Origin: Oligoflexales bacterium
Lineage (GTDB): Bacteria > Bdellovibrionota_B > Oligoflexia > Oligoflexales > RGVZ01
Direction of reading: 5' to 3'
Assembly (NCBI GenBank): GCA_947494335.1
Contig: CANLUT010000003.1
Coordinates: forward strand, 323,381-387,380
DNA length: 64,000 nucleotides
Positions 1 to 64,000 of the stretch are shown here, one piece after another; positions within the stretch are counted from its first letter, which is position 1; each line of letters opens with the position of its first letter. A program made the translations under genes and the position numbers. The notes below the pieces were generated by a model. The model did no database searches. It saw only the letters and a program-made list of their open reading frames with translations, and had not been told where the DNA came from.

Positions 1-757
1 CACTAAGCCTCCCGGGAGCTGCCAAAACAAGCAGTGCTTTGGAATCCTGATCTATGCGAAGAACAGGGCATTCAACCACCGGCAGATTTGCGTAAACGAG
101 ATCGTCAGGTTTTACGAGCTTCATCGGCGTGATGCTTCCCGGTAAATCTTGATCAAGTCTGACAACGGTGATGTCAACACCGTAATCGGAGGGGTCATCA
201 TTACCGACGTATCTTAATCCAGAAACCCTGCGTTCAATCAGACGATTGTCTGGGGTGAGAAAGCGCACAGTTCCTCCAACCGAGGGATGATAGCCATAAT
301 GCTTGATGTAAAGAACATGTTTCGGAGTAATAGCAACGCCACGCGGTCCGTTGAATATGTGCGTGACTGCCGCAAGATTAAGGCCATGTATCCAGCTTGA
401 AGTAAGGTGTTTTGAGGTGTCGCGCCATACTTTTGATGTTTCAGGATTGGCCTGCGCTATTCTTTGATTGATTTCAGAAGAACAGCGCTCATACCAAGTG
501 GTATTTGCTGATGTCGATGAAGCCGACAGATTCATCTTATCGGTGGCGATGGAATCCTTCTGCTCGGCCTCAGACGGGCTCTTCATCGTTGGCGGAAAGG
601 TGTGATGATCGACACAGCCGACTTCCGGTCGGTCCTGGCAGAAATATTTTCCTTCGTTATGCGGCTGAGCATCTGATTTTGTCGGGCTCAACCTAGATCC
701 TGACTGCTTACATGACGCAAGGACGCTGATAAAAATAAAAAGAATTTTAAATTTCAC
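1..757 (-). CDS. Trypsin-like lipoprotein, C-terminus outside window
   Basis: Partial gene reading off the left edge. I translated it by hand from a GTG at 755-757, preceded by AGGACG at a workable distance. The N-terminus is a short hydrophobic stretch ending in a lipobox (VLASC), so an envelope lipoprotein is likely. A low-complexity linker follows, then a segment that resembles a chymotrypsin-fold peptidase. It has a 'GVAITPKHVL..KH' stretch at the place of the catalytic His and a 'VDITVVRL' stretch at the place of the Asp. The Ser region lies beyond the window, so activity cannot be judged. The fold assignment is inference from motif spacing only. Confidence 0.6.
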   Translation of the reverse strand, partial: MKFKILFIFISVLASCKQSGSRLSPTKSDAQPHNEGKYFCQDRPEVGCVDHHTFPPTMKSPSEAEQKDSIATDKMNLSASSTSANTTWYERCSSEINQRIAQANPETSKVWRDTSKHLTSSWIHGLNLAAVTHIFNGPRGVAITPKHVLYIKHYGYHPSVGGTVRFLTPDNRLIERRVSGLRYVGNDDPSDYGVDITVVRLDQDLPGSITPMKLVKPDDLVYANLPVVECPVLRIDQDSKALLVLAAPGRLS

Positions 758-937
758 GTGATTCGTCCTGCAGAATGCTGTCCAACTTAATCTGAGCTGA
801 TTATGTTGGTTTTGGCGCCGATTGGCGATTTCCAAGCCATTTGATTGACGTTAGAATTTTAGCATGGCACGGGGAAATAAGGTAAAATAAAGGCGTGGAT
901 TCTGTTTTTTTGTGCTCATTTCAAAGGAAATTTTTAG

Positions 938-1438
938 GTGCGTTCCAAGCTTCTAGTTGTATTTAGGCAGATATTAATTTTTAGCGCTGTGGTGCTTTTG
1001 GTGGGGCAGTGGCAATCGAGAAATTTGCCAACTGGTCTATCTCCTCAGGTAAAAGCTCAGGACCTTTCGGGAAATACGGTTGAGTTTCCCAATAAGGGAA
1101 TGGTTTCTATTATCTACTTTTTTGCTCCCTGGTGCGGAGTCTGCCGAGTTAGTATGCCTAACTTAAACGTTCTCAAAGAGTATTTTCCTGAAATCGCTAT
1201 CACTGCGGTGGCCTTTGATTTCGAATCAGCAGATGAGGTGCAGAAATTTTCAAAAGAGGTAGGTGTAACACCTCCTGTATTGCTTGGTGAGGAATCGGCA
1301 AGACGTCTTTGGCAAGTGACAGCTTACCCAACCTACGTTGTTCTTGATAAGGATGGTGTCATTCGCGGTAGCTCAGTCGGATATTCCTCCCAGGTGGGGA
1401 TGATCATTAGGCTGCTATGGGCAAAAATTTTATCCTAA
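938..1438 (+). CDS. TlpA/ScsD-like thioredoxin-fold disulfide oxidoreductase
   Basis: 166 aa, GTG start at 938 with AAGGAAA about 8 nt upstream. An N-terminal hydrophobic anchor (residues about 8-24) is followed by a periplasmic thioredoxin fold with redox motif APWCGVC (Cys66, Cys69) and the cis-Pro loop AYPTYVV (Pro131). Family members reduce or rearrange disulfides in the periplasm, often for cytochrome maturation or stress tolerance; the substrate here is unknown. It is the first gene of a tight three-gene run with the QEGLA metalloprotein (9 nt gap) and NADH dehydrogenase (13 nt gap), suggesting a redox-related operon. Confidence 0.85.
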   Translation: MRSKLLVVFRQILIFSAVVLLVGQWQSRNLPTGLSPQVKAQDLSGNTVEFPNKGMVSIIYFFAPWCGVCRVSMPNLNVLKEYFPEIAITAVAFDFESADEVQKFSKEVGVTPPVLLGEESARRLWQVTAYPTYVVLDKDGVIRGSSVGYSSQVGMIIRLLWAKILS

Positions 1439-1447
1439 GAAGGTTTC

Positions 1448-2713
1448 ATGGACGCAACAGAGCAATTCGTCGAGTTTGACAAAACGTTGGTTGCTGCAGC
1501 CAAGGGTATCAAGGTGCTAAGCGCTCTTGGTTGGGGTGAGCAGACAGCTCATGAATTTCTACATGGTTGGCGAAACGGAAATGTTCAGCTGCCGCAGGTT
1601 GAGTATCCAAAGTTTGACTATAGTGAGCAAAGGCAAATTTTAAAAACGATCATTGACCGCGCAAGTAGTGATCATCCGGTCGGCGTCTATTTGGCTGAGA
1701 CCGCTCACAGTTATTACGTTGCTGCGCAGATGCTGGAAGGACTTGGGACAGCAGCATTTCGAGAGTGCAGCGAGGCTTTGTACGGCAGGCCAGACGAGTC
1801 TTTGGGAACACTATCAAATCTCGAACTTGCAGATGACTTCATCCGGATCACAAATGACTTTGCTGCTGTCATAGATTTTAATGACGATACGGGAGTGTTG
1901 CCTAGCACTGAGACGGCTAGGAAGATCAAGTCCAGAGCTGATGATTTCTTCCAAGATTATAAAATCAAAGTGCTTGTGGACGAGGAATTAACAAGTAAGG
2001 CGGCCGCTGGAAGTGAGCGCGTTCGCGTTCGTGGCAATTCCACCTTCACTTTGGCAGAAATTGAGCAACTTATTCAGCATGAGGTTTTTGTTCATTCCGC
2101 CACGATGCTCAATGGTAGACGCCAGCCCTGGCTCAAATCTCTGGGTCTTGGTGCACCGCGCACAACGGCCACCCAGGAAGGTTTAGCTACGTTTGCGGAG
2201 CTTATCACCGGTACGATGGATTTAGGCAGGCTTCGTCGTATCGCTTTGCGCATCAAAGGTATTCAGTATGCTCTGGATGGCGCGGACTTCCTGGAAACAT
2301 TTAAATTTTTCTTGAATGCCGGGCAGTCGGAGCTTGAGAGTTTTCAGTCAGCGGCGCGTATTTTCCGAGGTGGTGATATTAAGGGACGGCAAGTTTTTAC
2401 CAAGGATGGCGTTTATTTGCGAGGTCTCATATCGGTGCATACGTTCCTGAGGAAGGCCATTCAGGAGCGAAAAATTGATTATCCACAGAGGCTATTTGCT
2501 GGACGCCTGACGATCAGTGATGTTGTGAAGATGGACGGTTCTTTTGAAGACGGCTGGATTACCCCAGCGCGTTATCTTCCGGCGTGGGTTTCGAACCGGC
2601 AAGGTTTGGCAACCTATCTTTGCTATAATGCGTTCTCGCATCGTCTAAAGCTTGAAGAAATTCGCCTTGAGGATTTTGCAGAAGGTATGCGTGACTTGTC
2701 GGCGGTAGATTAG
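1448..2713 (+). CDS. QEGLA-motif zinc protein (DUF1704, tyrosine-carboxypeptidase-like)
   Basis: 421 aa. Residues 211-216 are HEVFVH, an HExxH zinc motif, and residues 243-247 are QEGLA, whose Glu is the expected third ligand. This pair defines the DUF1704 family, annotated in bacteria as flavohemoglobin-expression-modulating QEGLA proteins and related to the eukaryotic MATCAP tubulin carboxypeptidases. No signal peptide is visible, so it is probably cytoplasmic. The start ATG has AAGAAGG upstream and lies 9 nt after the thioredoxin stop. A peptidase or amidohydrolase activity is plausible, but its substrate in bacteria is not evident from the sequence. Confidence 0.85.
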   Translation: MDATEQFVEFDKTLVAAAKGIKVLSALGWGEQTAHEFLHGWRNGNVQLPQVEYPKFDYSEQRQILKTIIDRASSDHPVGVYLAETAHSYYVAAQMLEGLGTAAFRECSEALYGRPDESLGTLSNLELADDFIRITNDFAAVIDFNDDTGVLPSTETARKIKSRADDFFQDYKIKVLVDEELTSKAAAGSERVRVRGNSTFTLAEIEQLIQHEVFVHSATMLNGRRQPWLKSLGLGAPRTTATQEGLATFAELITGTMDLGRLRRIALRIKGIQYALDGADFLETFKFFLNAGQSELESFQSAARIFRGGDIKGRQVFTKDGVYLRGLISVHTFLRKAIQERKIDYPQRLFAGRLTISDVVKMDGSFEDGWITPARYLPAWVSNRQGLATYLCYNAFSHRLKLEEIRLEDFAEGMRDLSAVD

Positions 2714-2726
2714 AGGTAGGGGAATT

Positions 2727-4004
2727 ATGCAAGAATCAACTCAACACGTGGTTGTCATTGGCGCTGGATTTGGTGGTATGGCCGCGGTAAAGAGATTGAT
2801 CGCCAAAAGAACCTCCAACATGAAAATCACGCTCATTGATCAGAAAAATCATCACCTTTTTCAGCCGCTACTCTATCAAGTGGCAACCGCGGGTTTAAGT
2901 CCAGCTGAGATTGCTGCACCGATAAGAAGCGTGATCCATGCTGGTAGTGATCAAGTCAACGTTTTGATGGATAGGGTACTTGACGTGAATACTGGAGATC
3001 GGGTCATCACCCTAAAATCCTCGGCACCCGTTCGCTATGACGTTTTGCTGGTTGCAGCAGGCGCGACGCACAGTTATTTCGGGCATGATAATTGGGAGGA
3101 GTTCGCACCAGGGCTAAAAACTCTCGAACATGCCACTGAAATTAGACGAAGAATATTGCAGGCATTTGAAACGGCTGAGTCTACTGATGATCAGGAACTT
3201 CGGAGAGCTCTGCTCACTTTTGTCATTGTCGGCGGAGGGCCTACAGGGGTCGAGCTGGCCGGTTCGATCGCTGAAATTAGTCGGCAGAGTCTTGCGGAAG
3301 ACTTTAGTCGTATTGATCCTTCTAGTACGCGGATCATTTTGATTGAGGCTGGTGACCGCATTCTAGTATCGTTGAGCGAAGCTCTTTCAAGGCGGGCTGC
3401 AAGAGATCTCGAGAAATTAGGGGTGACTGTCTGGACTTCGATGCGGGTGACTGACATTTCAGCTGAGGGTGTCAAACTCGGTGGCGAGCAAGTAAGAGCA
3501 AAGACCGTACTCTGGGCCGCCGGAGTTAAGCCCTCGCCTATAGCGGCTATGCTGAACGGAGAGACAGATAAAGCAGGAAGAGTTTTTATCGATGAATTTT
3601 TACGCGTGAAAGGCTCGCCTAATATTTTTGCGATCGGTGACAACGCTCATTTTGAAGATCCAAAATATGGCATTTTACCGGGGCTTGCGCCGGTCGCGAA
3701 CCAACAAGGACGGAGGGTCGCCGATAATATTGTAGCTCTTCTCAACGGTAAGACAATGAAGTCGTTTCGATACATGGACAAAGGAGAGATGGCGACCATT
3801 GGACGCCGACGCGCCGTGGGCTCATTTAAGGGATTGCAATTCACAGGTCTGGTTGCGTGGCTCGTATGGATGGTCGTTCATATCTACTATCTCGTTGGAT
3901 TTAGAAACAAATTATTCGTTTTTTTACAGTGGATTAGTAGCTATGTGTTTTTTAAACGTGGCGCCCGCATCATCACATCCCGCAACTGGCGTGGTGATGA
4001 GTGA
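2727..4004 (+). CDS. ndh: Type II NADH dehydrogenase (NAD(P)/FAD-dependent oxidoreductase)
   Basis: 425 aa. The first Rossmann motif is VVIGAGFGGM (residues 8-18, FAD) and the second VIVGGGPTGVELAGS (about 166-180, NAD). The conserved FQPLLYQVATAGLSP segment of NDH-2 enzymes follows the first. The C-terminal 60 residues are hydrophobic and aromatic (LVAWLVWMVVHIYYLVGF), the usual membrane-binding tail. The enzyme passes electrons from NADH to quinone without pumping protons. AGGTAGGGG precedes the ATG. Position at the end of the thioredoxin-QEGLA operon supports a respiratory or redox role for the whole unit. Confidence 0.92.
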   Translation: MQESTQHVVVIGAGFGGMAAVKRLIAKRTSNMKITLIDQKNHHLFQPLLYQVATAGLSPAEIAAPIRSVIHAGSDQVNVLMDRVLDVNTGDRVITLKSSAPVRYDVLLVAAGATHSYFGHDNWEEFAPGLKTLEHATEIRRRILQAFETAESTDDQELRRALLTFVIVGGGPTGVELAGSIAEISRQSLAEDFSRIDPSSTRIILIEAGDRILVSLSEALSRRAARDLEKLGVTVWTSMRVTDISAEGVKLGGEQVRAKTVLWAAGVKPSPIAAMLNGETDKAGRVFIDEFLRVKGSPNIFAIGDNAHFEDPKYGILPGLAPVANQQGRRVADNIVALLNGKTMKSFRYMDKGEMATIGRRRAVGSFKGLQFTGLVAWLVWMVVHIYYLVGFRNKLFVFLQWISSYVFFKRGARIITSRNWRGDE

Positions 4005-4182
4005 ATTGGGACATCCGACCACGTCCTAGTTTGCTAGAAATAAATTTACTTTTGGTCGCGTGTCCTCACACTAAAAACCAAGTTGAATATACCTATAAAA
4101 GTCCACACTTATTGGGCACTTGAGACTCCTCTTTAAAATCAACGCCTTCTTTTCCGACCGATTGATGTAAGGAGGGCGGGTG

Positions 4183-4638
4183 ATGAAGCTTGCGGCCTTA
4201 CTTTTTATTGGGTTTACGGCACTCGTGCCAGTAGGCAATGTCTGGGGGCAAAACTCCACCCCTGGCAATGGCAACGTCATACAGGATCTCAGGTCCTTTT
4301 TGTTTGATCCAGCTGCGCGAAGAGATTTTGCAAAGGGGAATCAGGATGCGAGCGCTGTTAATAACTATCTTGAGGCATTTCCCAAATGGGCTCAAAATGA
4401 ACTTTTAGAGATTGTGATGATGATTGCTTCAGAGTCGATGTTGGACTCCTCAAAGCATGTTGCCGCCTACCAGCAGGGTGGCGTTGAAGGTGCAAAAGCT
4501 TCATTTTCTCCTGCGGTACGCGCCAGATCGGATCAACTGTTCCAAAAACTTATGAACGATCCATCCTTTAATACGCCGGAAAATTTGCAAAGGCTCAACA
4601 AACTGATGCCTGTGATCAGAGGCGGCAAGATAAATTGA
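4183..4638 (+). CDS. Small exported protein, unknown function
   Basis: 151 aa from ATG 4183 (a GTG at 4180 is in frame). A strong AAGGAGGG at 4169-4176 fits the ATG best. Signal peptide with likely cleavage after VGNVWG or VWGQ. The mature part is mostly helical and polar, with no cysteine and no motif I recognise. It is followed by a strong bidirectional hairpin shared with the convergent lipoprotein gene. Confidence 0.7.
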   Translation: MKLAALLFIGFTALVPVGNVWGQNSTPGNGNVIQDLRSFLFDPAARRDFAKGNQDASAVNNYLEAFPKWAQNELLEIVMMIASESMLDSSKHVAAYQQGGVEGAKASFSPAVRARSDQLFQKLMNDPSFNTPENLQRLNKLMPVIRGGKIN

Positions 4639-4649
4639 AATTATTTAGA

Positions 4650-4691
4650 TTGGTACTATCCGATCAACATCAATTGGTCGGATGGTACCAA
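4650..4691. terminator. Bidirectional hairpin between convergent genes
   Basis: A 16-nt arm at 4650-4665 pairs with 4676-4691 (one G-T pair), loop about 10 nt. It sits between the stops of two convergent genes (4638 and 4696). T-tracts are short on both sides, so efficiency is uncertain. Confidence 0.6.
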
Positions 4692-4695
4692 TTTG

Positions 4696-5109
4696 TTAGA
4701 TTGCGCATTGGTAAGCAGAGTCTACGGCGTCTTTTGATTCTCTTAGCTTCGCCGAATAGGTGTCATTGTTTTTCTCTGATAGGTCGATGGCGAAGGTTAG
4801 GTCTTTAGAGCTGTAGGTCTTTCGTGCGTCTGCATTTGTGCGGTTTTCTACAACCAAGTTGGCCGTCTTGGAATGCTGAGTCTCACTGCCACTATCAAAG
4901 GTTAGCAGCCCCTTTAGATCGACCGTATCGTCCTGAACAATAATGTTTTTATAACGAGCAGAAGCACTTTCACTGACACAGGTTGCAAATAGCTTCATGC
5001 GAGCTGATGACGAGTCAGAAAGTGTATCGGAGCCGTCACGGCGCATGCGACAGGATGCAAAGATTGAGGCGGCAACTACGATAAATAAAATCCCACTCTT
5101 GAATCGCAT
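4696..5109 (-). CDS. Small lipoprotein, unknown function
   Basis: 137 aa from the ATG at 5107-5109, chosen because GGGAGGCG lies just upstream; the in-frame ATG at 5125-5127 would overlap that site. The lipobox is FASC after a hydrophobic stretch. The mature protein is charged, with two further cysteines that could form a disulfide. It lies 18 nt behind ychF and is probably read with yajQ-ychF. Confidence 0.65.
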   Translation of the reverse strand: MRFKSGILFIVVAASIFASCRMRRDGSDTLSDSSSARMKLFATCVSESASARYKNIIVQDDTVDLKGLLTFDSGSETQHSKTANLVVENRTNADARKTYSSKDLTFAIDLSEKNNDTYSAKLRESKDAVDSAYQCAI

Positions 5110-5127
5110 ACGCGCCTCCCTTGGCAT

Positions 5128-6246
5128 CTAGACGTTGAACCTGAACTCCATGACGTCACCGTCTTTCACAGTGTACTCACGTCCTTCTGTTCGGATCAAC
5201 CCCAATTCCTTAAGTTTGACCTTGCTACCAGCTTTTACAAGGTCTTCGATCGCATACACCTCAGCACAGATAAATCCACGTTCAAAGTCAGAGTGGATTT
5301 TTCCAGCAGCTTGCGGAGCCTTATCCCCGCGATTGATAGTCCAAGCGTGGACCTCTTTTTCTCCGGCTGTGAAATAAGTTTGTAGACGGAGCGTCTCGTA
5401 ACCAGCGCGAATTAAACGGTTAAGACCTGGCTCCGAAACGCCCAGGGACTCAAGCATCTCTTTACGTGAGTCTGCGTCCAACTGAATCAACTCCTCTTCG
5501 ATTTTGCCGCTGATGATGACGGTGTGCGCGTGTTCCGCCTTGGCACGCTCTTTGACAGCAAGGGTGTACTTGTTGTCTTTTGTTCCGTCACACATGGACT
5601 CTTCAACGTTACAGACGTAGAGAATGGGTTTAGCCGTAATCAAGTGGAGATCTCTCCACGCATCATGGACTTCAAGGACTTCGCCAACGAAGTCATGATA
5701 ATTGAATGAGCGCGCCGGCTTTAGGCCTTGGAGATGGTTGTTTAAGCCTTCGAGCATGGCGACGATGGCGCCGAATTTTTTATTGCCGCTTTTGTTAAGC
5801 TTGCGATTTCTGTCGAGTGCAACTTCAACCGTGGCGACGTCAGCGTAAATCAACTCGGTATCAATCGTCTCAATATCGCGGATGGGGTTTACAGAACCAT
5901 CGACGTGGACGATGTCACCATCGTCAAAACATCGTACCACATGGGCAATGGCGTCAGTGCTGCGAATGTGTCCAAGAAACTGATTGCCGAGTCCTTCACC
6001 TTTTGAGGCGCCTCGCACGAGACCGGCGATATCCACAAACTCCATAAACGTAGGAACAATCCTCTGAGTTTTAATGATTCCCGATATTGTATCCAGACGT
6101 TTGTCGGGCACATCGACCCGCCCCACGTTAGGATCAATCGTGCAAAACGGATAGTTGGCAGAGGCCGCGCCCGCGGCTGTCACTGCATTAAAAATGGTTG
6201 ATTTCCCTACGTTCGGTAAGCCGACAATTCCGCACTTAAAACCCAT
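5128..6246 (-). CDS. ychF: YchF/OLA1 Obg-like ATPase
   Basis: 372 aa, the normal family length. P-loop GLPNVGKS (about residues 9-16), switch region and [20 protein letters not shown] box, then the C-terminal TGS domain. YchF is a cytosolic P-loop NTPase that prefers ATP over GTP, binds ribosomes and affects translation and oxidative-stress tolerance. It follows yajQ by 19 nt and precedes a small lipoprotein gene by 18 nt, so the three likely form an operon. Confidence 0.95.
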
Positions 6247-6265
6247 ATTAAACCTCGGTTCAATG

Positions 6266-6757
6266 TTAGCGACGCATGTTTATGAATTGGAGGGGAAACT
6301 TGAGTTCCTTGCCGCGCAGCATCGCCATGACCGCCTGCAATTCGTCAATGCTCTTACTTGTTACTCGAAGCTGATCACCCTGAATTTCCGAAGTGACTTT
6401 AAGCTTAGAGTCTTTGAGTAGTTTTGTGATTTCTTTCATCTCCTCTTTTTCCATAGCTGCTTTTAAATCGACGAATTGACGCAGCATGTTGCCAGAGGCA
6501 GATTCTTCGGGGTTAAACTTAAGGCCACGCAGGTCTATGTCCCGCTTAGCCATTTTCTGTTGCATCACCTGGTGGATTGCCCTCAATTTCATATCATCGT
6601 CGGCCATGATTTTTATCTTCTTGGCTGTCTTATCGAGTTCAATAGACGATTTGCCACCACGAAAATCAAAGCGTTGCTCGATCTCTTTGGCGGTCTGATT
6701 GATGGCGTTTTCTACCTCCATGATGTCCAGTTCACTAACGATGTCAAAGGATGGCAT
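6266..6757 (-). CDS. yajQ: YajQ-family nucleotide-binding protein
   Basis: 163 aa. Starts MPSFDIVSELDIMEVENA and carries the family segments EIEQRFDFRGGKSSIEL and KFPLQFINMR at the C-terminus. YajQ proteins are small cytosolic two-domain proteins that bind RNA or nucleotides, and some bind cyclic di-GMP. AGGGAGTT precedes the ATG. It is first in the yajQ-ychF-lipoprotein run. Confidence 0.95.
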   Translation of the reverse strand: MPSFDIVSELDIMEVENAINQTAKEIEQRFDFRGGKSSIELDKTAKKIKIMADDDMKLRAIHQVMQQKMAKRDIDLRGLKFNPEESASGNMLRQFVDLKAAMEKEEMKEITKLLKDSKLKVTSEIQGDQLRVTSKSIDELQAVMAMLRGKELKFPLQFINMRR

Positions 6758-6854
6758 GTTTAACTCCCTCTGATTGGGTTAGAGCTAAAAGAAAGCTCCT
6801 GATATTTGTGACAAATTGTTGCGGTCCCAATGGTCATTCCCGTACACTGGAAGC

Positions 6855-7979
6855 ATGGTAAACGCAATCAAAAGATCAACATATTCAGCCCCCATCGGCT
6901 ATCTCTTTTTGGCGTCTTTCTTGGCCTTGCAGGCAATTCCAGTGGGTGCCCAGCCGGCCCTTGCTCCAATTCCAGTCAAGGATCAACAAAAGTCCAACCA
7001 AAGCTATCAGGATTGCGTCAAATCAGCAGCTGCTGCAGTAAAAAGTGGCAAGCTAAAGACCCAGGAATTATCTGCGGCTGTGGCTAAATGCGGAGACAAG
7101 TTCCCGGCGGCGGCGCTTTTCAATGATTGTAAACGAAACGTCCTTAAAAATGCCAAAGGCAAAGATTTATCGGCCCTGGACTTCTCGGAGTGCAAGAGGT
7201 TGCAGGCCGCAGTCGAGTTTAATCCTCAGGCCGCGGTCCCCGTTTTTGTGGCTCAGGGTAGCGCCTTTTTTGCTGGCCTGGGTTTAAACAGAGACTTACC
7301 AATGAATGAACTCAAGCCGCCAAACTTCACCTGTGAAAGGTTTTTAGCGGCTGCTCAGGATATTCCAAACAAGGCACAGCACATCCTTTTTGGGAATAAC
7401 GCCAGGGTTTTTGCCGCTGGACCGGACCAAGCGAAGTTTCTGCAGGCTCTTAAAGCAAAGGCGGGTAAGCCCTCAAAAGGTCAAAAATTTAATGATATTG
7501 TTGGTTTTGGTCGAGTCTTCGGTGATCCTTTGACGGATCCCTCGATGGTTTATTTCCCGTCTGCATCGTGTGACTTTCGCGGGGTCACGGGACAGATACT
7601 TTCGGGCCTCAGCGTCTACTATCTGCCTGATAATGAGGCAAAGATGGCGACCCCTTATTTTGGGATTGCTTATTACAAGCAAAACCAAAAAACAGTGAAA
7701 ACTCCAGAGCTGGTCGCTGAGCTCTCCGCAAAGCTCGGCCCAGAATTCAAGGCTTATAGTAAGGATACGACCACCATTTTCATCTCGGCGGTCCCCTTTC
7801 AGGAGGTGGATCGTGAGCGAGATCCCCGCAATATCTGTAAAGTTCCGCGGCAGCACCAGTTTGTGGCTGTCATTCGGACCCTAGCTACTAATACCAATGC
7901 CCCTGAGTATTTATTGCTGGCAAATGTCCGTAATATGTGCGATTACGGTGATCGGCTGGCCCGCAAAATGGGTCGCTAA
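6855..7979 (+). CDS. Exported protein of unknown function upstream of rpsU
   Basis: 374 aa from ATG 6855. The reading frame is open from a TTG at 6816, but the ATG gives a clean Sec signal peptide (basic MVNAIKRS, hydrophobic core, cleavage near PVGAQ). The ribosome site is weak, so the start is not settled. The mature region holds several cysteines (KCGDKF, DCKRN, SECKR, TCERF) spaced for disulfides, so it is probably periplasmic or secreted. No known domain is recognised. Its stop is only 27 nt from rpsU, and no terminator lies between, so transcription may read through. Confidence 0.75.
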   Translation: MVNAIKRSTYSAPIGYLFLASFLALQAIPVGAQPALAPIPVKDQQKSNQSYQDCVKSAAAAVKSGKLKTQELSAAVAKCGDKFPAAALFNDCKRNVLKNAKGKDLSALDFSECKRLQAAVEFNPQAAVPVFVAQGSAFFAGLGLNRDLPMNELKPPNFTCERFLAAAQDIPNKAQHILFGNNARVFAAGPDQAKFLQALKAKAGKPSKGQKFNDIVGFGRVFGDPLTDPSMVYFPSASCDFRGVTGQILSGLSVYYLPDNEAKMATPYFGIAYYKQNQKTVKTPELVAELSAKLGPEFKAYSKDTTTIFISAVPFQEVDRERDPRNICKVPRQHQFVAVIRTLATNTNAPEYLLLANVRNMCDYGDRLARKMGR

Positions 7980-8006
7980 TAAAGACTGAAGGGCAGGTGA
8001 TTTTTA

Positions 8007-8198
8007 ATGCCAGGTATTCGTCTCCGTGAAGGAGAGGCCTTTGAAGGAGCGCTTCGTCGCTTCAAGAAGCAGTGTGAAAAGGGTGGCGTTCTTAGCGATG
8101 TTCGCAAGCGTGAACATTATGAAAAGCCCTCAGTTCGCCTCAAGAAGAAATCTGTAGCAGCTCGTAAGCGTGCAGCTAAGAAAAACCGCAAATTCTAA
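8007..8198 (+). CDS. rpsU: 30S ribosomal protein S21
   Basis: 63 aa, [20 protein letters not shown] start, rich in Lys/Arg with a basic tail. S21 sits on the 30S platform and aids initiation. GCAGGTGA at 7993-8000 is the ribosome site. It heads the classical rpsU-dnaG-rpoD order and is followed by an intrinsic terminator, as in enterobacteria. Confidence 0.95.
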
Positions 8199-8251
8199 GC
8201 CATTGAAATGGCTCGAATTGGCGTGAGTCAAACTATGAAAAGTTTAGGAAT

Positions 8252-8287
8252 CCCGCTGTCAGTCAGTGACAGCGGGTTCTTTTTTGT
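8252..8287 (+). terminator. Intrinsic terminator between rpsU and dnaG
   Basis: Perfect 10-bp stem (8252-8261 with 8267-8276), 5-nt loop, followed by TTCTTTTTT. It should make most transcripts end after rpsU, so that S21 is made in excess of primase. Confidence 0.9.
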
Positions 8288-8341
8288 GCTTTATTTCTCG
8301 CACGAGTAATTCCGCAGCTCACTTATTCAAGGTATCGGCGC

Positions 8342-10198
8342 ATGGCATCGTCTCTTGACGACGTAAAACAAAGAATCAAAGCGCGAGTTCCGCTCGATCA
8401 GCTGATCGGCGAAACGGTCACGTTGGTGCGCCGGGGTACAAGCGTGACAGCTTGCTGCCCATTCCACGCGGAAAAAAGTCCAAGTTTCCATGTGTATCCC
8501 GATCAGCATTACTATTGTTTTGGGTGCAAGGAAACCGGCGATGCCATCACATTTGTGAGAAAAACCCGGGAGATGTCCTTCATTGATTCTCTCAAGTATC
8601 TTGCGAGTAAATACGGAATCGAAGCGCCTGAATTAGAAGAATCAGACTTTCTTAAACGACGACGTGGCGAGCAGGCTGTCTTGGCCCAGATGTTGGCGGC
8701 AGCGCAAGATTTTTTCAGATCGGAGCTGAAGACTGCGCGCGGGGCGGAAGCAAAAGCCTATCTTTTGTCACGTGGATTTACTGAGGAAACGATCGAGGAG
8801 TTTGGCTTTGGCCTGACACCTGCAGAAGGCTTTGGTCTGGTGAAACACCTGCGTGCACTTGGTTTTCGCGAAGATGACATGATTCGTGCAAGTCTCGCCG
8901 TAGTAAGCACGAAAACCGGACGTCCCTATGATTTCTTTCGCGATCGTATCATGATTCCGATCAAGGACGTTCAAGGACGCGTTATTGCTTTCGGCGGACG
9001 CACCATGGTGAATGATCCAGCGAAGTACAAAAATAGCGGCAGTACGCCACTTTTTGATAAATCAGCAGTTTTGTTTGGCCTGGATCAGGCAAGAGACGCC
9101 ATCAAAGACAAACGTCAGGCGATCATCGTTGAGGGCTACATGGATACCCTATGCCTTTGGCAAGAGGGTTTTCGGCATGTTGTTGCGTCGATGGGCACGG
9201 CCTTGACAGTGCGACAATTGAAATTACTTTTCCAAAATACAAAGGTGTCTGATGTGATCATCCTGTTTGATGGTGACTCGCCAGGACAGAAAGCAACTTT
9301 GGATGCCGTGGATGTCGTGCTCGAAGTGCCAGAGTTAAACGTTAAAGCTGCTAAGCTCTCCGGTGGAGATGATCCCGACACTTTCGTGCGCAATAAGGGC
9401 AGCGATGCTCTTGGGGTGGTCATTGGTCATGCGGTGGATCTCATCGATGCGTCGATCGGCGCCAAGCTTGTCGGGATTTCACCGGCTGCAATTCCGAGTG
9501 TTGTAACCCGGGACTTTGTTCCATGGCTCTCGAGAGTCGAAGATCCCATTAAACGCGGTTATCTGGTTAACCGAATATTTGGTCTCACTGGGGTTCCTGC
9601 GGAAGCGATTCATCGTCAGCTGAGGTCTTTTACCCTGACGCCCACTCATGGCGCACGACAGATGGTGACGCCTCCCGTTGGTTCAGTGTCCGATTCCGCG
9701 GCTGGGGGCGATCGTCTCAAAGTATTGCCAACCAGGGCTTTGACCCCAATCGAGAAAGGCTTTTTGGGGAACCTTTACTTTGCGACATCTGGGGACATTG
9801 ATCCAGGCGTGGTCGGAGGCTTTGTATCGAAGGAGCTTATGCTTGAGCCTCTGTGGGAGCAATTTGCGCGACAAGTGATCCAATGTCACGTTGAGGGCGT
9901 CGCACCGCGGGAAAATCCCGCCTTGTTGGCGGCCTACTCACCGGAAGAGGCGCAAATTCTGGCTGCAATTACGGACCTTTCCCCTGATACTTTTGCCACT
10001 GAAGATCGTCGCCGCTCTTTGGAAAAGTTAATTCTTGAGCAAAAGAGAGCCAACATCCAGCAATCCATTGCGCTGCTCAAAAGGCAGGTTCAGGTTGCAT
10101 CAAGTCAGTCGCCGCAGGATGTGCCCGGGTTTTTAGCCGAGGTTATGGCGCTTACGCAAAGCTTGTCCGCCTTGGAGCGGTCCCTGAGTGGTCAGTAA
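8342..10198 (+). CDS. dnaG: DNA primase
   Basis: 618 aa. N-terminal CHC2 zinc finger with ligands Cys39, His42, Cys59 and Cys62 (CPFHAEKSPSF...YYCFGC). The catalytic TOPRIM domain follows (AIIVEGYMDTL about residue 260; ILFDGDSPGQKAT about residue 308). The C-terminal part is the helicase-binding region and is less conserved. It makes RNA primers for replication. The gene lies 143 nt after rpsU behind a terminator and 223 nt before rpoD. AAGGT about 9 nt upstream supports the ATG. Confidence 0.95.
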   Translation: MASSLDDVKQRIKARVPLDQLIGETVTLVRRGTSVTACCPFHAEKSPSFHVYPDQHYYCFGCKETGDAITFVRKTREMSFIDSLKYLASKYGIEAPELEESDFLKRRRGEQAVLAQMLAAAQDFFRSELKTARGAEAKAYLLSRGFTEETIEEFGFGLTPAEGFGLVKHLRALGFREDDMIRASLAVVSTKTGRPYDFFRDRIMIPIKDVQGRVIAFGGRTMVNDPAKYKNSGSTPLFDKSAVLFGLDQARDAIKDKRQAIIVEGYMDTLCLWQEGFRHVVASMGTALTVRQLKLLFQNTKVSDVIILFDGDSPGQKATLDAVDVVLEVPELNVKAAKLSGGDDPDTFVRNKGSDALGVVIGHAVDLIDASIGAKLVGISPAAIPSVVTRDFVPWLSRVEDPIKRGYLVNRIFGLTGVPAEAIHRQLRSFTLTPTHGARQMVTPPVGSVSDSAAGGDRLKVLPTRALTPIEKGFLGNLYFATSGDIDPGVVGGFVSKELMLEPLWEQFARQVIQCHVEGVAPRENPALLAAYSPEEAQILAAITDLSPDTFATEDRRRSLEKLILEQKRANIQQSIALLKRQVQVASSQSPQDVPGFLAEVMALTQSLSALERSLSGQ

Positions 10199-10220
10199 TT
10201 TTGGCAGGTTGATGGGTCTT

Positions 10221-10280
10221 TTGGGCGATGTTGCCCAAGTAGGCACAAATCTTGCAAACCCTTGAGCCGCTTGGGTTTTT
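10221..10280 (+). other. Two short hairpins in the dnaG-rpoD gap
   Basis: TTGGGC (10221-10226) pairs with GCCCAA (10233-10238). AAACCC (10256-10261) pairs with GGGTTT (10273-10278) and is followed by two more T residues. Either could attenuate transcription between dnaG and rpoD. The stems are only 6 bp, so this is a weak call. Confidence 0.35.
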
Positions 10281-10421
10281 GTTGCAACTCTTGGGCTTTC
10301 TGGATAGTATCGAGCGCTTATCTCTCTAACGCCAGCAGGCGCTTAACCGCAGCCGGTCGTTTTTGTTGATCGCGCACTTTCTCGTAATGGTTTTAAAATT
10401 TTTTATTTTTTGAGGCAATCC

Positions 10422-12764
10422 ATGGCTAAGACCAAGGCAAAATCTAACGCAAAATCAAAAAGCCCAACTCCCAAGGGAGCGGCAAAACTTGCGAAGAAAC
10501 CCGCAGCGAAAGCTGCCGTCAAAGGCTTGGCCCTCAAGTCTACTAAGTCAAGACCAAAACCAGCCACGGTGATGGCAGCATCAAAAAAACCAGCAGCGAA
10601 AAAAGTTGCTCCGAAGTCTGCTCCGAAGCCAGCCAAGAAAGTTGCTGCACCAGCGAAAGCGGTTGCTAAAAAACCTGTGGCACCGAAGGCCGTTGCTGCT
10701 AAATCTCCGCAGAAACCTGTGGCTGCGAAAGCAAATGCGAAAACAGCGGCAAAACCAGTATCAAAGCCGCTCGTTAAAACTCCCGTGAAGCAAGAAGCTC
10801 CTGCTGTTGTTTCGACGAAGGCAGCTGCACCAGTTGTTGAACAACCGCGTCGTGGTCGCCCACCAAAGGCTGCAAATGGTGTGGATACAAAACCACAAAC
10901 TGCTGAGGTGAAGGTTCCGGGACGCAGAGGTCGTCCCCCGAAAAATCCCTTGCTCGACATTCCCGGTGTCACCGGTGCAAAGTCCGGCGGTTTGGAGTTA
11001 CACAAAATTATCGAAGGATTGGTTAAGCAATTTAAAAAAGCTGGAACAGTGGCATTCAAAGATATTGAAGCCGCGTTTCCCAAGGGCGCAATCAATCAAG
11101 ACCTTTTGGACGACGTTATCGTCTCATTGCAAGACCGTGGTATCGAAATCGCAGACCGTCGCGGTGCTGCTGGGCTTCGCAAAGGAGCTAGTGGCGAAGA
11201 GGAGATGATCGGCGGTATCGATGAAGACGGTGATCTTGGTGGAGACACAGAAGCCGGTGATGCTGAAGGTGAGGAGGGAGCAGAGGCTCCAGCCGAGTTT
11301 GATGCATCTGATGCGGCAATTGGTAAGTCTAACGACCCAGTAAGAATTTACCTGCGCAAGATGGGTGCGGTCGCTTTGCTTTCTCGCGAAGGCGAGGTTG
11401 TTATCGCCAAGAAGATCGAAAATGAAGAAAACAGAATTCTTGAGCGCGTACTGGGCTTCCAAATCGGTATGGATGCGATCATCGGTACTGCGAAAGCTTT
11501 CGTTGCAAATGAAGTGCGCATGAAGGCTTTCATCAAGGGCTTTGACGATGACGAAGCTAGCAACAATGAGCAGGAACACTTTGAAAAGGTTCGTCTTCAG
11601 ACCGTTGAGTTTTTGAAGATTCATGATGAGTTCGAAGCGGTTGCCAAGAAAGCTGCCAACAATCCCAAATTGGTAGCTAAAGTTGATGGTGTACGTGAAC
11701 GAATTTTCAACGGATTAAAAGAACTTAACATTAACCGTAAGCTTTTAGCTGGCGTTATCAACCAGATGGCGCAATTTGCCAATGCTGCACGAGAAGCTCG
11801 TCAGGACATGGAATATTATGCCCGCCGTCTTCAGACCAACATTGAAGACTTGGGTAAGTACATCGGCTCTGGCAACACGAAGCCTTACGGCTCTGCCGGA
11901 GACCGTGAGTGGTTGCGCATTGTTCGTAACTTCCAGGCAGCACAAGATACGATTCAGCGAGTGCAGCAACAGACTGCAATGACCCTGGATGATCTCGCGT
12001 CTGCTCACAAAGATTTGGCGATCATGCACCAGGCTGCAGAAAACGCTAAGCGTGAGCTGGTGGAGGCAAACCTTCGCCTGGTTGTTTCGATCGCTAAGAA
12101 ATATACCAACCGCGGTTTGCAGTTCCTTGACCTGATCCAGGAAGGCAACATCGGTTTGATGAAGGCCGTAGAAAAGTTCGAGTATCGTCGTGGATACAAG
12201 TTCTCAACTTACGCCACATGGTGGATTCGTCAGGCCATCACGCGTGCTATCGCTGATCAAGCGCGTACGATCCGTATCCCTGTGCACATGATTGAAACAA
12301 TCAACAAGATGATTCGTACAAGCCGCTTCCTTGTTCAGGAAATGGGTCGTGAACCGACACCTGAAGAAATCGCGGCACGGATGGATCTATCTGTCGACAA
12401 GGTGCGTAAGGTTCTCAAAATTGCGGTTGAGCCTATCTCGCTTGAAACACCGATCGGCGAGGAGGAAGATAACCATATTGGAGACTTCCTCGAGGATAAA
12501 TCGCAGGCAAGCCCAAGCGAAAGCGTTATGACGGGAAGTCTTTCCGAGCAGACGCGTAAGGCATTGGCTACTTTGACGCCACGTGAAGAAAAAGTTCTGC
12601 GTATGCGTTTTGGTATTGCCGAACGCAGCGATCATACCCTAGAAGAAGTAGGTCAGAATTTTGATGTTACGCGCGAGCGTATCCGTCAGATCGAGGCGAA
12701 GGCTCTTAGGAAACTTCGTCACCCAAGCCGCAGTAAGAAGCTGCGCGCATTTATTGAGGGCTGA
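10422..12764 (+). CDS. rpoD: Primary sigma factor RpoD with basic AT-hook-like N-terminus
   Basis: 780 aa from ATG 10422, chosen for GAGG at 10412-10415. Residues 1 to about 175 are Lys/Ala/Pro-rich like histone H1 tails and contain two AT-hook-like cores, RRGRPPK at about 143-149 and 168-174. Region 1.1 follows (about 190-245), then an acidic Asp/Glu-Gly stretch, region 1.2 ([12 protein letters not shown]), region 2 ([17 protein letters not shown]), region 3 and region 4.2 ([18 protein letters not shown]). The sigma core is complete, so this is the housekeeping sigma factor. It is last in rpsU-dnaG-rpoD. The tail is written with many repeated GCN/AAR codons, as expected from low-complexity expansion. 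Confidence 0.95.
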
Positions 12765-12786
12765 TCTGGCACTCTAAATAAAATTA

Positions 12787-12816
12787 CGACGCTCCCACAT
12801 GGGAGCGTCGCAATTT
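12787..12816 (+). terminator. Probable rpoD terminator
   Basis: Perfect 10-bp GC-rich stem (12787-12796 with 12801-12810), 4-nt loop, then CAATTTT. The T-run is short. It lies between rpoD and the tRNA. Confidence 0.7.
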
Positions 12817-12822
12817 TGGTGG

Positions 12823-12898
12823 GGGCTCATAGCTCAGTGGTTAGAGCAGCGGTCTCATAAACCGCTGGTCCCTGGTTCAAGTCCAGGTGGGCCCACCA
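12823..12898 (+). tRNA. tRNA with CAT anticodon (elongator Met or Ile2)
   Basis: 76 nt including encoded CCA. Acceptor arm 12823-12829 pairs with 12888-12894 (one G-T pair), discriminator A12895. The D arm starts GCTC. Anticodon stem GCGGT/ACCGC encloses loop CTCATAA, and the T arm CCTGG/CCAGG encloses TTCAAGT. The normal G1-C72 pair and the anticodon stem without three G-C pairs rule out initiator tRNA. CAT can be elongator Met, or tRNA-Ile2 if the C34 is converted to lysidine. The sequence alone does not decide. Confidence 0.92.
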
Positions 12899-12953
12899 CT
12901 TATTCTTCCTGCTAGTATTGGTTTGGATTTACAACTCTAGACGACTCTTCAAC

Positions 12954-12998
12954 CCGCTGAAACAGATCTTGAAAAAGATGGGGCAGCGGTTTTTTTTC
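12954..12998 (+). terminator. Terminator after the tRNA
   Basis: CCGCTG at 12954-12959 pairs with CAGCGG at 12984-12989, with an inner ATCTT/AAGAT hairpin, followed by nine T residues. Confidence 0.75.
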
Positions 12999-13185
12999 GT
13001 AAAGATTAAATAGCAGTCACGTTCATGGTGGAACTATGTTTGCCGGCTAGCTGCATGCTTTTTAACCAAGTTAATATTTGATGAATGGTCCAAATTGTTT
13101 GACTTGCGCGTTTGTAAAAGGAGACAATGGTAGGAAAGAAACTTCTGTAAGAAATGTGATTAAGCTTAAACGGTTAAGGGAATTT

Positions 13186-14172
13186 GTGAACCTACGTTTT
13201 CGTCACAAGCTTAGTTTGGCCACTCTAGCCATAGTGTCTTCTTTTTTAGGAGCCACTGCATATGGCGGGGTGGTTGTCGGTGATACTCCGATAGGTGATA
13301 ACCCCCAGGTGGTCCTCGGTCTTCCCTCGTCGAAAAATGAATCGTCAATTACTGTCAGTCGCAAGCAATATGTCATCAGCTGGAACTATGAGCGTCGCGT
13401 CCCAGAATGGGTCGCATGGAGCCTCAACAAACGCCTGCTTGGTGAGGTCACTCGTTCCAATGTGTTCCGTCTGGACCGTGATCTAGACGAAGCGTTAGTT
13501 GATCAAAATATGGACTCGGTTGGCCCCGGCGATTACCGTGGCTCCTGCCTGGATCGCGGACACCAAGTCCCAAGTGGCGATCGTACCGCAACGGAAAGTG
13601 ACAATGAGTCCACCTTTCAAATGAGTAATGTGCTACCACAGTCGGCGCATCTGAACCGACGAACTTGGGTCAGTCTAGAGCGGTTTCTTCGGCGTCAAGT
13701 CCTTGAAAATAGCCAAACCCTGCAGATTTATGCTGGTATCATCCCCGATACGAAATCAAGTGCCATTGGTCCGAATACTGACATCCATGTCCCGGTGGCA
13801 AATTTCAAAGTCGCCGTTTTTCTTCCAACTCCCAAAAGTAAATTGAAAAAGACCCAGTTTTTTGTCGTCAATTTTCCGAATCTGACAAGTAAAGGCACTC
13901 ATCCCGTCAAAGATCACAAACAGGCTTGCTGGGACTCTGAACATACGGTGCGACTCGATGAAGCGAATCGACAGTCTTACTGGCGCGAACATCTAGCGAA
14001 ACTGAACTCGGTTGAAAAGCATTCTGGCCTCAAATTCGAATTTCTCGATGATGCCCATGAGATGACGGCTGATGAGGTCGATCAACTTATTGCTGACGAA
14101 AATAAGAAATATTTTGATTTGGAAACTCAGACCTATCTGCAGCCCAGTGCCATTCATCAATCTGCTCCATGA
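13186..14172 (+). CDS. Secreted DNA/RNA non-specific endonuclease (NucA/EndoG family)
   Basis: 328 aa from GTG 13186, preceded by AAGGGA; the frame is open back to 13078, but only this start puts a signal peptide (LSLATLAIVSSFLGATAYG) at the N-terminus. The active site is DRGH at about residues 123-126, with the catalytic His and the following metal-binding segment SNVLPQSAHLNRRTW (Asn ligand). Family enzymes are Mg-dependent sugar-non-specific nucleases of the beta-beta-alpha-metal fold. Export fits degradation of foreign nucleic acid or nutrient release. The last 16 nt overlap the convergent gene that follows. Confidence 0.88.
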   Translation: MNLRFRHKLSLATLAIVSSFLGATAYGGVVVGDTPIGDNPQVVLGLPSSKNESSITVSRKQYVISWNYERRVPEWVAWSLNKRLLGEVTRSNVFRLDRDLDEALVDQNMDSVGPGDYRGSCLDRGHQVPSGDRTATESDNESTFQMSNVLPQSAHLNRRTWVSLERFLRRQVLENSQTLQIYAGIIPDTKSSAIGPNTDIHVPVANFKVAVFLPTPKSKLKKTQFFVVNFPNLTSKGTHPVKDHKQACWDSEHTVRLDEANRQSYWREHLAKLNSVEKHSGLKFEFLDDAHEMTADEVDQLIADENKKYFDLETQTYLQPSAIHQSAP

Positions 14173-14576
14173 AGCAGACAGCGTAATGATCCCTGAATGA
14201 GTCTGACGGGTTTCCTTGAATTTAGACTTCCGATGCGGACGTCGTTTGATGCGCCGCCGGGACGGCTCGGCAGTCTAAGATATATTCCATTTCCACGATA
14301 AATTTCCCACCCATGCTCAAAGGATTGAGTGACCAACAAATCCTCCACCTCTAAATTCAGGTCGTAACCCCAACTCAGTTTGAATAGATTGCCAGGGTAA
14401 AAATTTATAATCACAAAAGCCTCATTGTTCTGGCACTCAAGGGCTGCAAAGCGCTCCATGGGCTGGCTTGGGTTCGTGTCTCCTAGCAATTGGCTCGAGA
14501 GCAATACGGCTCCCAATGCTAGGCAGCCCAATCTGGCAGATAAAGCTTTGTGAACGTGGTTAGTTTCTTCCTTCAT
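14157..14576 (-). CDS. Small exported protein, unknown
   Basis: 139 aa with AAGGAGGTGCC directly before the ATG. A signal peptide core (LGCLALGAVLLSSQLLG) and two mature cysteines (ALECQNN and SLRCLLHG, near the ends) suggest a small disulfide-closed periplasmic protein. Tail-to-tail overlap of 16 nt with the nuclease gene. An inhibitor or chaperone role toward neighbours cannot be shown. Confidence 0.7.
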   Translation of the reverse strand: MKEETNHVHKALSARLGCLALGAVLLSSQLLGDTNPSQPMERFAALECQNNEAFVIINFYPGNLFKLSWGYDLNLEVEDLLVTQSFEHGWEIYRGNGIYLRLPSRPGGASNDVRIGSLNSRKPVRLIQGSLRCLLHGAD

Positions 14577-14707
14577 GGCACCTCCTTGATGGCAAGAACC
14601 TGATTTGATCGCGATTCACTTGCCGAATATGGTAAAATGAAAGGATTGTCAGCTTTGAAACGGCAGCTATTGGGAATGTCACTGAGCGACCCATGGAGGC
14701 GAAAAGA

Positions 14708-16108
14708 ATGAATGTGATGATGAAGATAGTATTGTCTACATTGTTAGTCGGTTGCATGCCGATCAAGAATAGCGGTACCGCAGACAAATCGACTTTGAAG
14801 TTCTTCTCATCCGGAGACGTTTCGGTACTTTTTCATCCTGTCGACCCAAGTCTGCAAATCATTGCCAAAGAGTTGCAGTCTGCTCGTCAGAACATTGATA
14901 TCGCCATGTACTCCATGGACGTCACTCCGGAGAGTCCCGTTATGCAGACACTCTCCAGTGCAGACATGCAAAGCCGGATTCGTAGCGGCGCCTTGCGTAT
15001 TCGCGTGATCTTTGAAGGCTACGGCAGTGACGAAGATAATAAAACTAGAAGTGAGGCCCTGGAGAAACTTGGTGTTGACGTGCGTTGGTTCTCAAGTAAC
15101 CGCAAAGTGCATCACAAGTTTGCAGCTATTGATGCGGGGTCAGCCGATGCAACCGTAATTACTGGTTCTGCAAACTGGTCTCTTGGCTCGATGAAAAACT
15201 ACGATGAAGCCATCCTGGTTCTGCGCGCTTATCCTGGTGTGACGATGGCTTACCAGAAAGAGTTCAATTTACTTTGGGGACTTTCTGACGAATTTGGGGC
15301 AACGCGGTTTTCCGAGACTCATCCAACTGCAAATATCGCCATGGAGTCGGGTGTTAAGCCGTTATTTAATTCGGCGAACTTTGCAATCAGTGGTAAGCGT
15401 ATTTCGGTCATCGAGCCAAAACTTTGGACATTAACGCGCTCATTGGTAGCCGCGATTGATGCCTCGAAATCATCGATCAAAATTGCAACAACGAGAATCG
15501 TTTTGCGCCCGGTATATAACGCCCTTCTCAGAGCCGCTTCGCGCGGAGTCAAGATTGATATTTTAGTCAATCAAGATGAATACCAAGTCCCAAACATTAG
15601 AAAGAAAGCCGTCCTTTCTGACTGCGCCCACGAGTATGACGAAAGGTGCTCAACAAGTACGGACTTCCCATGGTTTCTAGATTCATTGCAGTATCCGGGT
15701 AAAGAGAACGTTAAAGTACGTATAAAATTTTTCAGTTTGAATACCCGAGTGACGCTTGCGAAACAGATGCATTCAAAATACATCATTATTGATGAAGAGC
15801 GGGTCCAAAGTGGATCTTTTAACTGGAGCACGTCCGCTGAATATAACCACATTGAAAATATTATAAATTTAGAAAATTCAAACTTTGGTAGCGTCGTTTC
15901 TGCTTTTGAGGACAATCATCGGCGGGTTTTCAATCAGGGACGTGACCAGTACGACGGGTATATTTCTCGTATTGAAAATGCGATCAAAACAGGTATGAAA
16001 ACAGACTGTGGATTTTATCCGATGGCACTGACATTCTCAGAGATTGATCATCTCCTGGATAGTGGGCAGAGAGCTGGAAACAAACCGTTTAGGGAAGCCT
16101 GCAATTGA
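14708..16108 (+). CDS. Phospholipase D-like lipoprotein with two HKD motifs
   Basis: 466 aa from ATG 14708 (GGAGG 8 nt upstream; an in-frame ATG at 14693 overlaps that site). Lipobox LLVGC at residue 16. Two PLD motifs are visible: HHKFAAID at 135-142 followed by GSANWS, and HSKYIIID around residue 355 followed by GSFNWS. Both His, Lys and Asp residues are intact, so the dimer-like active site should work. Relatives cleave phospholipids or nucleic acids. The lipid anchor puts it in the envelope, next to the secreted nuclease and cysteine peptidase genes. Confidence 0.85.
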   Translation: MNVMMKIVLSTLLVGCMPIKNSGTADKSTLKFFSSGDVSVLFHPVDPSLQIIAKELQSARQNIDIAMYSMDVTPESPVMQTLSSADMQSRIRSGALRIRVIFEGYGSDEDNKTRSEALEKLGVDVRWFSSNRKVHHKFAAIDAGSADATVITGSANWSLGSMKNYDEAILVLRAYPGVTMAYQKEFNLLWGLSDEFGATRFSETHPTANIAMESGVKPLFNSANFAISGKRISVIEPKLWTLTRSLVAAIDASKSSIKIATTRIVLRPVYNALLRAASRGVKIDILVNQDEYQVPNIRKKAVLSDCAHEYDERCSTSTDFPWFLDSLQYPGKENVKVRIKFFSLNTRVTLAKQMHSKYIIIDEERVQSGSFNWSTSAEYNHIENIINLENSNFGSVVSAFEDNHRRVFNQGRDQYDGYISRIENAIKTGMKTDCGFYPMALTFSEIDHLLDSGQRAGNKPFREACN

Positions 16109-16123
16109 TTTGAAGTCTTAAAT

Positions 16124-16155
16124 AAAAGACCTGGCCAACGGGGGCCAGGTCTTTT
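16124..16155. terminator. Bidirectional intrinsic terminator
   Basis: 13-bp stem (16124-16136 with 16143-16155), flanked by A-run and T-run, between the PLD-like gene and the convergent cysteine peptidase gene. Confidence 0.9.
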
Positions 16156-16179
16156 TTGTTTCGAATCGATGTTTAGAAC

Positions 16180-17352
16180 TTACATTGATTGAACTAGCGA
16201 TCGAGGAACAACAATTCCGAATCTGCCTTTGGCAGCGATTGCTTTGATGTATCCTAAATCCATGCGGTAATAACCATCAGGCGAAGATATGACGTTTTTG
16301 CCGACCTCATTTGTCGATGAGCCTGCACCCCAGCTATTCTTAAACTTTACGTATGCCAGCTGCTCGGCAGATTTTCGAACCTCTTGTTGGAGGTCCTCAT
16401 CAGGGATGGCTCCCTCGACCCCATTAATATTCACGAAGTCCGTGATTAGAACGGCATGACCTCCGTCAAGTCCGATAATGGAGTTAACCAGTTCTGTGTT
16501 GGCATCAAGATCAGCAGCCTTGAAGTTTGGTGCCAAAAACAAGCCGTCTTTCAGATTGTCGTAAGATACGCCAAAACTCAGAGGGACACTGTACCCAGCG
16601 GCCAAGGTCTTCTTGGCAATTTGGATCAAGCGTAATGAGTCGACGGCATTGCGAGCACGTATCGCGACGTAGTCGCTACTTTTGAATCCGATGACGTCTC
16701 TGGCATACTCTTGACTTGTCATGGTCTTGCCATCAATGGTCAAAGACGATGGCGGTGTCGAAGGAAATGCTCCCTCAACAGTCAAAACAGCGTCAAGCGA
16801 TTCATTGGATATACTTTGCTCTCCAGCAGTTAGCAGAGCTTTAAATGGCTCCTGGATAGCGGACTTTAGGCGTCGAGCTGATTCTGGCGAATCAAACTTC
16901 ACGGACCAAATAGATTCTGGAACAAGTCCGAAGTCGTCAATCAACTCCATCGCGTCCCGAGATTTCTCATGATCTCCAGCACGTACAACCCATCCTTCGA
17001 GGGATTTTCCGCGAGTTCTTTCCAATGCGGTTTGCAGAGAGATCGATCCTTTCCGAAAAGCGGTGGCGATCTCTTTGAGTTCGTTTCGCATGCGTATATA
17101 GCCGATAGCTTCTTCGCTGAGATTAATGTTTTCGCCAGTCTTCACCTTGTGATTAGACTCAATGAGTCCAATCGTGGCATAAGACCAGCAAAACCCGATA
17201 CTAAATTGGTTTTCAATCGGTGTTTGCTCGATACTGACGGCATCGATAGTTGACGATTGCGGTTTCACTCCGCACGCCGTCAATGACGTCAAGATAATAA
17301 GCATGGCGACGCAGGTAGCGTAGCACACCAGTCGCGCAGACATTCGGTCCAT
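16180..17352 (-). CDS. Papain-like (C1) cysteine peptidase lipoprotein
   Basis: 390 aa; AAAGGATG precedes the ATG. Lipobox LTAC with Cys27. The papain triad is recognisable: NQFSIGFCWSYA (oxyanion Gln, nucleophile Cys55), GGHAVLI near residue 300 (His) and KNSWG near residue 343 (Asn). The long insert between Cys and His is larger than in plant papains but common in bacterial C1 relatives. An envelope-anchored peptidase is inferred. Convergent with the PLD-like gene through a shared terminator. Confidence 0.85.
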   Translation of the reverse strand: MDRMSARLVCYATCVAMLIILTSLTACGVKPQSSTIDAVSIEQTPIENQFSIGFCWSYATIGLIESNHKVKTGENINLSEEAIGYIRMRNELKEIATAFRKGSISLQTALERTRGKSLEGWVVRAGDHEKSRDAMELIDDFGLVPESIWSVKFDSPESARRLKSAIQEPFKALLTAGEQSISNESLDAVLTVEGAFPSTPPSSLTIDGKTMTSQEYARDVIGFKSSDYVAIRARNAVDSLRLIQIAKKTLAAGYSVPLSFGVSYDNLKDGLFLAPNFKAADLDANTELVNSIIGLDGGHAVLITDFVNINGVEGAIPDEDLQQEVRKSAEQLAYVKFKNSWGAGSSTNEVGKNVISSPDGYYRMDLGYIKAIAAKGRFGIVVPRSLVQSM

Positions 17353-17695
17353 GGCAACATCCTTTCACTACAGCAGCAGCAAAATATGATTCAACAACAA
17401 CAGCAGGATCAGTCGTAGACGGCGATAAGCCTCCTTTTCAGCGCTTTCTCTCGAGGGTTGGTCACTTGGCCAAAACCCTTTAAACCCACGCTCCACCTTA
17501 TTTTAATAATGTTTATAATTCAACGTTAAAATATATAAAATAATATTAATTTTAATAATACACTGAAATTATTGATTTTTATGCTTGTTGCTGGCTAGAA
17601 TTAGGTCTTCTGCGAGATCAGCAGAGTTTTAACCGTCCTTATGCTAAGACACAGAGCTCAGGCAGCTCAGACGAGTATAGGATTTGGAGGCGTCG
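17353..17695. other. AT-rich divergent intergenic region
   Basis: 343 nt between the cysteine peptidase and the Rieske oxygenase genes, read away from each other. It holds short CAG/CAA triplet runs near 17370-17410 and a very AT-rich stretch at about 17500-17580. A promoter-like pair is listed separately. No ORF or RNA gene was recognised. Confidence 0.6.
17572..17601 (+). promoter_or_regulatory. Candidate sigma-70 promoter for the Rieske oxygenase
   Basis: TTGATT at 17572-17577 and TAGAAT at 17596-17601 with 18-nt spacing, in an AT-rich region about 95 nt before the start codon. Confidence 0.45.
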
Positions 17696-18790
17696 ATGTA
17701 TCAATGGACCGAGCGTGATCACGAGGACATGAAGATCCGTCCGATCGAACTCGCTGAAACCATACCTGCCCATTGGTTTACTCACCCCGGTATGCATCAA
17801 ACTGACCGCGAGTTAGTTTTGGCTAAGACGTGGCAATACGTTGGCCATGAAAGCCAACTTACAAAAGCAGGTGACTATCTAGTAGATGAGATTATTGGCC
17901 GACCAATTCTCGTTGTCAGAAATCTTGAAAATGAAATTCTGTGTTTTTCGAATGTATGCAGGCATCGCGGCGGCGCCTTGGCGACCAAGAATGGGTCGGC
18001 GCGCGCTTTAAGATGTGTTTACCATGCATGGACCTACAATCTAGATGGTGTCTTGGTCGGCGCACCAAAATTTGAGGGTGTGGAAAACTTTAACAAGCAT
18101 GAGTGCACGCTTCCTCGTTATCGCATGGAATCCTATGAAGGATTTTTGTTTGTAAACTTTTCCGGTGATGCGCCGTCGCTAGCAGAGCATCTATCGGGTG
18201 TTAAAGAAACGATTCAGCCTATCAATCTTCGCGGCATGCATTTTTACAAGCGTGTCGTTTATCAGGTCAAAGCCAATTGGAAGGTCTACATTGATAACTA
18301 CATGGAGGGTTATCACATCCTCCATGTGCATCCGGGCTTGGCAAAAATTCTTGATGTTTCAGGTTACACTACGACCATCGAAAAAAATAAGGTTCTTCAG
18401 TACGGCCCACTTGCGGGTGAGGATAATCCCTATCATACGGGTGGAGCCGCTTACTATTATCAGGTGTTCCCCAATCTTATGCTGAATATCCTTCCTGGGC
18501 GGGTGCAGATGAATAGCATTCTGCCGATAGATGCCGATCATTGTTTGACCGTCTTTGATTTTTTCTTTGATGAAAAAGATCCTGCGAAGCTTGAATCCCG
18601 GGCCAAAGATGACCTCGACATTTCTGATGTTGTTCAGAAAGAGGATATTTGGATTTGCGAGCTGGTGCAGAAGGGTCTGAAGAGCGGAACCTACGATAAG
18701 GGACGCATTTGTGTGCAAGAAGAGCGTGGCGTATGGGCGTTTCATAACAATTTACGCGATGCTTACAGACATATTGCGTCCAAGCAATAA
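17696..18790 (+). CDS. Rieske-type ring-hydroxylating oxygenase, alpha subunit
   Basis: 364 aa from ATG 17696 (GGAGG 5 nt upstream). The Rieske [2Fe-2S] ligands are Cys88, His90, Cys107 and His110 (CRHRGG...RCVYHAW). The mononuclear iron site is EGYHILHVH, His207 and His212, with the bridging acidic residue Glu204. Family members hydroxylate aromatic rings or demethylate and oxidise choline or betaines; the choline-monooxygenase-like branch is a plausible relative. No reductase or ferredoxin partner gene is adjacent, so electrons must come from elsewhere. Confidence 0.88.
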   Translation: MYQWTERDHEDMKIRPIELAETIPAHWFTHPGMHQTDRELVLAKTWQYVGHESQLTKAGDYLVDEIIGRPILVVRNLENEILCFSNVCRHRGGALATKNGSARALRCVYHAWTYNLDGVLVGAPKFEGVENFNKHECTLPRYRMESYEGFLFVNFSGDAPSLAEHLSGVKETIQPINLRGMHFYKRVVYQVKANWKVYIDNYMEGYHILHVHPGLAKILDVSGYTTTIEKNKVLQYGPLAGEDNPYHTGGAAYYYQVFPNLMLNILPGRVQMNSILPIDADHCLTVFDFFFDEKDPAKLESRAKDDLDISDVVQKEDIWICELVQKGLKSGTYDKGRICVQEERGVWAFHNNLRDAYRHIASKQ

Positions 18791-18808
18791 CAGCAGAAGA
18801 GTTAACTA

Positions 18809-19588
18809 TCAGCGGTTTTTGAACTGACGAAGATTTTGTTCGTGGGTGGCATTCATCCATATGGATTCAAAAATATCATCAGCCCAAGTGTGATCGCCCG
18901 ATGAACCCTCGCTCGAGTGACGCAGCATTTTCTTTTGAGCTGATACCGCCAAGGGCTCAAGTTGTAAAATTGGAAGAATACTCGCGCCGATTCCGTCCGA
19001 GTTTGCTGAATTGATTAATCTGTGAATCAGTCCGAGCTGGTGCGCCTTTTCCGCGTCCATACTCTCGCAAAAATAAAGGAGTGACTGCGCTTTGGATTTG
19101 CCCAGCAAACTGACAAGGCGTGAAGATGCGCCGTAGCCTGTCGCTAGACCAAGTTTCAGTTGTTTAAATTCAAATGAGCTGCGAACGGTTGCAAGTCGGA
19201 TATCAGCGGCCAGCGCCAGTTCGGCACCTCCTCCAATCGCAGCACCATCGACCACCGAGAAGACGGGTAGGGGAAGAAACTCAAGTCCTTCGCAAAATTT
19301 CCGCATCATGGTTGCATAGGCTCGACCTTCAGCCTTGCTGGGAAGCTCCGAAAGCTCCTTGAGATCGCCTCCGGCAATCCAAAAGCAGCGATCTCCCTTA
19401 GTCACAGTTTCAGCTGTTATGACAATGGCGCGAATCCCGGGCCTGGGATTTTTTCGAAAAAAGTCGAGGGTGTCACAAAGTTCTCTGGCTAAGGTCGTAC
19501 CAAGAGCATTCATGCGCTCGGGGCGGCAGATGTGCCATTGCTGCCAGCCATAGGCCTCGGTTGTGTGGTTTGTGATTAAGATTGTCAT
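18809..19588 (-). CDS. Crotonase-family enoyl-CoA hydratase/isomerase
   Basis: 259 aa from ATG 19588 (the frame is open further to 19693, but that would add a non-homologous extension). It has the crotonase oxyanion segments IAGGDLKEL and GAAIGGGAELALAADIRLA. The first catalytic Glu (GGGAE) is present. The position of the second Glu in FGQPE-type hydratases reads FKQLK here, so simple hydratase activity is doubtful and another CoA chemistry is possible. The gene converges on the Rieske gene with 18 nt between them. The ribosome site is weak. Confidence 0.82.
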   Translation of the reverse strand: MTILITNHTTEAYGWQQWHICRPERMNALGTTLARELCDTLDFFRKNPRPGIRAIVITAETVTKGDRCFWIAGGDLKELSELPSKAEGRAYATMMRKFCEGLEFLPLPVFSVVDGAAIGGGAELALAADIRLATVRSSFEFKQLKLGLATGYGASSRLVSLLGKSKAQSLLYFCESMDAEKAHQLGLIHRLINSANSDGIGASILPILQLEPLAVSAQKKMLRHSSEGSSGDHTWADDIFESIWMNATHEQNLRQFKNR

Positions 19589-19741
19589 AAAATAAGTATT
19601 CCATATCATTGGAAAAATGGGAACCGTAGGGTGCTCGTAAGAGTCCATAAACGCGGTTGCAAATCCATCGGATCCCAAGTAAAAACACGGCATCAGAATA
19701 TTGAGTTATTTGCTCAGGTAATATCAGGACAAGGAATCACT

Positions 19742-20062
19742 ATGACTAAGCCAGAAGTCGTCAGCAAAATAAAAGCAGATATTGAATCTACCCCGGTGCT
19801 TCTCTACATGAAGGGTACGAAGGATCAGCCGATGTGCGGTTTTTCTGCACAGGTTTGTCACATTCTGAATAGTTACGGCGTTGATTATAAGACAGTCGAC
19901 GTGTTGTCGGACTGGGATATCCGCGAGGGAATTAAATCCGTGAACAACTGGCCGACGATTCCTCAGCTTTTTATCAAAGGTAAATTTGTGGGCGGATGCG
20001 ATATCACGATGGAACTTCACAAGAGCGGAGAGCTCAAGAAGCTCATTGAAACCGCAAAATAA
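19742..20062 (+). CDS. grxD: Monothiol glutaredoxin, Grx4 type
   Basis: 106 aa. The active motif is CGFS (Cys32) in QPMCGFSAQ, with WPTIPQLFIKG and GGCDI for glutathione binding. CGFS glutaredoxins carry [2Fe-2S] clusters with glutathione and deliver them to target proteins. Start ATG 19742 follows AAGGAATCACT. The gene is divergent from the crotonase and upstream of the cystathionine enzyme. Confidence 0.94.
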   Translation: MTKPEVVSKIKADIESTPVLLYMKGTKDQPMCGFSAQVCHILNSYGVDYKTVDVLSDWDIREGIKSVNNWPTIPQLFIKGKFVGGCDITMELHKSGELKKLIETAK

Positions 20063-20112
20063 CCGGCAAAATCAACTAATTGTTGATTCATCGGGACAAC
20101 TCGATAAACTTG

Positions 20113-20138
20113 ACCCTCATCCATTCATCGGTGAGGGT
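20113..20138 (+). promoter_or_regulatory. Hairpin enclosing the ribosome site of the PLP gene
   Basis: ACCCTCA (20113-20119) pairs with TGAGGGT (20132-20138). The right arm contains the GAGGG that should bind the ribosome for the ATG at 20147. It may also serve as a grxD terminator, since TTAATTTTT follows. Confidence 0.4.
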
Positions 20139-20146
20139 TAATTTTT

Positions 20147-21298
20147 ATGCATTCTGATCTCAGAACGAAGACGATTGCTGTGCACGCAGGCACTGAGCCT
20201 GAGCCAAACACCGGCGCGATCATGACGCCGATTTTCTTGACGTCAACGTTTGTTCAAGAGGCGCCTGGCGTCCATAAAGGTTACGACTATTCCCGTGCCG
20301 ATAATCCGACACGGCAAGCGCACGAAAAAGCGCTCGCGCAGATTGAGCGCGGAGCAAAGTATGCGTTGGCGTATGCTAGTGGGTTGGCCGCTGAACAAGC
20401 CATCATTCAATTGCTAAATCCTGGTGATCGCATTCTGGTGTGTGATGACGTCTACGGCGGAACTGGAAGATTGTTTCGCCGCTTGTTTGCCAAATACAAT
20501 TTGGACTTTCAGTTTATTGATATGGCGAACATGGATGAGGTCAAGAAAGCAGCTACCGCGAATACAAAGCTCATTTGGGTTGAGTCTCCGACCAATCCTA
20601 CGATGAAGGTTATTGATATTCAGGCAATGAGTGCCGTAGCGAAGTCAGTGGGCGCAAAACTTGTTGTCGACAACACGTTTGCCTCGCCAGTATTTCAGTC
20701 TCCGCTCCTGATGGGAGCAGACATTGTGATGCATAGCTCCACAAAGTATATCGGTGGCCATTCGGATATGATTGGTGGCGCACTGATGATGACCGACAAG
20801 GCTTTGCATGAACAACTTAAATTTGTACAGTTTGCTGCAGGCGCAGTTCCCTCTCCTTTTGAAAGCTTCATGTTCCTGCGTAGCATCAAGACATTGGCGG
20901 TCCGTATGGAGCAACATGCGAAAAATGCGCAGGCGGTTGCTGAGTTTTTAGAAAAACATCCTAAGGTAAAGCGGGTCTATTTCCCCGGTCTTAAATCTCA
21001 CCCCCAGCATGAGCTTGCAAAGAAGCAGATGTCAGGATTTTCAGGTATGGTGAGTTTTGATATGAATGGAACTTACGATGATGTCGTTAAATTTCTCAAA
21101 AAACTCAAAGTTTTTTGCTTGGCAGAAAGTCTTGGTGGCGTCGAGTCTTTAGTTAATCATCCAGAGAAAATGACGCATGCCAGCGTTCCGGAAGAGCTAC
21201 GCAAAAAACTAGGCATCGGTCCTACCTTGCTTCGACTGTCAGTAGGAATTGAGGATACGGCTGATTTGATCGCTGATCTTGATCAAGCGCTGTCTTGA
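20147..21298 (+). CDS. PLP-dependent cystathionine gamma-synthase/lyase family enzyme
   Basis: 383 aa, family-typical length. The cofactor Lys200 lies in HSSTKYIGGHSD; YDYSRADNPTR and the SGLAA loop that contacts the phosphate are present. The C-terminal ESLGGVESLVNHP is the family signature. The group includes cystathionine gamma-lyase, gamma-synthase and methionine gamma-lyase, which cannot be separated safely by eye. The ESLGGVESL box fits lyase or synthase. A hairpin covers its ribosome site. Followed 23 nt later by proline iminopeptidase. Confidence 0.9.
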   Translation: MHSDLRTKTIAVHAGTEPEPNTGAIMTPIFLTSTFVQEAPGVHKGYDYSRADNPTRQAHEKALAQIERGAKYALAYASGLAAEQAIIQLLNPGDRILVCDDVYGGTGRLFRRLFAKYNLDFQFIDMANMDEVKKAATANTKLIWVESPTNPTMKVIDIQAMSAVAKSVGAKLVVDNTFASPVFQSPLLMGADIVMHSSTKYIGGHSDMIGGALMMTDKALHEQLKFVQFAAGAVPSPFESFMFLRSIKTLAVRMEQHAKNAQAVAEFLEKHPKVKRVYFPGLKSHPQHELAKKQMSGFSGMVSFDMNGTYDDVVKFLKKLKVFCLAESLGGVESLVNHPEKMTHASVPEELRKKLGIGPTLLRLSVGIEDTADLIADLDQALS

Positions 21299-21321
21299 AG
21301 CCGTAAAACAGGAGAGATGTC

Positions 21322-22296
21322 GTGGTTATGATGCGAGATGCGAAAAGTTGGTTATATCCTGTGCCGCAGCCATTTGATTCTGGTCATTTGGACGTAGGAG
21401 ATGGTCATCAGGTTTACTATGAACAATCAGGAAATCCTGCAGGAAAGCCTGTCATTTTCGTTCATGGTGGTCCAGGTGGTGGAACCAATTCGAGTCACCG
21501 TCGATTTTTTAACCCGGAGAAGTACCGCATAGTCTTATTTGATCAGCGAGGTTGCGGTAAAAGTAAACCGCATGCATCGATTGACCACAATACCACCTGG
21601 CATCTTGTGGCAGACATGGAGAAGATTCGCGAAAAGCTTGGTATCAAGAAATGGCAAGTGTTTGGTGGAAGTTGGGGCAGCACATTATCACTGGCATATG
21701 CTGTCAAGCATCCTGATAGAGTGACGGAGTTAGTTCTCAGGGGGATTTTCTTGGTGCGTGAAAAGGAATTGCGCTGGTTTTACCAGGAAGGTACCAGCGA
21801 AATGTTTCCGGATGCCTGGGAAGAGTACGTGAAGCCTATTCCCCCGTCTGAGCGAAAAGACATGATTGCGGCCTATCACAAGCGTTTGACGTCGGATGAT
21901 CGCAGCGTGAGGATTGCCGCTTGCCGTGCTTGGAGTATTTGGGAAGGGTTTACGAGTGGGATGTTTACGCGCATCGATGATGTGAAGGCAAGTTTTGGTG
22001 AAGAAAGTTTTGCTGAGGCATTTGCCCGAATTGAGTGCCATTATTTTGTGAATAAAGGATTTTTTGAATCTGAACGTTGGCTTCTCGACGGCTGTAAAAA
22101 ATTAAGTAAAATTCCAACAGTTATCGTCCAAGGCCGCTATGACGTGATTTGTCCTGTGACGTCTGCATGGGAGTTACACAAAGCTCTCCCGAGCAGTGAG
22201 CTTTTCATCATCCCTGATGCTGGGCATTCAGCATTTGAAGATGGCAATGCCCGGGCTCTGGTTGCAGCGACAGATCGTTTCGCCGAGCGTGTGTAA
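21322..22296 (+). CDS. pip: Proline iminopeptidase (prolyl aminopeptidase, S33)
   Basis: 324 aa, alpha/beta hydrolase. HGGPGGG (about 49-55) forms the oxyanion region and GGSWGS holds the nucleophile Ser117. The C-terminal Asp and His are in GRYDVICPV and DAGHSAF. It removes N-terminal proline from peptides in the cytoplasm. GTG 21322 is preferred because GGAGAG lies 5 nt upstream; ATGs at 21328 and 21331 are alternatives. Confidence 0.93.
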   Translation: MVMMRDAKSWLYPVPQPFDSGHLDVGDGHQVYYEQSGNPAGKPVIFVHGGPGGGTNSSHRRFFNPEKYRIVLFDQRGCGKSKPHASIDHNTTWHLVADMEKIREKLGIKKWQVFGGSWGSTLSLAYAVKHPDRVTELVLRGIFLVREKELRWFYQEGTSEMFPDAWEEYVKPIPPSERKDMIAAYHKRLTSDDRSVRIAACRAWSIWEGFTSGMFTRIDDVKASFGEESFAEAFARIECHYFVNKGFFESERWLLDGCKKLSKIPTVIVQGRYDVICPVTSAWELHKALPSSELFIIPDAGHSAFEDGNARALVAATDRFAERV

Positions 22297-22324
22297 TTGA
22301 TGAATCGAAATTAATTGAAAGCGA

Positions 22325-22855
22325 TTAGGGCCACTTTTGCGGAACGCGCTCAATTTCAGATGCTTTGAATCCCCGCGCAATCATGCGATCGGTAATAGCT
22401 TTTAACAGTGTCTCGTCCATTTGTGGCTTGCGGGCCATAATCCATAGATAACCGCGATTTGGCGTGGCAACGACAACCCAGCTATAGTCCGGATCAAGTT
22501 CGACCGTATAGTAAGGAAAACTCAGTGGCCAAAAAGGACTTACCTTCCATTCGGCATTATTAGTTCCAGAAACCATCTTTCCAGTCATATTGTACGTCTT
22601 CAACGGGCCGTCAAAAGCGTCTTTATAATATGTAAAGCGGATGGCAACTGTGCCGTCATCTTTTAGATCGTAGTGCTCAATAGCATTGTGGGCGCCTTTT
22701 TCTACGAATGTAGGGATATTGGCAATCACATACCAATCACCCATGAATCTCTTAAGGTCGACGGTGGCTACTTTATCAAGCGGCGGGAGTTCTTTAGTCG
22801 TCGTACAGGCTGCAGTTACAAAAGATGTGGTGATGAAAAGTAGTTTCTTTAACAC
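22325..22855 (-). CDS. blc: Bacterial lipocalin lipoprotein
   Basis: 176 aa. Lipobox FVTAAC, then the lipocalin signature GDWYVIANIPTF and the NRGYLWIMARKP strand near the C-terminus. Blc is an outer-membrane-anchored barrel that binds fatty acids or lysophospholipids. Convergent with pip; the 28-nt gap shows no terminator. Confidence 0.92.
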   Translation of the reverse strand: MLKKLLFITTSFVTAACTTTKELPPLDKVATVDLKRFMGDWYVIANIPTFVEKGAHNAIEHYDLKDDGTVAIRFTYYKDAFDGPLKTYNMTGKMVSGTNNAEWKVSPFWPLSFPYYTVELDPDYSWVVVATPNRGYLWIMARKPQMDETLLKAITDRMIARGFKASEIERVPQKWP

Positions 22856-22952
22856 AGGATCATCCCTTCCTTAAAAGAATAATGATACACTTTCCACGAT
22901 AGCATGGATTTGACATGCGCATCCAACATTCTGTGAAATTGGAGTCGGCTAT

Positions 22953-23396
22953 TTGCTGAAATCGCGAATTAAGAGGCAAATCAGGCAAATTGTATTCGCC
23001 GATCGCATGGTCTGGCTCATGAAGCGGCCAGTTTTTTGGCGTCTTACCATTGTCGTCCATGGACTTATGCTGGTGTGTGCTTGTCTTTTGCTTTGGATGG
23101 AAGGTGAGATAAATCCTCGTGTCCGGGATTTGACGGACGCCCTCTATTGGGCCGTGGCGTCTGCTACGACCGTTGGTTATGGCGACGTCGTTGCGATTAC
23201 CCCGGGTGGAAAGTGGCTTTCGATGTTTCTTATGGTCGGCGGTACACTTATTTCAGCGCTTTACACAGCTCTGTTTGCAGCGGCCCTCATGAAGCCAGAG
23301 ATCGATGAAATTGAGCGCGAGCTGACCAGCGAGGAGCAGCAGGTGTCAGAGATGATGCAGCGCCTCGATGCGTTAACCGAAAAACAGAAAAGTTGA
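22953..23396 (+). CDS. Two-helix potassium channel subunit
   Basis: 147 aa, TTG start with TTGGAGT upstream. TM1 at about 31-50, pore loop with selectivity filter TTVGYGDV (72-79), TM2 at about 88-112, and an acidic coiled-coil-like tail. It matches the Ion_trans_2 (KcsA-like) pore unit. No regulatory RCK domain is present. Confidence 0.9.
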   Translation: MLKSRIKRQIRQIVFADRMVWLMKRPVFWRLTIVVHGLMLVCACLLLWMEGEINPRVRDLTDALYWAVASATTVGYGDVVAITPGGKWLSMFLMVGGTLISALYTALFAAALMKPEIDEIERELTSEEQQVSEMMQRLDALTEKQKS

Positions 23397-23586
23397 TAAT
23401 TTGTTTTGGATGAAGCCAGCCAATCCGTTTTGAAGAGGCGCCGGAGTGCGAGCAACATCTTTCCAGGACGATGTCCAGACTCGATGATTGTCGCGAAATA
23501 AGAGCTTGGTAGCGGGGGATTCGGAAGTCAACGGGTATGATTTAATATTTTCCAATTGTTGACTCCACGAATCTTTGAAAGTCACT

Positions 23587-23629
23587 ATAAAAACATAAAC
23601 GAGAACCCGACCTGAGCGGTCGGGTTCTC
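23587..23629 (-). terminator. Terminator of the trypsin-like lipoprotein gene
   Basis: Perfect 12-bp stem (23601-23612 with 23618-23629), 5-nt loop. Read on the minus strand it is followed by a T-rich tail (GTTTATGTTTTTAT). Confidence 0.85.
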
Positions 23630-23637
23630 AGTAAAAA

Positions 23638-24552
23638 TCAAGGCAAGTCATTACCAACGAGTTCCCTGATTTTTGCGGCAGGGACTGCGTAGGTTAGCTC
23701 TTTCCAAACATCTTCGCTCGCATCGTCGTAAATCTTTTTCAAGTAGGACGCGTCGCGTACGACACTATTTTTCGGGATTTTTCCTGTCGACAAAATTCCA
23801 ACGATGGCTCCTGTCTCACGGTCGACGATTGCGGAACCAGAGTCACCGTGGGAGACGTCGCATCCGGTTGCAAACATCCAGGTTTTATAAGGTCCTGGAT
23901 TAAATTCGTCTGGATCAGCCATGTAACGAACTTCGCCGTCTGGTGAGAATACCTTGCAGTCATCGTCCTGGCCGCTCATAAGATTTTTTTGTCCAGAGTT
24001 TCCAGCGACGCCGTAGCCGATTGTTAGTAGGTTTGTTCCTTTGCGTGACTCGCCATTGTCAAAGGACTTGGCAACATCTTGTAAAGCTGTTTTCTGATCT
24101 TCGGTTGCGCCAGAAACAGTAAAAATCGTTAAATCAAGATCTGTCTTCGTGTTGACGATCTTGTCGCAACGTAAGTTATTGATGCCCAGCATTTCAAAAG
24201 AAATTTTAGCTGACGAACATTCGTCATCCGATCCGATTACGTGGTGATTTGTTGCGAGAAGCGGTTGCCCATTCTTTTCGCCAATCACAAAGGCTGTTGC
24301 CCCACCGAAGCCCAACCGAACACGTGCTGTTGCTTTTGCAGCGCGCTGAAATGCCGGTGAGCGGCTAGGTAGAGAGTCTTTGGTGACGATTTGTTTACCC
24401 CAGGTTGGGCCGATTTGATAATCAGATGTACTGGAAGTAGCGGCTAGTCGTGAATCAGGAAGTTGGCGGAGAGTTTTAGAGTCTTGGTTGGTTAGTCCAC
24501 ATGCAGTGGTTAGAGAAACGGCGGAAATCGCAATTATTCTTCGCATTGCCAT
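23638..24552 (-). CDS. Trypsin-like serine protease lipoprotein
   Basis: 304 aa. Lipobox LTTAC with Cys18. The chymotrypsin-fold triad is complete: His in TNHHVIG (His104), Asp140 in TDLDLTIF and Ser238 in SHGDSGSAI. It is probably anchored in the envelope and cleaves exported proteins. Related in layout to the partial gene at the left edge of the window. An AGGA ribosome site precedes the ATG. Confidence 0.9.
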   Translation of the reverse strand: MAMRRIIAISAVSLTTACGLTNQDSKTLRQLPDSRLAATSSTSDYQIGPTWGKQIVTKDSLPSRSPAFQRAAKATARVRLGFGGATAFVIGEKNGQPLLATNHHVIGSDDECSSAKISFEMLGINNLRCDKIVNTKTDLDLTIFTVSGATEDQKTALQDVAKSFDNGESRKGTNLLTIGYGVAGNSGQKNLMSGQDDDCKVFSPDGEVRYMADPDEFNPGPYKTWMFATGCDVSHGDSGSAIVDRETGAIVGILSTGKIPKNSVVRDASYLKKIYDDASEDVWKELTYAVPAAKIRELVGNDLP

Positions 24553-24693
24553 AGGGGATCCTCACATTGTAGAAAAGTATTTGAGTGTAGGGGTTTTATA
24601 GTAATCCACTTAAAAGTCAATAAAATAAAATCTATTTTAAAGGCTTTTTTGGACCTGCCCGTGAATGCTAAATCAAGGTGGAGTTTGGTGAAT

Positions 24694-25956
24694 ATGAAAT
24701 ATAAGCTCCTGTATCTGCTAGTTTTTTTATGTTTTTCGGGACTTGTTGAAGCGCGCTTTGATCCCTATGATAGTGATCAGATCGATTCTGAACAGCACCA
24801 TAACACCGAGACCTGGAATGATAAAAACTCCTACCGTTATCCCATTTCTTGGGAGCGTTCATGGACGGACAGCGCGATGGGGTACCGGGTCAATGCCGGC
24901 AGTTTGAATGTTTCCAGATTCAATTTTGAAGACGATATAAAGATAAGGCCGAGACCGTTGGAGCCATTGACTGCATCCTTTGTGCAGTCACGTCGCGAGG
25001 ATTTGGTTGAACAATCTCTCGAACGAGAGTTGCGGCTGGGCTGGTCCATGATCCCTGGAATGCGACTCTCTGTATTGGGAGATGTAGATACCAGGAAAGA
25101 GTTTGGAGACCTTGGATTAGCCTGGACGCTTCACGAGTCAGGGCAATCGCTGACCGAAATTTTTGCGTGGAACGTTGATCAGTATTACCAATCAAAGCGA
25201 TCAGACGAGGCTGCCCACCGGGATGGAGAAACTAAAACATTTGGCTTTCGATCTGAAAAAAACTCAAAGAACAGATCAATCGGTTGGCGTCTTCTGTTGG
25301 AGTGGGATACGCCTCTGGATTGGACGCTTCCTTCGCAAAACTGGCGCTACCAATACGAAAATCGAACGCTGCATGCGCGTGTGGACTTGCCTTTAGCTGA
25401 TGCTAGCGTCCTCTACACAATTGGGAAATGGCAAAGAAAATTTGAAAGGAAGGCACTGCTAACGCAGACCGAAAATTCATCTGTTCATAAGTCTATGACC
25501 AAGGATGCCTTTGAAGCCGAGGTGGGTGTTGAGCATGGTGTAGATCAAGAAATCATGTATAGCGCGGCGTTACAGAGAGTGTGGCGACGAGTTCATTACG
25601 ATTTGAGTAAGGATTTTTCGGAAGCGTCAATACCAGGAGAAACAGTAAGTCCTCTGGGTGTGTTGCGCAACGAATGGGGATTCATGTTGACGCGGCACGC
25701 CCCGGTGCGTCCCGATATCAGTCTCCAGCATGGATTTATGTTGAATGATGTTTACGTTAAAGAGGATCAGCGCTTATGGAAGACTGTAGAAGTCAAATAT
25801 CAGCTCCTCTTTGATTTTAAGTTGAACGATCTGACAAAATTTGCAGTAAACACCACATGGGATGTTGATCAGCTTGTGAGGGACTATCCATACCCAAAAA
25901 ATAGCCCGTTCAGGCCTTGGGGTGGTGGTGACTTACAATTCATGATGAAAATATAA
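24694..25956 (+). CDS. Exported protein with beta-rich pattern, possible outer-membrane protein
   Basis: 420 aa from ATG 24694 (AAGGTGGAG upstream; GTG 24688 is an alternative). Signal peptide LLYLLVFLCFSGLVEA. The mature part has alternating polar and hydrophobic residues and many aromatic ends of strands (WRLLLEWDTPLDW, YTIGKWQRKFERK, LQRVWRRVHYDL), consistent with a barrel or beta-sandwich. It does not end in Phe or Trp. No family is recognised. The phosphatase gene follows after 119 nt. Confidence 0.65.
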   Translation: MKYKLLYLLVFLCFSGLVEARFDPYDSDQIDSEQHHNTETWNDKNSYRYPISWERSWTDSAMGYRVNAGSLNVSRFNFEDDIKIRPRPLEPLTASFVQSRREDLVEQSLERELRLGWSMIPGMRLSVLGDVDTRKEFGDLGLAWTLHESGQSLTEIFAWNVDQYYQSKRSDEAAHRDGETKTFGFRSEKNSKNRSIGWRLLLEWDTPLDWTLPSQNWRYQYENRTLHARVDLPLADASVLYTIGKWQRKFERKALLTQTENSSVHKSMTKDAFEAEVGVEHGVDQEIMYSAALQRVWRRVHYDLSKDFSEASIPGETVSPLGVLRNEWGFMLTRHAPVRPDISLQHGFMLNDVYVKEDQRLWKTVEVKYQLLFDFKLNDLTKFAVNTTWDVDQLVRDYPYPKNSPFRPWGGGDLQFMMKI

Positions 25957-26075
25957 ATTGGTATTTTACTAAAAATATTTGGTGATAGCCGAGAGATCAG
26001 GCAATTCCAGTCTGGTATGAACCTGGCGATAGACCGCTTCATTGATGCAGTCCGAATTCTTCCGATAACACCCAT

Positions 26076-28256
26076 ATGTTTAAAGAAAATTTTAAAAGAT
26101 TTTTTCGATTCATATCGGACGATTTGTGGTTATCACTTTACGATCGTCGACGACTGAATGCGTTTGAACTAAATAGCCGTAATACGCTCACAATTGCCTT
26201 CACGGGAACCATCCTTGCCCTGTTGTTAGGAGCGCTTAGTCTAAAAGCAATTTCGCAGCCTGATTTTCGCGCGTTTGTCGATGGTCGCGACGGTTTTTAT
26301 TTCCTCAAGGAAAAGGATGTGCGCTATGAAGGAGTGCGGCCCAGACGAATCGATTGCACAAATGGCTGCGGTAATTCAGGGGTTCCTACGATCGCTGACA
26401 GCGCCGCGTTGATATCGTCTCCCGAGGATTTAAATGACATCAGCATTTCCAAAACTGTGCTGCCGTCTTCATCTTTAGAGCGTTTTTGGGCGCGATTAGA
26501 TGTGTTCATTGACCCGACTCCATTGAGTTCAATCAAAAAATCCGAAGAGTATTTTGTCTTTGCCTTGCCGCAGATCTCATATCAATTTGCCAGGGTCCAG
26601 GTGAACGGGGAATTTGCCGGAACATTTGCAAATAATACGCCCATCAGGTTGACGATTCCGCAAGCTGCCATAGGTAGTGAGCCCTTAGCCGTGCGCGTGA
26701 CTTTTTCATTGCATAACAACGGGATCGCCTACCTTGACCGTAGCGACCTGATTCCGGCATATGTATCGACGCTCGCTGAATCCAGTCGTATGGAACAGTT
26801 CCGGATTTCCAGAAAAGACAACAGCGGTGCCATGGTAGGCATGATGTCTAGGGTGTTGATTGGCGTCTTTGCATTGATGTTATTTATTTTCATTGATAGC
26901 GCCCCGGAGAGTCTTGGTTTGGCTCTATTTCTGGGATTTGAAGCCTTGGCCATTGGATTAGGTCAAGGATGGATGTCGTCCAGTTACAATCCGTTTATGA
27001 TTCACTACAGCTATCAGATGGGCGATATTTTTCGGCTCTATTTCTTTTTGCAGCTGGCGCGGGTGGCAAAACCTAATCCAAGAATGTGGTTATTAATTGG
27101 AACACTGCTAAGTATCCCCTACGGCTTTGCAAAACAAATGGAGGTCGCATGGCAAATCGACGGACTACCGATTATTCCTCGGATTCGCGATGCGACCGCT
27201 GGAACTTTAGGCGCTCTTGCTTGCCTAAGAACGCTGTGGAGTATTCGTGGCAAAAAATTGCCTTGGAGACGGATAGCCTTGATTCTCGGCGCAATAGGAA
27301 GTGCGCAGCAGGTGCTGGGTCCAATCACGCACTATTGGCCTGAGCTCAATGAGAGTGCAAATTTCCGGGGTCTTTATGTCGTGCTCGAGGCGCTTTCCGT
27401 ATACGTTTTGGCGTTGAGTGCGTTCACCAATATTTCGACTCTAGAAAACCGTGTACGTAGTCTATCGGCTGCAAAAGCAAAAAGTGATTTAATTGAGCAG
27501 GAGCTAGAACTAGGACGAACTGTTCAGCGTGCGTTTCTCAATATTCCAAAAGTCCCACATGATTTTGAGGTCATTGGTAGTTTAGAAGCTGCCGTTTACG
27601 TCTCTGGAGATATTTACTTCGTTCATTGGGATGAGGTTGAACAGCGTCTCGCCCTGGTTTTGTCAGACGTTACTGGGCATGGTGTGCAGGCTTCCTTGAA
27701 GGCGACGGCTTGCTTTATGGTTGCACGTAACCTTTGGCAGTCAAGAGCGCCTCAAGAATTAAGTCAATCCGGGATCGGACAAAAATCAAAGTTAAAGAGC
27801 TTTCACAGGCAGACAACGGATATTCTCGGACTGTTTAACCCGATTCCCGATATCGCCACATTTGCTGGCATCGAAATTTTTCCTCGAAGACGACGTGCGT
27901 ACCTATATAGAAATAACTTCCATTCGCCCATCATTCTTGCCCCGAATGATACCGGTGGATGGGATCTGGAAGTTCCTGCCGTTGTTGTCGGTGAAGTGTT
28001 CGAATACTCAATCAAGCCCGGGACGGTGTTTGTTTTGTTTAGTGACGGCTTTGTAACCGGTACCAGACAGCTCTCGGACATGAGGCGATTTATCACGAGT
28101 AGGCTTGATAAGTTTGACGGTCATGCTGAAACGATGAAGAACATCATGCACGACTTTAATGAACAAAATCTCCAGAGGCCCGTGGACGATCGCACGCTTC
28201 TCGTGCTGTCATGGAAGCGTGACGAATATCTTTCGCAGCCAAAAAAGACCGCATAG
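26076..28256 (+). CDS. Membrane SpoIIE/RsbU-type PP2C phosphatase
   Basis: 726 aa. A TM anchor at about residues 39-60 is followed by an extracellular region of roughly 200 aa resembling the 7TMR-DISM sensory type, then a multi-pass segment (about 255-455) and a short coiled linker. The C-terminal phosphatase has the metal motifs VSGDIYF, LSDVTGHG, FSDGFVTG and VDDRTLLVL. Such proteins dephosphorylate anti-sigma-antagonist proteins and couple external signals to partner-switching. No anti-sigma or STAS gene is nearby. The ribosome site is poor, so translation may be low. Confidence 0.85.
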   Translation: MFKENFKRFFRFISDDLWLSLYDRRRLNAFELNSRNTLTIAFTGTILALLLGALSLKAISQPDFRAFVDGRDGFYFLKEKDVRYEGVRPRRIDCTNGCGNSGVPTIADSAALISSPEDLNDISISKTVLPSSSLERFWARLDVFIDPTPLSSIKKSEEYFVFALPQISYQFARVQVNGEFAGTFANNTPIRLTIPQAAIGSEPLAVRVTFSLHNNGIAYLDRSDLIPAYVSTLAESSRMEQFRISRKDNSGAMVGMMSRVLIGVFALMLFIFIDSAPESLGLALFLGFEALAIGLGQGWMSSSYNPFMIHYSYQMGDIFRLYFFLQLARVAKPNPRMWLLIGTLLSIPYGFAKQMEVAWQIDGLPIIPRIRDATAGTLGALACLRTLWSIRGKKLPWRRIALILGAIGSAQQVLGPITHYWPELNESANFRGLYVVLEALSVYVLALSAFTNISTLENRVRSLSAAKAKSDLIEQELELGRTVQRAFLNIPKVPHDFEVIGSLEAAVYVSGDIYFVHWDEVEQRLALVLSDVTGHGVQASLKATACFMVARNLWQSRAPQELSQSGIGQKSKLKSFHRQTTDILGLFNPIPDIATFAGIEIFPRRRRAYLYRNNFHSPIILAPNDTGGWDLEVPAVVVGEVFEYSIKPGTVFVLFSDGFVTGTRQLSDMRRFITSRLDKFDGHAETMKNIMHDFNEQNLQRPVDDRTLLVLSWKRDEYLSQPKKTA

Positions 28257-28282
28257 TTGAGCGAAGACCCTAAGGAGGTTAT

Positions 28283-29458
28283 ATGGGTTTGGATCGATTG
28301 AGGAACTCTTGGGAGCTCAAAATAGTGATCATCCTATTTTTTATGGCGTCTGGCTGTGTCACATCTGATCCTAGAGCCAACATTTACGCAGAGGCTCCAG
28401 AGTATTGTCGACAACTGAAGAAAGCTCAGGATTGGGATGATCCCATTAGAGCCTTGAACAATATTTCCCGATTCCATGAAAAAGGTTGTTATCAAGATGT
28501 CATCGAGCAGGTCGAAATTGCCCGTGGAAAATTAAGTCACAAAACCCATTCGATTCTGAAGGAAGGTTTAGAGTTTCTCATACCAGAGGGAAAACTTACG
28601 GACTACGTCCTGGAAAGTTATGAGCGTGGTTACCTGTCGTTTTTAGCGGCTACGTCATACCTTCACACTGAAAAAATTGAATCAGTGACGCCTGAATTGA
28701 ACAAGCTTTACAACGAGGAATCCGCCTTGACGTATAACCACGGACGAGATCCCGTAAATGCCCTCATCCAAGGGGCGATGTGGGATAACTTTAGTAAGCC
28801 TGGATTCTCGGCTAGACCATTTTGGCTTTGGTTGTCCAAAAGTAGTGATGTCAGTCCCAAGGCTAGGGCGTTCGCCAAGGTTCAGATTTCCAGGATTGAT
28901 TCGCAGGCAGCTGAAAACAAATCAAAAGCCCTCTGGAAAATTTACGAGGTGGGTCGTTTCCCGGCACTAGACTGGGAGATGAAGTTCCTAGATAACGAGC
29001 ATGGTTACTTCAAAATTCGTCCAAAACAGCAGTTTCCCGAAACCTGTACCCAAAATGGCGCAATTTTATTACCAACGACCTCATGGTTTACGAAAATAAG
29101 TCGCCGGCACGCCTATAGTTATCATCCTTTAGTTAACGCCAAGAGTTGGGTTCGTTTGCCCATTGGTGTCTTTTTGGGCGTGAGCACATTTACGGTAGGA
29201 ACGTCAATTACTGTTGGCGGGTGTGTCGCTGATGCCAGTGCTAAAATGTCAGGTGATCTGTGTAAATTAAGTATCCTTGGCGGAAAAGCTGTCATCGACT
29301 TGTCGCCGAAAGTAGTGGACTACGCTTTACAACCTGATTTGAGACACTGGGAAGAATTGCCTTCGGCGATCGCGATACTACCAATTGATGGTGACAGTCC
29401 AGCTACAAATGAGTGCCTGAGGTCATTTTCCCCAGAGTTTATCAGACGTATTCTATAG
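28283..29458 (+). CDS. Lipoprotein of unknown function
   Basis: 391 aa with a perfect AAGGAGG before the ATG. The lipobox is MASGC after a hydrophobic core. The first half is helical and repeat-like, perhaps Sel1/TPR-like, though no clear motif. A Gly/Val-rich hydrophobic segment (about residues 290-320) is unusual for a lipoprotein and could be membrane-inserted. It lies 26 nt behind the phosphatase and is likely co-transcribed. Confidence 0.7.
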   Translation: MGLDRLRNSWELKIVIILFFMASGCVTSDPRANIYAEAPEYCRQLKKAQDWDDPIRALNNISRFHEKGCYQDVIEQVEIARGKLSHKTHSILKEGLEFLIPEGKLTDYVLESYERGYLSFLAATSYLHTEKIESVTPELNKLYNEESALTYNHGRDPVNALIQGAMWDNFSKPGFSARPFWLWLSKSSDVSPKARAFAKVQISRIDSQAAENKSKALWKIYEVGRFPALDWEMKFLDNEHGYFKIRPKQQFPETCTQNGAILLPTTSWFTKISRRHAYSYHPLVNAKSWVRLPIGVFLGVSTFTVGTSITVGGCVADASAKMSGDLCKLSILGGKAVIDLSPKVVDYALQPDLRHWEELPSAIAILPIDGDSPATNECLRSFSPEFIRRIL

Positions 29459-29470
29459 ATGATCGTATTG

Positions 29471-29515
29471 ATAAAAAGAAAATGGCAAAGGGTGATTGTG
29501 ATCGCCTCTTTGCCA
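29471..29515 (-). terminator. Terminator of the small Pro/Ala-rich exported protein gene
   Basis: Stem 29483-29515 (TGGCAAAG ends, inner GGTGAT/ATCGCC). On the minus strand it is followed by TTTTCTTTTTAT. Confidence 0.75.
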
Positions 29516-29571
29516 GTTCTAGGATGAGAACGCATTAAATCAGAAATTGGTTTATCGGTACAACGCCGACC

Positions 29572-29967
29572 TTAAGGCGCGGAGCAGGTCCAGCCAGTTG
29601 ATTTCAGTTTCTCAACGAACTCACCAGCCTTCTGTTCGCAATAGCCTTCCTGGGCAGCTGCGCTGTAAAGCACCTTTTCTTCGCCGCTGGCCGCATCGCG
29701 CACGTAGTTAACTTTGCAAGGAACCTTGGATCCCTCTTTTTCGTAGGCGACGCGAATCGTACGTTTGGCATTGTCCATGGTGCAGCTGAAGTCAGTCGCG
29801 GATGGTGCAGTGTTAGCCGATGGCGCCGTCTCTTTGGGCTCTTTTACAGGTTCGCTGGCTTTCGGTGCATCCGCCGGCTTATCTGCGGCAGGAGTTCCTT
29901 CATTTGCCAAAGCGACGGAGGACATAGTTAGGAAAATAGTCATGGCTAGAGATGTTCTTGTTAGCAT
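29572..29967 (-). CDS. Small exported protein with Pro/Ala-rich linker
   Basis: 131 aa. Signal peptide ending near VALA, then an Ala/Pro/Lys/Glu-rich linker (about residues 22-58) and a compact C-terminal domain with four cysteines (SCTMD, PCKVN, YCEQK, TCSAP), probably disulfide-linked. GAGGAG precedes the ATG. Unknown function. Confidence 0.75.
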   Translation of the reverse strand: MLTRTSLAMTIFLTMSSVALANEGTPAADKPADAPKASEPVKEPKETAPSANTAPSATDFSCTMDNAKRTIRVAYEKEGSKVPCKVNYVRDAASGEEKVLYSAAAQEGYCEQKAGEFVEKLKSTGWTCSAP

Positions 29968-30102
29968 CAGATGAGCTCCTCATGGGATAGATTTTATGAT
30001 CGATAGATGATCGCGAAAAACGGAACAATTTCAAAGTGAATTTGTTAACGGACGCTCTTGAAGGGCCAAGGGTTGAGAAACTTTAAGAAAAATCAAAAGC
30101 CT

Positions 30103-32688
30103 TTAGGAATTAAGCAGGTTGGTGATGGTTGATTTTTTGACCGACCTGGTCGCCAGCAAAGTAAGTCCAAGACAGACTGGAATGATGATAAACCCTGTGA
30201 GTGCGGAGTTTAATTCGAGTGACGTCCACGTGGTTTTCAAGATGAGCGTTGCAACAGCCCAGCTTGCAAGTGCTCCGAGGGAGACTCCGAAAATAACTGC
30301 TGCCGAGGAGATGATGCCGTATTCAACGAGCAGAGCCTTTAAGGCGTCATTTGACGTCGCGCCCAAAGTTTTCAAGATCGCCACTGATTTGAATCGTTCA
30401 ATTGATTGCGCATACGCAATTGCATAAAGAACCCCGGCACCGCCAGCAAGCGCTAGCCAGGCGACGATGCCCACGGCGATGCTGATCTGATCAATAAATT
30501 TCATAAGTCGTTGGACGGCGGCTTTGACATCGACAGCACTGACGTTTGAGTGCATTTTGACGAGTGCGGCCTGTAGTCGGTCTATATCGTTCGGGTTAAT
30601 TCCGGAGGCACTGCCTACCCAGATCTTCGGGGCATCGTCCAATACCCCAGGTTGTACCAGGATCATGAAGTTTGGTTCAAACGACGTCCAACGCACCTTG
30701 CGGATGCTGGTGACCTCGCCAGTAATGGGTACACCCATCACATCAAATTTGATGCGGTCACCGATTTTTACGCCAACTCTCTTTGCAAATCCCTCTTCTA
30801 TCGATAGTGCAGGTAAGCCCTGACCTGAGAATGGTTCGGTCGGGTACGTTCCTGTAATAATCGACTCTGCAGAACTTAATCTTGAGCGGTAAGAAAGATT
30901 TTGTGTTCTGGCCTGTAGTCCTTCGCGCTGCTGCTGCTCGCGCTCACCCTCAAAGTCCATTTTTCTTTGATCGATACTAACGTCATTAATGGATTCCAGA
31001 CGAGCTCGAACCATGGGGGACATGACTCCCGTCGTCGCACCATTCGACTCAAAAAAACTTTTAACGGAATCAACTTGATCATCTTGAATGTCAAAGACGA
31101 ATAGCTGGGGTATGACTGAATCTGGTCGTGATATTTCCCGAACAATGATTGAGCGAAGCTGAGGTATGAGATTAATCAGAGAGGTGCCAAGAGCCAGGGC
31201 GAGAAAGGTGCTGACGGATGCACCTTTATTGCGGCTCATTTGGCGAAGAGCTAGGGAGACGAGCCAAGACATTTTCTTCCAAGCGGAGGCAATGACTCCT
31301 GCTCGTAGTAATGGGATTGCAGCTAATGAGAGTGCTAATGCAGCTCCCACGCAAATGCCGGCAAAAACTGATCCTGTAGTCCATGATTTTGACTCGTGCA
31401 CAGCTGTTAACCACCACAGCAAAACTGACGGCAGGTAGGCAATCGTCGTTATTTTGCGCTGAGAGTCAGCACCGGTGCTTGCCTCTTGAAAAAGAAATCC
31501 TGGGCGTAGAACTGATAGATGGATGAGCTGCGGTAAAGATAGTAGCAGGCCACTTGTAATCGCAAAAAGAGATGTCACTAAAACTGACCCAAGAGGAACA
31601 CGGAGATCGCTCAAGGTACCAGCGATAGGTGCAAGTGATTTTGCCAGTACCGGAAGTCCGCCGCTTGACACCGCTGCGGATACAAGGGTGGCCCCCAATC
31701 CCAAAAAAACACATTGAGTCACAAAGACCATTGGTGCAATCCAGGGATTTGCACCCAATGATGAAAGAATTGCGAACTCTCGGACTGTTTTTCGTAAATG
31801 TCCACGCATGAGATAGCTGGTGCCAACGGCTGCCAAAAAAAGTGCAGAAAGTGCAATGAGTGACAGGTAGTCGTTAACATATGCTTGCAGCCTGGTGAGA
31901 TCCTCCGATGCCTTGCTGTGCGAGCGCACTCGAAGGTCTTGGTGTCCTGGCAGAGGCAATAGCTCTTTTCGAATCTTTTCTACGAGTAACTCAATGTCTT
32001 GGTTTGTCGTTTGCGACGGAAGTCGCACTCGAAATGTATGAAATGATCGACTGCCAACCCCTAGAAGTTTTGTCTTAGGCAGGTCTTCAGAGCGAAGAAT
32101 TAGACGTGGAGCAAATGAAAACCCTCCGGCGCCGGCAGTGGGGTCGTCGATAACGATGTCCTTCACTGTTAGCTCTGCCTCACCAAGTCTCAGTTTTGAG
32201 CTAATGCCCACATTCATTTGTGTACGGAGCTCGCGGTAGATCCATACGTCTCCTGGGCCTAACCCTTTCGCTGCTCCTGGCGGGAGATCGACATCAGACT
32301 CAAGGATCAAACCTTTGTACAGAGGATAGTTTTCATCCACAAATCGTACCTCAACCAAACGGCTGATGGCATCATTGGTAGCCATAGATACTAGCGTGGT
32401 TTCCTCGGATAAAGTCGCTGCTGCAGGAACGGAAGTTCTGATTTGGTTCCTTAGTTGTTCCGTCCAAGGTTGTCTGGACGAGATCACAATATCAGCTCCA
32501 GCTATTTGTCGCGTTCTTTGAGCTATCTCTGACCGAAACGAGCGATTAAAGCCGTCCACAACCATGAAGCCCGTGAGACCAAGGGCCATGTTAATCATCA
32601 TCGATATGGAGAATGCCTTCTGCGTAAGTAACTGACGATAGGCTAACTTTAGAGTTAATCGTGTAGACTGCATAAAGTGTTGATTCAT
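30103..32688 (-). CDS. ybbP: ABC transporter permease, YbbP family (double FtsX)
   Basis: 861 aa from ATG 32688; an in-frame TTG at 32703 overlaps the upstream stop (TTGA) and is an alternative. Two FtsX-like blocks: N-terminal anchor, periplasmic domain and three TM helices (about 280-405), then a second block with TM helices near 445, a second periplasmic part and three C-terminal helices. This matches YbbP, the large partner of YbbA. Such MacB/LolCDE-like exporters move lipids or proteins by periplasmic mechanics; the YbbAP substrate is linked with lipid release in E. coli. Confidence 0.88.
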   Translation of the reverse strand: MNQHFMQSTRLTLKLAYRQLLTQKAFSISMMINMALGLTGFMVVDGFNRSFRSEIAQRTRQIAGADIVISSRQPWTEQLRNQIRTSVPAAATLSEETTLVSMATNDAISRLVEVRFVDENYPLYKGLILESDVDLPPGAAKGLGPGDVWIYRELRTQMNVGISSKLRLGEAELTVKDIVIDDPTAGAGGFSFAPRLILRSEDLPKTKLLGVGSRSFHTFRVRLPSQTTNQDIELLVEKIRKELLPLPGHQDLRVRSHSKASEDLTRLQAYVNDYLSLIALSALFLAAVGTSYLMRGHLRKTVREFAILSSLGANPWIAPMVFVTQCVFLGLGATLVSAAVSSGGLPVLAKSLAPIAGTLSDLRVPLGSVLVTSLFAITSGLLLSLPQLIHLSVLRPGFLFQEASTGADSQRKITTIAYLPSVLLWWLTAVHESKSWTTGSVFAGICVGAALALSLAAIPLLRAGVIASAWKKMSWLVSLALRQMSRNKGASVSTFLALALGTSLINLIPQLRSIIVREISRPDSVIPQLFVFDIQDDQVDSVKSFFESNGATTGVMSPMVRARLESINDVSIDQRKMDFEGEREQQQREGLQARTQNLSYRSRLSSAESIITGTYPTEPFSGQGLPALSIEEGFAKRVGVKIGDRIKFDVMGVPITGEVTSIRKVRWTSFEPNFMILVQPGVLDDAPKIWVGSASGINPNDIDRLQAALVKMHSNVSAVDVKAAVQRLMKFIDQISIAVGIVAWLALAGGAGVLYAIAYAQSIERFKSVAILKTLGATSNDALKALLVEYGIISSAAVIFGVSLGALASWAVATLILKTTWTSLELNSALTGFIIIPVCLGLTLLATRSVKKSTITNLLNS

Positions 32689-32699
32689 TGAACGTGGTC

Positions 32700-33401
32700 T
32701 CAATTGCTCGTCTGTTGTTCTTCCAGCTTACCGTTGGTCATTTTCAGAATTCTTTGACAACGCAGTGCGAGCTCCATGTTGTGAGTGACCAGAATCATCG
32801 CCATCTCATGACGTGCTGCAACACTAAAAATCAGATCAGAGATTTGCTTTCCCGTTTCTGGATCAAGACTGCCGCTTGGCTCATCGGCGAGAAGCAAGGT
32901 GGGAGTGGTCACGATAGCTCGAGCAATCGCGACGCGCTGACATTCACCTCCGCTTAAAGCCCCCGGTAAATGGTCTAATCGTGCAGATAGTCCAACCTCG
33001 ACCAAGGCTTCGCGTGCTTTGACCCGAGCATCTTCTTTCCCGGCAATTTCTAAAGGTAGAGAGACATTTTCAAGTGCGGTCAGCGAGGGCATAAGATGGA
33101 ACTGCTGGAAGATGATTCCTAAGGATCGTCCGCGCCAACGTGCTAACTCCAAATCGCTCAAACTTGCTATGTCTGTAGACCCTATAACTAAAGTTCCCGA
33201 TGAAGGGCGATCGAGGGTTCCGAGAAGCGAAAGTAACGTGGATTTACCGCTGCCACTCGGGCCGATAATTGCCAAAGATTGGCCACGACGAAGATCAAGA
33301 TCAACGCCTTTTAAGACATCAATGGGGCCTGCAGGCGTCGTCCATGTTTTCGTGAGTTTTTCAGCTTTTAGGACGATGTCTTGAGAGTTAGAGCTAATCA
33401 T
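32700..33401 (-). CDS. ybbA: ABC transporter ATPase, YbbA family
   Basis: 233 aa. Walker A GPSGSGKST (47-55), signature LSGGECQR, Walker B LLLADEPSG. LolD/MacB-type ATPase. Its start overlaps the tesA stop by 4 nt (ATGA) and its stop overlaps the possible TTG of ybbP, so the three are translationally coupled. Confidence 0.92.
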   Translation of the reverse strand: MISSNSQDIVLKAEKLTKTWTTPAGPIDVLKGVDLDLRRGQSLAIIGPSGSGKSTLLSLLGTLDRPSSGTLVIGSTDIASLSDLELARWRGRSLGIIFQQFHLMPSLTALENVSLPLEIAGKEDARVKAREALVEVGLSARLDHLPGALSGGECQRVAIARAIVTTPTLLLADEPSGSLDPETGKQISDLIFSVAARHEMAMILVTHNMELALRCQRILKMTNGKLEEQQTSN

Positions 33402-34000
33402 AAGAGAGTTTCCAGAAATTTAGCGACGTGATTGGCAATGATTTTGTGTCCCGAGACGTTGGGATGAATTCCATCTGGTAAATTTAACTCAGCTTTTGCT
33501 GCGACGCCGTCAAGCAGAAACGGCAAAAATGGTAGTTTCAGTTGCTTGGCAATAGTTGGATAAATTGAATCAAATGATTTTGCATAGGCTGCACCTAAAC
33601 TTGGTGGGACTTTCATGCCCGCTAAAATTACTTTTTTTGCTCCAAGTTCTGTTGCAATCTGAACCGTCTTCTCAAGGTTTTTGCGCGCGGATGCGACATC
33701 TTGTCCCCTTAGTCCATCATTAGCGCCCAAAGCTAGAAAAACCCAATCAGGTTTGGGCGGAGATTTCATGTGCCATTTTACGCGGGAGGGGCCGCTAGCT
33801 GTGGTGGATCCACTAACGCCTGCATTGACGAGCGTGACGTTGTACTTTTTTTCCTTGAGGGTCTTTTCGGCGACGGCGGGCCATGCAGACTCCTTTGGGA
33901 CACCATAGCCCTCTGTTAATGAGTCGCCAAGGCAAAGAATGGTCGTCGCATGCGCTGGGAGCGCAAGACTTAGAATGACAACTAAAAAAAGGTATCTCAA
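33398..34000 (-). CDS. tesA: TesA-type SGNH esterase/thioesterase
   Basis: 200 aa, TTG start with GGGAATAACC upstream. Signal peptide MRYLFLVVILSLALPAHA. The GDSLTEGYG block holds nucleophile Ser27; LGANDG and DGIHPNVSGH give the oxyanion and Asp/His residues. Periplasmic lysophospholipase/arylesterase. In E. coli tesA and ybbAP are divergent; here they share one direction, overlap, and directly follow an exported protein gene (2-nt gap). Confidence 0.93.
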   Translation of the reverse strand: MRYLFLVVILSLALPAHATTILCLGDSLTEGYGVPKESAWPAVAEKTLKEKKYNVTLVNAGVSGSTTASGPSRVKWHMKSPPKPDWVFLALGANDGLRGQDVASARKNLEKTVQIATELGAKKVILAGMKVPPSLGAAYAKSFDSIYPTIAKQLKLPFLPFLLDGVAAKAELNLPDGIHPNVSGHKIIANHVAKFLETLL

Positions 34001-34002
34001 GG

Positions 34003-34908
34003 TTATTCCCAGACCGACTCTGCAAGCAGTTTTGTGTCAGAGTACAAATCGTAAATATCCTGTGACTCGGTGTGACGCTTGAAAAGCATTTCTGTTTCGC
34101 CATCTCCGTCGAAGTCACCTGCATCCACTAACATCATATCTGAGCCGAGATAATGTATCTCTTTACTCGGTAGAACGCGAAATGTTTCTGTCTTGCGTGA
34201 CTTGGGTAATGTTTGTATCGATACAATCAATCCATGTTTGACAGAGGCCCAGGTGCGATGAATGCGAACGTCTTTTTCATTAAATTGGTAGAAGTCTGCT
34301 TCGCTCTCCGGGCTCGCCATTTTTTTATTCAGTTCATCAATCATTTGTTTAAGATGAGGTCTTGATTTATCAGCTGTGGCTTGACGCCATTTATAGGGGT
34401 CAACGCAGGAGCTGCTAAGCGATGATTTAAGCAAGATTGGTTTATAAACGGGTGTGGCCAGCCATCCCGCGTAGTCAGCTGATCTTTTTGTGCGCCATGG
34501 TGCACGATCCTCGGGTCGCAGGAGGTAGGGTGGTTTTGCGCCAGCTTCATTCTCTTTCTCCAGCATGGCCGTTAACTGACCTTCGGCTCGTCCGCCGAAA
34601 CAGACGTCCCAGGAAAAAGCTTTCGGAAGAGCTACGACAGGATTGCTATCTTGAAGTCTTGGGGCAGCCTGCCAAGGTTTCTTGTCGATACGCACAAAAA
34701 GAGGTCGCACCCGGGCTTCATACTGTGTGTCATTTTTGACTTCAGATTTTTCTTGTCCAGAGCCTACTGATTTTTTTTCGTCAGCGGACGCCGAGATTTG
34801 ATTTGGCCTAATCGGCCAATCTTCCAAAACACCCACCCAATTTGTCCACGCAAACGATGGACTCGCAGTTAATATTGATACGATAGATAAGGAGCGCAAC
34901 AGGAGCAT
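34003..34908 (-). CDS. Exported protein with an FG-GAP-like motif
   Basis: 301 aa from ATG 34908 (a further TTG at 34926 is possible). Signal peptide SLSIVSILTASPSFA. Near the C-terminus VDAGDFDGDGETEMLF resembles the calcium-binding FG-GAP/VCBS turn, often in surface beta-propellers, but only one copy is seen. It ends 2 nt before tesA and is therefore probably in the same operon. Confidence 0.72.
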   Translation of the reverse strand: MLLLRSLSIVSILTASPSFAWTNWVGVLEDWPIRPNQISASADEKKSVGSGQEKSEVKNDTQYEARVRPLFVRIDKKPWQAAPRLQDSNPVVALPKAFSWDVCFGGRAEGQLTAMLEKENEAGAKPPYLLRPEDRAPWRTKRSADYAGWLATPVYKPILLKSSLSSSCVDPYKWRQATADKSRPHLKQMIDELNKKMASPESEADFYQFNEKDVRIHRTWASVKHGLIVSIQTLPKSRKTETFRVLPSKEIHYLGSDMMLVDAGDFDGDGETEMLFKRHTESQDIYDLYSDTKLLAESVWE

Positions 34909-34961
34909 GGATTCTTTTTCCCACAACGGTTTAAGACATATGATTGCTCACTCAAATGATA

Positions 34962-36269
34962 TCATGCGACGCGTTTAGAACGGGAGTCGCGGCGCAGGTT
35001 TAGGGGTAGAATTTTTGCAGCTGCTTCAATAGATGGACGAACGGTCATAAGTGTTGCAATTCCTGACTTTACTCGTAGATCTTTGAACCGGAACAAATGA
35101 TGACGGCGCAGATACCAAAGAAGGCCAAATCCTGTCAAAAGTCTAAGAACGCCCGAAAATGCGAATAGTGAATGATAGCTATCTGTCAGTCGGAGAATGT
35201 AACCCCCAACGACTCCTCCGGCAACGCTTCCCAAACTGCTTAAAGCCAAATAAACGCCGAGCTTTTGTGTAATACTGCGGGGATACATATTCTGAACAAG
35301 CAAAATACTGATCAAATCAAAGCCCGCCCAACTGAGTCCTGAAAGAATCTGCAGAAAGCTCAACCAAGGTGTGCTCGCGTTTATAGCCCATAGAACCGGA
35401 ACGGTACCGATGGCGAAGGTGGCGATAGCGAGGCCTTCAAATTTTCGATTATCGTCCAAAAGGCGTGCCCAGTTAGTCAGACAGAGAGCCTTTGTAATCA
35501 ACGGGAGAGCGGTCAAAAATGAGTAGATCGTAAATCCTAAATCGATCTCCCGTAACATATATGTGGAGTAAAAAGGTGACGAGAGGTTGACGGCGCATCG
35601 AAACAGCATCATGACTAGACTTAGTTTAATAATTGAAACAACCGCTTCATCGGGCGGCACAGGAGTGGAGTGACTTAGGGTTGAGTGTGTTTTCTCCGCG
35701 GTTAGATAAATGAGAGACATCGAGATAAATCTTGTTCCAGCGGCAACAAGCAGGAACATGGCCATAACATTATTTGTTAGTCCTGTTTCCAAAATCCTCG
35801 CCGACGACAGATTACAAACGAGAGTTAAAATTGTCATAACCATGGCGCGGCGACTGAAGAATCGATTGTGAAGAGAGGCGTCAACGTTGTGGGCTAAAAT
35901 TTCCTGAGTCGGGCTTGAAGAAGTCATCCCTCCAACCCAGTACATGCACTGACCGATGAACATCCAGGTACTATGACCGTCTCTGACTGCCAGAGAGTGG
36001 GCCATGATGACGAGTCCAGAAATTTGTACAGCCATTGCGCAAACGGCTAGCCGCTTTGCGTCGGAACAAAACTTTCTAACATTGGTGAGGGCTGCCTGTG
36101 ACAAAGCTCCTAAAGCCGCTGGCACCGTAATAAATACCGCCAAGGTGACGGGGTCCATATCTTGGCTGCCATAGTAGATCGCCAGCAGCACTTCGCTAAA
36201 GCCTATGGTCACGCCGAGGCATAGTGCTTCGATGTACCAAGCGGTGTTTTTTGAGCGTGCAGACTGCAT
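34962..36269 (-). CDS. MFS transporter
   Basis: 435 aa, about 12 hydrophobic segments of transporter length with the usual central loop (about residues 195-215). Residues VTLAVFITVPAALGALSQ and the C-terminal half FAFSGVLRLLTGFGLLWY fit the major facilitator fold. Substrate unknown. The next gene upstream on the same strand is uridine kinase (84-nt gap), so a nucleoside substrate is possible, by position only. Confidence 0.85.
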   Translation of the reverse strand: MQSARSKNTAWYIEALCLGVTIGFSEVLLAIYYGSQDMDPVTLAVFITVPAALGALSQAALTNVRKFCSDAKRLAVCAMAVQISGLVIMAHSLAVRDGHSTWMFIGQCMYWVGGMTSSSPTQEILAHNVDASLHNRFFSRRAMVMTILTLVCNLSSARILETGLTNNVMAMFLLVAAGTRFISMSLIYLTAEKTHSTLSHSTPVPPDEAVVSIIKLSLVMMLFRCAVNLSSPFYSTYMLREIDLGFTIYSFLTALPLITKALCLTNWARLLDDNRKFEGLAIATFAIGTVPVLWAINASTPWLSFLQILSGLSWAGFDLISILLVQNMYPRSITQKLGVYLALSSLGSVAGGVVGGYILRLTDSYHSLFAFSGVLRLLTGFGLLWYLRRHHLFRFKDLRVKSGIATLMTVRPSIEAAAKILPLNLRRDSRSKRVA

Positions 36270-36353
36270 TCCCTAAGGATATCACGCCGGAGTCTTCGGT
36301 TGTGGACAACGTCGATGTAACACGCCGAAATTTTGAAGAAAATACGCCTAATT

Positions 36354-36977
36354 TTATGGTCGTCTAATCGATGATTTAATCATTTTTGCAAGCATATCGA
36401 TTGTACGATCATTGAAGTGATCCCAATGTACGACTAGGTCAGCTTGATGCTTGGTTGGAGCGACGAATTGATCATGCATGGGTTTAACTGTTGAAAGATA
36501 TTGTTTGATGACACCCTCATTGGTTCGACCACGCTCATCAACATCGCGACGAAGTCTGCGAATGAATCGAACGTCGTCACTCACATCAACAAAAATGGCG
36601 CAATTCAGGTGTTTTCTTATTTCGGGGGAGTAAAGGGCGAAAATCCCGTCAACTATGATCACATCAACAGGATCCAGTCGAGCGACTTTGGAGCTACGCG
36701 TGTGGCTGGCAAATTCGTAGGTTGGGCGATCAATCGCTTTACCCATCGCAAGCTGCTCAACGTGGGATGCTAAAAGCTCCATTTCAAGGGCATCGGGATG
36801 GTCAAAATTGACCTTCTCACGGGCGGCTGGCTCCAAATGGGCCAGGTCCCGGTAGTAATGGTCTAGCTGAAAAATTGTGATGGCAAGGTCGGTGCACCGC
36901 TCTTGGATTTTGCGGGCTATGGTGGTCTTTCCCGATCCTGATCCACCTGCAATGCCTATCATCAGTGGGGTTTGCAT
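36354..36977 (-). CDS. udk: Uridine kinase
   Basis: 207 aa. P-loop GGSGSGKT (10-17), LDHYYRDL nucleoside-binding segment and RLRRDVDERGRT near residue 140. Converts uridine or cytidine to UMP/CMP. It diverges from the uracil-catabolism genes across a 127-nt gap, which suggests joint regulation. Confidence 0.94.
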   Translation of the reverse strand: MQTPLMIGIAGGSGSGKTTIARKIQERCTDLAITIFQLDHYYRDLAHLEPAAREKVNFDHPDALEMELLASHVEQLAMGKAIDRPTYEFASHTRSSKVARLDPVDVIIVDGIFALYSPEIRKHLNCAIFVDVSDDVRFIRRLRRDVDERGRTNEGVIKQYLSTVKPMHDQFVAPTKHQADLVVHWDHFNDRTIDMLAKMIKSSIRRP

Positions 36978-37030
36978 GTTCTTGGACCTCCAAACCGGGG
37001 TGGATAATGCGTTCTAAGCAAGCCGAATAA

Positions 37031-37059
37031 TTGACAAAGGAGCTTGCATTTTCGCTAAA
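37031..37059 (+). promoter_or_regulatory. Weak candidate promoter for the URC operon
   Basis: TTGACA at 37031-37036, 17 nt, then GCTAAA at 37054-37059, about 45 nt before the dehydrogenase start. The -10 fit is poor. Confidence 0.35.
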
Positions 37060-37104
37060 AAATCACCAAAATGTCAATAATTTCGATGTAAAAGGTGTGA
37101 AAAC

Positions 37105-38577
37105 ATGCTGGTAGAACGTCTTAAGACTGTTCGCGACTGCGACAATTTCGTTAATGGAGTCTTTGTAAAAGCAAAGCAGTATTCCGATGTTGTGTCTCCT
37201 TGGACCGGTGAGATCATCGGAAGGGTTGCCGTGTCGGGGCGTGAGGATGTCCAAGGAGCAGTAACAGCAGCCACCAAGGCCTTTCCAACCTGGCGTGCCA
37301 CGCCAATTAAAGAGCGCACCACGAAGTTGTTTAAATTTCGCGAGCTTGTTTTGGAAAAATTAGATTTTCTGGCCAATGTTGCCGCATTAGAGGCGGGCAA
37401 GACTTTTGCTGAAGCCAAGGCAGGAATTTTGAAGGGGCTTGAGGTCTCCGAGTTTGCGCTGAGTTTGCAGAACATGGATTCCGGCGGAGCCATGGAAGTC
37501 AGTCGCGGTGTTACCTGTGAATACAGGCGTGAGCCATTGGGCGTTGTAACGGGAATTGCGCCATTCAATTTTCCAGCGATGGTCCCAATGTGGATGTACC
37601 CAATCGCCGTGACCCTCGGAAACTGCTTTATTCTGAAGCCCTCCGAAAAAGTTCCGCTGACATCGCAGTGGATGGCTGAACTGATGCATGCCGCTGGATT
37701 TCCAGCTGGTGTCTTTCAACTGGTGAATGGTGGACGTGATGCTGTTGAGTGTCTCATCGATCATCCGGACGTGAAGGCCGTCGGCTTTGTAGGATCGACG
37801 CCGGTAGCGAAAGCTCTTTATGCTAGAGCGACATCTCATGGGAAGCGAGCCTTGTGCTTGGGTGGCGCTAAAAATCACCTTCTCGTCGTTCCAGATGCTG
37901 ACGAAAAAATAACTGTTAGGGGAGTCGTGGACTCCTTCACTGGCTGTGCAGGACAGCGTTGTATGGCTGCCAGTCTAATGCTTGCCGTTGGATCCGTGGA
38001 TCATATCATCAATAAGATTGCACAGACTGCTTCAAGTCTTGAGCTCGGGTCGCAAATGGGAGCCATCATTGATAATTCCGCGCTTGCGAGAATTCACACG
38101 GCTATTGCGGATGCTGAAAAGCATGGAGCGAAAATTCTGGTCGATGGGCGCAAGGCCAACCCTCCGAAGGGCTTTGAAAAAGGATGCTGGATTGGTCCGA
38201 CGATCATTGATCGTGCAACCCCAGACATGCAATGCGCTCAGATGGAGATTTTTGGGCCCGTGATCACCATTGTTCGCGTAAATAACTTGAGTGAAGCCAT
38301 GGCGCTTGAAGCCAAAAGCCCGTTTGGCAATGCTACAAGCGTGTTTACCACCAACGGTGCAGTGGCAAGATTTGTTGCAGACCACGCAACCAACGGCATG
38401 ATTGGCGTCAATATTGGAGTTCCAGTTCCTCGAGAGCCATTCTCTTTCGGTGGTAGCAAAGAGAGCAAATTCGGAACCTGCGATATCACTGGCGAGAGTT
38501 CGCTGGAGTTTTGGTCCCAGAGGAAAAAAATAACCATGAAATGGGCTGAACAGTCCGATGCAACGTGGATGAGTTAA
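37105..38577 (+). CDS. mmsA: CoA-acylating methylmalonate/malonate-semialdehyde dehydrogenase
   Basis: 490 aa. Aldehyde dehydrogenase fold with FNFPAMVPMWMYP and LKPSEKVPLTS of the MMSDH branch, catalytic Cys in GCAGQRCMAAS (about residue 287) and the branch marker VPREPFSFGG near residue 440. The family oxidises methylmalonate or malonate semialdehyde to propionyl-CoA or acetyl-CoA, releasing CO2. Placed first before URC1, URC4 and upp, it fits removal of malonate semialdehyde made from the uracil carbon chain. ATG 37105 has AAAAGGTG upstream. Confidence 0.92.
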   Translation: MLVERLKTVRDCDNFVNGVFVKAKQYSDVVSPWTGEIIGRVAVSGREDVQGAVTAATKAFPTWRATPIKERTTKLFKFRELVLEKLDFLANVAALEAGKTFAEAKAGILKGLEVSEFALSLQNMDSGGAMEVSRGVTCEYRREPLGVVTGIAPFNFPAMVPMWMYPIAVTLGNCFILKPSEKVPLTSQWMAELMHAAGFPAGVFQLVNGGRDAVECLIDHPDVKAVGFVGSTPVAKALYARATSHGKRALCLGGAKNHLLVVPDADEKITVRGVVDSFTGCAGQRCMAASLMLAVGSVDHIINKIAQTASSLELGSQMGAIIDNSALARIHTAIADAEKHGAKILVDGRKANPPKGFEKGCWIGPTIIDRATPDMQCAQMEIFGPVITIVRVNNLSEAMALEAKSPFGNATSVFTTNGAVARFVADHATNGMIGVNIGVPVPREPFSFGGSKESKFGTCDITGESSLEFWSQRKKITMKWAEQSDATWMS

Positions 38578-38635
38578 CAGGGAAAAAAACCGAGTCGACG
38601 CATGCATGGTTCGGATGGAAATGAAGGAGGCTGTC

Positions 38636-39895
38636 ATGCCGGATAAGAAAAAAGTTAAACACATAAAGTTAACTAGTCACCCAGGACTTCCTGGTGCCGA
38701 GGTTGCAAAACCGATTCGCTGGGGTGCAAAGACTCCAGGAGAGCGCGGTCCTGTGATCGCTTCGGTCACAAATCCTGCGCATCGCAATGTGATTGGAACC
38801 CACAGCGGAAGTTACACCGTTTACAGAGCTTTGGCTGTTGCTGCTGGTGCGCTCAACGCCGAACATCGTCCGGATCTCACTAACACAACTCCAGCCGAAT
38901 CATTGGGCCCGCACCCTCAGTGGCTGGATCCCGAAAAAATTGTATCGATTGATCCCTGGGGTGCAGATATTGCGACGGCATTCGCCGATGACTTGAAAAG
39001 TGGTTACGACATTCGTCCTACGATCGCGGTTACAAAAGCGCACATCAATATGCCAGAGCTTCAAGCTGCGATTCAGGCAGGACGCTTGAAGGCTGACGGT
39101 AAAATCCTCAGCCCAAACGGCGATTGTGTCGTCACCAAAGCTGCAATCGAGCCTGTGTGGTGGTTGCCTGGCATCGCAAAGCGATTTGGAATCGAAGAGC
39201 CAGAGCTGAGACGGATTCTCTTTGAACAAACTGGTGGAATGTATCCAGAGTTGGTCACAAGACCAGATCTAGAGGTCTTCCTTCCGCCGATTGGTAGCAT
39301 GTCTGTGTACTTCTTCGGTGATATTACCAAGATTGGCAAAGAAAACGTTGAACACGCATGTCGGGTGCACGACGAGTGTAATGGTTCAGATGTTTTCGGT
39401 AGTGACATTTGTACCTGTCGTCCCTATTTGGCGCACGGAATTGAAGTAGCAATCGAAACAGCACAACGCGGCGGCGTTGGCATTATCGTTTACTGCCGTA
39501 AAGAAGGACGCGCTTTGGGCGAAGTGACCAAGTTTCTTGTGTATAACGCCCGTAAGCGCCAAGAGGGTGGCGACACAGCTGAAAAATACTTTGAGCGAAC
39601 CGAGTGCGTGGCTGGAGTCCAGGACATGCGCTTTCAGCAATTGATGCCTGATGTTCTGCATTGGCTAGGGATTAAGAAGATCGATCATTTTGTTTCGATG
39701 TCGAATATGAAGTTTGATGCCCTAGCGACCAGCGGAATAAAAATTATCAATCGGGTACAGATTCCTGAAGAGCTAGTTCCGGCTGATGCAAAAGTGGAGA
39801 TGGATGCCAAAAAGGCAGCTGGATACTTCACGGCAACTGGGGTCCCGACAAATGAGGAACTTAAAAAAGCCAAGGGTCGAGGCTTAACGGAGTGA
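38636..39895 (+). CDS. URC1-type GTP cyclohydrolase II-like protein
   Basis: 419 aa from ATG 38636 (AAGGAGG 6 nt upstream; an ORF opening at 38606 has none). The C-terminal half carries the GTP-cyclohydrolase-II zinc site (HDECNGSDVFGSDICTC) and catalytic region EGRALGEVTKFLVYNARKR. It is about twice the length of RibA, with an extra N-terminal half (about 200 aa) seen in URC1/Urc1p proteins of uracil catabolism. Flanked by a semialdehyde dehydrogenase and DUF1688/upp genes, so a role in ring opening of uridine nucleotide is much likelier than riboflavin synthesis. Confidence 0.85.
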   Translation: MPDKKKVKHIKLTSHPGLPGAEVAKPIRWGAKTPGERGPVIASVTNPAHRNVIGTHSGSYTVYRALAVAAGALNAEHRPDLTNTTPAESLGPHPQWLDPEKIVSIDPWGADIATAFADDLKSGYDIRPTIAVTKAHINMPELQAAIQAGRLKADGKILSPNGDCVVTKAAIEPVWWLPGIAKRFGIEEPELRRILFEQTGGMYPELVTRPDLEVFLPPIGSMSVYFFGDITKIGKENVEHACRVHDECNGSDVFGSDICTCRPYLAHGIEVAIETAQRGGVGIIVYCRKEGRALGEVTKFLVYNARKRQEGGDTAEKYFERTECVAGVQDMRFQQLMPDVLHWLGIKKIDHFVSMSNMKFDALATSGIKIINRVQIPEELVPADAKVEMDAKKAAGYFTATGVPTNEELKKAKGRGLTE

Positions 39896-39917
39896 AAGCT
39901 CTAGAAGGGGCGCTGTG

Positions 39918-41150
39918 ATGTCTGACAATGCCGACATTTTGTTTATGCGCTCGCCGCGGACTATTCGCGAGCGAAGTCGACAGCTTTATGAAGTCGGACT
40001 TCAGGCCAAGTTGCCACACTTTCGCGTTCGCCCAGAAAAAATTGTAGACGTTGCAAAATTTGTTATCGATGTGACCAGGGAGAATTATCCGGACGGCAAT
40101 ATTCCGTACCATAGTCGTTGGAGTCACTTTCAGGTAGGTGGAATCGATCGCATTTCCTGGCTTCGAAAACATGCCCCGGAGGGGCGCCGCGATCAATTGT
40201 CCATGGCGCGGATGTTTTATGATTTAGTTGTACCGAGTATTCTGCTGGATGCGGGTGCTGGTATGAAATGGGCTTATAAGGACTCTTACGGCAAAGAATT
40301 TCGCAAAAGCGAGGGTTTGGCTGTCGCAAGTTTTGATATGTTTGCCCAAGGATTGTTTTCCAGTGATCCTCGGTGCGCTATGCAAAGTGACGCCACAGGG
40401 CTTGAGCGACTTCAGTCTGATGTTCTAGCCAATGGTATGCAAGTTTCGTCAGACAATCCCCTGGTTGGACTTGAAGGTCGTTTGCTGCTGCTTCGAAACC
40501 TCGGCAAAGCTTTGCGTAATCCTAAGTTCTTCTCTGGCAAAGCAGTGGGTACCATTGGTTCATTGGTGGACTATATCCTTAATCAATTTGGTGCTGAGAC
40601 GGTTAGCGCAACTGATGTGCTCTCAACCGTGCTTGAAGCCTTTGGGCCAATTTGGCCAGGCAGAATTGAAATCGCAGGTGAAAACCTTGGAGACGTTTGG
40701 AAACACTCCCTGGCTGGTGGTGATGGGGTCACGAAGAATTTAGTTCCATTCCATAAACTCAGCCAGTGGATGACTTACTCTCTGCTTGAGCCTTTGGAGT
40801 GGGCGGGTGTTCGCATCACCAAGGTTGAAGAAATGACGGGACTACCCGAGTACAGAAATGGTGGTCTATTTCTTGACTGCGGTGTTTTGGAAACAGTCCG
40901 TCCGGACGCTTTGTCGAGAGAATATAGTCCCGGTGACGAATTTATTGTTGAATGGCGCGCCTTGACCGTGGCTCTCCTGGATGTGGTCGGAGCTGAGGTT
41001 CGTAAAGAACTTGGGAAAACACCAGCGGAACTTCCTCTTGCTAAAGTACTTCAAGGCGGCACTTGGGCTGCCGGTCGAAAGATTGCGGCGAAGTTGCGAT
41101 CCGATGGCGGATCACCAATAAAAATTAAAAGTGACGGAACGGTCTTTTAG
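39918..41150 (+). CDS. URC4 (DUF1688) protein
   Basis: 410 aa from ATG 39918 (GAAGGGG 7 nt upstream; GTG 39915 also in frame). The N-terminus [14 protein letters not shown] and the segment [18 protein letters not shown] match DUF1688, the URC4 family that acts with URC1 in the yeast reductive-independent uracil pathway. The biochemical step is not assigned here. Directly 22 nt after URC1 and 26 nt before upp. Confidence 0.85.
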
Positions 41151-41176
41151 GACCTGAGTTTGAGAGGAACAAAAGT

Positions 41177-41812
41177 ATGACTACTAGGCAAATTCATGTG
41201 ATCAATCATCCGATGGTACAACATAAGCTGACCATTATGCGTGAGAAGGGTACAAAGACAGGCGAATTTAGGTCGCTCTTACGTGAAATCAGTATGCTTC
41301 TCGGTTATGAAGTCATGCGCGATGTTCCAATGACCACGCGTCGTATTGAAACACCAGTTGCACAAATGGATGCGCCTGTCATGGCTGGTAAAGACCTTGC
41401 GTTTATTTCGATCATGCGTGCAGGACAGGGGATTTTAGACGGTATGCTTCGTCTCGTCCCCACAGCAACAGTAGGGCACATTGGATTGTACCGGGACCCA
41501 AAGACTCTTGTTGCTGTTGAGTATTACTTTAAGGTTCCAAAAGATATTCAGGACCGAGATGCGATTGTTTTAGATCCAATGTTGGCGACAGGTCATTCTG
41601 CGGTGGCAGCTCTCGATCGTCTCAAGGAAGCGAAACCAAGAAGTATCAAATTTGTTTCGCTACTGTGTGCGCCTGAAGGCGTTGAGTATTTTCATGAGTA
41701 TCATCCGGATGTTCCGATCTATACGGCTTCGGTCGATCAAAAGCTGAATGAAAAGGGTTACATCATTCCTGGTCTCGGCGATGCTGGAGACCGTTTGTTT
41801 GGGACGGCATAA
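41177..41812 (+). CDS. upp: Uracil phosphoribosyltransferase
   Basis: 211 aa. [21 protein letters not shown] and the PRPP loop [12 protein letters not shown], ending [12 protein letters not shown]. Makes UMP from uracil and PRPP. It corresponds to URC6 in yeast and supplies the nucleotide substrate of URC1/URC4. Last gene of the run; no clear terminator is visible in the 238 nt after it. Confidence 0.95.
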
Positions 41813-42050
41813 GCGCTAGCAAGTTTTATTGAAGCACCGCCTCAAATTATTTTGAGATGGATGTGATTTTATTGCTTCCGCAGCCCCAGTAACTACTGCA
41901 TGGACTTGAAACGCTGATGGAGTAAATAGTATCTCGACTTGTGGGGCATGGCACAAACAGTTAGCGGCAAACAGGCAAATTTTATTCAGGTCTACGCAGT
42001 CTCGCGATACCGGGGGCTAAAGTCATGAGCGACTAAAGCCGTATTAAATT

Positions 42051-42830
42051 TCAAGTTTCTGCGTGATGACGCACTTTGATCATTTTAAGTAGAAAATAAC
42101 AACCAGCTGCAGCCAAAAGGTGTTTGAGTGCGTGACCACTTGTCATCTCACCAGTGGTTGTCCAAATCGCCTGGTCCATATCTTCGCTTATTTTAGCGAG
42201 CACATAGCATCCGATGGCAAACCCAACATACTTTGCGTGAGTAAATCGTGGTGGGCAGAGTCCAATAAGACAGGGGATGGCGATGATCGGATAGAACTGA
42301 ATAAATGCATAGGGGCGGAGATCTCCTGCTCCAGCCTTCTCTGTCCAAATCCAATACACGACACTTAACAGACCGAGGATAACAAGTGGCCACAACAACA
42401 ATTGGTATGCTCTTTGACTAACTCGTTCGCCAATGATGGATGCAAATAACCCAGAAAAACCCATTGTCATGGGTAATCGATCCCAAAACAGCCCCCAGTT
42501 ATCAGGGTGCCAATGGTAGTAGCCAGAACCGAGTGCTGTTAGAAAAACTCCGGAAAAAAATATGATCCAACCTGTCTTTTGTTCCCCAACTGCATATGCT
42601 TGTGATTTGGAGCGAGCAATCGTCATGAGCCCCAAAATGCCCACGACGGCAAATGGCAAATTTGAAAGTACGTTCTGCCAATTAGGAATTTGTAGGAGAG
42701 GTATTTCATCAGCAAAGCGGTGATAGGATGGATCCTGTGCGATGCGACTCAACGAGCCAATGATACTCGCCACAACTAGGGCCGATATCGCCAGGAAGGT
42801 GAGCCTTTGACGCTCTGTTGTTAACTTCAT
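42051..42830 (-). CDS. Ceramidase/CREST-family membrane hydrolase
   Basis: 259 aa, about seven TM helices. LGSGYYHWHPDNWGLFWDRLPM near residue 100 carries the family Ser, two His and Asp positions, and SGHALKHLLAAAG near residue 235 the third His pair. This fits PF05875-like alkaline ceramidases of the CREST superfamily, which use a zinc-bound His set. Whether it cleaves ceramide or another amide lipid here is unknown. Preceded on the same strand by an exported protein gene. Confidence 0.8.
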   Translation of the reverse strand: MKLTTERQRLTFLAISALVVASIIGSLSRIAQDPSYHRFADEIPLLQIPNWQNVLSNLPFAVVGILGLMTIARSKSQAYAVGEQKTGWIIFFSGVFLTALGSGYYHWHPDNWGLFWDRLPMTMGFSGLFASIIGERVSQRAYQLLLWPLVILGLLSVVYWIWTEKAGAGDLRPYAFIQFYPIIAIPCLIGLCPPRFTHAKYVGFAIGCYVLAKISEDMDQAIWTTTGEMTSGHALKHLLAAAGCYFLLKMIKVRHHAET

Positions 42831-42902
42831 GAAGCCGCCCTCAAAAATGAACAGAATCTTTAAGGTTATTAGAACCGTTACGCTTCTCTTAAACAGAGAA
42901 AA

Positions 42903-44444
42903 TTATTTTGTCGCAGTCCCTCTGATTGCGATTAAATCATCGCGCAGTTCTCCGAGGCTGTCTCCCATAAGCATTCTAAAGTCGTCAACTGTCTCAGGGG
43001 TCGGCCAAAGGTAGTCGGTAATGACGCGAAGGCCAATGTTCAAAAAGAAATTATCCTTGATCTCAGTCGAAGTGATAGTGCGAATGATTGTTGATTGATG
43101 AACCGTTGAATTAACTTCCATGGATCCAAATGTTCCTCTGCCGCCATTTCCTTTAACCAGGCCAACCGTTAAGATCTTCGAGTACTCTCGAAGATTGCCG
43201 GGCATCATAACGTCCAGAAATCCAGGGGGCATTAGCCCAAAAAGAGCGCCGCTAAAGCTAGGAATTGGCATGCTAGTAAGTTTCCAGTCAAAGCGAGCCA
43301 CCGTCCCATCGCGGTAAGACATACTGAATTTTGTTTCCTTAGATTTCATTCTTAAACCCAGAACGGAAATATCTACGTTAGATATCAGCTCACCATCAAA
43401 GGATTTGAGTTCTGATGGAATCAAAGCTTTGCTAAAAACTGGTTCGCCGCTCTCGCCTTCAGGCAGGAAGGCGCCACCAGCGGTTAAAAAACTCATGCTG
43501 ATTTCATGCGAAGCACTATTGTAGCCAAAATTTATAATTTTCAAGCCATCACTCGTGAGCAATTCAGTCGAAGATTTAACAACCACAAACCTCATGATGC
43601 GTTCTAGGTAGGCTCCTAAGTTTGCGTAGGATTCTTGTATGCGATCGATATTCAAGCTTGCCCGGATGGTGAACTTGAGCCACTGCTGTGATCCAGAAGA
43701 CTTTGGCTCTGCTTTGACAGTGACTTTAGATAGATCATTCATAAAAGCGGAAAATTTTGGTACGACACTGCCCATTTCGTTGAGGATAGTTCGTCCTAAT
43801 CCTTCATTGTTTGTGAAGTAAGGTAATTGCTTGGGCGTAAGTTTTGCAAGATTGCTCGGATCAATGACTTTTAATTGGCGTGACGTGAGTGCCATTTGTG
43901 CTTTGTGGTTCAGCTCATCAGTTTGTAAAAAGCCCAGCCATGACATCCGGTATCCTGGACCGTATTTTTCCTTTTTGCCGTCATTGTACAAAATGCCAAA
44001 TTGTAGGCCACCATCGAGAAATTTTTGTGGCGATAGGCCATTTGGAGGCGACTTTACATAGTCAACCACATAAGAGTCGCCTGCTGTTTTACCCGTGAAG
44101 GAGAAAAATCTTGTACCGTCGCTTTGCACGTGTGCAATGGGTGTTGACGTAAACAGTTGTAGCGAGAGACTTTGTAGCGCATCAGACGTAAACCGCAGTA
44201 CATTTGACGCAGCGTGAGTAAGTTTGAGTGAATTGGCGATCTGCCATTGGGCTGAAATCCATTTCTCAAATGGTTGCAACTCTTGGCAGGCAGCCGTGTC
44301 ACCGCATAACGCCTGGCGTGCCGTGTATGCAGGAGTGTCAGCGCCTTTGCTAACTTGTGCTTGATGAGCAATCAGCAATACTAGTGTTGCTTGCAGTAAA
44401 TGGCTTAAATTTTTGCTAAATTTTGGGGTTATTTGTCTCACCAT
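42903..44444 (-). CDS. Large exported protein, unknown
   Basis: 513 aa. Signal peptide LLQATLVLLIAHQAQVSKG, then two early cysteines (LCGDTAACQ), likely disulfide. The rest is a long mixed alpha/beta protein without a known motif, ending in a soluble region. GAAGG precedes the ATG closely; a GTG one codon on is a possible start. It precedes the ceramidase-like gene by 72 nt. Confidence 0.65.
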   Translation of the reverse strand: MVRQITPKFSKNLSHLLQATLVLLIAHQAQVSKGADTPAYTARQALCGDTAACQELQPFEKWISAQWQIANSLKLTHAASNVLRFTSDALQSLSLQLFTSTPIAHVQSDGTRFFSFTGKTAGDSYVVDYVKSPPNGLSPQKFLDGGLQFGILYNDGKKEKYGPGYRMSWLGFLQTDELNHKAQMALTSRQLKVIDPSNLAKLTPKQLPYFTNNEGLGRTILNEMGSVVPKFSAFMNDLSKVTVKAEPKSSGSQQWLKFTIRASLNIDRIQESYANLGAYLERIMRFVVVKSSTELLTSDGLKIINFGYNSASHEISMSFLTAGGAFLPEGESGEPVFSKALIPSELKSFDGELISNVDISVLGLRMKSKETKFSMSYRDGTVARFDWKLTSMPIPSFSGALFGLMPPGFLDVMMPGNLREYSKILTVGLVKGNGGRGTFGSMEVNSTVHQSTIIRTITSTEIKDNFFLNIGLRVITDYLWPTPETVDDFRMLMGDSLGELRDDLIAIRGTATK

Positions 44445-44590
44445 CCTGCCTTCACAAGCTGAAATTTTTGAAGCGACAGATCATAGTTGAGGTTGTCATA
44501 ATTAATTTTGTCGTTACGTTAATGATAGCAGCTCTATGACCAAGCCGTAAAATTGCGCTCGAAGCGATTAGGGGTATCGGTTAAAAAACA

Positions 44591-44624
44591 AAAAGCCCCG
44601 GGGCTTTAAGCTCCGGGGCTTTTT
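44591..44624 (-). terminator. Terminator of the small cysteine-bearing protein gene
   Basis: 11-bp stem (44591-44601 with 44613-44623), A- and T-flanked, reads well on both strands; on the minus strand it follows the gene at 44661. Confidence 0.85.
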
Positions 44625-44660
44625 CGCGGACTTTATAGGTCCACAATTGATCGCCGTAAA

Positions 44661-44858
44661 TTAGCGAGGAACGCAGCTTCCACGCCATGTGCAATGTGGC
44701 TGAGCCTCGCAGGTCGCTGGCTTGGTGTAGCCACCGCATGTGTTGAAGCTCATCTCAAAAGAGCCAAGATCCGTAGCAACTGCTGAGGACTGGAATGTTG
44801 AGCCCATCATGAACGCACTAGCCAATACTGCGGCTGCCAATACAAAAGCTTTTTTCAT
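44661..44858 (-). CDS. Small secreted cysteine-rich protein
   Basis: 65 aa. Signal peptide core AFVLAAAVLASAFMMG, then a mature peptide with four cysteines in the order NTCGG, ATCEAQ, PHCTW, SCVPR. The CTW...C pattern resembles short disulfide domains such as PSI-like folds. CGGAGG precedes the ATG. Unknown function. Confidence 0.75.
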   Translation of the reverse strand: MKKAFVLAAAVLASAFMMGSTFQSSAVATDLGSFEMSFNTCGGYTKPATCEAQPHCTWRGSCVPR

Positions 44859-45184
44859 TTTTTCCTCCGTTGGAAAACTTGGTTGTTTTTCGCCCCAGTG
44901 CCATGCACTTAAATGAAGCCAACTTATTTAAAAGATTGGGCTAAAACTGAGCATGGACGCCTAAGGCTACATGTGGGTAGAAACTAGTATGCCAAACTGA
45001 CCAAGGCAAGAATTATTTAATATAATGATTTTGGCATCTTGTGACCAAAGGAATGAGGGAATGGTGGACTATCGGAGCCATGACCTCTGCATATTTAGAT
45101 AATCATCATTGCCCGTGCGGTGCATGTGCTGGTAAGTAGCGGCCTCTAAATAAGCAAGATGTCCCAAGGTTTTGGAGGTTCGCC
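44859..45184. other. Intergenic region between small secreted protein genes
   Basis: 326 nt, upstream of both flanking small genes. A short ORF at 45080-45139 is listed separately. The AT-rich patch near 45010-45030 may hold a promoter, but no clean -10/-35 pair was found. Confidence 0.5.
45080..45139 (+). CDS. Candidate 19-aa peptide with clustered His/Cys
   Basis: Start ATG 45080 with CGGAG just upstream, stop TAG 45137-45139. The translation ends NHHCPCGACAGK. The cluster of two His and three Cys resembles a metal-binding or modified-peptide motif, but an ORF this short can arise by chance. Confidence 0.3.
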   Translation: MTSAYLDNHHCPCGACAGK

Positions 45185-45442
45185 ATGAGATCACTAGTGT
45201 CTATCATCGTCGTGAGTGCAGTTTTTGGTGTGTTTGCATCGGGCGTCATGGCGTATGACGAAAATAAAGCTGAGCTCTGGTCATGCAGGGGCTACTGTTT
45301 TATGGGCGGTGATACGCCAACCAATCCTTGGATCCCAGTTAGTTCTACTGGTGCTTCGGAGGAAGAAGCTAGGGATAATATCGACTGCGGATCATTCATC
45401 GAGGTTGAAATCACTTGCCGAAAAGTGGAATACATTAGGTAG
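45185..45442 (+). CDS. Small secreted protein with four mature cysteines
   Basis: 85 aa. TTGGAGG upstream of ATG. Signal peptide VSIIVVSAVFGVFASGVMA, then mature segments SCRGYCF, DCGSF and TCRKVEY. Likely one or two disulfides. No family recognised. A strong shared terminator follows. Confidence 0.72.
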   Translation: MRSLVSIIVVSAVFGVFASGVMAYDENKAELWSCRGYCFMGGDTPTNPWIPVSSTGASEEEARDNIDCGSFIEVEITCRKVEYIR

Positions 45443-45456
45443 TGCGATCATTAATT

Positions 45457-45497
45457 AAAAAACGATTGGCTGTATTGATGCAGCCAATCGTTTTTTT
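45457..45497. terminator. Bidirectional intrinsic terminator
   Basis: 16-bp stem (45457-45472 with 45481-45496) with A-run and T-run, between the convergent genes ending at 45442 and 45515. Confidence 0.92.
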
Positions 45498-45514
45498 GTC
45501 TTCAAAGGAACCGA

Positions 45515-46567
45515 TTAGGACCTTTTCTTCTCGATCATGACGATGGAGAACTTTTTTGATGATCCATTGAATGAGCAATAACCAGTTTTAATATCGCGTT
45601 TTAGATCACTGATGTAGTGGTCAACTACTGCCGGTTTCGCTGTTGCACATGCTTCAATAGATTCATAGACGGTTTCAGGCTTGATGATGAGCATCTGAGA
45701 GGGTGTCTGTGACATGCTAACTAAAGCCGCACCAGTGCGTGCCAATGGGTCCTTTGCACAATAGACACCAAAGCTTCGCAAATCCGAGTCATTAAGAATT
45801 CTTTGAGTGTCCTCAACAAGCTGGGTACAGTCTGTGGGGTTTTGAAATTCAGATATCGTCATTTCTTCCAGGCGAATGGTTTGGTCGCCGTAGTATCGTA
45901 CTGCTAGGTTTTGGTGACTGAGAGCATTCTCAACTGTGAGCTGTGCGACTTCGAAACCAAACTTGGCAAATTCCCGGCTCATCATGTCCGTAAATGTTTC
46001 CCGCGTATGGCCGAGAATTGTTCCAAAAACATTGCTGGAAACAGCGTATGGACGGCGCTCCGGATTGCCAAAGCTTGTGACATTGATTTCCCATGAATCA
46101 CTGCTGTACGAGGGAATCACACAGTAGGCGGAAAAAATATCAAGCTTCGTTTGGCGGGTGAAGATTTCTTTTTCAGAATCAATCGTGGCAATGCACGCCT
46201 CTTTGGTCTTAAATTGTGGTCTGAAATAACTAAAAACTTCGTAAGTCGAAACAATCGGAAGCTGCTTTTCTGCGGTGTAGCTGATCTCAACATCCCATCG
46301 CGCAAGTGGTCCGTGGCTTCCGTTATCAACACATCTTGCATCCGTAACGTCGATTTGCAGGCCTAGTGTGTTCGCCAAGAAGGTTTTGAGACGCTGTCCC
46401 TCCGAGTAGGCGACATCGTCACAAAGAGTGCTGCTATCAGGGGTTAATCCATCGATTCTGAACAAAAAGTTACCTGCCACTGCCGCGGACGAAGAAATAG
46501 CCGCAAGCATAGTCGCAACTATGGCTTTTTTGCTGATGATCTTAAATGACGCTAAATTAAAACGCAT
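45515..46567 (-). CDS. Secreted protein with repeated Cys-x(22-23)-Tyr-Cys-like modules
   Basis: 350 aa. Signal peptide IVATMLAAISSSAAVAG. Four copies of a unit in which a Cys is followed about 22-29 residues later by a second Cys, three of them ending YC: first at CDDVAYSEG, then CIATIDSEK, CTQLVEDTQ and CATAKPAVV. The last three are close in length. This suggests repeated small disulfide-bridged helices. Function unknown. Confidence 0.7.
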   Translation of the reverse strand: MRFNLASFKIISKKAIVATMLAAISSSAAVAGNFLFRIDGLTPDSSTLCDDVAYSEGQRLKTFLANTLGLQIDVTDARCVDNGSHGPLARWDVEISYTAEKQLPIVSTYEVFSYFRPQFKTKEACIATIDSEKEIFTRQTKLDIFSAYCVIPSYSSDSWEINVTSFGNPERRPYAVSSNVFGTILGHTRETFTDMMSREFAKFGFEVAQLTVENALSHQNLAVRYYGDQTIRLEEMTISEFQNPTDCTQLVEDTQRILNDSDLRSFGVYCAKDPLARTGAALVSMSQTPSQMLIIKPETVYESIEACATAKPAVVDHYISDLKRDIKTGYCSFNGSSKKFSIVMIEKKRS

Positions 46568-46594
46568 AAGAACTCCATTTCTTGTGGTTAAGAT

Positions 46595-47716
46595 TCATTT
46601 ACAGGATGACTGAATGCGATCTGAAAAAGACTGATCGAGTTTGACCACTCGATTATTTTCCTTATCGCAAGGTTCAAGGATTGGATTGCAGGCATTGGCA
46701 GCGCGTGCAAAAACCGTTGACGTTTTGTCGTCGATGACAATGCTCTTGATGCCAGAGAATTCATCAGCCCCCATGTTGATCTCGTCAGCAAACATCGGCA
46801 AGGATGCCTCACCATTCAAGTCAAAAACCTCAACTACATTTGATTCGTCATTGCCGACAACGACGCAATGCCCGGTGATAACAAAAGATCGTGGATAGCC
46901 TTTAGTCTTGAATTCATGGCGGGTCTCTCCGGAGACTGTGTCGATTACCCTGACTTTGCTCTCCGATAATGCGCTGGTGACGATTTGTGATGTTCCAGGA
47001 AGTACTGCGATGCCGCGGTATTTTGCTGCTTTTGATTTTGTGATGACCCTGGTCGCTGAGGTCTTTGGATCCACTTCCACGATGCTGGATGCGTCCTGGC
47101 CCATCCCTTCACTCGAGACTAGCAGCAGTTTTCCATTGAGACTTGTGCCAGACACTGGCATGCGCACTCGCGCAGCAAGGTATTTGGAATCTGTGCCTGT
47201 CGAGGAAAAGATTGTTTGGGCTGGAAGACCAGCCGCCGGATCACTTGTATCGTTTGGATTGCCGCCCATATCGGTGAAGAAGTGGCGACCATTCACGGTG
47301 GAAACCCAAAAGGTAATAAAACCGCCGAGGGCGATTTCATTAGTTGTCTTTTTGATTTTTCCATTTTCGAGACGCGCCAATGTATACTGCGTCAGACGAG
47401 ATTCTGGGCTGATCCCGGTGATGATGATGGAGCCGTTACCTGCCACTTTCATGGAATTAAGACTATGCGATAGCGTGACTCTATCAATCAGGGTGCCATT
47501 AGGTTGGTAAGCTTCGAGTCTATAATTTGCGTTAAACTGCAGGCGAGACTGACCAATCCACAAGACGTCTCCGTCTGCCACCATGGAGTCATAAGGCTCT
47601 CCTCGATCTAGTAAAGTCACAGTTTCTGCTGCGTTAGCCCACGTGGACGTTACAATCAGCGCAGCAAAAAATGAATTTAAAAAGCTTATCCTCAGCATCA
47701 TCGTGGTCCTCTTCAT
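46595..47716 (-). CDS. Exported beta-propeller-like protein
   Basis: 373 aa from ATG 47716 (AAGGAG upstream at about 10 nt; the frame is open to 47764). Signal peptide SFFAALIVTSTWANA. Several YVTN-like strands recur (IVEVDPKTSAT, VRVIDTVSGETR, VVEVFDLNGE), spaced about 40-45 residues as in a propeller. Two cysteine pairs lie at the C-terminus (ACNPILEPC, SSCK). Lies 27 nt upstream of the repeat protein gene on the same strand. Confidence 0.75.
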   Translation of the reverse strand: MKRTTMMLRISFLNSFFAALIVTSTWANAAETVTLLDRGEPYDSMVADGDVLWIGQSRLQFNANYRLEAYQPNGTLIDRVTLSHSLNSMKVAGNGSIIITGISPESRLTQYTLARLENGKIKKTTNEIALGGFITFWVSTVNGRHFFTDMGGNPNDTSDPAAGLPAQTIFSSTGTDSKYLAARVRMPVSGTSLNGKLLLVSSEGMGQDASSIVEVDPKTSATRVITKSKAAKYRGIAVLPGTSQIVTSALSESKVRVIDTVSGETRHEFKTKGYPRSFVITGHCVVVGNDESNVVEVFDLNGEASLPMFADEINMGADEFSGIKSIVIDDKTSTVFARAANACNPILEPCDKENNRVVKLDQSFSDRIQSSCK

Positions 47717-47907
47717 AATGTTGTATCTCCTTGTGAGTATGGTTGAGCTAACACGCCGGCGCAACGGCTAATTTTTGGGTTAAACCGCCATCATCAGGTT
47801 TAAAATATGAGCTTTAGCTGGCATTGCAAGAATGTTCGTCATGTTGGCTATTTTCACTGAGCGCAGGAATCAATTGATTTGCGCTTTTTGCGGGCTATAC
47901 TTTAGCT

Positions 47908-49425
47908 ATGCTTAATTCCTATGCATTGCTTTTTGTTGATTGTCAGTCCACGGGGGCAAGCCCTCAAACAAGCTCATTGCTGGAGCTTGCCGTCAATGGG
48001 CAGTCCTGGGTTTTACGTCAGGACGAGGCAGTTAGTCCCAAAATACTGCGTCTAATTGGCATATCGTCCGAGGAGATCGCAATCGGCAAGTCGGCTGACG
48101 AGGTGTTCGCTGACTTTACACAGTTGATCGACGATGCACGGGAAGGTTTTGGCGAGAAGATTTTTGCGGTCGCTCATTTTGCCAGGCTCGAGCAGTCTTA
48201 TTTGGACCGCCTTTGGCAAAATTTTGCCCAAACAAATTTTCCACTACCTTTGATTTGTACACACAAGTTGGCAAAAATACTTCACCCGCGTCTTCCCAAC
48301 TATGGGCTAAGAGCACTTGGTGGTTGGTTTGGCAAACCTTTAGACGATGGTAAACGTGCCGCCCATCACGTTGACGCTACGCGTTGCATTTGGAATGCGC
48401 TCTCAGTCGAACTTGATCGGCGGGGCATCGGAACACTGGATGATCTAATAAAATTCATGGAGCAGAAGCCAGCTCGCGCCAGTGGTCGTCGCGAGTTTTT
48501 GATTACTCGCGAGAGGCGTTTGGGGCTTCCCTCTGATCCAGGTGTTTATCGTTATCTGGATCGTAATGGAAAAATCCTTTATGTGGGTAAGGCTACATCG
48601 CTAAAATCACGTGTTAACAGTTACTTCACCGGTGGATGTCGTGGAGATCATCGTAAACTTGAAATGCTGGCGCAGGCAGTCGAGGTTGAGGTCACCACCA
48701 CTGAAGCTCCTCTCTTTGCGGGTCTCCTGGAATATGACGAGATTCGTAGGTTAAAGCCAACTTACAATATCGCCTTCAAGGGCCGTGGGCGCGATCACTT
48801 GCAGGCTCTGCAGATCCTTATGGTTCCTCCGACTCAGATTGTCATGTTTGAATATGCAAATATCATGAAGGAGTATTTTTATGATCTTGAGGATCAAAAT
48901 ATTCTCGTGGATGGATTAAAGTTGTGGCGTCACAAAAGAGGTGTATCGGTAGAGGATACGCTATCAGAGAGAGGCCTCCTAAATCTTGGAATGCCCCTTC
49001 TAAAAAACTGGATTGCTGAAGAACGACAAAGACGAAATTGTCGTGAGATAGACGTGGACGATGCCACGGATTCAGAGGAAGAAGACATTGACGGCGTCGA
49101 TGACGAAGATAATTTTGTATGGACTGCTGAAGTTGTGGTAGCCGTTTGTGAGAGAATCGTCAGACGGGCGACACGGAATTATATCCGGTCCAAATGGTTG
49201 CGCCGGATTGCTGGAGCGACAATACAATTGAAATTTACAGCAGGACGGAAACAGAAACATAACACTGCAGATCGAGAGGCCACGATTTTTCCGTCAGAAC
49301 GATATCCTGAGGTAGATCTTCGTCGGGTTGGCGTGTTGGTGCACGAGCTTCGTCGTATGGAATCCAAAGGCGACAAGTGGCAGATTATCAGTCCGTGGCC
49401 CATGACGATTCCCTTTTGGATTTAG
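47908..49425 (+). CDS. DnaQ-like exonuclease fold fused to GIY-YIG nuclease
   Basis: 505 aa. N-terminal DnaQ/PolC-like domain (1-170). Its motif I reads DCQ (residues 11-13) instead of the required DxE, and motif II (AHFARLEQ) and III (HHVDA) are also altered, so this domain may be inactive. Residues about 207-290 are a UvrC-type GIY-YIG with Tyr214, Tyr225, Gly227, Arg235, Glu275 and Asn287 in place, so it should cut. An acidic stretch follows (about 383-403), then an unassigned C-terminus. The next gene starts 8 nt on and encodes a nuclease-helicase. Confidence 0.85.
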   Translation: MLNSYALLFVDCQSTGASPQTSSLLELAVNGQSWVLRQDEAVSPKILRLIGISSEEIAIGKSADEVFADFTQLIDDAREGFGEKIFAVAHFARLEQSYLDRLWQNFAQTNFPLPLICTHKLAKILHPRLPNYGLRALGGWFGKPLDDGKRAAHHVDATRCIWNALSVELDRRGIGTLDDLIKFMEQKPARASGRREFLITRERRLGLPSDPGVYRYLDRNGKILYVGKATSLKSRVNSYFTGGCRGDHRKLEMLAQAVEVEVTTTEAPLFAGLLEYDEIRRLKPTYNIAFKGRGRDHLQALQILMVPPTQIVMFEYANIMKEYFYDLEDQNILVDGLKLWRHKRGVSVEDTLSERGLLNLGMPLLKNWIAEERQRRNCREIDVDDATDSEEEDIDGVDDEDNFVWTAEVVVAVCERIVRRATRNYIRSKWLRRIAGATIQLKFTAGRKQKHNTADREATIFPSERYPEVDLRRVGVLVHELRRMESKGDKWQIISPWPMTIPFWI

Positions 49426-49433
49426 GTGAGATC

Positions 49434-51782
49434 GTGGCAAAGCTCAAGATTGCAGTGACAGATTTCGCGCAAAAAAATCAGTTGTCTGGTGATATTGATG
49501 AATCACAGGCTACAGGTCAGGTTTCTCCAGAATTGGGAATGGAGATTCACCGTGAGATTCAGGATCGCCGCGCGTCCGAGTTTTTGGACTACCAACGTGA
49601 ACATCAAGTCAAAGGCTGTCTCACAACATCCAGGGATCTAGAGATTGATCTATCCGGACGCATAGACGGCATGTGGTCAGAGGGAGACTCTCTCCTTGTT
49701 GAGGATGTTAAAAGTACGCTTAATCTACGTAAGCTCCGGCGAAATCTTTTGGAGGATCCGGAGCATGATTATATCTTGCAGGTTAAAACCTATGGTTGGC
49801 TGCTTTGGAAACAGCGCGGCATCGTGCCAAGACTTAGACTTTTACTCGTGTCCGCAGGGAGCCGCGAGGAAGAAGTCTTTCCCGTGGAGTTTGACCCGGA
49901 AAAATTTTCTGAATGGGTAGAGCTGCGCCAAGAGTTTTTGGAAAAACTATGGGTCGAGGTTCGTCAATTCAAGATGCGGCGCAAAGAGATGGTAAAAGAT
50001 CTGAAATTTCCCTTTGCGCGTAAACGCTCAGGTCAGTCTGAATTAATCAAAGAGGTTGAATCGGCATGTAAATCAAAGTTACAACTCATTATTCAGGCTC
50101 CGACCGGAATGGGTAAGACTGCGGGCGTTCTTTTCCCGTTGTTGAAGTCAGGTCTGCGACGTGGTGATAAAGTGTTTTACGTAACTCCTAAGAATAGCCA
50201 GCTACGTGAGGCCGAATCCTTCATGAAATCAGTCGCGGTTGATGGCGAAAGGCCATTGGGCTTGATCATGACGTCCAAGCCCAAAATTTGCGTGAATACA
50301 GAAGTTAGCTGCACGCCCGAGGCATGTCCGTTCGCAAAGGGGCACTATGACAAAGTCAATGAGCATAAGTTAATTGGCGCGTTGAGGCAGGAGCCCATCA
50401 TTACGGGTGACGTGCTTCGAGATTACGCTGCTCGCTATGAAGTTTGTCCATACGAACTAAGTAAGCAACTGATGCCGTGGGTCGATCTTATTGCAGGTGA
50501 CTATCACTATGCGCTGTCGCCACAAGCAAACTTGCGTGAGATCGCTAAGCTGCCTCTTGTTACTGATCCAAAGCCTTTGCTTGCAATTGATGAAGCGCAC
50601 AATCTCGCGGAGCGATCTCTTGACTGGTACAGTCATGAAGCGACTCACATTGCGGAAGCGGTCCTGGCCATCAGCCCTAAAAAACTTCGAAGACGTATGC
50701 AGATTCTCAATGAGTGGTTAGACACATGCTTGTCGGGAGCCCCCGCTGGATCAGTGGTCAAGCGGTTTGATCGAAAAGCTCTTATTGACAACGTGAATCT
50801 TTGGTCTGCCGAAATGCCAGCGGTTTTGGAGGCGGCGCAAGATGACGATGCTTACAGGCCTCTCGTCGAAACCTGGTTTAGCTGGATGAATTTAAGAGAT
50901 CTGTGTCAGCTTCCGGATGAGCTTTTTTTTGCTACGAAGAGTCGGGACGGCTGTGGTTTAAACATGCATTGTGTCAACGCCGGGCCGCTGATGCGTGAGA
51001 GTCTGGCCAAATACCAAACTTTAGTAGCATTTTCGGCAACTATGAAGCCATTTTCCTATCATCAGACGATGGCTGGGTTCTGTGAAGAACGAGCGGTCAA
51101 CAAAGAGTTTGTCTCGCCTTTTCCGAGAGAGCATCGAAAGATCATAGCGATTCCGCAAATTTCGACAGCATGGCGTGACCGACCGAGAAGTTTGAACAGA
51201 ATCGCTGAGGTTATTGAGAGGGTGATTTCAATGAAACGCGGAAATTATATCGCGTTTTTCCCGAGTTTTGAGCTTCTCAGACAGGCGTTGTCATTGGTCA
51301 CGGCGGATGGATTTGAAGTCGTCGAGCAGCCTGTGGGTGCAACAATGAGCTGGGTGCAGGATGTTTTGCGTAAGCTGCGCAAACGTCGCAATGTGTTGCT
51401 TTTTGCGGTTCAAGGTGGAGTATTGTCTGAAGGAATCGATTTACCAGGTGAGCAGTTGATTGGCGCTTTCATTGTAGGACCGGCGTTGTCCATGATCACA
51501 ACTGAACGCGAAGAGCGTAGGAAGCTTTTAAGTAAGGATGGAGCTGATGGATACGCATTGACGTATGGATACCCTGCGATGGCTAAGAGTATTCAGTCAG
51601 CAGGACGCGTCATTAGGTCCTCCAAAGACCGGGGACTGATCATCTTGATGGACCCCCGATTCCTAAAGCCGCCATACTCCGACGCCATACCAGCCGACTG
51701 GATTGGCGAGGGCGAGTCGACCGAAGCACTGATAAGTCATTCAATTTTATCGGATATAGCAAGCTTTTGGTCAGAGTCCTAA
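49434..51782 (+). CDS. RecB-family nuclease fused to XPD/DinG-type Fe-S helicase
   Basis: 782 aa from GTG 49434 (AGGTGAG just upstream, 8 nt after the previous stop; the frame opens at 49377 but that start has no good ribosome site). The N-terminal PD-(D/E)XK domain has His39, Asp78 in GRIDG, Asp91 and Lys93 in EDVK, and the RecB-type QxxxY (Gln116, Tyr120). Then an XPD-type helicase: Walker A APTGMGKT (about 225), four FeS cysteines (KICV, VSCT, EACPF, EVCPYEL), DEAH box AIDEAHN, and motif VI QSAGRVIR. A 5'-3' Fe-S helicase plus nuclease is expected. Partner of the gene before it. Confidence 0.9.
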   Translation: MAKLKIAVTDFAQKNQLSGDIDESQATGQVSPELGMEIHREIQDRRASEFLDYQREHQVKGCLTTSRDLEIDLSGRIDGMWSEGDSLLVEDVKSTLNLRKLRRNLLEDPEHDYILQVKTYGWLLWKQRGIVPRLRLLLVSAGSREEEVFPVEFDPEKFSEWVELRQEFLEKLWVEVRQFKMRRKEMVKDLKFPFARKRSGQSELIKEVESACKSKLQLIIQAPTGMGKTAGVLFPLLKSGLRRGDKVFYVTPKNSQLREAESFMKSVAVDGERPLGLIMTSKPKICVNTEVSCTPEACPFAKGHYDKVNEHKLIGALRQEPIITGDVLRDYAARYEVCPYELSKQLMPWVDLIAGDYHYALSPQANLREIAKLPLVTDPKPLLAIDEAHNLAERSLDWYSHEATHIAEAVLAISPKKLRRRMQILNEWLDTCLSGAPAGSVVKRFDRKALIDNVNLWSAEMPAVLEAAQDDDAYRPLVETWFSWMNLRDLCQLPDELFFATKSRDGCGLNMHCVNAGPLMRESLAKYQTLVAFSATMKPFSYHQTMAGFCEERAVNKEFVSPFPREHRKIIAIPQISTAWRDRPRSLNRIAEVIERVISMKRGNYIAFFPSFELLRQALSLVTADGFEVVEQPVGATMSWVQDVLRKLRKRRNVLLFAVQGGVLSEGIDLPGEQLIGAFIVGPALSMITTEREERRKLLSKDGADGYALTYGYPAMAKSIQSAGRVIRSSKDRGLIILMDPRFLKPPYSDAIPADWIGEGESTEALISHSILSDIASFWSES

Positions 51783-51894
51783 TTCGGACTTACATAGCGA
51801 CATTGCGAAACCTCAAACTCATCTGACTATAATAGAGAGGGTGGATAGTTTTTATTTGGGTATTAAGTTGGCTTACGTCCAGAGGTAGTCTTTT

Positions 51895-53049
51895 ATGATG
51901 AGTTTCAAATTGTCGTCTGAGCAACAAGCAATTATTGATATGGCACGAGAGTTTGCTCACAAGGAAATGATGCCCAAAGCGGCTCATTTCGACGAGACGA
52001 TGGATTATCCTTGGGACATCATTAAAAAGGCCCACGCAAACGGTTTGCTAAATCTGGGTCTTAAAGAAGAGCACGGTGGACTCGGTGTCGGATCGCTGGT
52101 GCAAAGCATGGTTGTCGAAGAGCTGGCCTATGGCTGTTCCGGGATGTCGACTGCAATTACAGCCAATGATTTAGCACTCGGTCCGTTACTGGTGGCCGCT
52201 AATCAGGAACAAATCGAAGAATTTGTGAAACCGATGGTTAACGAGGCTAAGATGGCCGCCTACTGTGTAACGGAGCCAGGAGCCGGAAGTGACGTTGCCG
52301 GAATTAGAACGAGCTGCAAAAAAGACGGCGATAACTATATTTTAAATGGCGAAAAAATGTGGATCACGAATGGTTCCGTTGCTTCTTGGTATTTTGTTTT
52401 GGCAACCATGGACTCATCTCTTGGTCACAAAGGAATGTGCGGTTTTGTTGTGCCGTCAAATTTGCCCGGTATCATTGTTGGTAAGAAAGAGGTCAATCTC
52501 GGACAACGTTGTTCTGATACCCGAGGCATTGTCTTTAAAGATGTGAAGGTTCCGAAGAAATATTTGCTTGGCAAAGAGGGCGAGGGATTCAAGTACGCCA
52601 TGAAAGCGTTTGACCATTCGCGCCCGTTCGTCGCGGCAGTCGGGGTTGGTATTGCCCAATGCGCGATGGATCATGCCGTCAAATATTCTTTGGAACGCAA
52701 AACTTTTGGAAAGCCAATCGCAGAGCACCAAGCAGTGGCATTTATGATTTCTGATATGGCAACTGAAATAGAGGCGGCTCGACTACTCTACCAAAAAGCG
52801 GCTTGGATGGCTGACGAAGGAATCAAAAACACCAAGTGGTGCTCCATGGCAAAATGTCTGGGTGGCGACATCGCTGTCAAAGTATCGCAGGATGCTGTCC
52901 AGATATTCGGTGGTTATGGCTATAACTCCGAATATCCAGTTGAGAAGTTATACCGTGACTCAAAAATTTGTCAGATCTATGAAGGCACTCAGCAAATTCA
53001 AAGAGTCATTATCAGTAGAGCTGTTTTTGCTGAGTACTCCAAAAGCTGA
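51895..53049 (+). CDS. Acyl-CoA dehydrogenase
   Basis: 384 aa, family-normal length. YCVTEPGAGSDVAGI (FAD and substrate), KMWITNG, and catalytic Glu in IYEGTQQIQR near the C-terminus. Short- or medium-chain enzyme of beta-oxidation; chain length not assigned. GAGGTAG precedes the ATG pair. Stands alone on this strand. Confidence 0.93.
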   Translation: MMSFKLSSEQQAIIDMAREFAHKEMMPKAAHFDETMDYPWDIIKKAHANGLLNLGLKEEHGGLGVGSLVQSMVVEELAYGCSGMSTAITANDLALGPLLVAANQEQIEEFVKPMVNEAKMAAYCVTEPGAGSDVAGIRTSCKKDGDNYILNGEKMWITNGSVASWYFVLATMDSSLGHKGMCGFVVPSNLPGIIVGKKEVNLGQRCSDTRGIVFKDVKVPKKYLLGKEGEGFKYAMKAFDHSRPFVAAVGVGIAQCAMDHAVKYSLERKTFGKPIAEHQAVAFMISDMATEIEAARLLYQKAAWMADEGIKNTKWCSMAKCLGGDIAVKVSQDAVQIFGGYGYNSEYPVEKLYRDSKICQIYEGTQQIQRVIISRAVFAEYSKS

Positions 53050-53094
53050 TATTTGGTCAGTCTGAAACAATCAATGAATTTAGCAATTATCTCA

Positions 53095-53125
53095 GCACAG
53101 CTTGATCGATGCGGTTAAGCTGTGC
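53095..53125. other. Perfect 9-bp hairpin after the acyl-CoA dehydrogenase
   Basis: GCACAGCTT (53095-53103) pairs with AAGCTGTGC (53117-53125). No T-run follows on either strand, so it is not a standard intrinsic terminator. Confidence 0.5.
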
Positions 53126-53197
53126 GCGTAACCTCCGATAACTACTAGGTTAAATTAAAACTGACTAGATGGTCACCTAGGGGCGGAGGATCAGCGT

Positions 53198-54223
53198 GTG
53201 ATTCTGCGGATGAAAGCCAGTGTTGTTTGTATGCTGTTAGGCATTAGCTTTTTTACTGCGTGTGGTGGTAAGCCTGGTGATCGAGTTGGCCAAAGAATGG
53301 CACCGTCATTATCTGGTGATGCAGATTCCGAGATAGGCGAAAGTGATGATGCGACATCTGAGCCGCCTGTCGATGCCGTGCTTCCGGGCGAAGAAGACAT
53401 GGAATACCACAATCTTTTGAGAGCCTGTGGCGGAATCAATCCTGAGACTCCTGAAGCTTTGATTCTCGATCAGACGCTGAAAGCATATGCCACAAGGCAG
53501 CAGGGGACAGAGTCTATTGGTGGAATTCCCGTGCGCTATCAGGTCGACTTTGATGGCGAGCTGATCATAAAGTCATCTATCAATAAAAACGATTTGAATC
53601 GAACGCTTAGCCTAATTGAAGCGACTCCACAACTTGCAGCTAGAAAAGCACGTGAGCGCTTGGCTGCTCAAAGTGGTGAGTTGGCGACGGACTATGTTCC
53701 GTATTCCGAGCGGTCTGCACTTTCTGACGTCGATGCTGCTTGGGATGGTCTGATCTGTACAATTCAACCCGCACTTAAGACGGTAAATACCGTTGGTCGG
53801 CGCGTCGTTGTCACCTACAATAAACCGCTGCCTATCCACGTGTCTCCCATTGCAGTTCGCGATCGCTATGAAATGGAGCACACGGGTCACCGTCGCTTCG
53901 AGCTGGAGGCCACGATTGTCGAGTCTGAGCATCCCGATTTGCCCGCCGGCAGAGTCATTCCCGGTTTTGTGATAATTGAACCAGTCTCTCCAGAGCAAGT
54001 GGTCACTTTGCCTGACGCATCTTCGATTGTGGTGCGGGGGGATTTTGGCATTCGTATCCATATTCGATTCGGCAGTGATCAGATGACAAATATGATGGGA
54101 TTAACTCCAGATTCAACCTATCTGATTGATCACACCAGGCGTATATTTCGTTCAATCACCGCTGATATTAAGGATGGTTCGACTCCTGTTGTGACGTTCG
54201 CGGCTCAGGAGGCTGAACTATGA
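53198..54223 (+). CDS. Lipoprotein 1 of the OMP operon
   Basis: 341 aa, GTG 53198 with GGAGGA upstream. Lipobox FFTAC, then an acidic Asp/Glu-rich linker (about residues 28-65) and a soluble domain without known motif. The stop overlaps the next start (ATGA, 4 nt), so the two genes are coupled. Confidence 0.78.
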   Translation: MILRMKASVVCMLLGISFFTACGGKPGDRVGQRMAPSLSGDADSEIGESDDATSEPPVDAVLPGEEDMEYHNLLRACGGINPETPEALILDQTLKAYATRQQGTESIGGIPVRYQVDFDGELIIKSSINKNDLNRTLSLIEATPQLAARKARERLAAQSGELATDYVPYSERSALSDVDAAWDGLICTIQPALKTVNTVGRRVVVTYNKPLPIHVSPIAVRDRYEMEHTGHRRFELEATIVESEHPDLPAGRVIPGFVIIEPVSPEQVVTLPDASSIVVRGDFGIRIHIRFGSDQMTNMMGLTPDSTYLIDHTRRIFRSITADIKDGSTPVVTFAAQEAEL

Positions 54224-55134
54224 AATATTTTAGCTTGATGTCAATTATATCCGTCTGCGTATCATGCGGTGCAAATCCGCCAGCAAAAAAGCCCTTGGCG
54301 AATGAATTTGAGTCAGATGCCAGTGCTGCGAATGTCGATGACAAGTCTCCTTATGCGCTCGCATGTTCAGAGGCTGTCAGACGTGATGCTTACGGCCAAA
54401 CTCTTGATGAGGCATTCAATATTTTATGTGCAGGTGATTTGAAACCAAGTGGTACGTTTGTGAAAACACTAGCTGGAGATCCCTGGGACGGCTCGTCAGG
54501 TCTAAAGATTTTCAAGATTGGAAACGCTGAGCACGACACGACAGCAAGAACGACAAAACTAACGGGCGGCGGCACAATTCTGATTCCGATCGAGGCTGAA
54601 AAGTTTGCGGAGATGTCCCTTCTCTATGCCGCAAATCCTGATTTGGCTGAGGAGCACGGAATTCGTCTTGTCGATGGATTGAGGTTAGAACGGAAACTCG
54701 ATGAAAATCTTGGTTCAATGGATGGCGTTCTCATGGGTAGAGTTACGTCGCGATTATTGATCGAAAAAGAAATCAATCACCAGAGAATCACGATTGAATA
54801 TGACGCATCTCGCTCATCAGCCAGGTTTTCCCCAGATGTTTTTGTAACAGCGACAAAACTGATCCGCCCGATCCAGGGCATCAAAGACATGTATAGCGTC
54901 AGTCTTTCTTATCCATGGGAGGGTGCAGTCGCCGTCACGACATTGATTATGACAAAGACTGACAATAAGAATCAGCCTGGTGTCGCTGCCGAAGCGTTAA
55001 TGAAAACATTTAAAGAGGGGATTCAGAACCTGCGCGCTAACGCAGTTGTCATGGGACTGCGAGAATCAGAGTTATGGCTTCGTGCTCCCAATGCGTGGGG
55101 TGATCTATTCGATGGGGTTGCAAATGAGGATTGA
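54220..55134 (+). CDS. Lipoprotein 2 of the OMP operon
   Basis: 304 aa. Lipobox VCVSC. Domain organisation (acidic linker then a soluble domain) mirrors the preceding lipoprotein, though sequence identity by eye is low. The stop overlaps the next start by 11 nt. Confidence 0.78.
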   Translation: MKYFSLMSIISVCVSCGANPPAKKPLANEFESDASAANVDDKSPYALACSEAVRRDAYGQTLDEAFNILCAGDLKPSGTFVKTLAGDPWDGSSGLKIFKIGNAEHDTTARTTKLTGGGTILIPIEAEKFAEMSLLYAANPDLAEEHGIRLVDGLRLERKLDENLGSMDGVLMGRVTSRLLIEKEINHQRITIEYDASRSSARFSPDVFVTATKLIRPIQGIKDMYSVSLSYPWEGAVAVTTLIMTKTDNKNQPGVAAEALMKTFKEGIQNLRANAVVMGLRESELWLRAPNAWGDLFDGVANED

Positions 55135-56389
55135 AAAACAATTGAAGTTACATTCAGCCGCATTGATATATTCTTTGTTGAGCCCCTCAGTTGCAAGTGC
55201 TTATCCGTTTCTTTACACAGGAATTCATCAGATTGCTAACTCCGGTTTATCGGCTCTCGGTAGTTCGGATGCCACGGCAACTGCAGCAAATCCTGCGAAT
55301 CTTTCGGATGCCCAAGCGACGAGTTCCTACGCAGATATGGCGATTGTCTCCATGCAGTACATATATGCACATACAAACTACGATCCAGTTTATCTGAAGA
55401 CAGTAGCTCCTCCAGTCAATCTTGGACTTAACGTGAAGACTGACTCAGGTCTCAGTTTAGGTCTTCTTGTGAGTCCTCGTACTGCTCCTGGCGCAAAACC
55501 TATCCGTGTGAATTCTGTGCCGACATTTACTGGTGCGGGATACGCCCTATTTAATCTAGACATTGAGCAAAGCGGATTTATGGGTGGACTTGGTGCAGGT
55601 TATAAGCTTCCAGCAACAGGTTGGTCTGTCGGATTAACACTTCTTTATGGAGAGGATGGTCAGGAGATCTCCGCCTATGCATCAGAAGGTGATCAAAGTT
55701 TGCCGGGCATGGATATGAAGTATTCTGGGCGCAGTATCCAGGGACTAATGGGAATCGCATACGCAGATGGTCGATCATCTCTAGGTATGACTTTTAGGAG
55801 TCCTGCTGCCAGGCGTTATGATGGCGATATCGCCAGTGCGGTGACAGATAACGTTTATGACCACTACCACGGCGTTTCTTATCATCCTGCGCAGCTGACC
55901 GGAGCCGTGCAAGTTGGTAGAGGTGTGATGGATTATTTGATGCAGGTAAATCGAGACTTTTGGTCGCTCGGGCGCAACGTCGCAAATCGCGGTTTACCTT
56001 ATGGATCTCCAGAAACGGACTTCACGGATAGTTTTGGGGTGTCCTTCGCCGCAAAGCTTCGCCAAAGCGACTCAACGTCGCTGTCGGCGTCCTGCGGGTA
56101 TTATTCAGCTAATACGGGAGACGGAAGTGCCATCGATCACGGCTCTACGGCTCTCGATGACACTGCCATTCCGGTTCAAACTGGGATGGAGTTCGGTCAA
56201 ATGGAGGCCATTCCCCGGGCTGTGCTGGGTGCTGGAATGATAAGAACCCTTGGAGACAACAGAGGATCTTGGGTTTTTTCCGGTAATTACCAAACGGGCA
56301 CAAGGACCATACCCGTGGGCCACAAGGGTGAAGGTTGGTACCACATCGACGTTTTCACCGTGGCGAGCGGGCTAAATGTGAAATTTTGA
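55124..56389 (+). CDS. FadL-like outer-membrane barrel
   Basis: 421 aa from ATG 55124. Signal peptide ends near SVASA. The mature part has many short amphipathic strands with Gly/Ser/aromatic ends, FadL/OMPP1-like segments (NPANLSDAQATSS, SGLSLGLLVSP) and a C-terminal GLNVKF, the Phe needed for BAM assembly. FadL-type proteins import hydrophobic molecules. It starts inside the stop region of the second lipoprotein, so all three proteins should be made together. Confidence 0.82.
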   Translation: MRIEKQLKLHSAALIYSLLSPSVASAYPFLYTGIHQIANSGLSALGSSDATATAANPANLSDAQATSSYADMAIVSMQYIYAHTNYDPVYLKTVAPPVNLGLNVKTDSGLSLGLLVSPRTAPGAKPIRVNSVPTFTGAGYALFNLDIEQSGFMGGLGAGYKLPATGWSVGLTLLYGEDGQEISAYASEGDQSLPGMDMKYSGRSIQGLMGIAYADGRSSLGMTFRSPAARRYDGDIASAVTDNVYDHYHGVSYHPAQLTGAVQVGRGVMDYLMQVNRDFWSLGRNVANRGLPYGSPETDFTDSFGVSFAAKLRQSDSTSLSASCGYYSANTGDGSAIDHGSTALDDTAIPVQTGMEFGQMEAIPRAVLGAGMIRTLGDNRGSWVFSGNYQTGTRTIPVGHKGEGWYHIDVFTVASGLNVKF

Positions 56390-57042
56390 ATTTGGACCTA
56401 TTTCCACTAACGGAAAATTCTTATTTTCTTCCGCATGGTATGCACCGCTTTTTATTAAAATTCGTGCTGAATGAGTTCTGTGTCTAAGCACTGGTCTGAG
56501 CCGTCGTCACATGACCTGCATAATCTCTTGCCCGTAAATATATCGCACGAGACCCATTAGTCAAACCAGTAAATGAAACGGGCGACGAACAAGCAATATA
56601 TGTCGTGTTATCAAGATTACACTCAAATCCATAGACGCCGTTTGTACAGCTCTTATAAGGTCGTCGATTCACGGAGCTGTTCACACCACGGTAAAGGGCC
56701 GCCACGGCTGCGTCGTTGGCCAGGGGGAGCTTAAAAAGATTGGTTTTGATCCTTTATTTTCATTTAATCACACGGCCGCAAGCGCGAGCAAATATCAATC
56801 GACTATTTTGAAAAACGTGGTGCATCAGCAAGAGACAGGACTGTTTCCAAGATCACTTGGATATCTTATTTGTCATAGCTGATTGACTTTCCAAATTTTA
56901 AGCAAAACTTGAGTTCATACCCCATGGTTTAGGGGGCTTGGCTTGACCGCTCCGACCATCGTTTGGCAAGGGTTTCCAAGACTAGCCCTACAGCGCCGCC
57001 CCCAGCTGGCCAATCAATAGCTAATCAGTCGGGTGTCCCCAA
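56390..57042. other. Gap behind the OMP operon and the giant gene
   Basis: 653 nt. Holds a short minus-strand ORF with Ig-like character (listed separately), but otherwise no recognisable gene. A weak hairpin (TTTCC/GGAAA, about 56402-56418) with a T-rich tail could end the OMP operon. Confidence 0.5.
56484..56705 (-). pseudogene. Ig-like domain remnant
   Basis: 73 aa ORF. The stretch FECNLDNTTYIACSSP followed by SFTGLTNGSRAIYLRARD is the tail of a common bacterial Ig-like repeat (two Cys, then the TGL..G turn). It has no proper start region or signal and stands alone, while complete Ig-like repeats lie in the giant gene next door. A decayed fragment of a related gene is likely; a short intact protein is less likely. 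Confidence 0.5.
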
Positions 57043-60000
57043 TTAGGGGCTGGTGAGGAGGGCAGAGCTGGTGGTTACTGTCATGCCTGTTGTGTACAAC
57101 ACACAGCGGTAGAGGTGGTTGTTATTGGCTGAAGTAAGATCGATAAGATACAGGGTACTATCCGTACCGCCATCAACCGCAATCCACGTCACTCCGCTAT
57201 CCGTACTGAGCTGCCACTGATATGTGATACCCAGATTTTGAGGCGAGAAGGCTGCTACACTGAATGTGGCCTGTCCACCGGAAGCGGTCTGAGAAATTGG
57301 CTGGGACGTAACGATAATCTCACCAGAGCTTGACCCAGTTAGACCAACACTATAGCTTGCACCGGCAGAGACCGCCGTCCAGTTAGTATATGATCCAATC
57401 TGTAAAGGCGCTGAACGAGTGATAGTTGTGCCGTCGCCAAGTCGACCGTTGCTGTTGGCACCCCAGGCATAAAGCATACCTCCCCGAACTCCAAGGCCAT
57501 GGCTACCACCAGCAGACACGTCAGTCCAGTTCGTGAAGGCTCCAATCTGCACCGGTGCCGTTCTTTGTGTCAGCGTTCCATCACCCAAGTGATAAGAGCT
57601 GTTAGCACCCCATCCCCAAAGGGTGCCTGACCTCAAGCCAAAGCTATGGTACGCGCCACCCACAACCTTGGTCCAAGTGGTGAGAGCGCCGATTTGAACC
57701 GGTGTTGTTTTATTGACCGTGGTGCCATCACCCACCTGACCATTGCTGTTGCCGCCCCACGCAAAGAGCATTCCGCCCCTGATACCAAGAGAGTGTTGGG
57801 TACCGACACCGATACTAGTCCATGTGGTATTCGCGTCAATTAGGACAGGTGACAAGCGATTGGTCGTCGTGCCATCACCTAACTGGCTCACGTTATTGTA
57901 TCCCCATGCATAAAGCTGACCACCTTTAATACCGAGTACGTGATGCCCGTTGGAACTGATTGTCACGTCCGTCCAGTTAGTATCCACGCCGATTTGAACT
58001 GGCGCACTACGCTGGGTTTGCGTGCCATCACCAACTGTGCCGAAAAAGTTGTAACCCCAACCATAAAGCCTTCCGGCGCGTATCCCTAAACTCGCTTGGA
58101 GACCTGCCGCTACGTGCGTCCAGTCTGTAAATGCCCCGATTTTAACCGGCGTGGTGCGAGTGACAGTTGTACCATCTCCTAGCTGGCTAAATGAATTTGT
58201 TCCCCAAGCGTATAGCACCCCATCACGAATACCAAGGGTGTGGTTAGCTCCTGCTGACAATTTACTCCAGTTAGAATCTGTTCCGATTTGGGTTGGGGCA
58301 AGTCGCTGACTGGTTGACGTGGTAATACCCAATTGACCGCTGGAGTTGTTACCAATCACGTAGAGCTTGCCTGCACTCAGCATCAGATTATGGTGAAAAC
58401 CAATCTCAATAGCACTCCAGTTGGAATCAGACCCAATTCTCACCGGAGAACTGCGATCAATGGTTGTGCCGTCAGCATGCTGTCCAAACTGGTTATTACC
58501 GAAACTCCAAATCTCTCCAGATTTCATGGCCACTGAGTGGGCGTGACCTGCATTCACGGCAGTCCATGTGGTCTCACTACCAATTTGGACAGGAGATGTA
58601 CGCTGGGTGGTCGTTCCGTCACCAAGCTGACCACTGGAGTTTAGACCCCATGCATAGATTTGACCACCAGCCCGAAGAGCAATGGTATGGACTGATCCCG
58701 CAGAAACCATCGTCCAATCTGTGAAAACGCCCACTTGCACTGGCGAAGTTTGCTGAGTGGTGTTGCCAATACCAAGTTGACCGTTGGTATTAAGACCCCA
58801 GGCATAGAGTCGACCTGCACGAATACCCATCGAGAAGTTACCCATTTGGGCTGCCGATATCCACGTCCAGTCCGTAGCGGTACCGATTTGGACAGGCGAC
58901 AATCTCTGTGTGGTTGTACCGTCACCAAGCTGACCGCTCGAGTTTAAGCCCCATGCGTATAGCTTGCCACCTTTGATACCTAGAGAATGTGAAGCACCTG
59001 CAGCCACCATGGTCCAGTCCGAATCAACGCCGATTTGTACGGGTGAAGCACGATTGATCTGAACACCATCACCGATACGACCGCTAGAACCAGCACCCCA
59101 AGCCCACAAAGTACCTGAGCGAAGACCTAGACCATGGAATTGGCCATTTGAAACTGCTGTCCAGTCCGTAGCCGTGCCAATTTGGACTGGCAATGTCTTA
59201 GTGACGGCTGTTCCATCACCCAACTGGTTGTTAGCACCTAGGCCCCATGCGTAGAGACGACCAGAACGGATAGCGTGCGAGAAGCTGCCGCCGGCACTAA
59301 CCGTCGTCCAATCGCTATCCACACCAACCTGGGTCACAACCATACTCATGGCATTAGGCAACCCGTCACCATGCTGAGAGTTGGCGTTTAGACCCCATGC
59401 ATGGTAATAAGACGCTGCATTCAGACTGTAGGTAAAGTTCATTGTATTGGAGGCTGTATTATTATTGCCTGCAGTATCAGTCGCGACGGAGGCCGCGATA
59501 GAGACGCTGACGGTGCCTGCGCTAGTTGGGGTCACGGTAAATGAATAACTCGATCCACTGCCGCTGAAGCTTCCAGCTGTACCGTTCACGACTGTCACAT
59601 CACCCACGACAAACCCAGCCACTGACTCACTGAAAGTCGCTGTCATGGAAATGGCGCCAGATGTATGCGAGGCGGTCGAACTCGTAAGTGCGACCGTAGG
59701 ACTCGATGTGTCAATGATAACATTGTGCAAGTTAGCCAAGTTGTTTGAAACGGGTAGCGTCAACGTCGCATCGGTGCTCGCTTGATCCTTAATGGAGTCA
59801 GTGCCGACATTGAAAGCCGTCACATTTAGATCTGCGGCGCTATGACCAGACATGACCGTGTAGCGGTAGCGTATGGTGTCTCCATCTGGCTTTGACTGGT
59901 AGACTGCAAGATAACCGTTGGTTAGGGTTAGCGTTGAATTGGTTCCCACCTGAGTGACGGATTCTGAGAAGTTCACATCGATGTCAACCACTGTGCCGGC

Positions 60001-63000
60001 TGCGTATGTACCATTAACACCAGTTATTGTAGAAATAGTCGGAGTGGTCGTATCGATGACGATATTTTTCTGGCCACCAATACTGCTCGCACCGCCCGGG
60101 GCCGGCAGTGTCAATGTGGCGTTATTGTTAGACGCATCTTTAATGGTGCCAGAATTAAGACCGAGGGACGTTGTGGCAATATAATCAAGATCTGCAGCGT
60201 TTTGACCATTTACGACCGTATAATTGAACGTCAACACCGTTGTTCCCGAACCAGACGAGTAATTAACGACCGCGTTGTTTCCACCGCCGCCTGTACCAAG
60301 GGTAATCTGCGGTGTACCAGTGACGATCACAGCTTCGGTGAACGTAACGGTGATCGGTACGAGCTGCGTTGCTTTATACGCGCCGTCCGCAGCAGTTGAT
60401 GTGACCGACGACACGGTTGGTATTACAGAATCGTTGACGTACGTGGTCATACTTGTACACGCTGAGACGTTACCAGCAGCGTCTGTGACTTGGGCAAAGA
60501 TCGTATTGGTCGAGTTAGCGGTCAGAGCATTGGTGGTTTTAGTCGCTGAGCCTGCGCTGGCGCCAGTGGTTCCCGAAATAGCTGTGCTACAGCCGCTGTT
60601 GCTGTAGAGCGTAAAGTTTGAAACTGTTTCAGACAATGTCGCTGTAATGGTCGGCGTTGTGCTAACGTTTGGCGAGATCGGCGAAATGGAGCTATAGGTG
60701 ACCGTCGGAGTCACAGTGTCGATCACAATCGCCTTAGTGCCCGCAATACTGAAGGATCCACCAACCCCTGGAAGGGTCAATACTGCGTTGTTTCCAGTCG
60801 AGTCCTTAATTGTACCGCCGTTCAGTGCTAAGGACGAAGTGTTAACATAGTCAAGATCTGCAGAGTTATTCCCTGCTCCGACCGTATAGGTAAATGTCAG
60901 AGTCGTTGAGCCAGAGCCACTCGCGTAGTTAACAGCAGTTCCTGCGCCGCCAGTAGCAAGAGTTAGTTGAGGGAAGCCAGTCACCGTGACACTTTCAGTG
61001 AATGTCACTTGAATGGAGACCGCTTGGCTGGCTCTATAGCTGCCGTTACCAGTACTTGAAGTGACAAGTGAGACCGTGGGGGCTGTGCTGTCATTTATGT
61101 AAGTGACCAACGACGTACAGCCAGACGCATTACCTGCAGCGTCGATCGCTTTACCGTAGATGATGGTACTGTTGTTAGCGTTGACGTTGGCATTAACTGT
61201 TATGCCAGGCGATGCGAACGCCGTATTAGCTGTGGCTGCGGACTTAGGCGTCGCACAACCAGAATCGTAATAAAGAGTAACTGTAGAAGTCTCAGACGCT
61301 GTACCAAAGACCGTCGGCATCAGGGATGTTCCTGGCGTTGCAGGGCTTACCGATGAATAGGTCAGAGTCGGAGCCGAAGTATCAAGAGTTACCGTGTTAT
61401 CAGACGATGTGGAGGCCGAGTTGGTGTTACCAAAAGTATCTGTCACCGTATTGGCTGCAATTGACGGTTTAAGGGTCCCTGCTCCTGTCACAGGAGTAGC
61501 TCTCAAGTTCCAGGTGATATTATCTGTGGTCGTCAAAGTCCATGTGATGCCTGTTGCTGTGCCGCCCGTATTGAGGATATCTCCGTTCGTAAATGTGCTC
61601 GGATCCACGGCCGCAGAGAAGACCACCGTAAAGTCGATCGGTGCCGCATTAACTGGATCAGACTGACCAACTTTTTGGTTGACTGTGACTGACAGGGCCG
61701 CAGGTGAGTAGCTGACACTATTTGAAGAATCCACCAACCCAGCAGATACGTTACCGGCAGCATCAGTAACCGCGGCCGCGGCGAGACGTGGCTGCAGGGT
61801 TCCGCTGCTGGCGGATGTTGCACCGACGGTGAAGGTGGTGCTATCGCCACTGTTTGTGATGGACCATGTCACTCCGGTCGCGGTTCCCAAATTAGTGATA
61901 TCTGCAGCCGTCAATGTGGCCGGGTTGATCGCCTCTGAAAAAGTCAATGTGAAGTTAATCGGCGCAGAATTTGTCGTAGCGGTTCCAGTTCTCGCAAACG
62001 AGTTCACTGTTGGCGCAATATTATCATAATTGTATGTCACCATACCTACACAAGCTGTGGTATTACCCAGGGCGGTGACACCTAACGCGTATACCTCTGT
62101 TACGCTATTTGCCGGTAAAGTGAACATCGGAATTGTTTGGCCAGAACCCGTCGTAATAGCTGTTGGGTTTGATATCTGCCCACCGCATTCAAAATCGTCA
62201 TATAATGTAACAGTGGCCGCCTCTGTTGTTGTCAATGTTAAAGTCGGCGTACCGTTCGAGCTTGGAGACGATGGAGAAATCGAGACATATGTCAAAGTCG
62301 GCGGAGCTGTATCGATCACAATCGCTTTTTGACTTGCAAGGCTTGATGCACCTGAAGTTGATGGCAACCCGAGTGCGGCATTATTACCTGCAAGATCTTT
62401 AATAGTGCCGCTGTTAAGGGCTAGAGCTGAAGTGGAGGCATAGTTCAAATCAACTGAGGTCTGCCCGAGAGCGATCGTATAGTTGAAGGTCAGAGTCGTT
62501 GTACCAGAGCCGCTTGCATAATCTACCACAGCATCACTCGCACCGCCGCCTGTACTCAAAGTCAATCGTGGAGTGCCAGTGACGTAGACGACTTCGCCAA
62601 AGACAACGTTGACAGGGATTGTTTGACCAAGTTTATAAGTACCGTTGGCCGCACTGGAGGTGACACTTGTAACCGCTGGTACATTTCCGTCATGGACATA
62701 AGTGGTCATACTTGTACAGCTTGAGACGTTTCCTGAAAGGTCAGTCACTTGAGCGTGAATGTTATTAGTGCTGTTGGCAGCAAGTAGCGTCGTAGCCACG
62801 TTGTTACTGCCAGCCGTTCCGCTGCCGGTAGGCGACGAGATGCCAGTTAAGCAAGAACCATCACTATAGAGACGGACTAATTGAGCAGCCTCTGACAAGT
62901 TGATTGTCAAGGTCGGCGTTTGTGTCGTGCCCGGCGAAACTGGTGAGATAGACGTATACGAGACGGTTGGAGTCACAGTGTCGATGACCAGAGCTTTATT

Positions 63001-64000
63001 GGCTGCCAAGCTACCTGTAGCACCAGGTGTCGGTAGTGTGAGGGACGCATTGTTGCCAATGGCATCGCGGATTGTGCCGCCATTGAGAGCAAGAGAGCTC
63101 GTCGCCGCATAGTCTAGGTCTGCTGAGTTTTCCCCGTTAAAGACCGTATAATTGAAGGTCAGTGTGTTGGTGCCTGATCCGCTTGCGTAGTTAACAATGG
63201 TATTAGAGCCGCCAGTGGCTAGGGTGATTTGAGGGGAGCCTGTGACGGTCACGACTTTGGAGAAGGTCAACTGCACGGGCACAGCCTGCCCAGACTTGTA
63301 GTTGCCATTGGCAAGACTTGACGTAACATTGGTGACTGTTGGAGCTGCATTGTCGTGTGTATAGCTGACAAGGTTCGTACAGCTTGATGCGTTACCAAGA
63401 GCATCGACGGCTCTTGCATAGATAGTGGTCGAAGCATTCGCGGCCACATTACTGGTAAGCGTAATACCAGGACTTGCAAACGCGGCATTAGACTGAGCAG
63501 CAGAGCGTGGTGTGTTACATGCCCCATCAAAGTAAAGGGTCACAGTTGAAGTCTCAGTCGCCGTACCTCTGACAGTTGGTGTAAATGAGTTATTAGGACT
63601 GGTTGGCGAAATGGACGAGAACGACAGAGTCGGCGCCGTCGTATCCATGGTGACCGTATTATCGATCGATGTGGACGCGGCGTTTTGATTACCGTAGGCA
63701 TCGGTTACAGAGCCAGCCGCAATGGATGGTATGACTGTACCAGAAGTCGAGATGGCTGTAGCCGTCAGTGTCCATGTGATGTTATCTGTGGTGCTAAGAG
63801 ACCATGTGAAACCCGAAGCCGTGCCGTTTTGAACGATATCATTCGTAGCAAAGCTTGATGCACCGACGGCTTTGGAGAAGACCACGGTAAAGCTAATCGG
63901 TGCTGCTGCTACGGGATCAGCCTGGCCGGACGCTTGATTTATATTCACTGTATAACTTGATGCGGCATAATCTACCGACTGAGTAGCCGTGATAGCGCTT
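57043..64000 (-). CDS. Giant surface protein with Ig-like superrepeats and 14 RCC1 repeats, N-terminus outside window
   Basis: At least 2,318 codons; the frame is open to the window edge and continues beyond. Order visible from N to C: a superrepeat of Ig-like/Cadherin-like modules recurring every ~753 codons, further Ig-like modules (NFTYS/TLTFNYT strands, VTGSPQITLATGG), then fourteen RCC1 repeats of about 50 residues (YAWGLN..GQLGDGTT), which equals two seven-bladed propellers, and a last Ig-like domain. No signal or anchor is visible in this part. Surface or secreted location is inferred from the repeat type. Repeats 7 and 8 are the least regular, consistent with the junction of two propellers. 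Confidence 0.9.
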   Translation of the reverse strand, partial: SAITATQSVDYAASSYTVNINQASGQADPVAAAPISFTVVFSKAVGASSFATNDIVQNGTASGFTWSLSTTDNITWTLTATAISTSGTVIPSIAAGSVTDAYGNQNAASTSIDNTVTMDTTAPTLSFSSISPTSPNNSFTPTVRGTATETSTVTLYFDGACNTPRSAAQSNAAFASPGITLTSNVAANASTTIYARAVDALGNASSCTNLVSYTHDNAAPTVTNVTSSLANGNYKSGQAVPVQLTFSKVVTVTGSPQITLATGGSNTIVNYASGSGTNTLTFNYTVFNGENSADLDYAATSSLALNGGTIRDAIGNNASLTLPTPGATGSLAANKALVIDTVTPTVSYTSISPVSPGTTQTPTLTINLSEAAQLVRLYSDGSCLTGISSPTGSGTAGSNNVATTLLAANSTNNIHAQVTDLSGNVSSCTSMTTYVHDGNVPAVTSVTSSAANGTYKLGQTIPVNVVFGEVVYVTGTPRLTLSTGGGASDAVVDYASGSGTTTLTFNYTIALGQTSVDLNYASTSALALNSGTIKDLAGNNAALGLPSTSGASSLASQKAIVIDTAPPTLTYVSISPSSPSSNGTPTLTLTTTEAATVTLYDDFECGGQISNPTAITTGSGQTIPMFTLPANSVTEVYALGVTALGNTTACVGMVTYNYDNIAPTVNSFARTGTATTNSAPINFTLTFSEAINPATLTAADITNLGTATGVTWSITNSGDSTTFTVGATSASSGTLQPRLAAAAVTDAAGNVSAGLVDSSNSVSYSPAALSVTVNQKVGQSDPVNAAPIDFTVVFSAAVDPSTFTNGDILNTGGTATGITWTLTTTDNITWNLRATPVTGAGTLKPSIAANTVTDTFGNTNSASTSSDNTVTLDTSAPTLTYSSVSPATPGTSLMPTVFGTASETSTVTLYYDSGCATPKSAATANTAFASPGITVNANVNANNSTIIYGKAIDAAGNASGCTSLVTYINDSTAPTVSLVTSSTGNGSYRASQAVSIQVTFTESVTVTGFPQLTLATGGAGTAVNYASGSGSTTLTFTYTVGAGNNSADLDYVNTSSLALNGGTIKDSTGNNAVLTLPGVGGSFSIAGTKAIVIDTVTPTVTYSSISPISPNVSTTPTITATLSETVSNFTLYSNSGCSTAISGTTGASAGSATKTTNALTANSTNTIFAQVTDAAGNVSACTSMTTYVNDSVIPTVSSVTSTAADGAYKATQLVPITVTFTEAVIVTGTPQITLGTGGGGNNAVVNYSSGSGTTVLTFNYTVVNGQNAADLDYIATTSLGLNSGTIKDASNNNATLTLPAPGGASSIGGQKNIVIDTTTPTISTITGVNGTYAAGTVVDIDVNFSESVTQVGTNSTLTLTNGYLAVYQSKPDGDTIRYRYTVMSGHSAADLNVTAFNVGTDSIKDQASTDATLTLPVSNNLANLHNVIIDTSSPTVALTSSTASHTSGAISMTATFSESVAGFVVGDVTVVNGTAGSFSGSGSSYSFTVTPTSAGTVSVSIAASVATDTAGNNNTASNTMNFTYSLNAASYYHAWGLNANSQHGDGLPNAMSMVVTQVGVDSDWTTVSAGGSFSHAIRSGRLYAWGLGANNQLGDGTAVTKTLPVQIGTATDWTAVSNGQFHGLGLRSGTLWAWGAGSSGRIGDGVQINRASPVQIGVDSDWTMVAAGASHSLGIKGGKLYAWGLNSSGQLGDGTTTQRLSPVQIGTATDWTWISAAQMGNFSMGIRAGRLYAWGLNTNGQLGIGNTTQQTSPVQVGVFTDWTMVSAGSVHTIALRAGGQIYAWGLNSSGQLGDGTTTQRTSPVQIGSETTWTAVNAGHAHSVAMKSGEIWSFGNNQFGQHADGTTIDRSSPVRIGSDSNWSAIEIGFHHNLMLSAGKLYVIGNNSSGQLGITTSTSQRLAPTQIGTDSNWSKLSAGANHTLGIRDGVLYAWGTNSFSQLGDGTTVTRTTPVKIGAFTDWTHVAAGLQASLGIRAGRLYGWGYNFFGTVGDGTQTQRSAPVQIGVDTNWTDVTISSNGHHVLGIKGGQLYAWGYNNVSQLGDGTTTNRLSPVLIDANTTWTSIGVGTQHSLGIRGGMLFAWGGNSNGQVGDGTTVNKTTPVQIGALTTWTKVVGGAYHSFGLRSGTLWGWGANSSYHLGDGTLTQRTAPVQIGAFTNWTDVSAGGSHGLGVRGGMLYAWGANSNGRLGDGTTITRSAPLQIGSYTNWTAVSAGASYSVGLTGSSSGEIIVTSQPISQTASGGQATFSVAAFSPQNLGITYQWQLSTDSGVTWIAVDGGTDSTLYLIDLTSANNNHLYRCVLYTTGMTVTTSSALLTSP

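Follow-up and report, generated by a model that had tools for sequence, protein, structure and literature searches.

Two adjacent genes of an Oligoflexales bacterium probably form an undescribed bacterial DNA-repair pair, since both are found together across several bacterial phyla and, on plasmids, in the company of DNA-repair genes. They lie in the window, which is the whole stretch of 64,000 nucleotides that was analysed. Gene 1 encodes a pseudo-DEDD/GIY-YIG protein, and gene 2 encodes a nuclease-helicase of the EndoDinG type, a subgroup of DinG-like helicases that was named in 2025 with the protein of Bdellovibrio bacteriovorus HD100 as the type member (Cheng 2025, PMC11981726). The features of the locus are the following (evidence in brackets).

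47908..49425, + strand: gene 1, pseudo-DEDD/GIY-YIG protein, 505 aa (ORF, profile matches, 53-74 orthologues)
47908..48462, + strand: DnaQ/RNase T-fold domain with degenerate DEDD, residues ~1-185 (orthologue alignment, structure model)
48517..48780, + strand: GIY-YIG nuclease domain, UvrC N-terminal type, residues ~204-291 (profiles, alignment, model)
48781..49422, + strand: C-terminal domain of gene 1, residues 292-505 (without a solved-structure match)
49424..49429, + strand: Shine-Dalgarno-like AGGTGA over the gene 1 stop codon, before GTG 49434 (sequence)
49434..51782, + strand: gene 2, EndoDinG-type nuclease-helicase, 782 aa (ORF, profiles, homologue alignment)
49434..50003, + strand: PD-(D/E)XK nuclease domain, RecB/Cas4-like (profiles, alignment)
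50007..51779, + strand: XPD/Rad3-DinG superfamily 2 helicase (profiles, alignment)
50289..50447, + strand: Fe-S cluster cysteines C286, C293, C298 and C338 (alignment)

The two genes are on the same strand. Gene 1 ends with TAG (49423-49425) and gene 2 starts with GTG at 49434, leaving an 8-nt gap; the coordinates, gene order and spacing given in the earlier note were thus correct. The position of AGGTGA across the gene 1 stop codon suggests, from the sequence, translational coupling of gene 2. The homologues of gene 2 align from 49434. An in-frame GTG at 49377 is a possible alternative upstream start.

The N-terminus of gene 1 is DnaQ/RNase T-like. The Pfam match of this part (0.0035) is under the cut-off; the NF005906 model, however, matched residues 10-294 at 3.9e-39, and the predicted structure has the DnaQ fold. 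At the DEDD positions the window protein carries D11, Q13 (E expected), E95 (D expected) and H154 (D expected). The orthologues have D, Q, E/K and H/Q/Y, and the site is absent from all 53 sequences of the alignment. Judged from these residues, the DnaQ domain is inactive as an exonuclease. The GIY-YIG site (Y214, Y225, G227, K228, R235, E275 and N287 in the window) is complete in 53/53 orthologues. This domain was matched by Pfam at 3.4e-5 and by the UvrC structure 1yd6 at 4.7e-13, and its model superposes on UvrC with an rmsd of 1.2.

Beyond residue 291, none of 74 sequences has a conserved Cys cluster of the UvrC/Cho C4 kind, and neither a UvrB-binding (UvrBb) domain nor a Cho C-terminal domain was found by UvrC models, hhalign or fold search. 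The best UvrC model ends at residue 291 and none extends beyond 342, while hhalign gave 27 columns only. That gene 1 has neither the UvrB-interacting nor the C4 part of UvrC/Cho is consistent with its partner not being UvrB. For the C-terminal family domain, AlphaFold gave a model with a pTM of 0.80, and Foldseek against the PDB returned no match with an E below 1.1. We consider residues 292-505 to be a candidate partner-binding region.

Gene 1 resembles the Cho+Exo and Cho-like+Exo proteins (PMC1564403; PRK07883/NF005906, 'DEDD exonuclease domain-containing protein'), in which a DnaQ fold is also followed by a UvrC-type GIY-YIG domain. It differs from them in having neither the C4 cluster nor a UvrBb or Cho C-terminal domain, in its other C-terminal domain, in the loss of DEDD in all its orthologues (scored on gene 1 sequences alone) and in its near-obligate co-occurrence with EndoDinG.

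Gene 2 was assigned to the EndoDinG type by its architecture and residues. It shares with EndoDinG the N-terminal PD-(D/E)XK domain (H, E, D, E/D, K) and the XPD-type helicase with a four-Cys Fe-S cluster, and it is homologous over its full length to a solved chain (PDB 9kqh, 9kqh_A; 3.2e-91). Pfam gave Helicase_C_2 (1e-32), DEAD_2 (1.9e-11) and PDDEXK_1 (7.8e-4). The nuclease residues in the window are H39, E56, D78, D91, K93, Q116 and Y120, of which H39, E56, D78 and K93 are unchanged in 140 homologues; position 91 of the (D/E)XK motif is E in 139/140 and D in the window. The helicase residues are the Walker A K228, DEAH 386-389, SAT 534-536 and Q721-R725-R728. The four Fe-S cysteines, the Walker A lysine, DEAH and the motif VI Q-R-R are present in 140/140 homologues, as are all checked catalytic, Fe-S and helicase residues when D91 is counted for E. 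An endonuclease rather than exonuclease activity of EndoDinG is mentioned as unpublished data in PMC11981726, and this review makes no mention of a GIY-YIG or UvrC-like partner.

Hence, the domain composition proposed in the earlier note, DnaQ-like plus intact GIY-YIG in gene 1 and PD-(D/E)XK plus a four-Cys Fe-S XPD-type helicase in gene 2, was borne out. Its three nuclease folds are present, but as the DEDD site is missing in all orthologues, the pair has two intact active sites. Its suggestion that a Staphylococcus-type DinG had been split over two genes with added nucleases found no support. ExoDinG (Staphylococcus aureus DinG, 8zef) also combines a DnaQ fold with an XPD-family helicase, but in one chain and with an active exonuclease, whereas here the DnaQ fold is on a separate protein, is degenerate and is nearer to Cho+Exo, and the N-terminus of gene 2 is PD-(D/E)XK. 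A split DinG is rejected because the N-terminus of gene 1 matches DnaQ-GIY-YIG fusions at 3.9e-39 and the DnaQ part of DinG at 2.3e-5, and because gene 2 belongs to the separate EndoDinG type (PMC11981726). The apparent catalytic degeneration of the DnaQ domain disfavours it further.

We analysed the distribution of both genes in three surveys comprising 543 genomes: the window's phylum (58), Bdellovibrionota (291) and the class Vampirovibrionia (194). Gene 1 is present in 71/543 genomes, and in 68 of these gene 2 is also present, so that the helicase is not always without its partner, an outcome that the earlier note had named as one that would count against it. Nor are the homologues rarely adjacent: the pair is adjacent in 58 of the 68 genomes, in either gene order, and also on Legionella plasmids; the genes are unlinked in the other 10. 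Gene 2 accompanies gene 1 in 14/17 genomes of the window's phylum (Fisher 4e-8; 3.5e-5 at the genus level), in 32/32 of Bdellovibrionota (2e-24) and, after correction for contig ends, in 22/22 of Vampirovibrionia (1e-24), with Fisher values that ignore shared ancestry. Three genomes (G008, G025 and G030) have gene 1 without gene 2; a further candidate, G507, was rejected as its contig stops inside gene 2. In G018, gene 2 is devoid of its N-terminal half and gene 1 is intact.

Gene 2 occurs without gene 1 in 34/66 Bdellovibrionota genomes and also in Bacillota. As gene 2 is often alone, the dependence is of gene 1 on gene 2 and not vice versa. The trees of the two genes are congruent with 9 non-adjacent pairs included (r = 0.85, 0/1000 permutations). 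The gene 1/gene 2 partnership is real. Carriers are Bdellovibrionota, a sister phylum, Vampirovibrionia, one WOR-3 contig and three Legionella plasmids. Within each of two genera the pair is patchy (2/6 genomes), and in the congener G004 it occupies another genomic position. A phage origin was rejected, as neither INPHARED nor IMG/VR contained the pair; the matches there were confined to distant gene 2 of the Bacillota type and to fragments like UvrC/Cho.

On the three Legionella plasmids, the pair overlaps and lies among umuD, umuC, dinB, an SOS-response-associated peptidase, Ku, LigD and UdgX. On a Desulfuromonadaceae contig, dinB is immediately upstream of gene 2, and at 8/13 Bdellovibrionota loci a PA0069-family radical SAM gene is immediately upstream. 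The majority of neighbours at the Bdellovibrionota and Vampirovibrionia loci are not repair genes, so the repair context comes mainly from the three related plasmids. LexA/SOS control was not supported: no exact match to the known LexA boxes tried was present upstream of the pair, except one of cyano-type at a single locus (L030), and in neither the Bdellovibrionota nor the Legionella set did a shared upstream dyad exceed the control.

Our main reading, to which we give a probability of roughly 0.58, is that the two proteins form an accessory DNA-damage repair complex for UvrA/UvrB-independent excision by an XPD-like helicase and nucleases. It rests on the co-occurrence, the adjacency, the one-way dependence, the intact sites, the lost DEDD and the three-plasmid context; the complex itself, its substrate, the cut positions and the order of events we infer. 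EndoDinG would load on single-stranded DNA, translocate 5' to 3' and open the duplex beside a lesion or branched intermediate. Gene 1 may bind both EndoDinG and the exposed strand, with its dead DnaQ fold clamping single strands or 3' ends. The UvrC-type GIY-YIG domain would nick the DNA, and PD-(D/E)XK of gene 2 would make the other cut or trim the flap; filling the gap would fall to repair or translesion polymerases. In this scheme an XPD-like helicase would stand in for UvrAB. A precedent is MrfAB, a helicase and exonuclease pair for the repair of mitomycin C damage that does not need UvrABC (PMC11194089). Both systems combine a helicase, a nuclease and a DnaQ fold, but MrfAB has an active DEDDh exonuclease where the pair has GIY-YIG and PD-(D/E)XK domains predicted to be endonucleases, and UvrABC-independent repair is a property of MrfAB, the likeness being by analogy only.

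The pair could instead process branched DNA in recombination or fork restart, in which case the GIY-YIG domain would play the part of SLX1 and EndoDinG, at flaps and reversed forks, that of Dna2 or EXO5. DinG/XPD helicases work on forks and D-loops, and Ku, LigD and the translesion polymerases of the Legionella islands would be as much at home in break or fork repair as in excision. The structural relatives of the EndoDinG nuclease, namely RecE, EXO5, Cas4, AddA and Dna2 (PMC11981726), also agree with such a role. We nevertheless find it rather doubtful, as the GIY-YIG domain is of the UvrC/Cho type, close to UvrC in its model, and sequence searches with it return UvrC/Cho and not SLX1. Independent action of the two genes, with adjacency by chance or through shared regulation only, would account for the frequent gene 2 without gene 1 and for the unlinked genomes, but it is highly improbable, given that gene 1 is almost never without gene 2, that the two are repeatedly side by side, in either order, across several phyla and on plasmids, and that the trees agree even for unlinked pairs.

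Defence against phages or plasmids, in which, as in Hachiman (HamAB), a nuclease-helicase detects foreign DNA or breaks it down, would be in line with the nuclease and helicase make-up, the patchy presence, the different position in the congener and the plasmid carriage. Damage-sensing nuclease-helicase defence complexes exist, and HamAB is likewise a two-component nuclease-helicase (PMC12278908). However, a PADLOC scan of 101 neighbour proteins at 36 loci yielded scattered single matches and no recurring defence family, by which a defence-island setting, the placement near defence genes raised in the earlier note, was rejected. For the proteins themselves the sole strong PADLOC match was typeIV_DinG for gene 2 (4.4e-93) and a generic DEDDh for gene 1, with no HamA/HamB match for either. 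Among the 25 of 34 neighbour families listed there was no csf family, the companion expected of a CasDinG of type IV CRISPR. As the Legionella neighbours are repair genes and phages and IMG/VR hold no true gene 1 homologue, we regard defence as unlikely. Of the earlier guess of a repair or anti-foreign-DNA complex, the repair half is favoured by the Legionella islands and the other half finds no support in the neighbourhood.

Our literature search, largely without subscription journals and preprints, turned up no paper on the pair, which is weak evidence. When EndoDinG received its name in 2025, neither a partner nor a role was known for it; with a dedicated partner across several phyla, its function becomes testable. 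The pair also offers an easy handle on EndoDinG, being common among members of the Bdellovibrio phylum, some of them with genomes in single large contigs. The mirror-image decay of two paralogous DnaQ-GIY-YIG proteins opens the question of what an active endonuclease gains from a dead exonuclease fold. Only tentatively do we propose a further bacterial excision-repair pathway beside UvrABC and MrfAB, in which an Fe-S XPD-like helicase-nuclease would take the place of UvrA/UvrB and recruit a UvrC-like GIY-YIG nuclease via a dead exonuclease fold and the C-terminal domain. Should the pair cut damaged DNA with no need of UvrAB, bacteria would have in it a separate route of excision repair that joins a helicase of the eukaryotic/archaeal repair type to an incision nuclease of the bacterial type, and would thereby parallel the XPD-plus-endonuclease logic of eukaryotic repair.

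The two genes lie as follows.

47908-49425, + strand: gene 1, 505 aa, a GIY-YIG protein with a DnaQ-like domain
49434-51782, + strand: gene 2, 782 aa, a nuclease-helicase
49704-49706, within gene 2: acidic residue of the (D/E)XK motif, Asp here and Glu in all 139 other homologues

The gap between them is 8 nt, and an AGGTGA motif overlaps the stop codon of gene 1. Gene 1 matched GIY-YIG in Pfam (3.4e-5) and in UvrC (1yd6, 4.7e-13), and its residues 10-294 matched NF005906, the NCBIfam model of DnaQ-GIY-YIG fusions (3.9e-39). Its AlphaFold model (mean pLDDT 76; ∼90 across most of residues 1-290) contains a DnaQ/RNase T fold and the N-terminal GIY-YIG fold of UvrC (rmsd 1.2). In gene 2, a PD-(D/E)XK domain is fused to an XPD-type helicase, and the solved chain 9kqh_A aligns to it end to end (3.2e-91). 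The coordinates, profile matches and structure matches bear out the two-gene module described in the earlier note.

That note had also counted three nuclease folds. All three are present, and the GIY-YIG residues are invariant in 53 distinct orthologues of gene 1, but the DnaQ-like domain of these proteins does not carry the expected D-E-D-D; the four positions are D (53), Q (53), E or K (49 and 4) and H, Q or Y (45, 7 and 1). Therefore, as judged from the alignment, it is very unlikely that this domain works as an exonuclease. Five DnaQ-GIY-YIG paralogues from relatives of the window genome (L056, L058, L059, L060 and L066) have D-E-D-D intact and GIY-YIG eroded, the mirror image of gene 1. 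When three of them were scanned against Pfam, RNase_T matched strongly and GIY-YIG did not match. For gene 2, the residues checked in the nuclease, Fe-S and helicase parts are conserved across 140 homologues; they vary only at position 91, where the window copy has D in place of E.

By the sequence features tested, gene 2 belongs to EndoDinG (PMC11981726). Gene 1 resembles the Cho+Exo proteins (PMC1564403) across its first 291 residues. However, it lacks intact DEDD, the C4 cysteine cluster conserved after the GIY-YIG domain of UvrC and Cho, and any UvrB-binding or Cho C-terminal domain; failing these three features, it was therefore not filed as Cho+Exo. UvrC models stop at or soon after its GIY-YIG domain, and just 27 columns of its profile match that of 24 UvrC proteins. 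The family's C-terminal domain, modelled on the L104 orthologue (pTM 0.80), had no fold match in the PDB.

A contig-database scan found 80 gene 2 loci in many phyla, with gene 1 directly adjoining in 9; gene 2 often occurs without gene 1, as in Bacillota. Whole-genome searches found gene 1, gene 2 and both in 17, 17 and 14 of 58 genomes of the window's phylum, and in 32, 66 and 32 of 291 in the phylum of Bdellovibrio UBA4095. In 194 genomes of the class to which an Obscuribacterales genome belongs, taken as Vampirovibrionia, the counts were 22, 26 (plus one contig-end case) and 22. Fisher tests, which ignore ancestry, gave 4e-8, 2e-24 and 1e-24 for the three sets in order; at the level of genera, the value for the window's phylum was 3.5e-5. 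From table coordinates, the genes are adjacent in 6/14, 30/32 and 22/22 of the genomes having both, so that the conserved adjacency raised earlier held. The usual order is gene 2 then gene 1, overlapping or with a short gap; it is reversed in the window and in G004, G014, G018, G031, G158 and G173. The two gene trees agree with each other (r = 0.85 across 56 pairs, 9 of them unlinked; 0/1000 permutations), to which a shared species tree could add, and both place the window pair with the unlinked pair of G006/G007. That the two genes function independently is highly improbable.

Within the window's genus, two of six genomes have the pair and four have neither gene. In the congener G004, the pair and the homologue of the acyl-CoA dehydrogenase that flanks it in the window are on separate contigs; gene 2 of G004 (L031, 8032-10510) is split into two overlapping frames by a frameshift or an assembly error. 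The G018 copy (L036, 8150-11073) is decaying or rearranged: gene 1 is intact, but only the C-terminal third of gene 2 is left, and a 56-aa fragment from the N-terminus of dinB lies just upstream. A Heimdallarchaeota MAG contig (L129) carries an EndoDinG-type nuclease-helicase, which could be a real transfer or contamination.

The pair is also found on three Legionella plasmids (L304, L305 and L306), with an 8-nt overlap between gene 2 and gene 1; two of these plasmids are typed as conjugative. On all three, umuD, umuC, dinB and an SOS-response-associated peptidase lie near the pair, as complete or recognisable, partly broken sequence. Two of the plasmids have Ku there as well, one has LigD and one has a UdgX-family protein. 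These surroundings are DNA-repair islands. On a Desulfuromonadaceae contig, dinB precedes gene 2. In 8/13 Bdellovibrionota loci (L308-L320; e.g. L312:6553-7629), gene 2 is preceded at a distance of 0-18 nt by a radical SAM gene of the PA0069 family, which forms a three-gene operon with the pair; this family is usually grouped with SplB-like DNA photoproduct lyases. The remaining neighbours are mixed metabolic genes, and no LexA control of the pair was found. A UdgX-like uracil-DNA glycosylase homologue also occurs ∼1.5 kb upstream of distant Bacillota EndoDinG (L125, L141, L143 and L145; Faecalibacterium/Gemmiger).

The earlier guess was a repair or anti-foreign-DNA complex. The Legionella plasmids favour its repair half, but a PADLOC scan of 101 neighbours revealed no repeated defence family, which makes a defence role unlikely. 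Processing of branched DNA is somewhat less doubtful, though still a minor candidate. The best reading, with a probability of about 0.58, is an accessory, UvrAB-independent repair complex; we infer its formation, substrate and order of steps. The XPD-like motor of gene 2 would open DNA in the 5' to 3' direction, the degenerate DnaQ fold of gene 1 may hold the single strand or 3' end, its GIY-YIG domain would nick the DNA, and the PD-(D/E)XK domain of gene 2 may cut a second time or trim. The closest concept, by analogy, would be MrfAB (PMC11194089).

We found no paper describing the pair in the open-access literature. Its component parts are of known kinds; what appears to be new is their partnership, a family with degenerate DnaQ and active GIY-YIG domains, and the repair-island context of that family.
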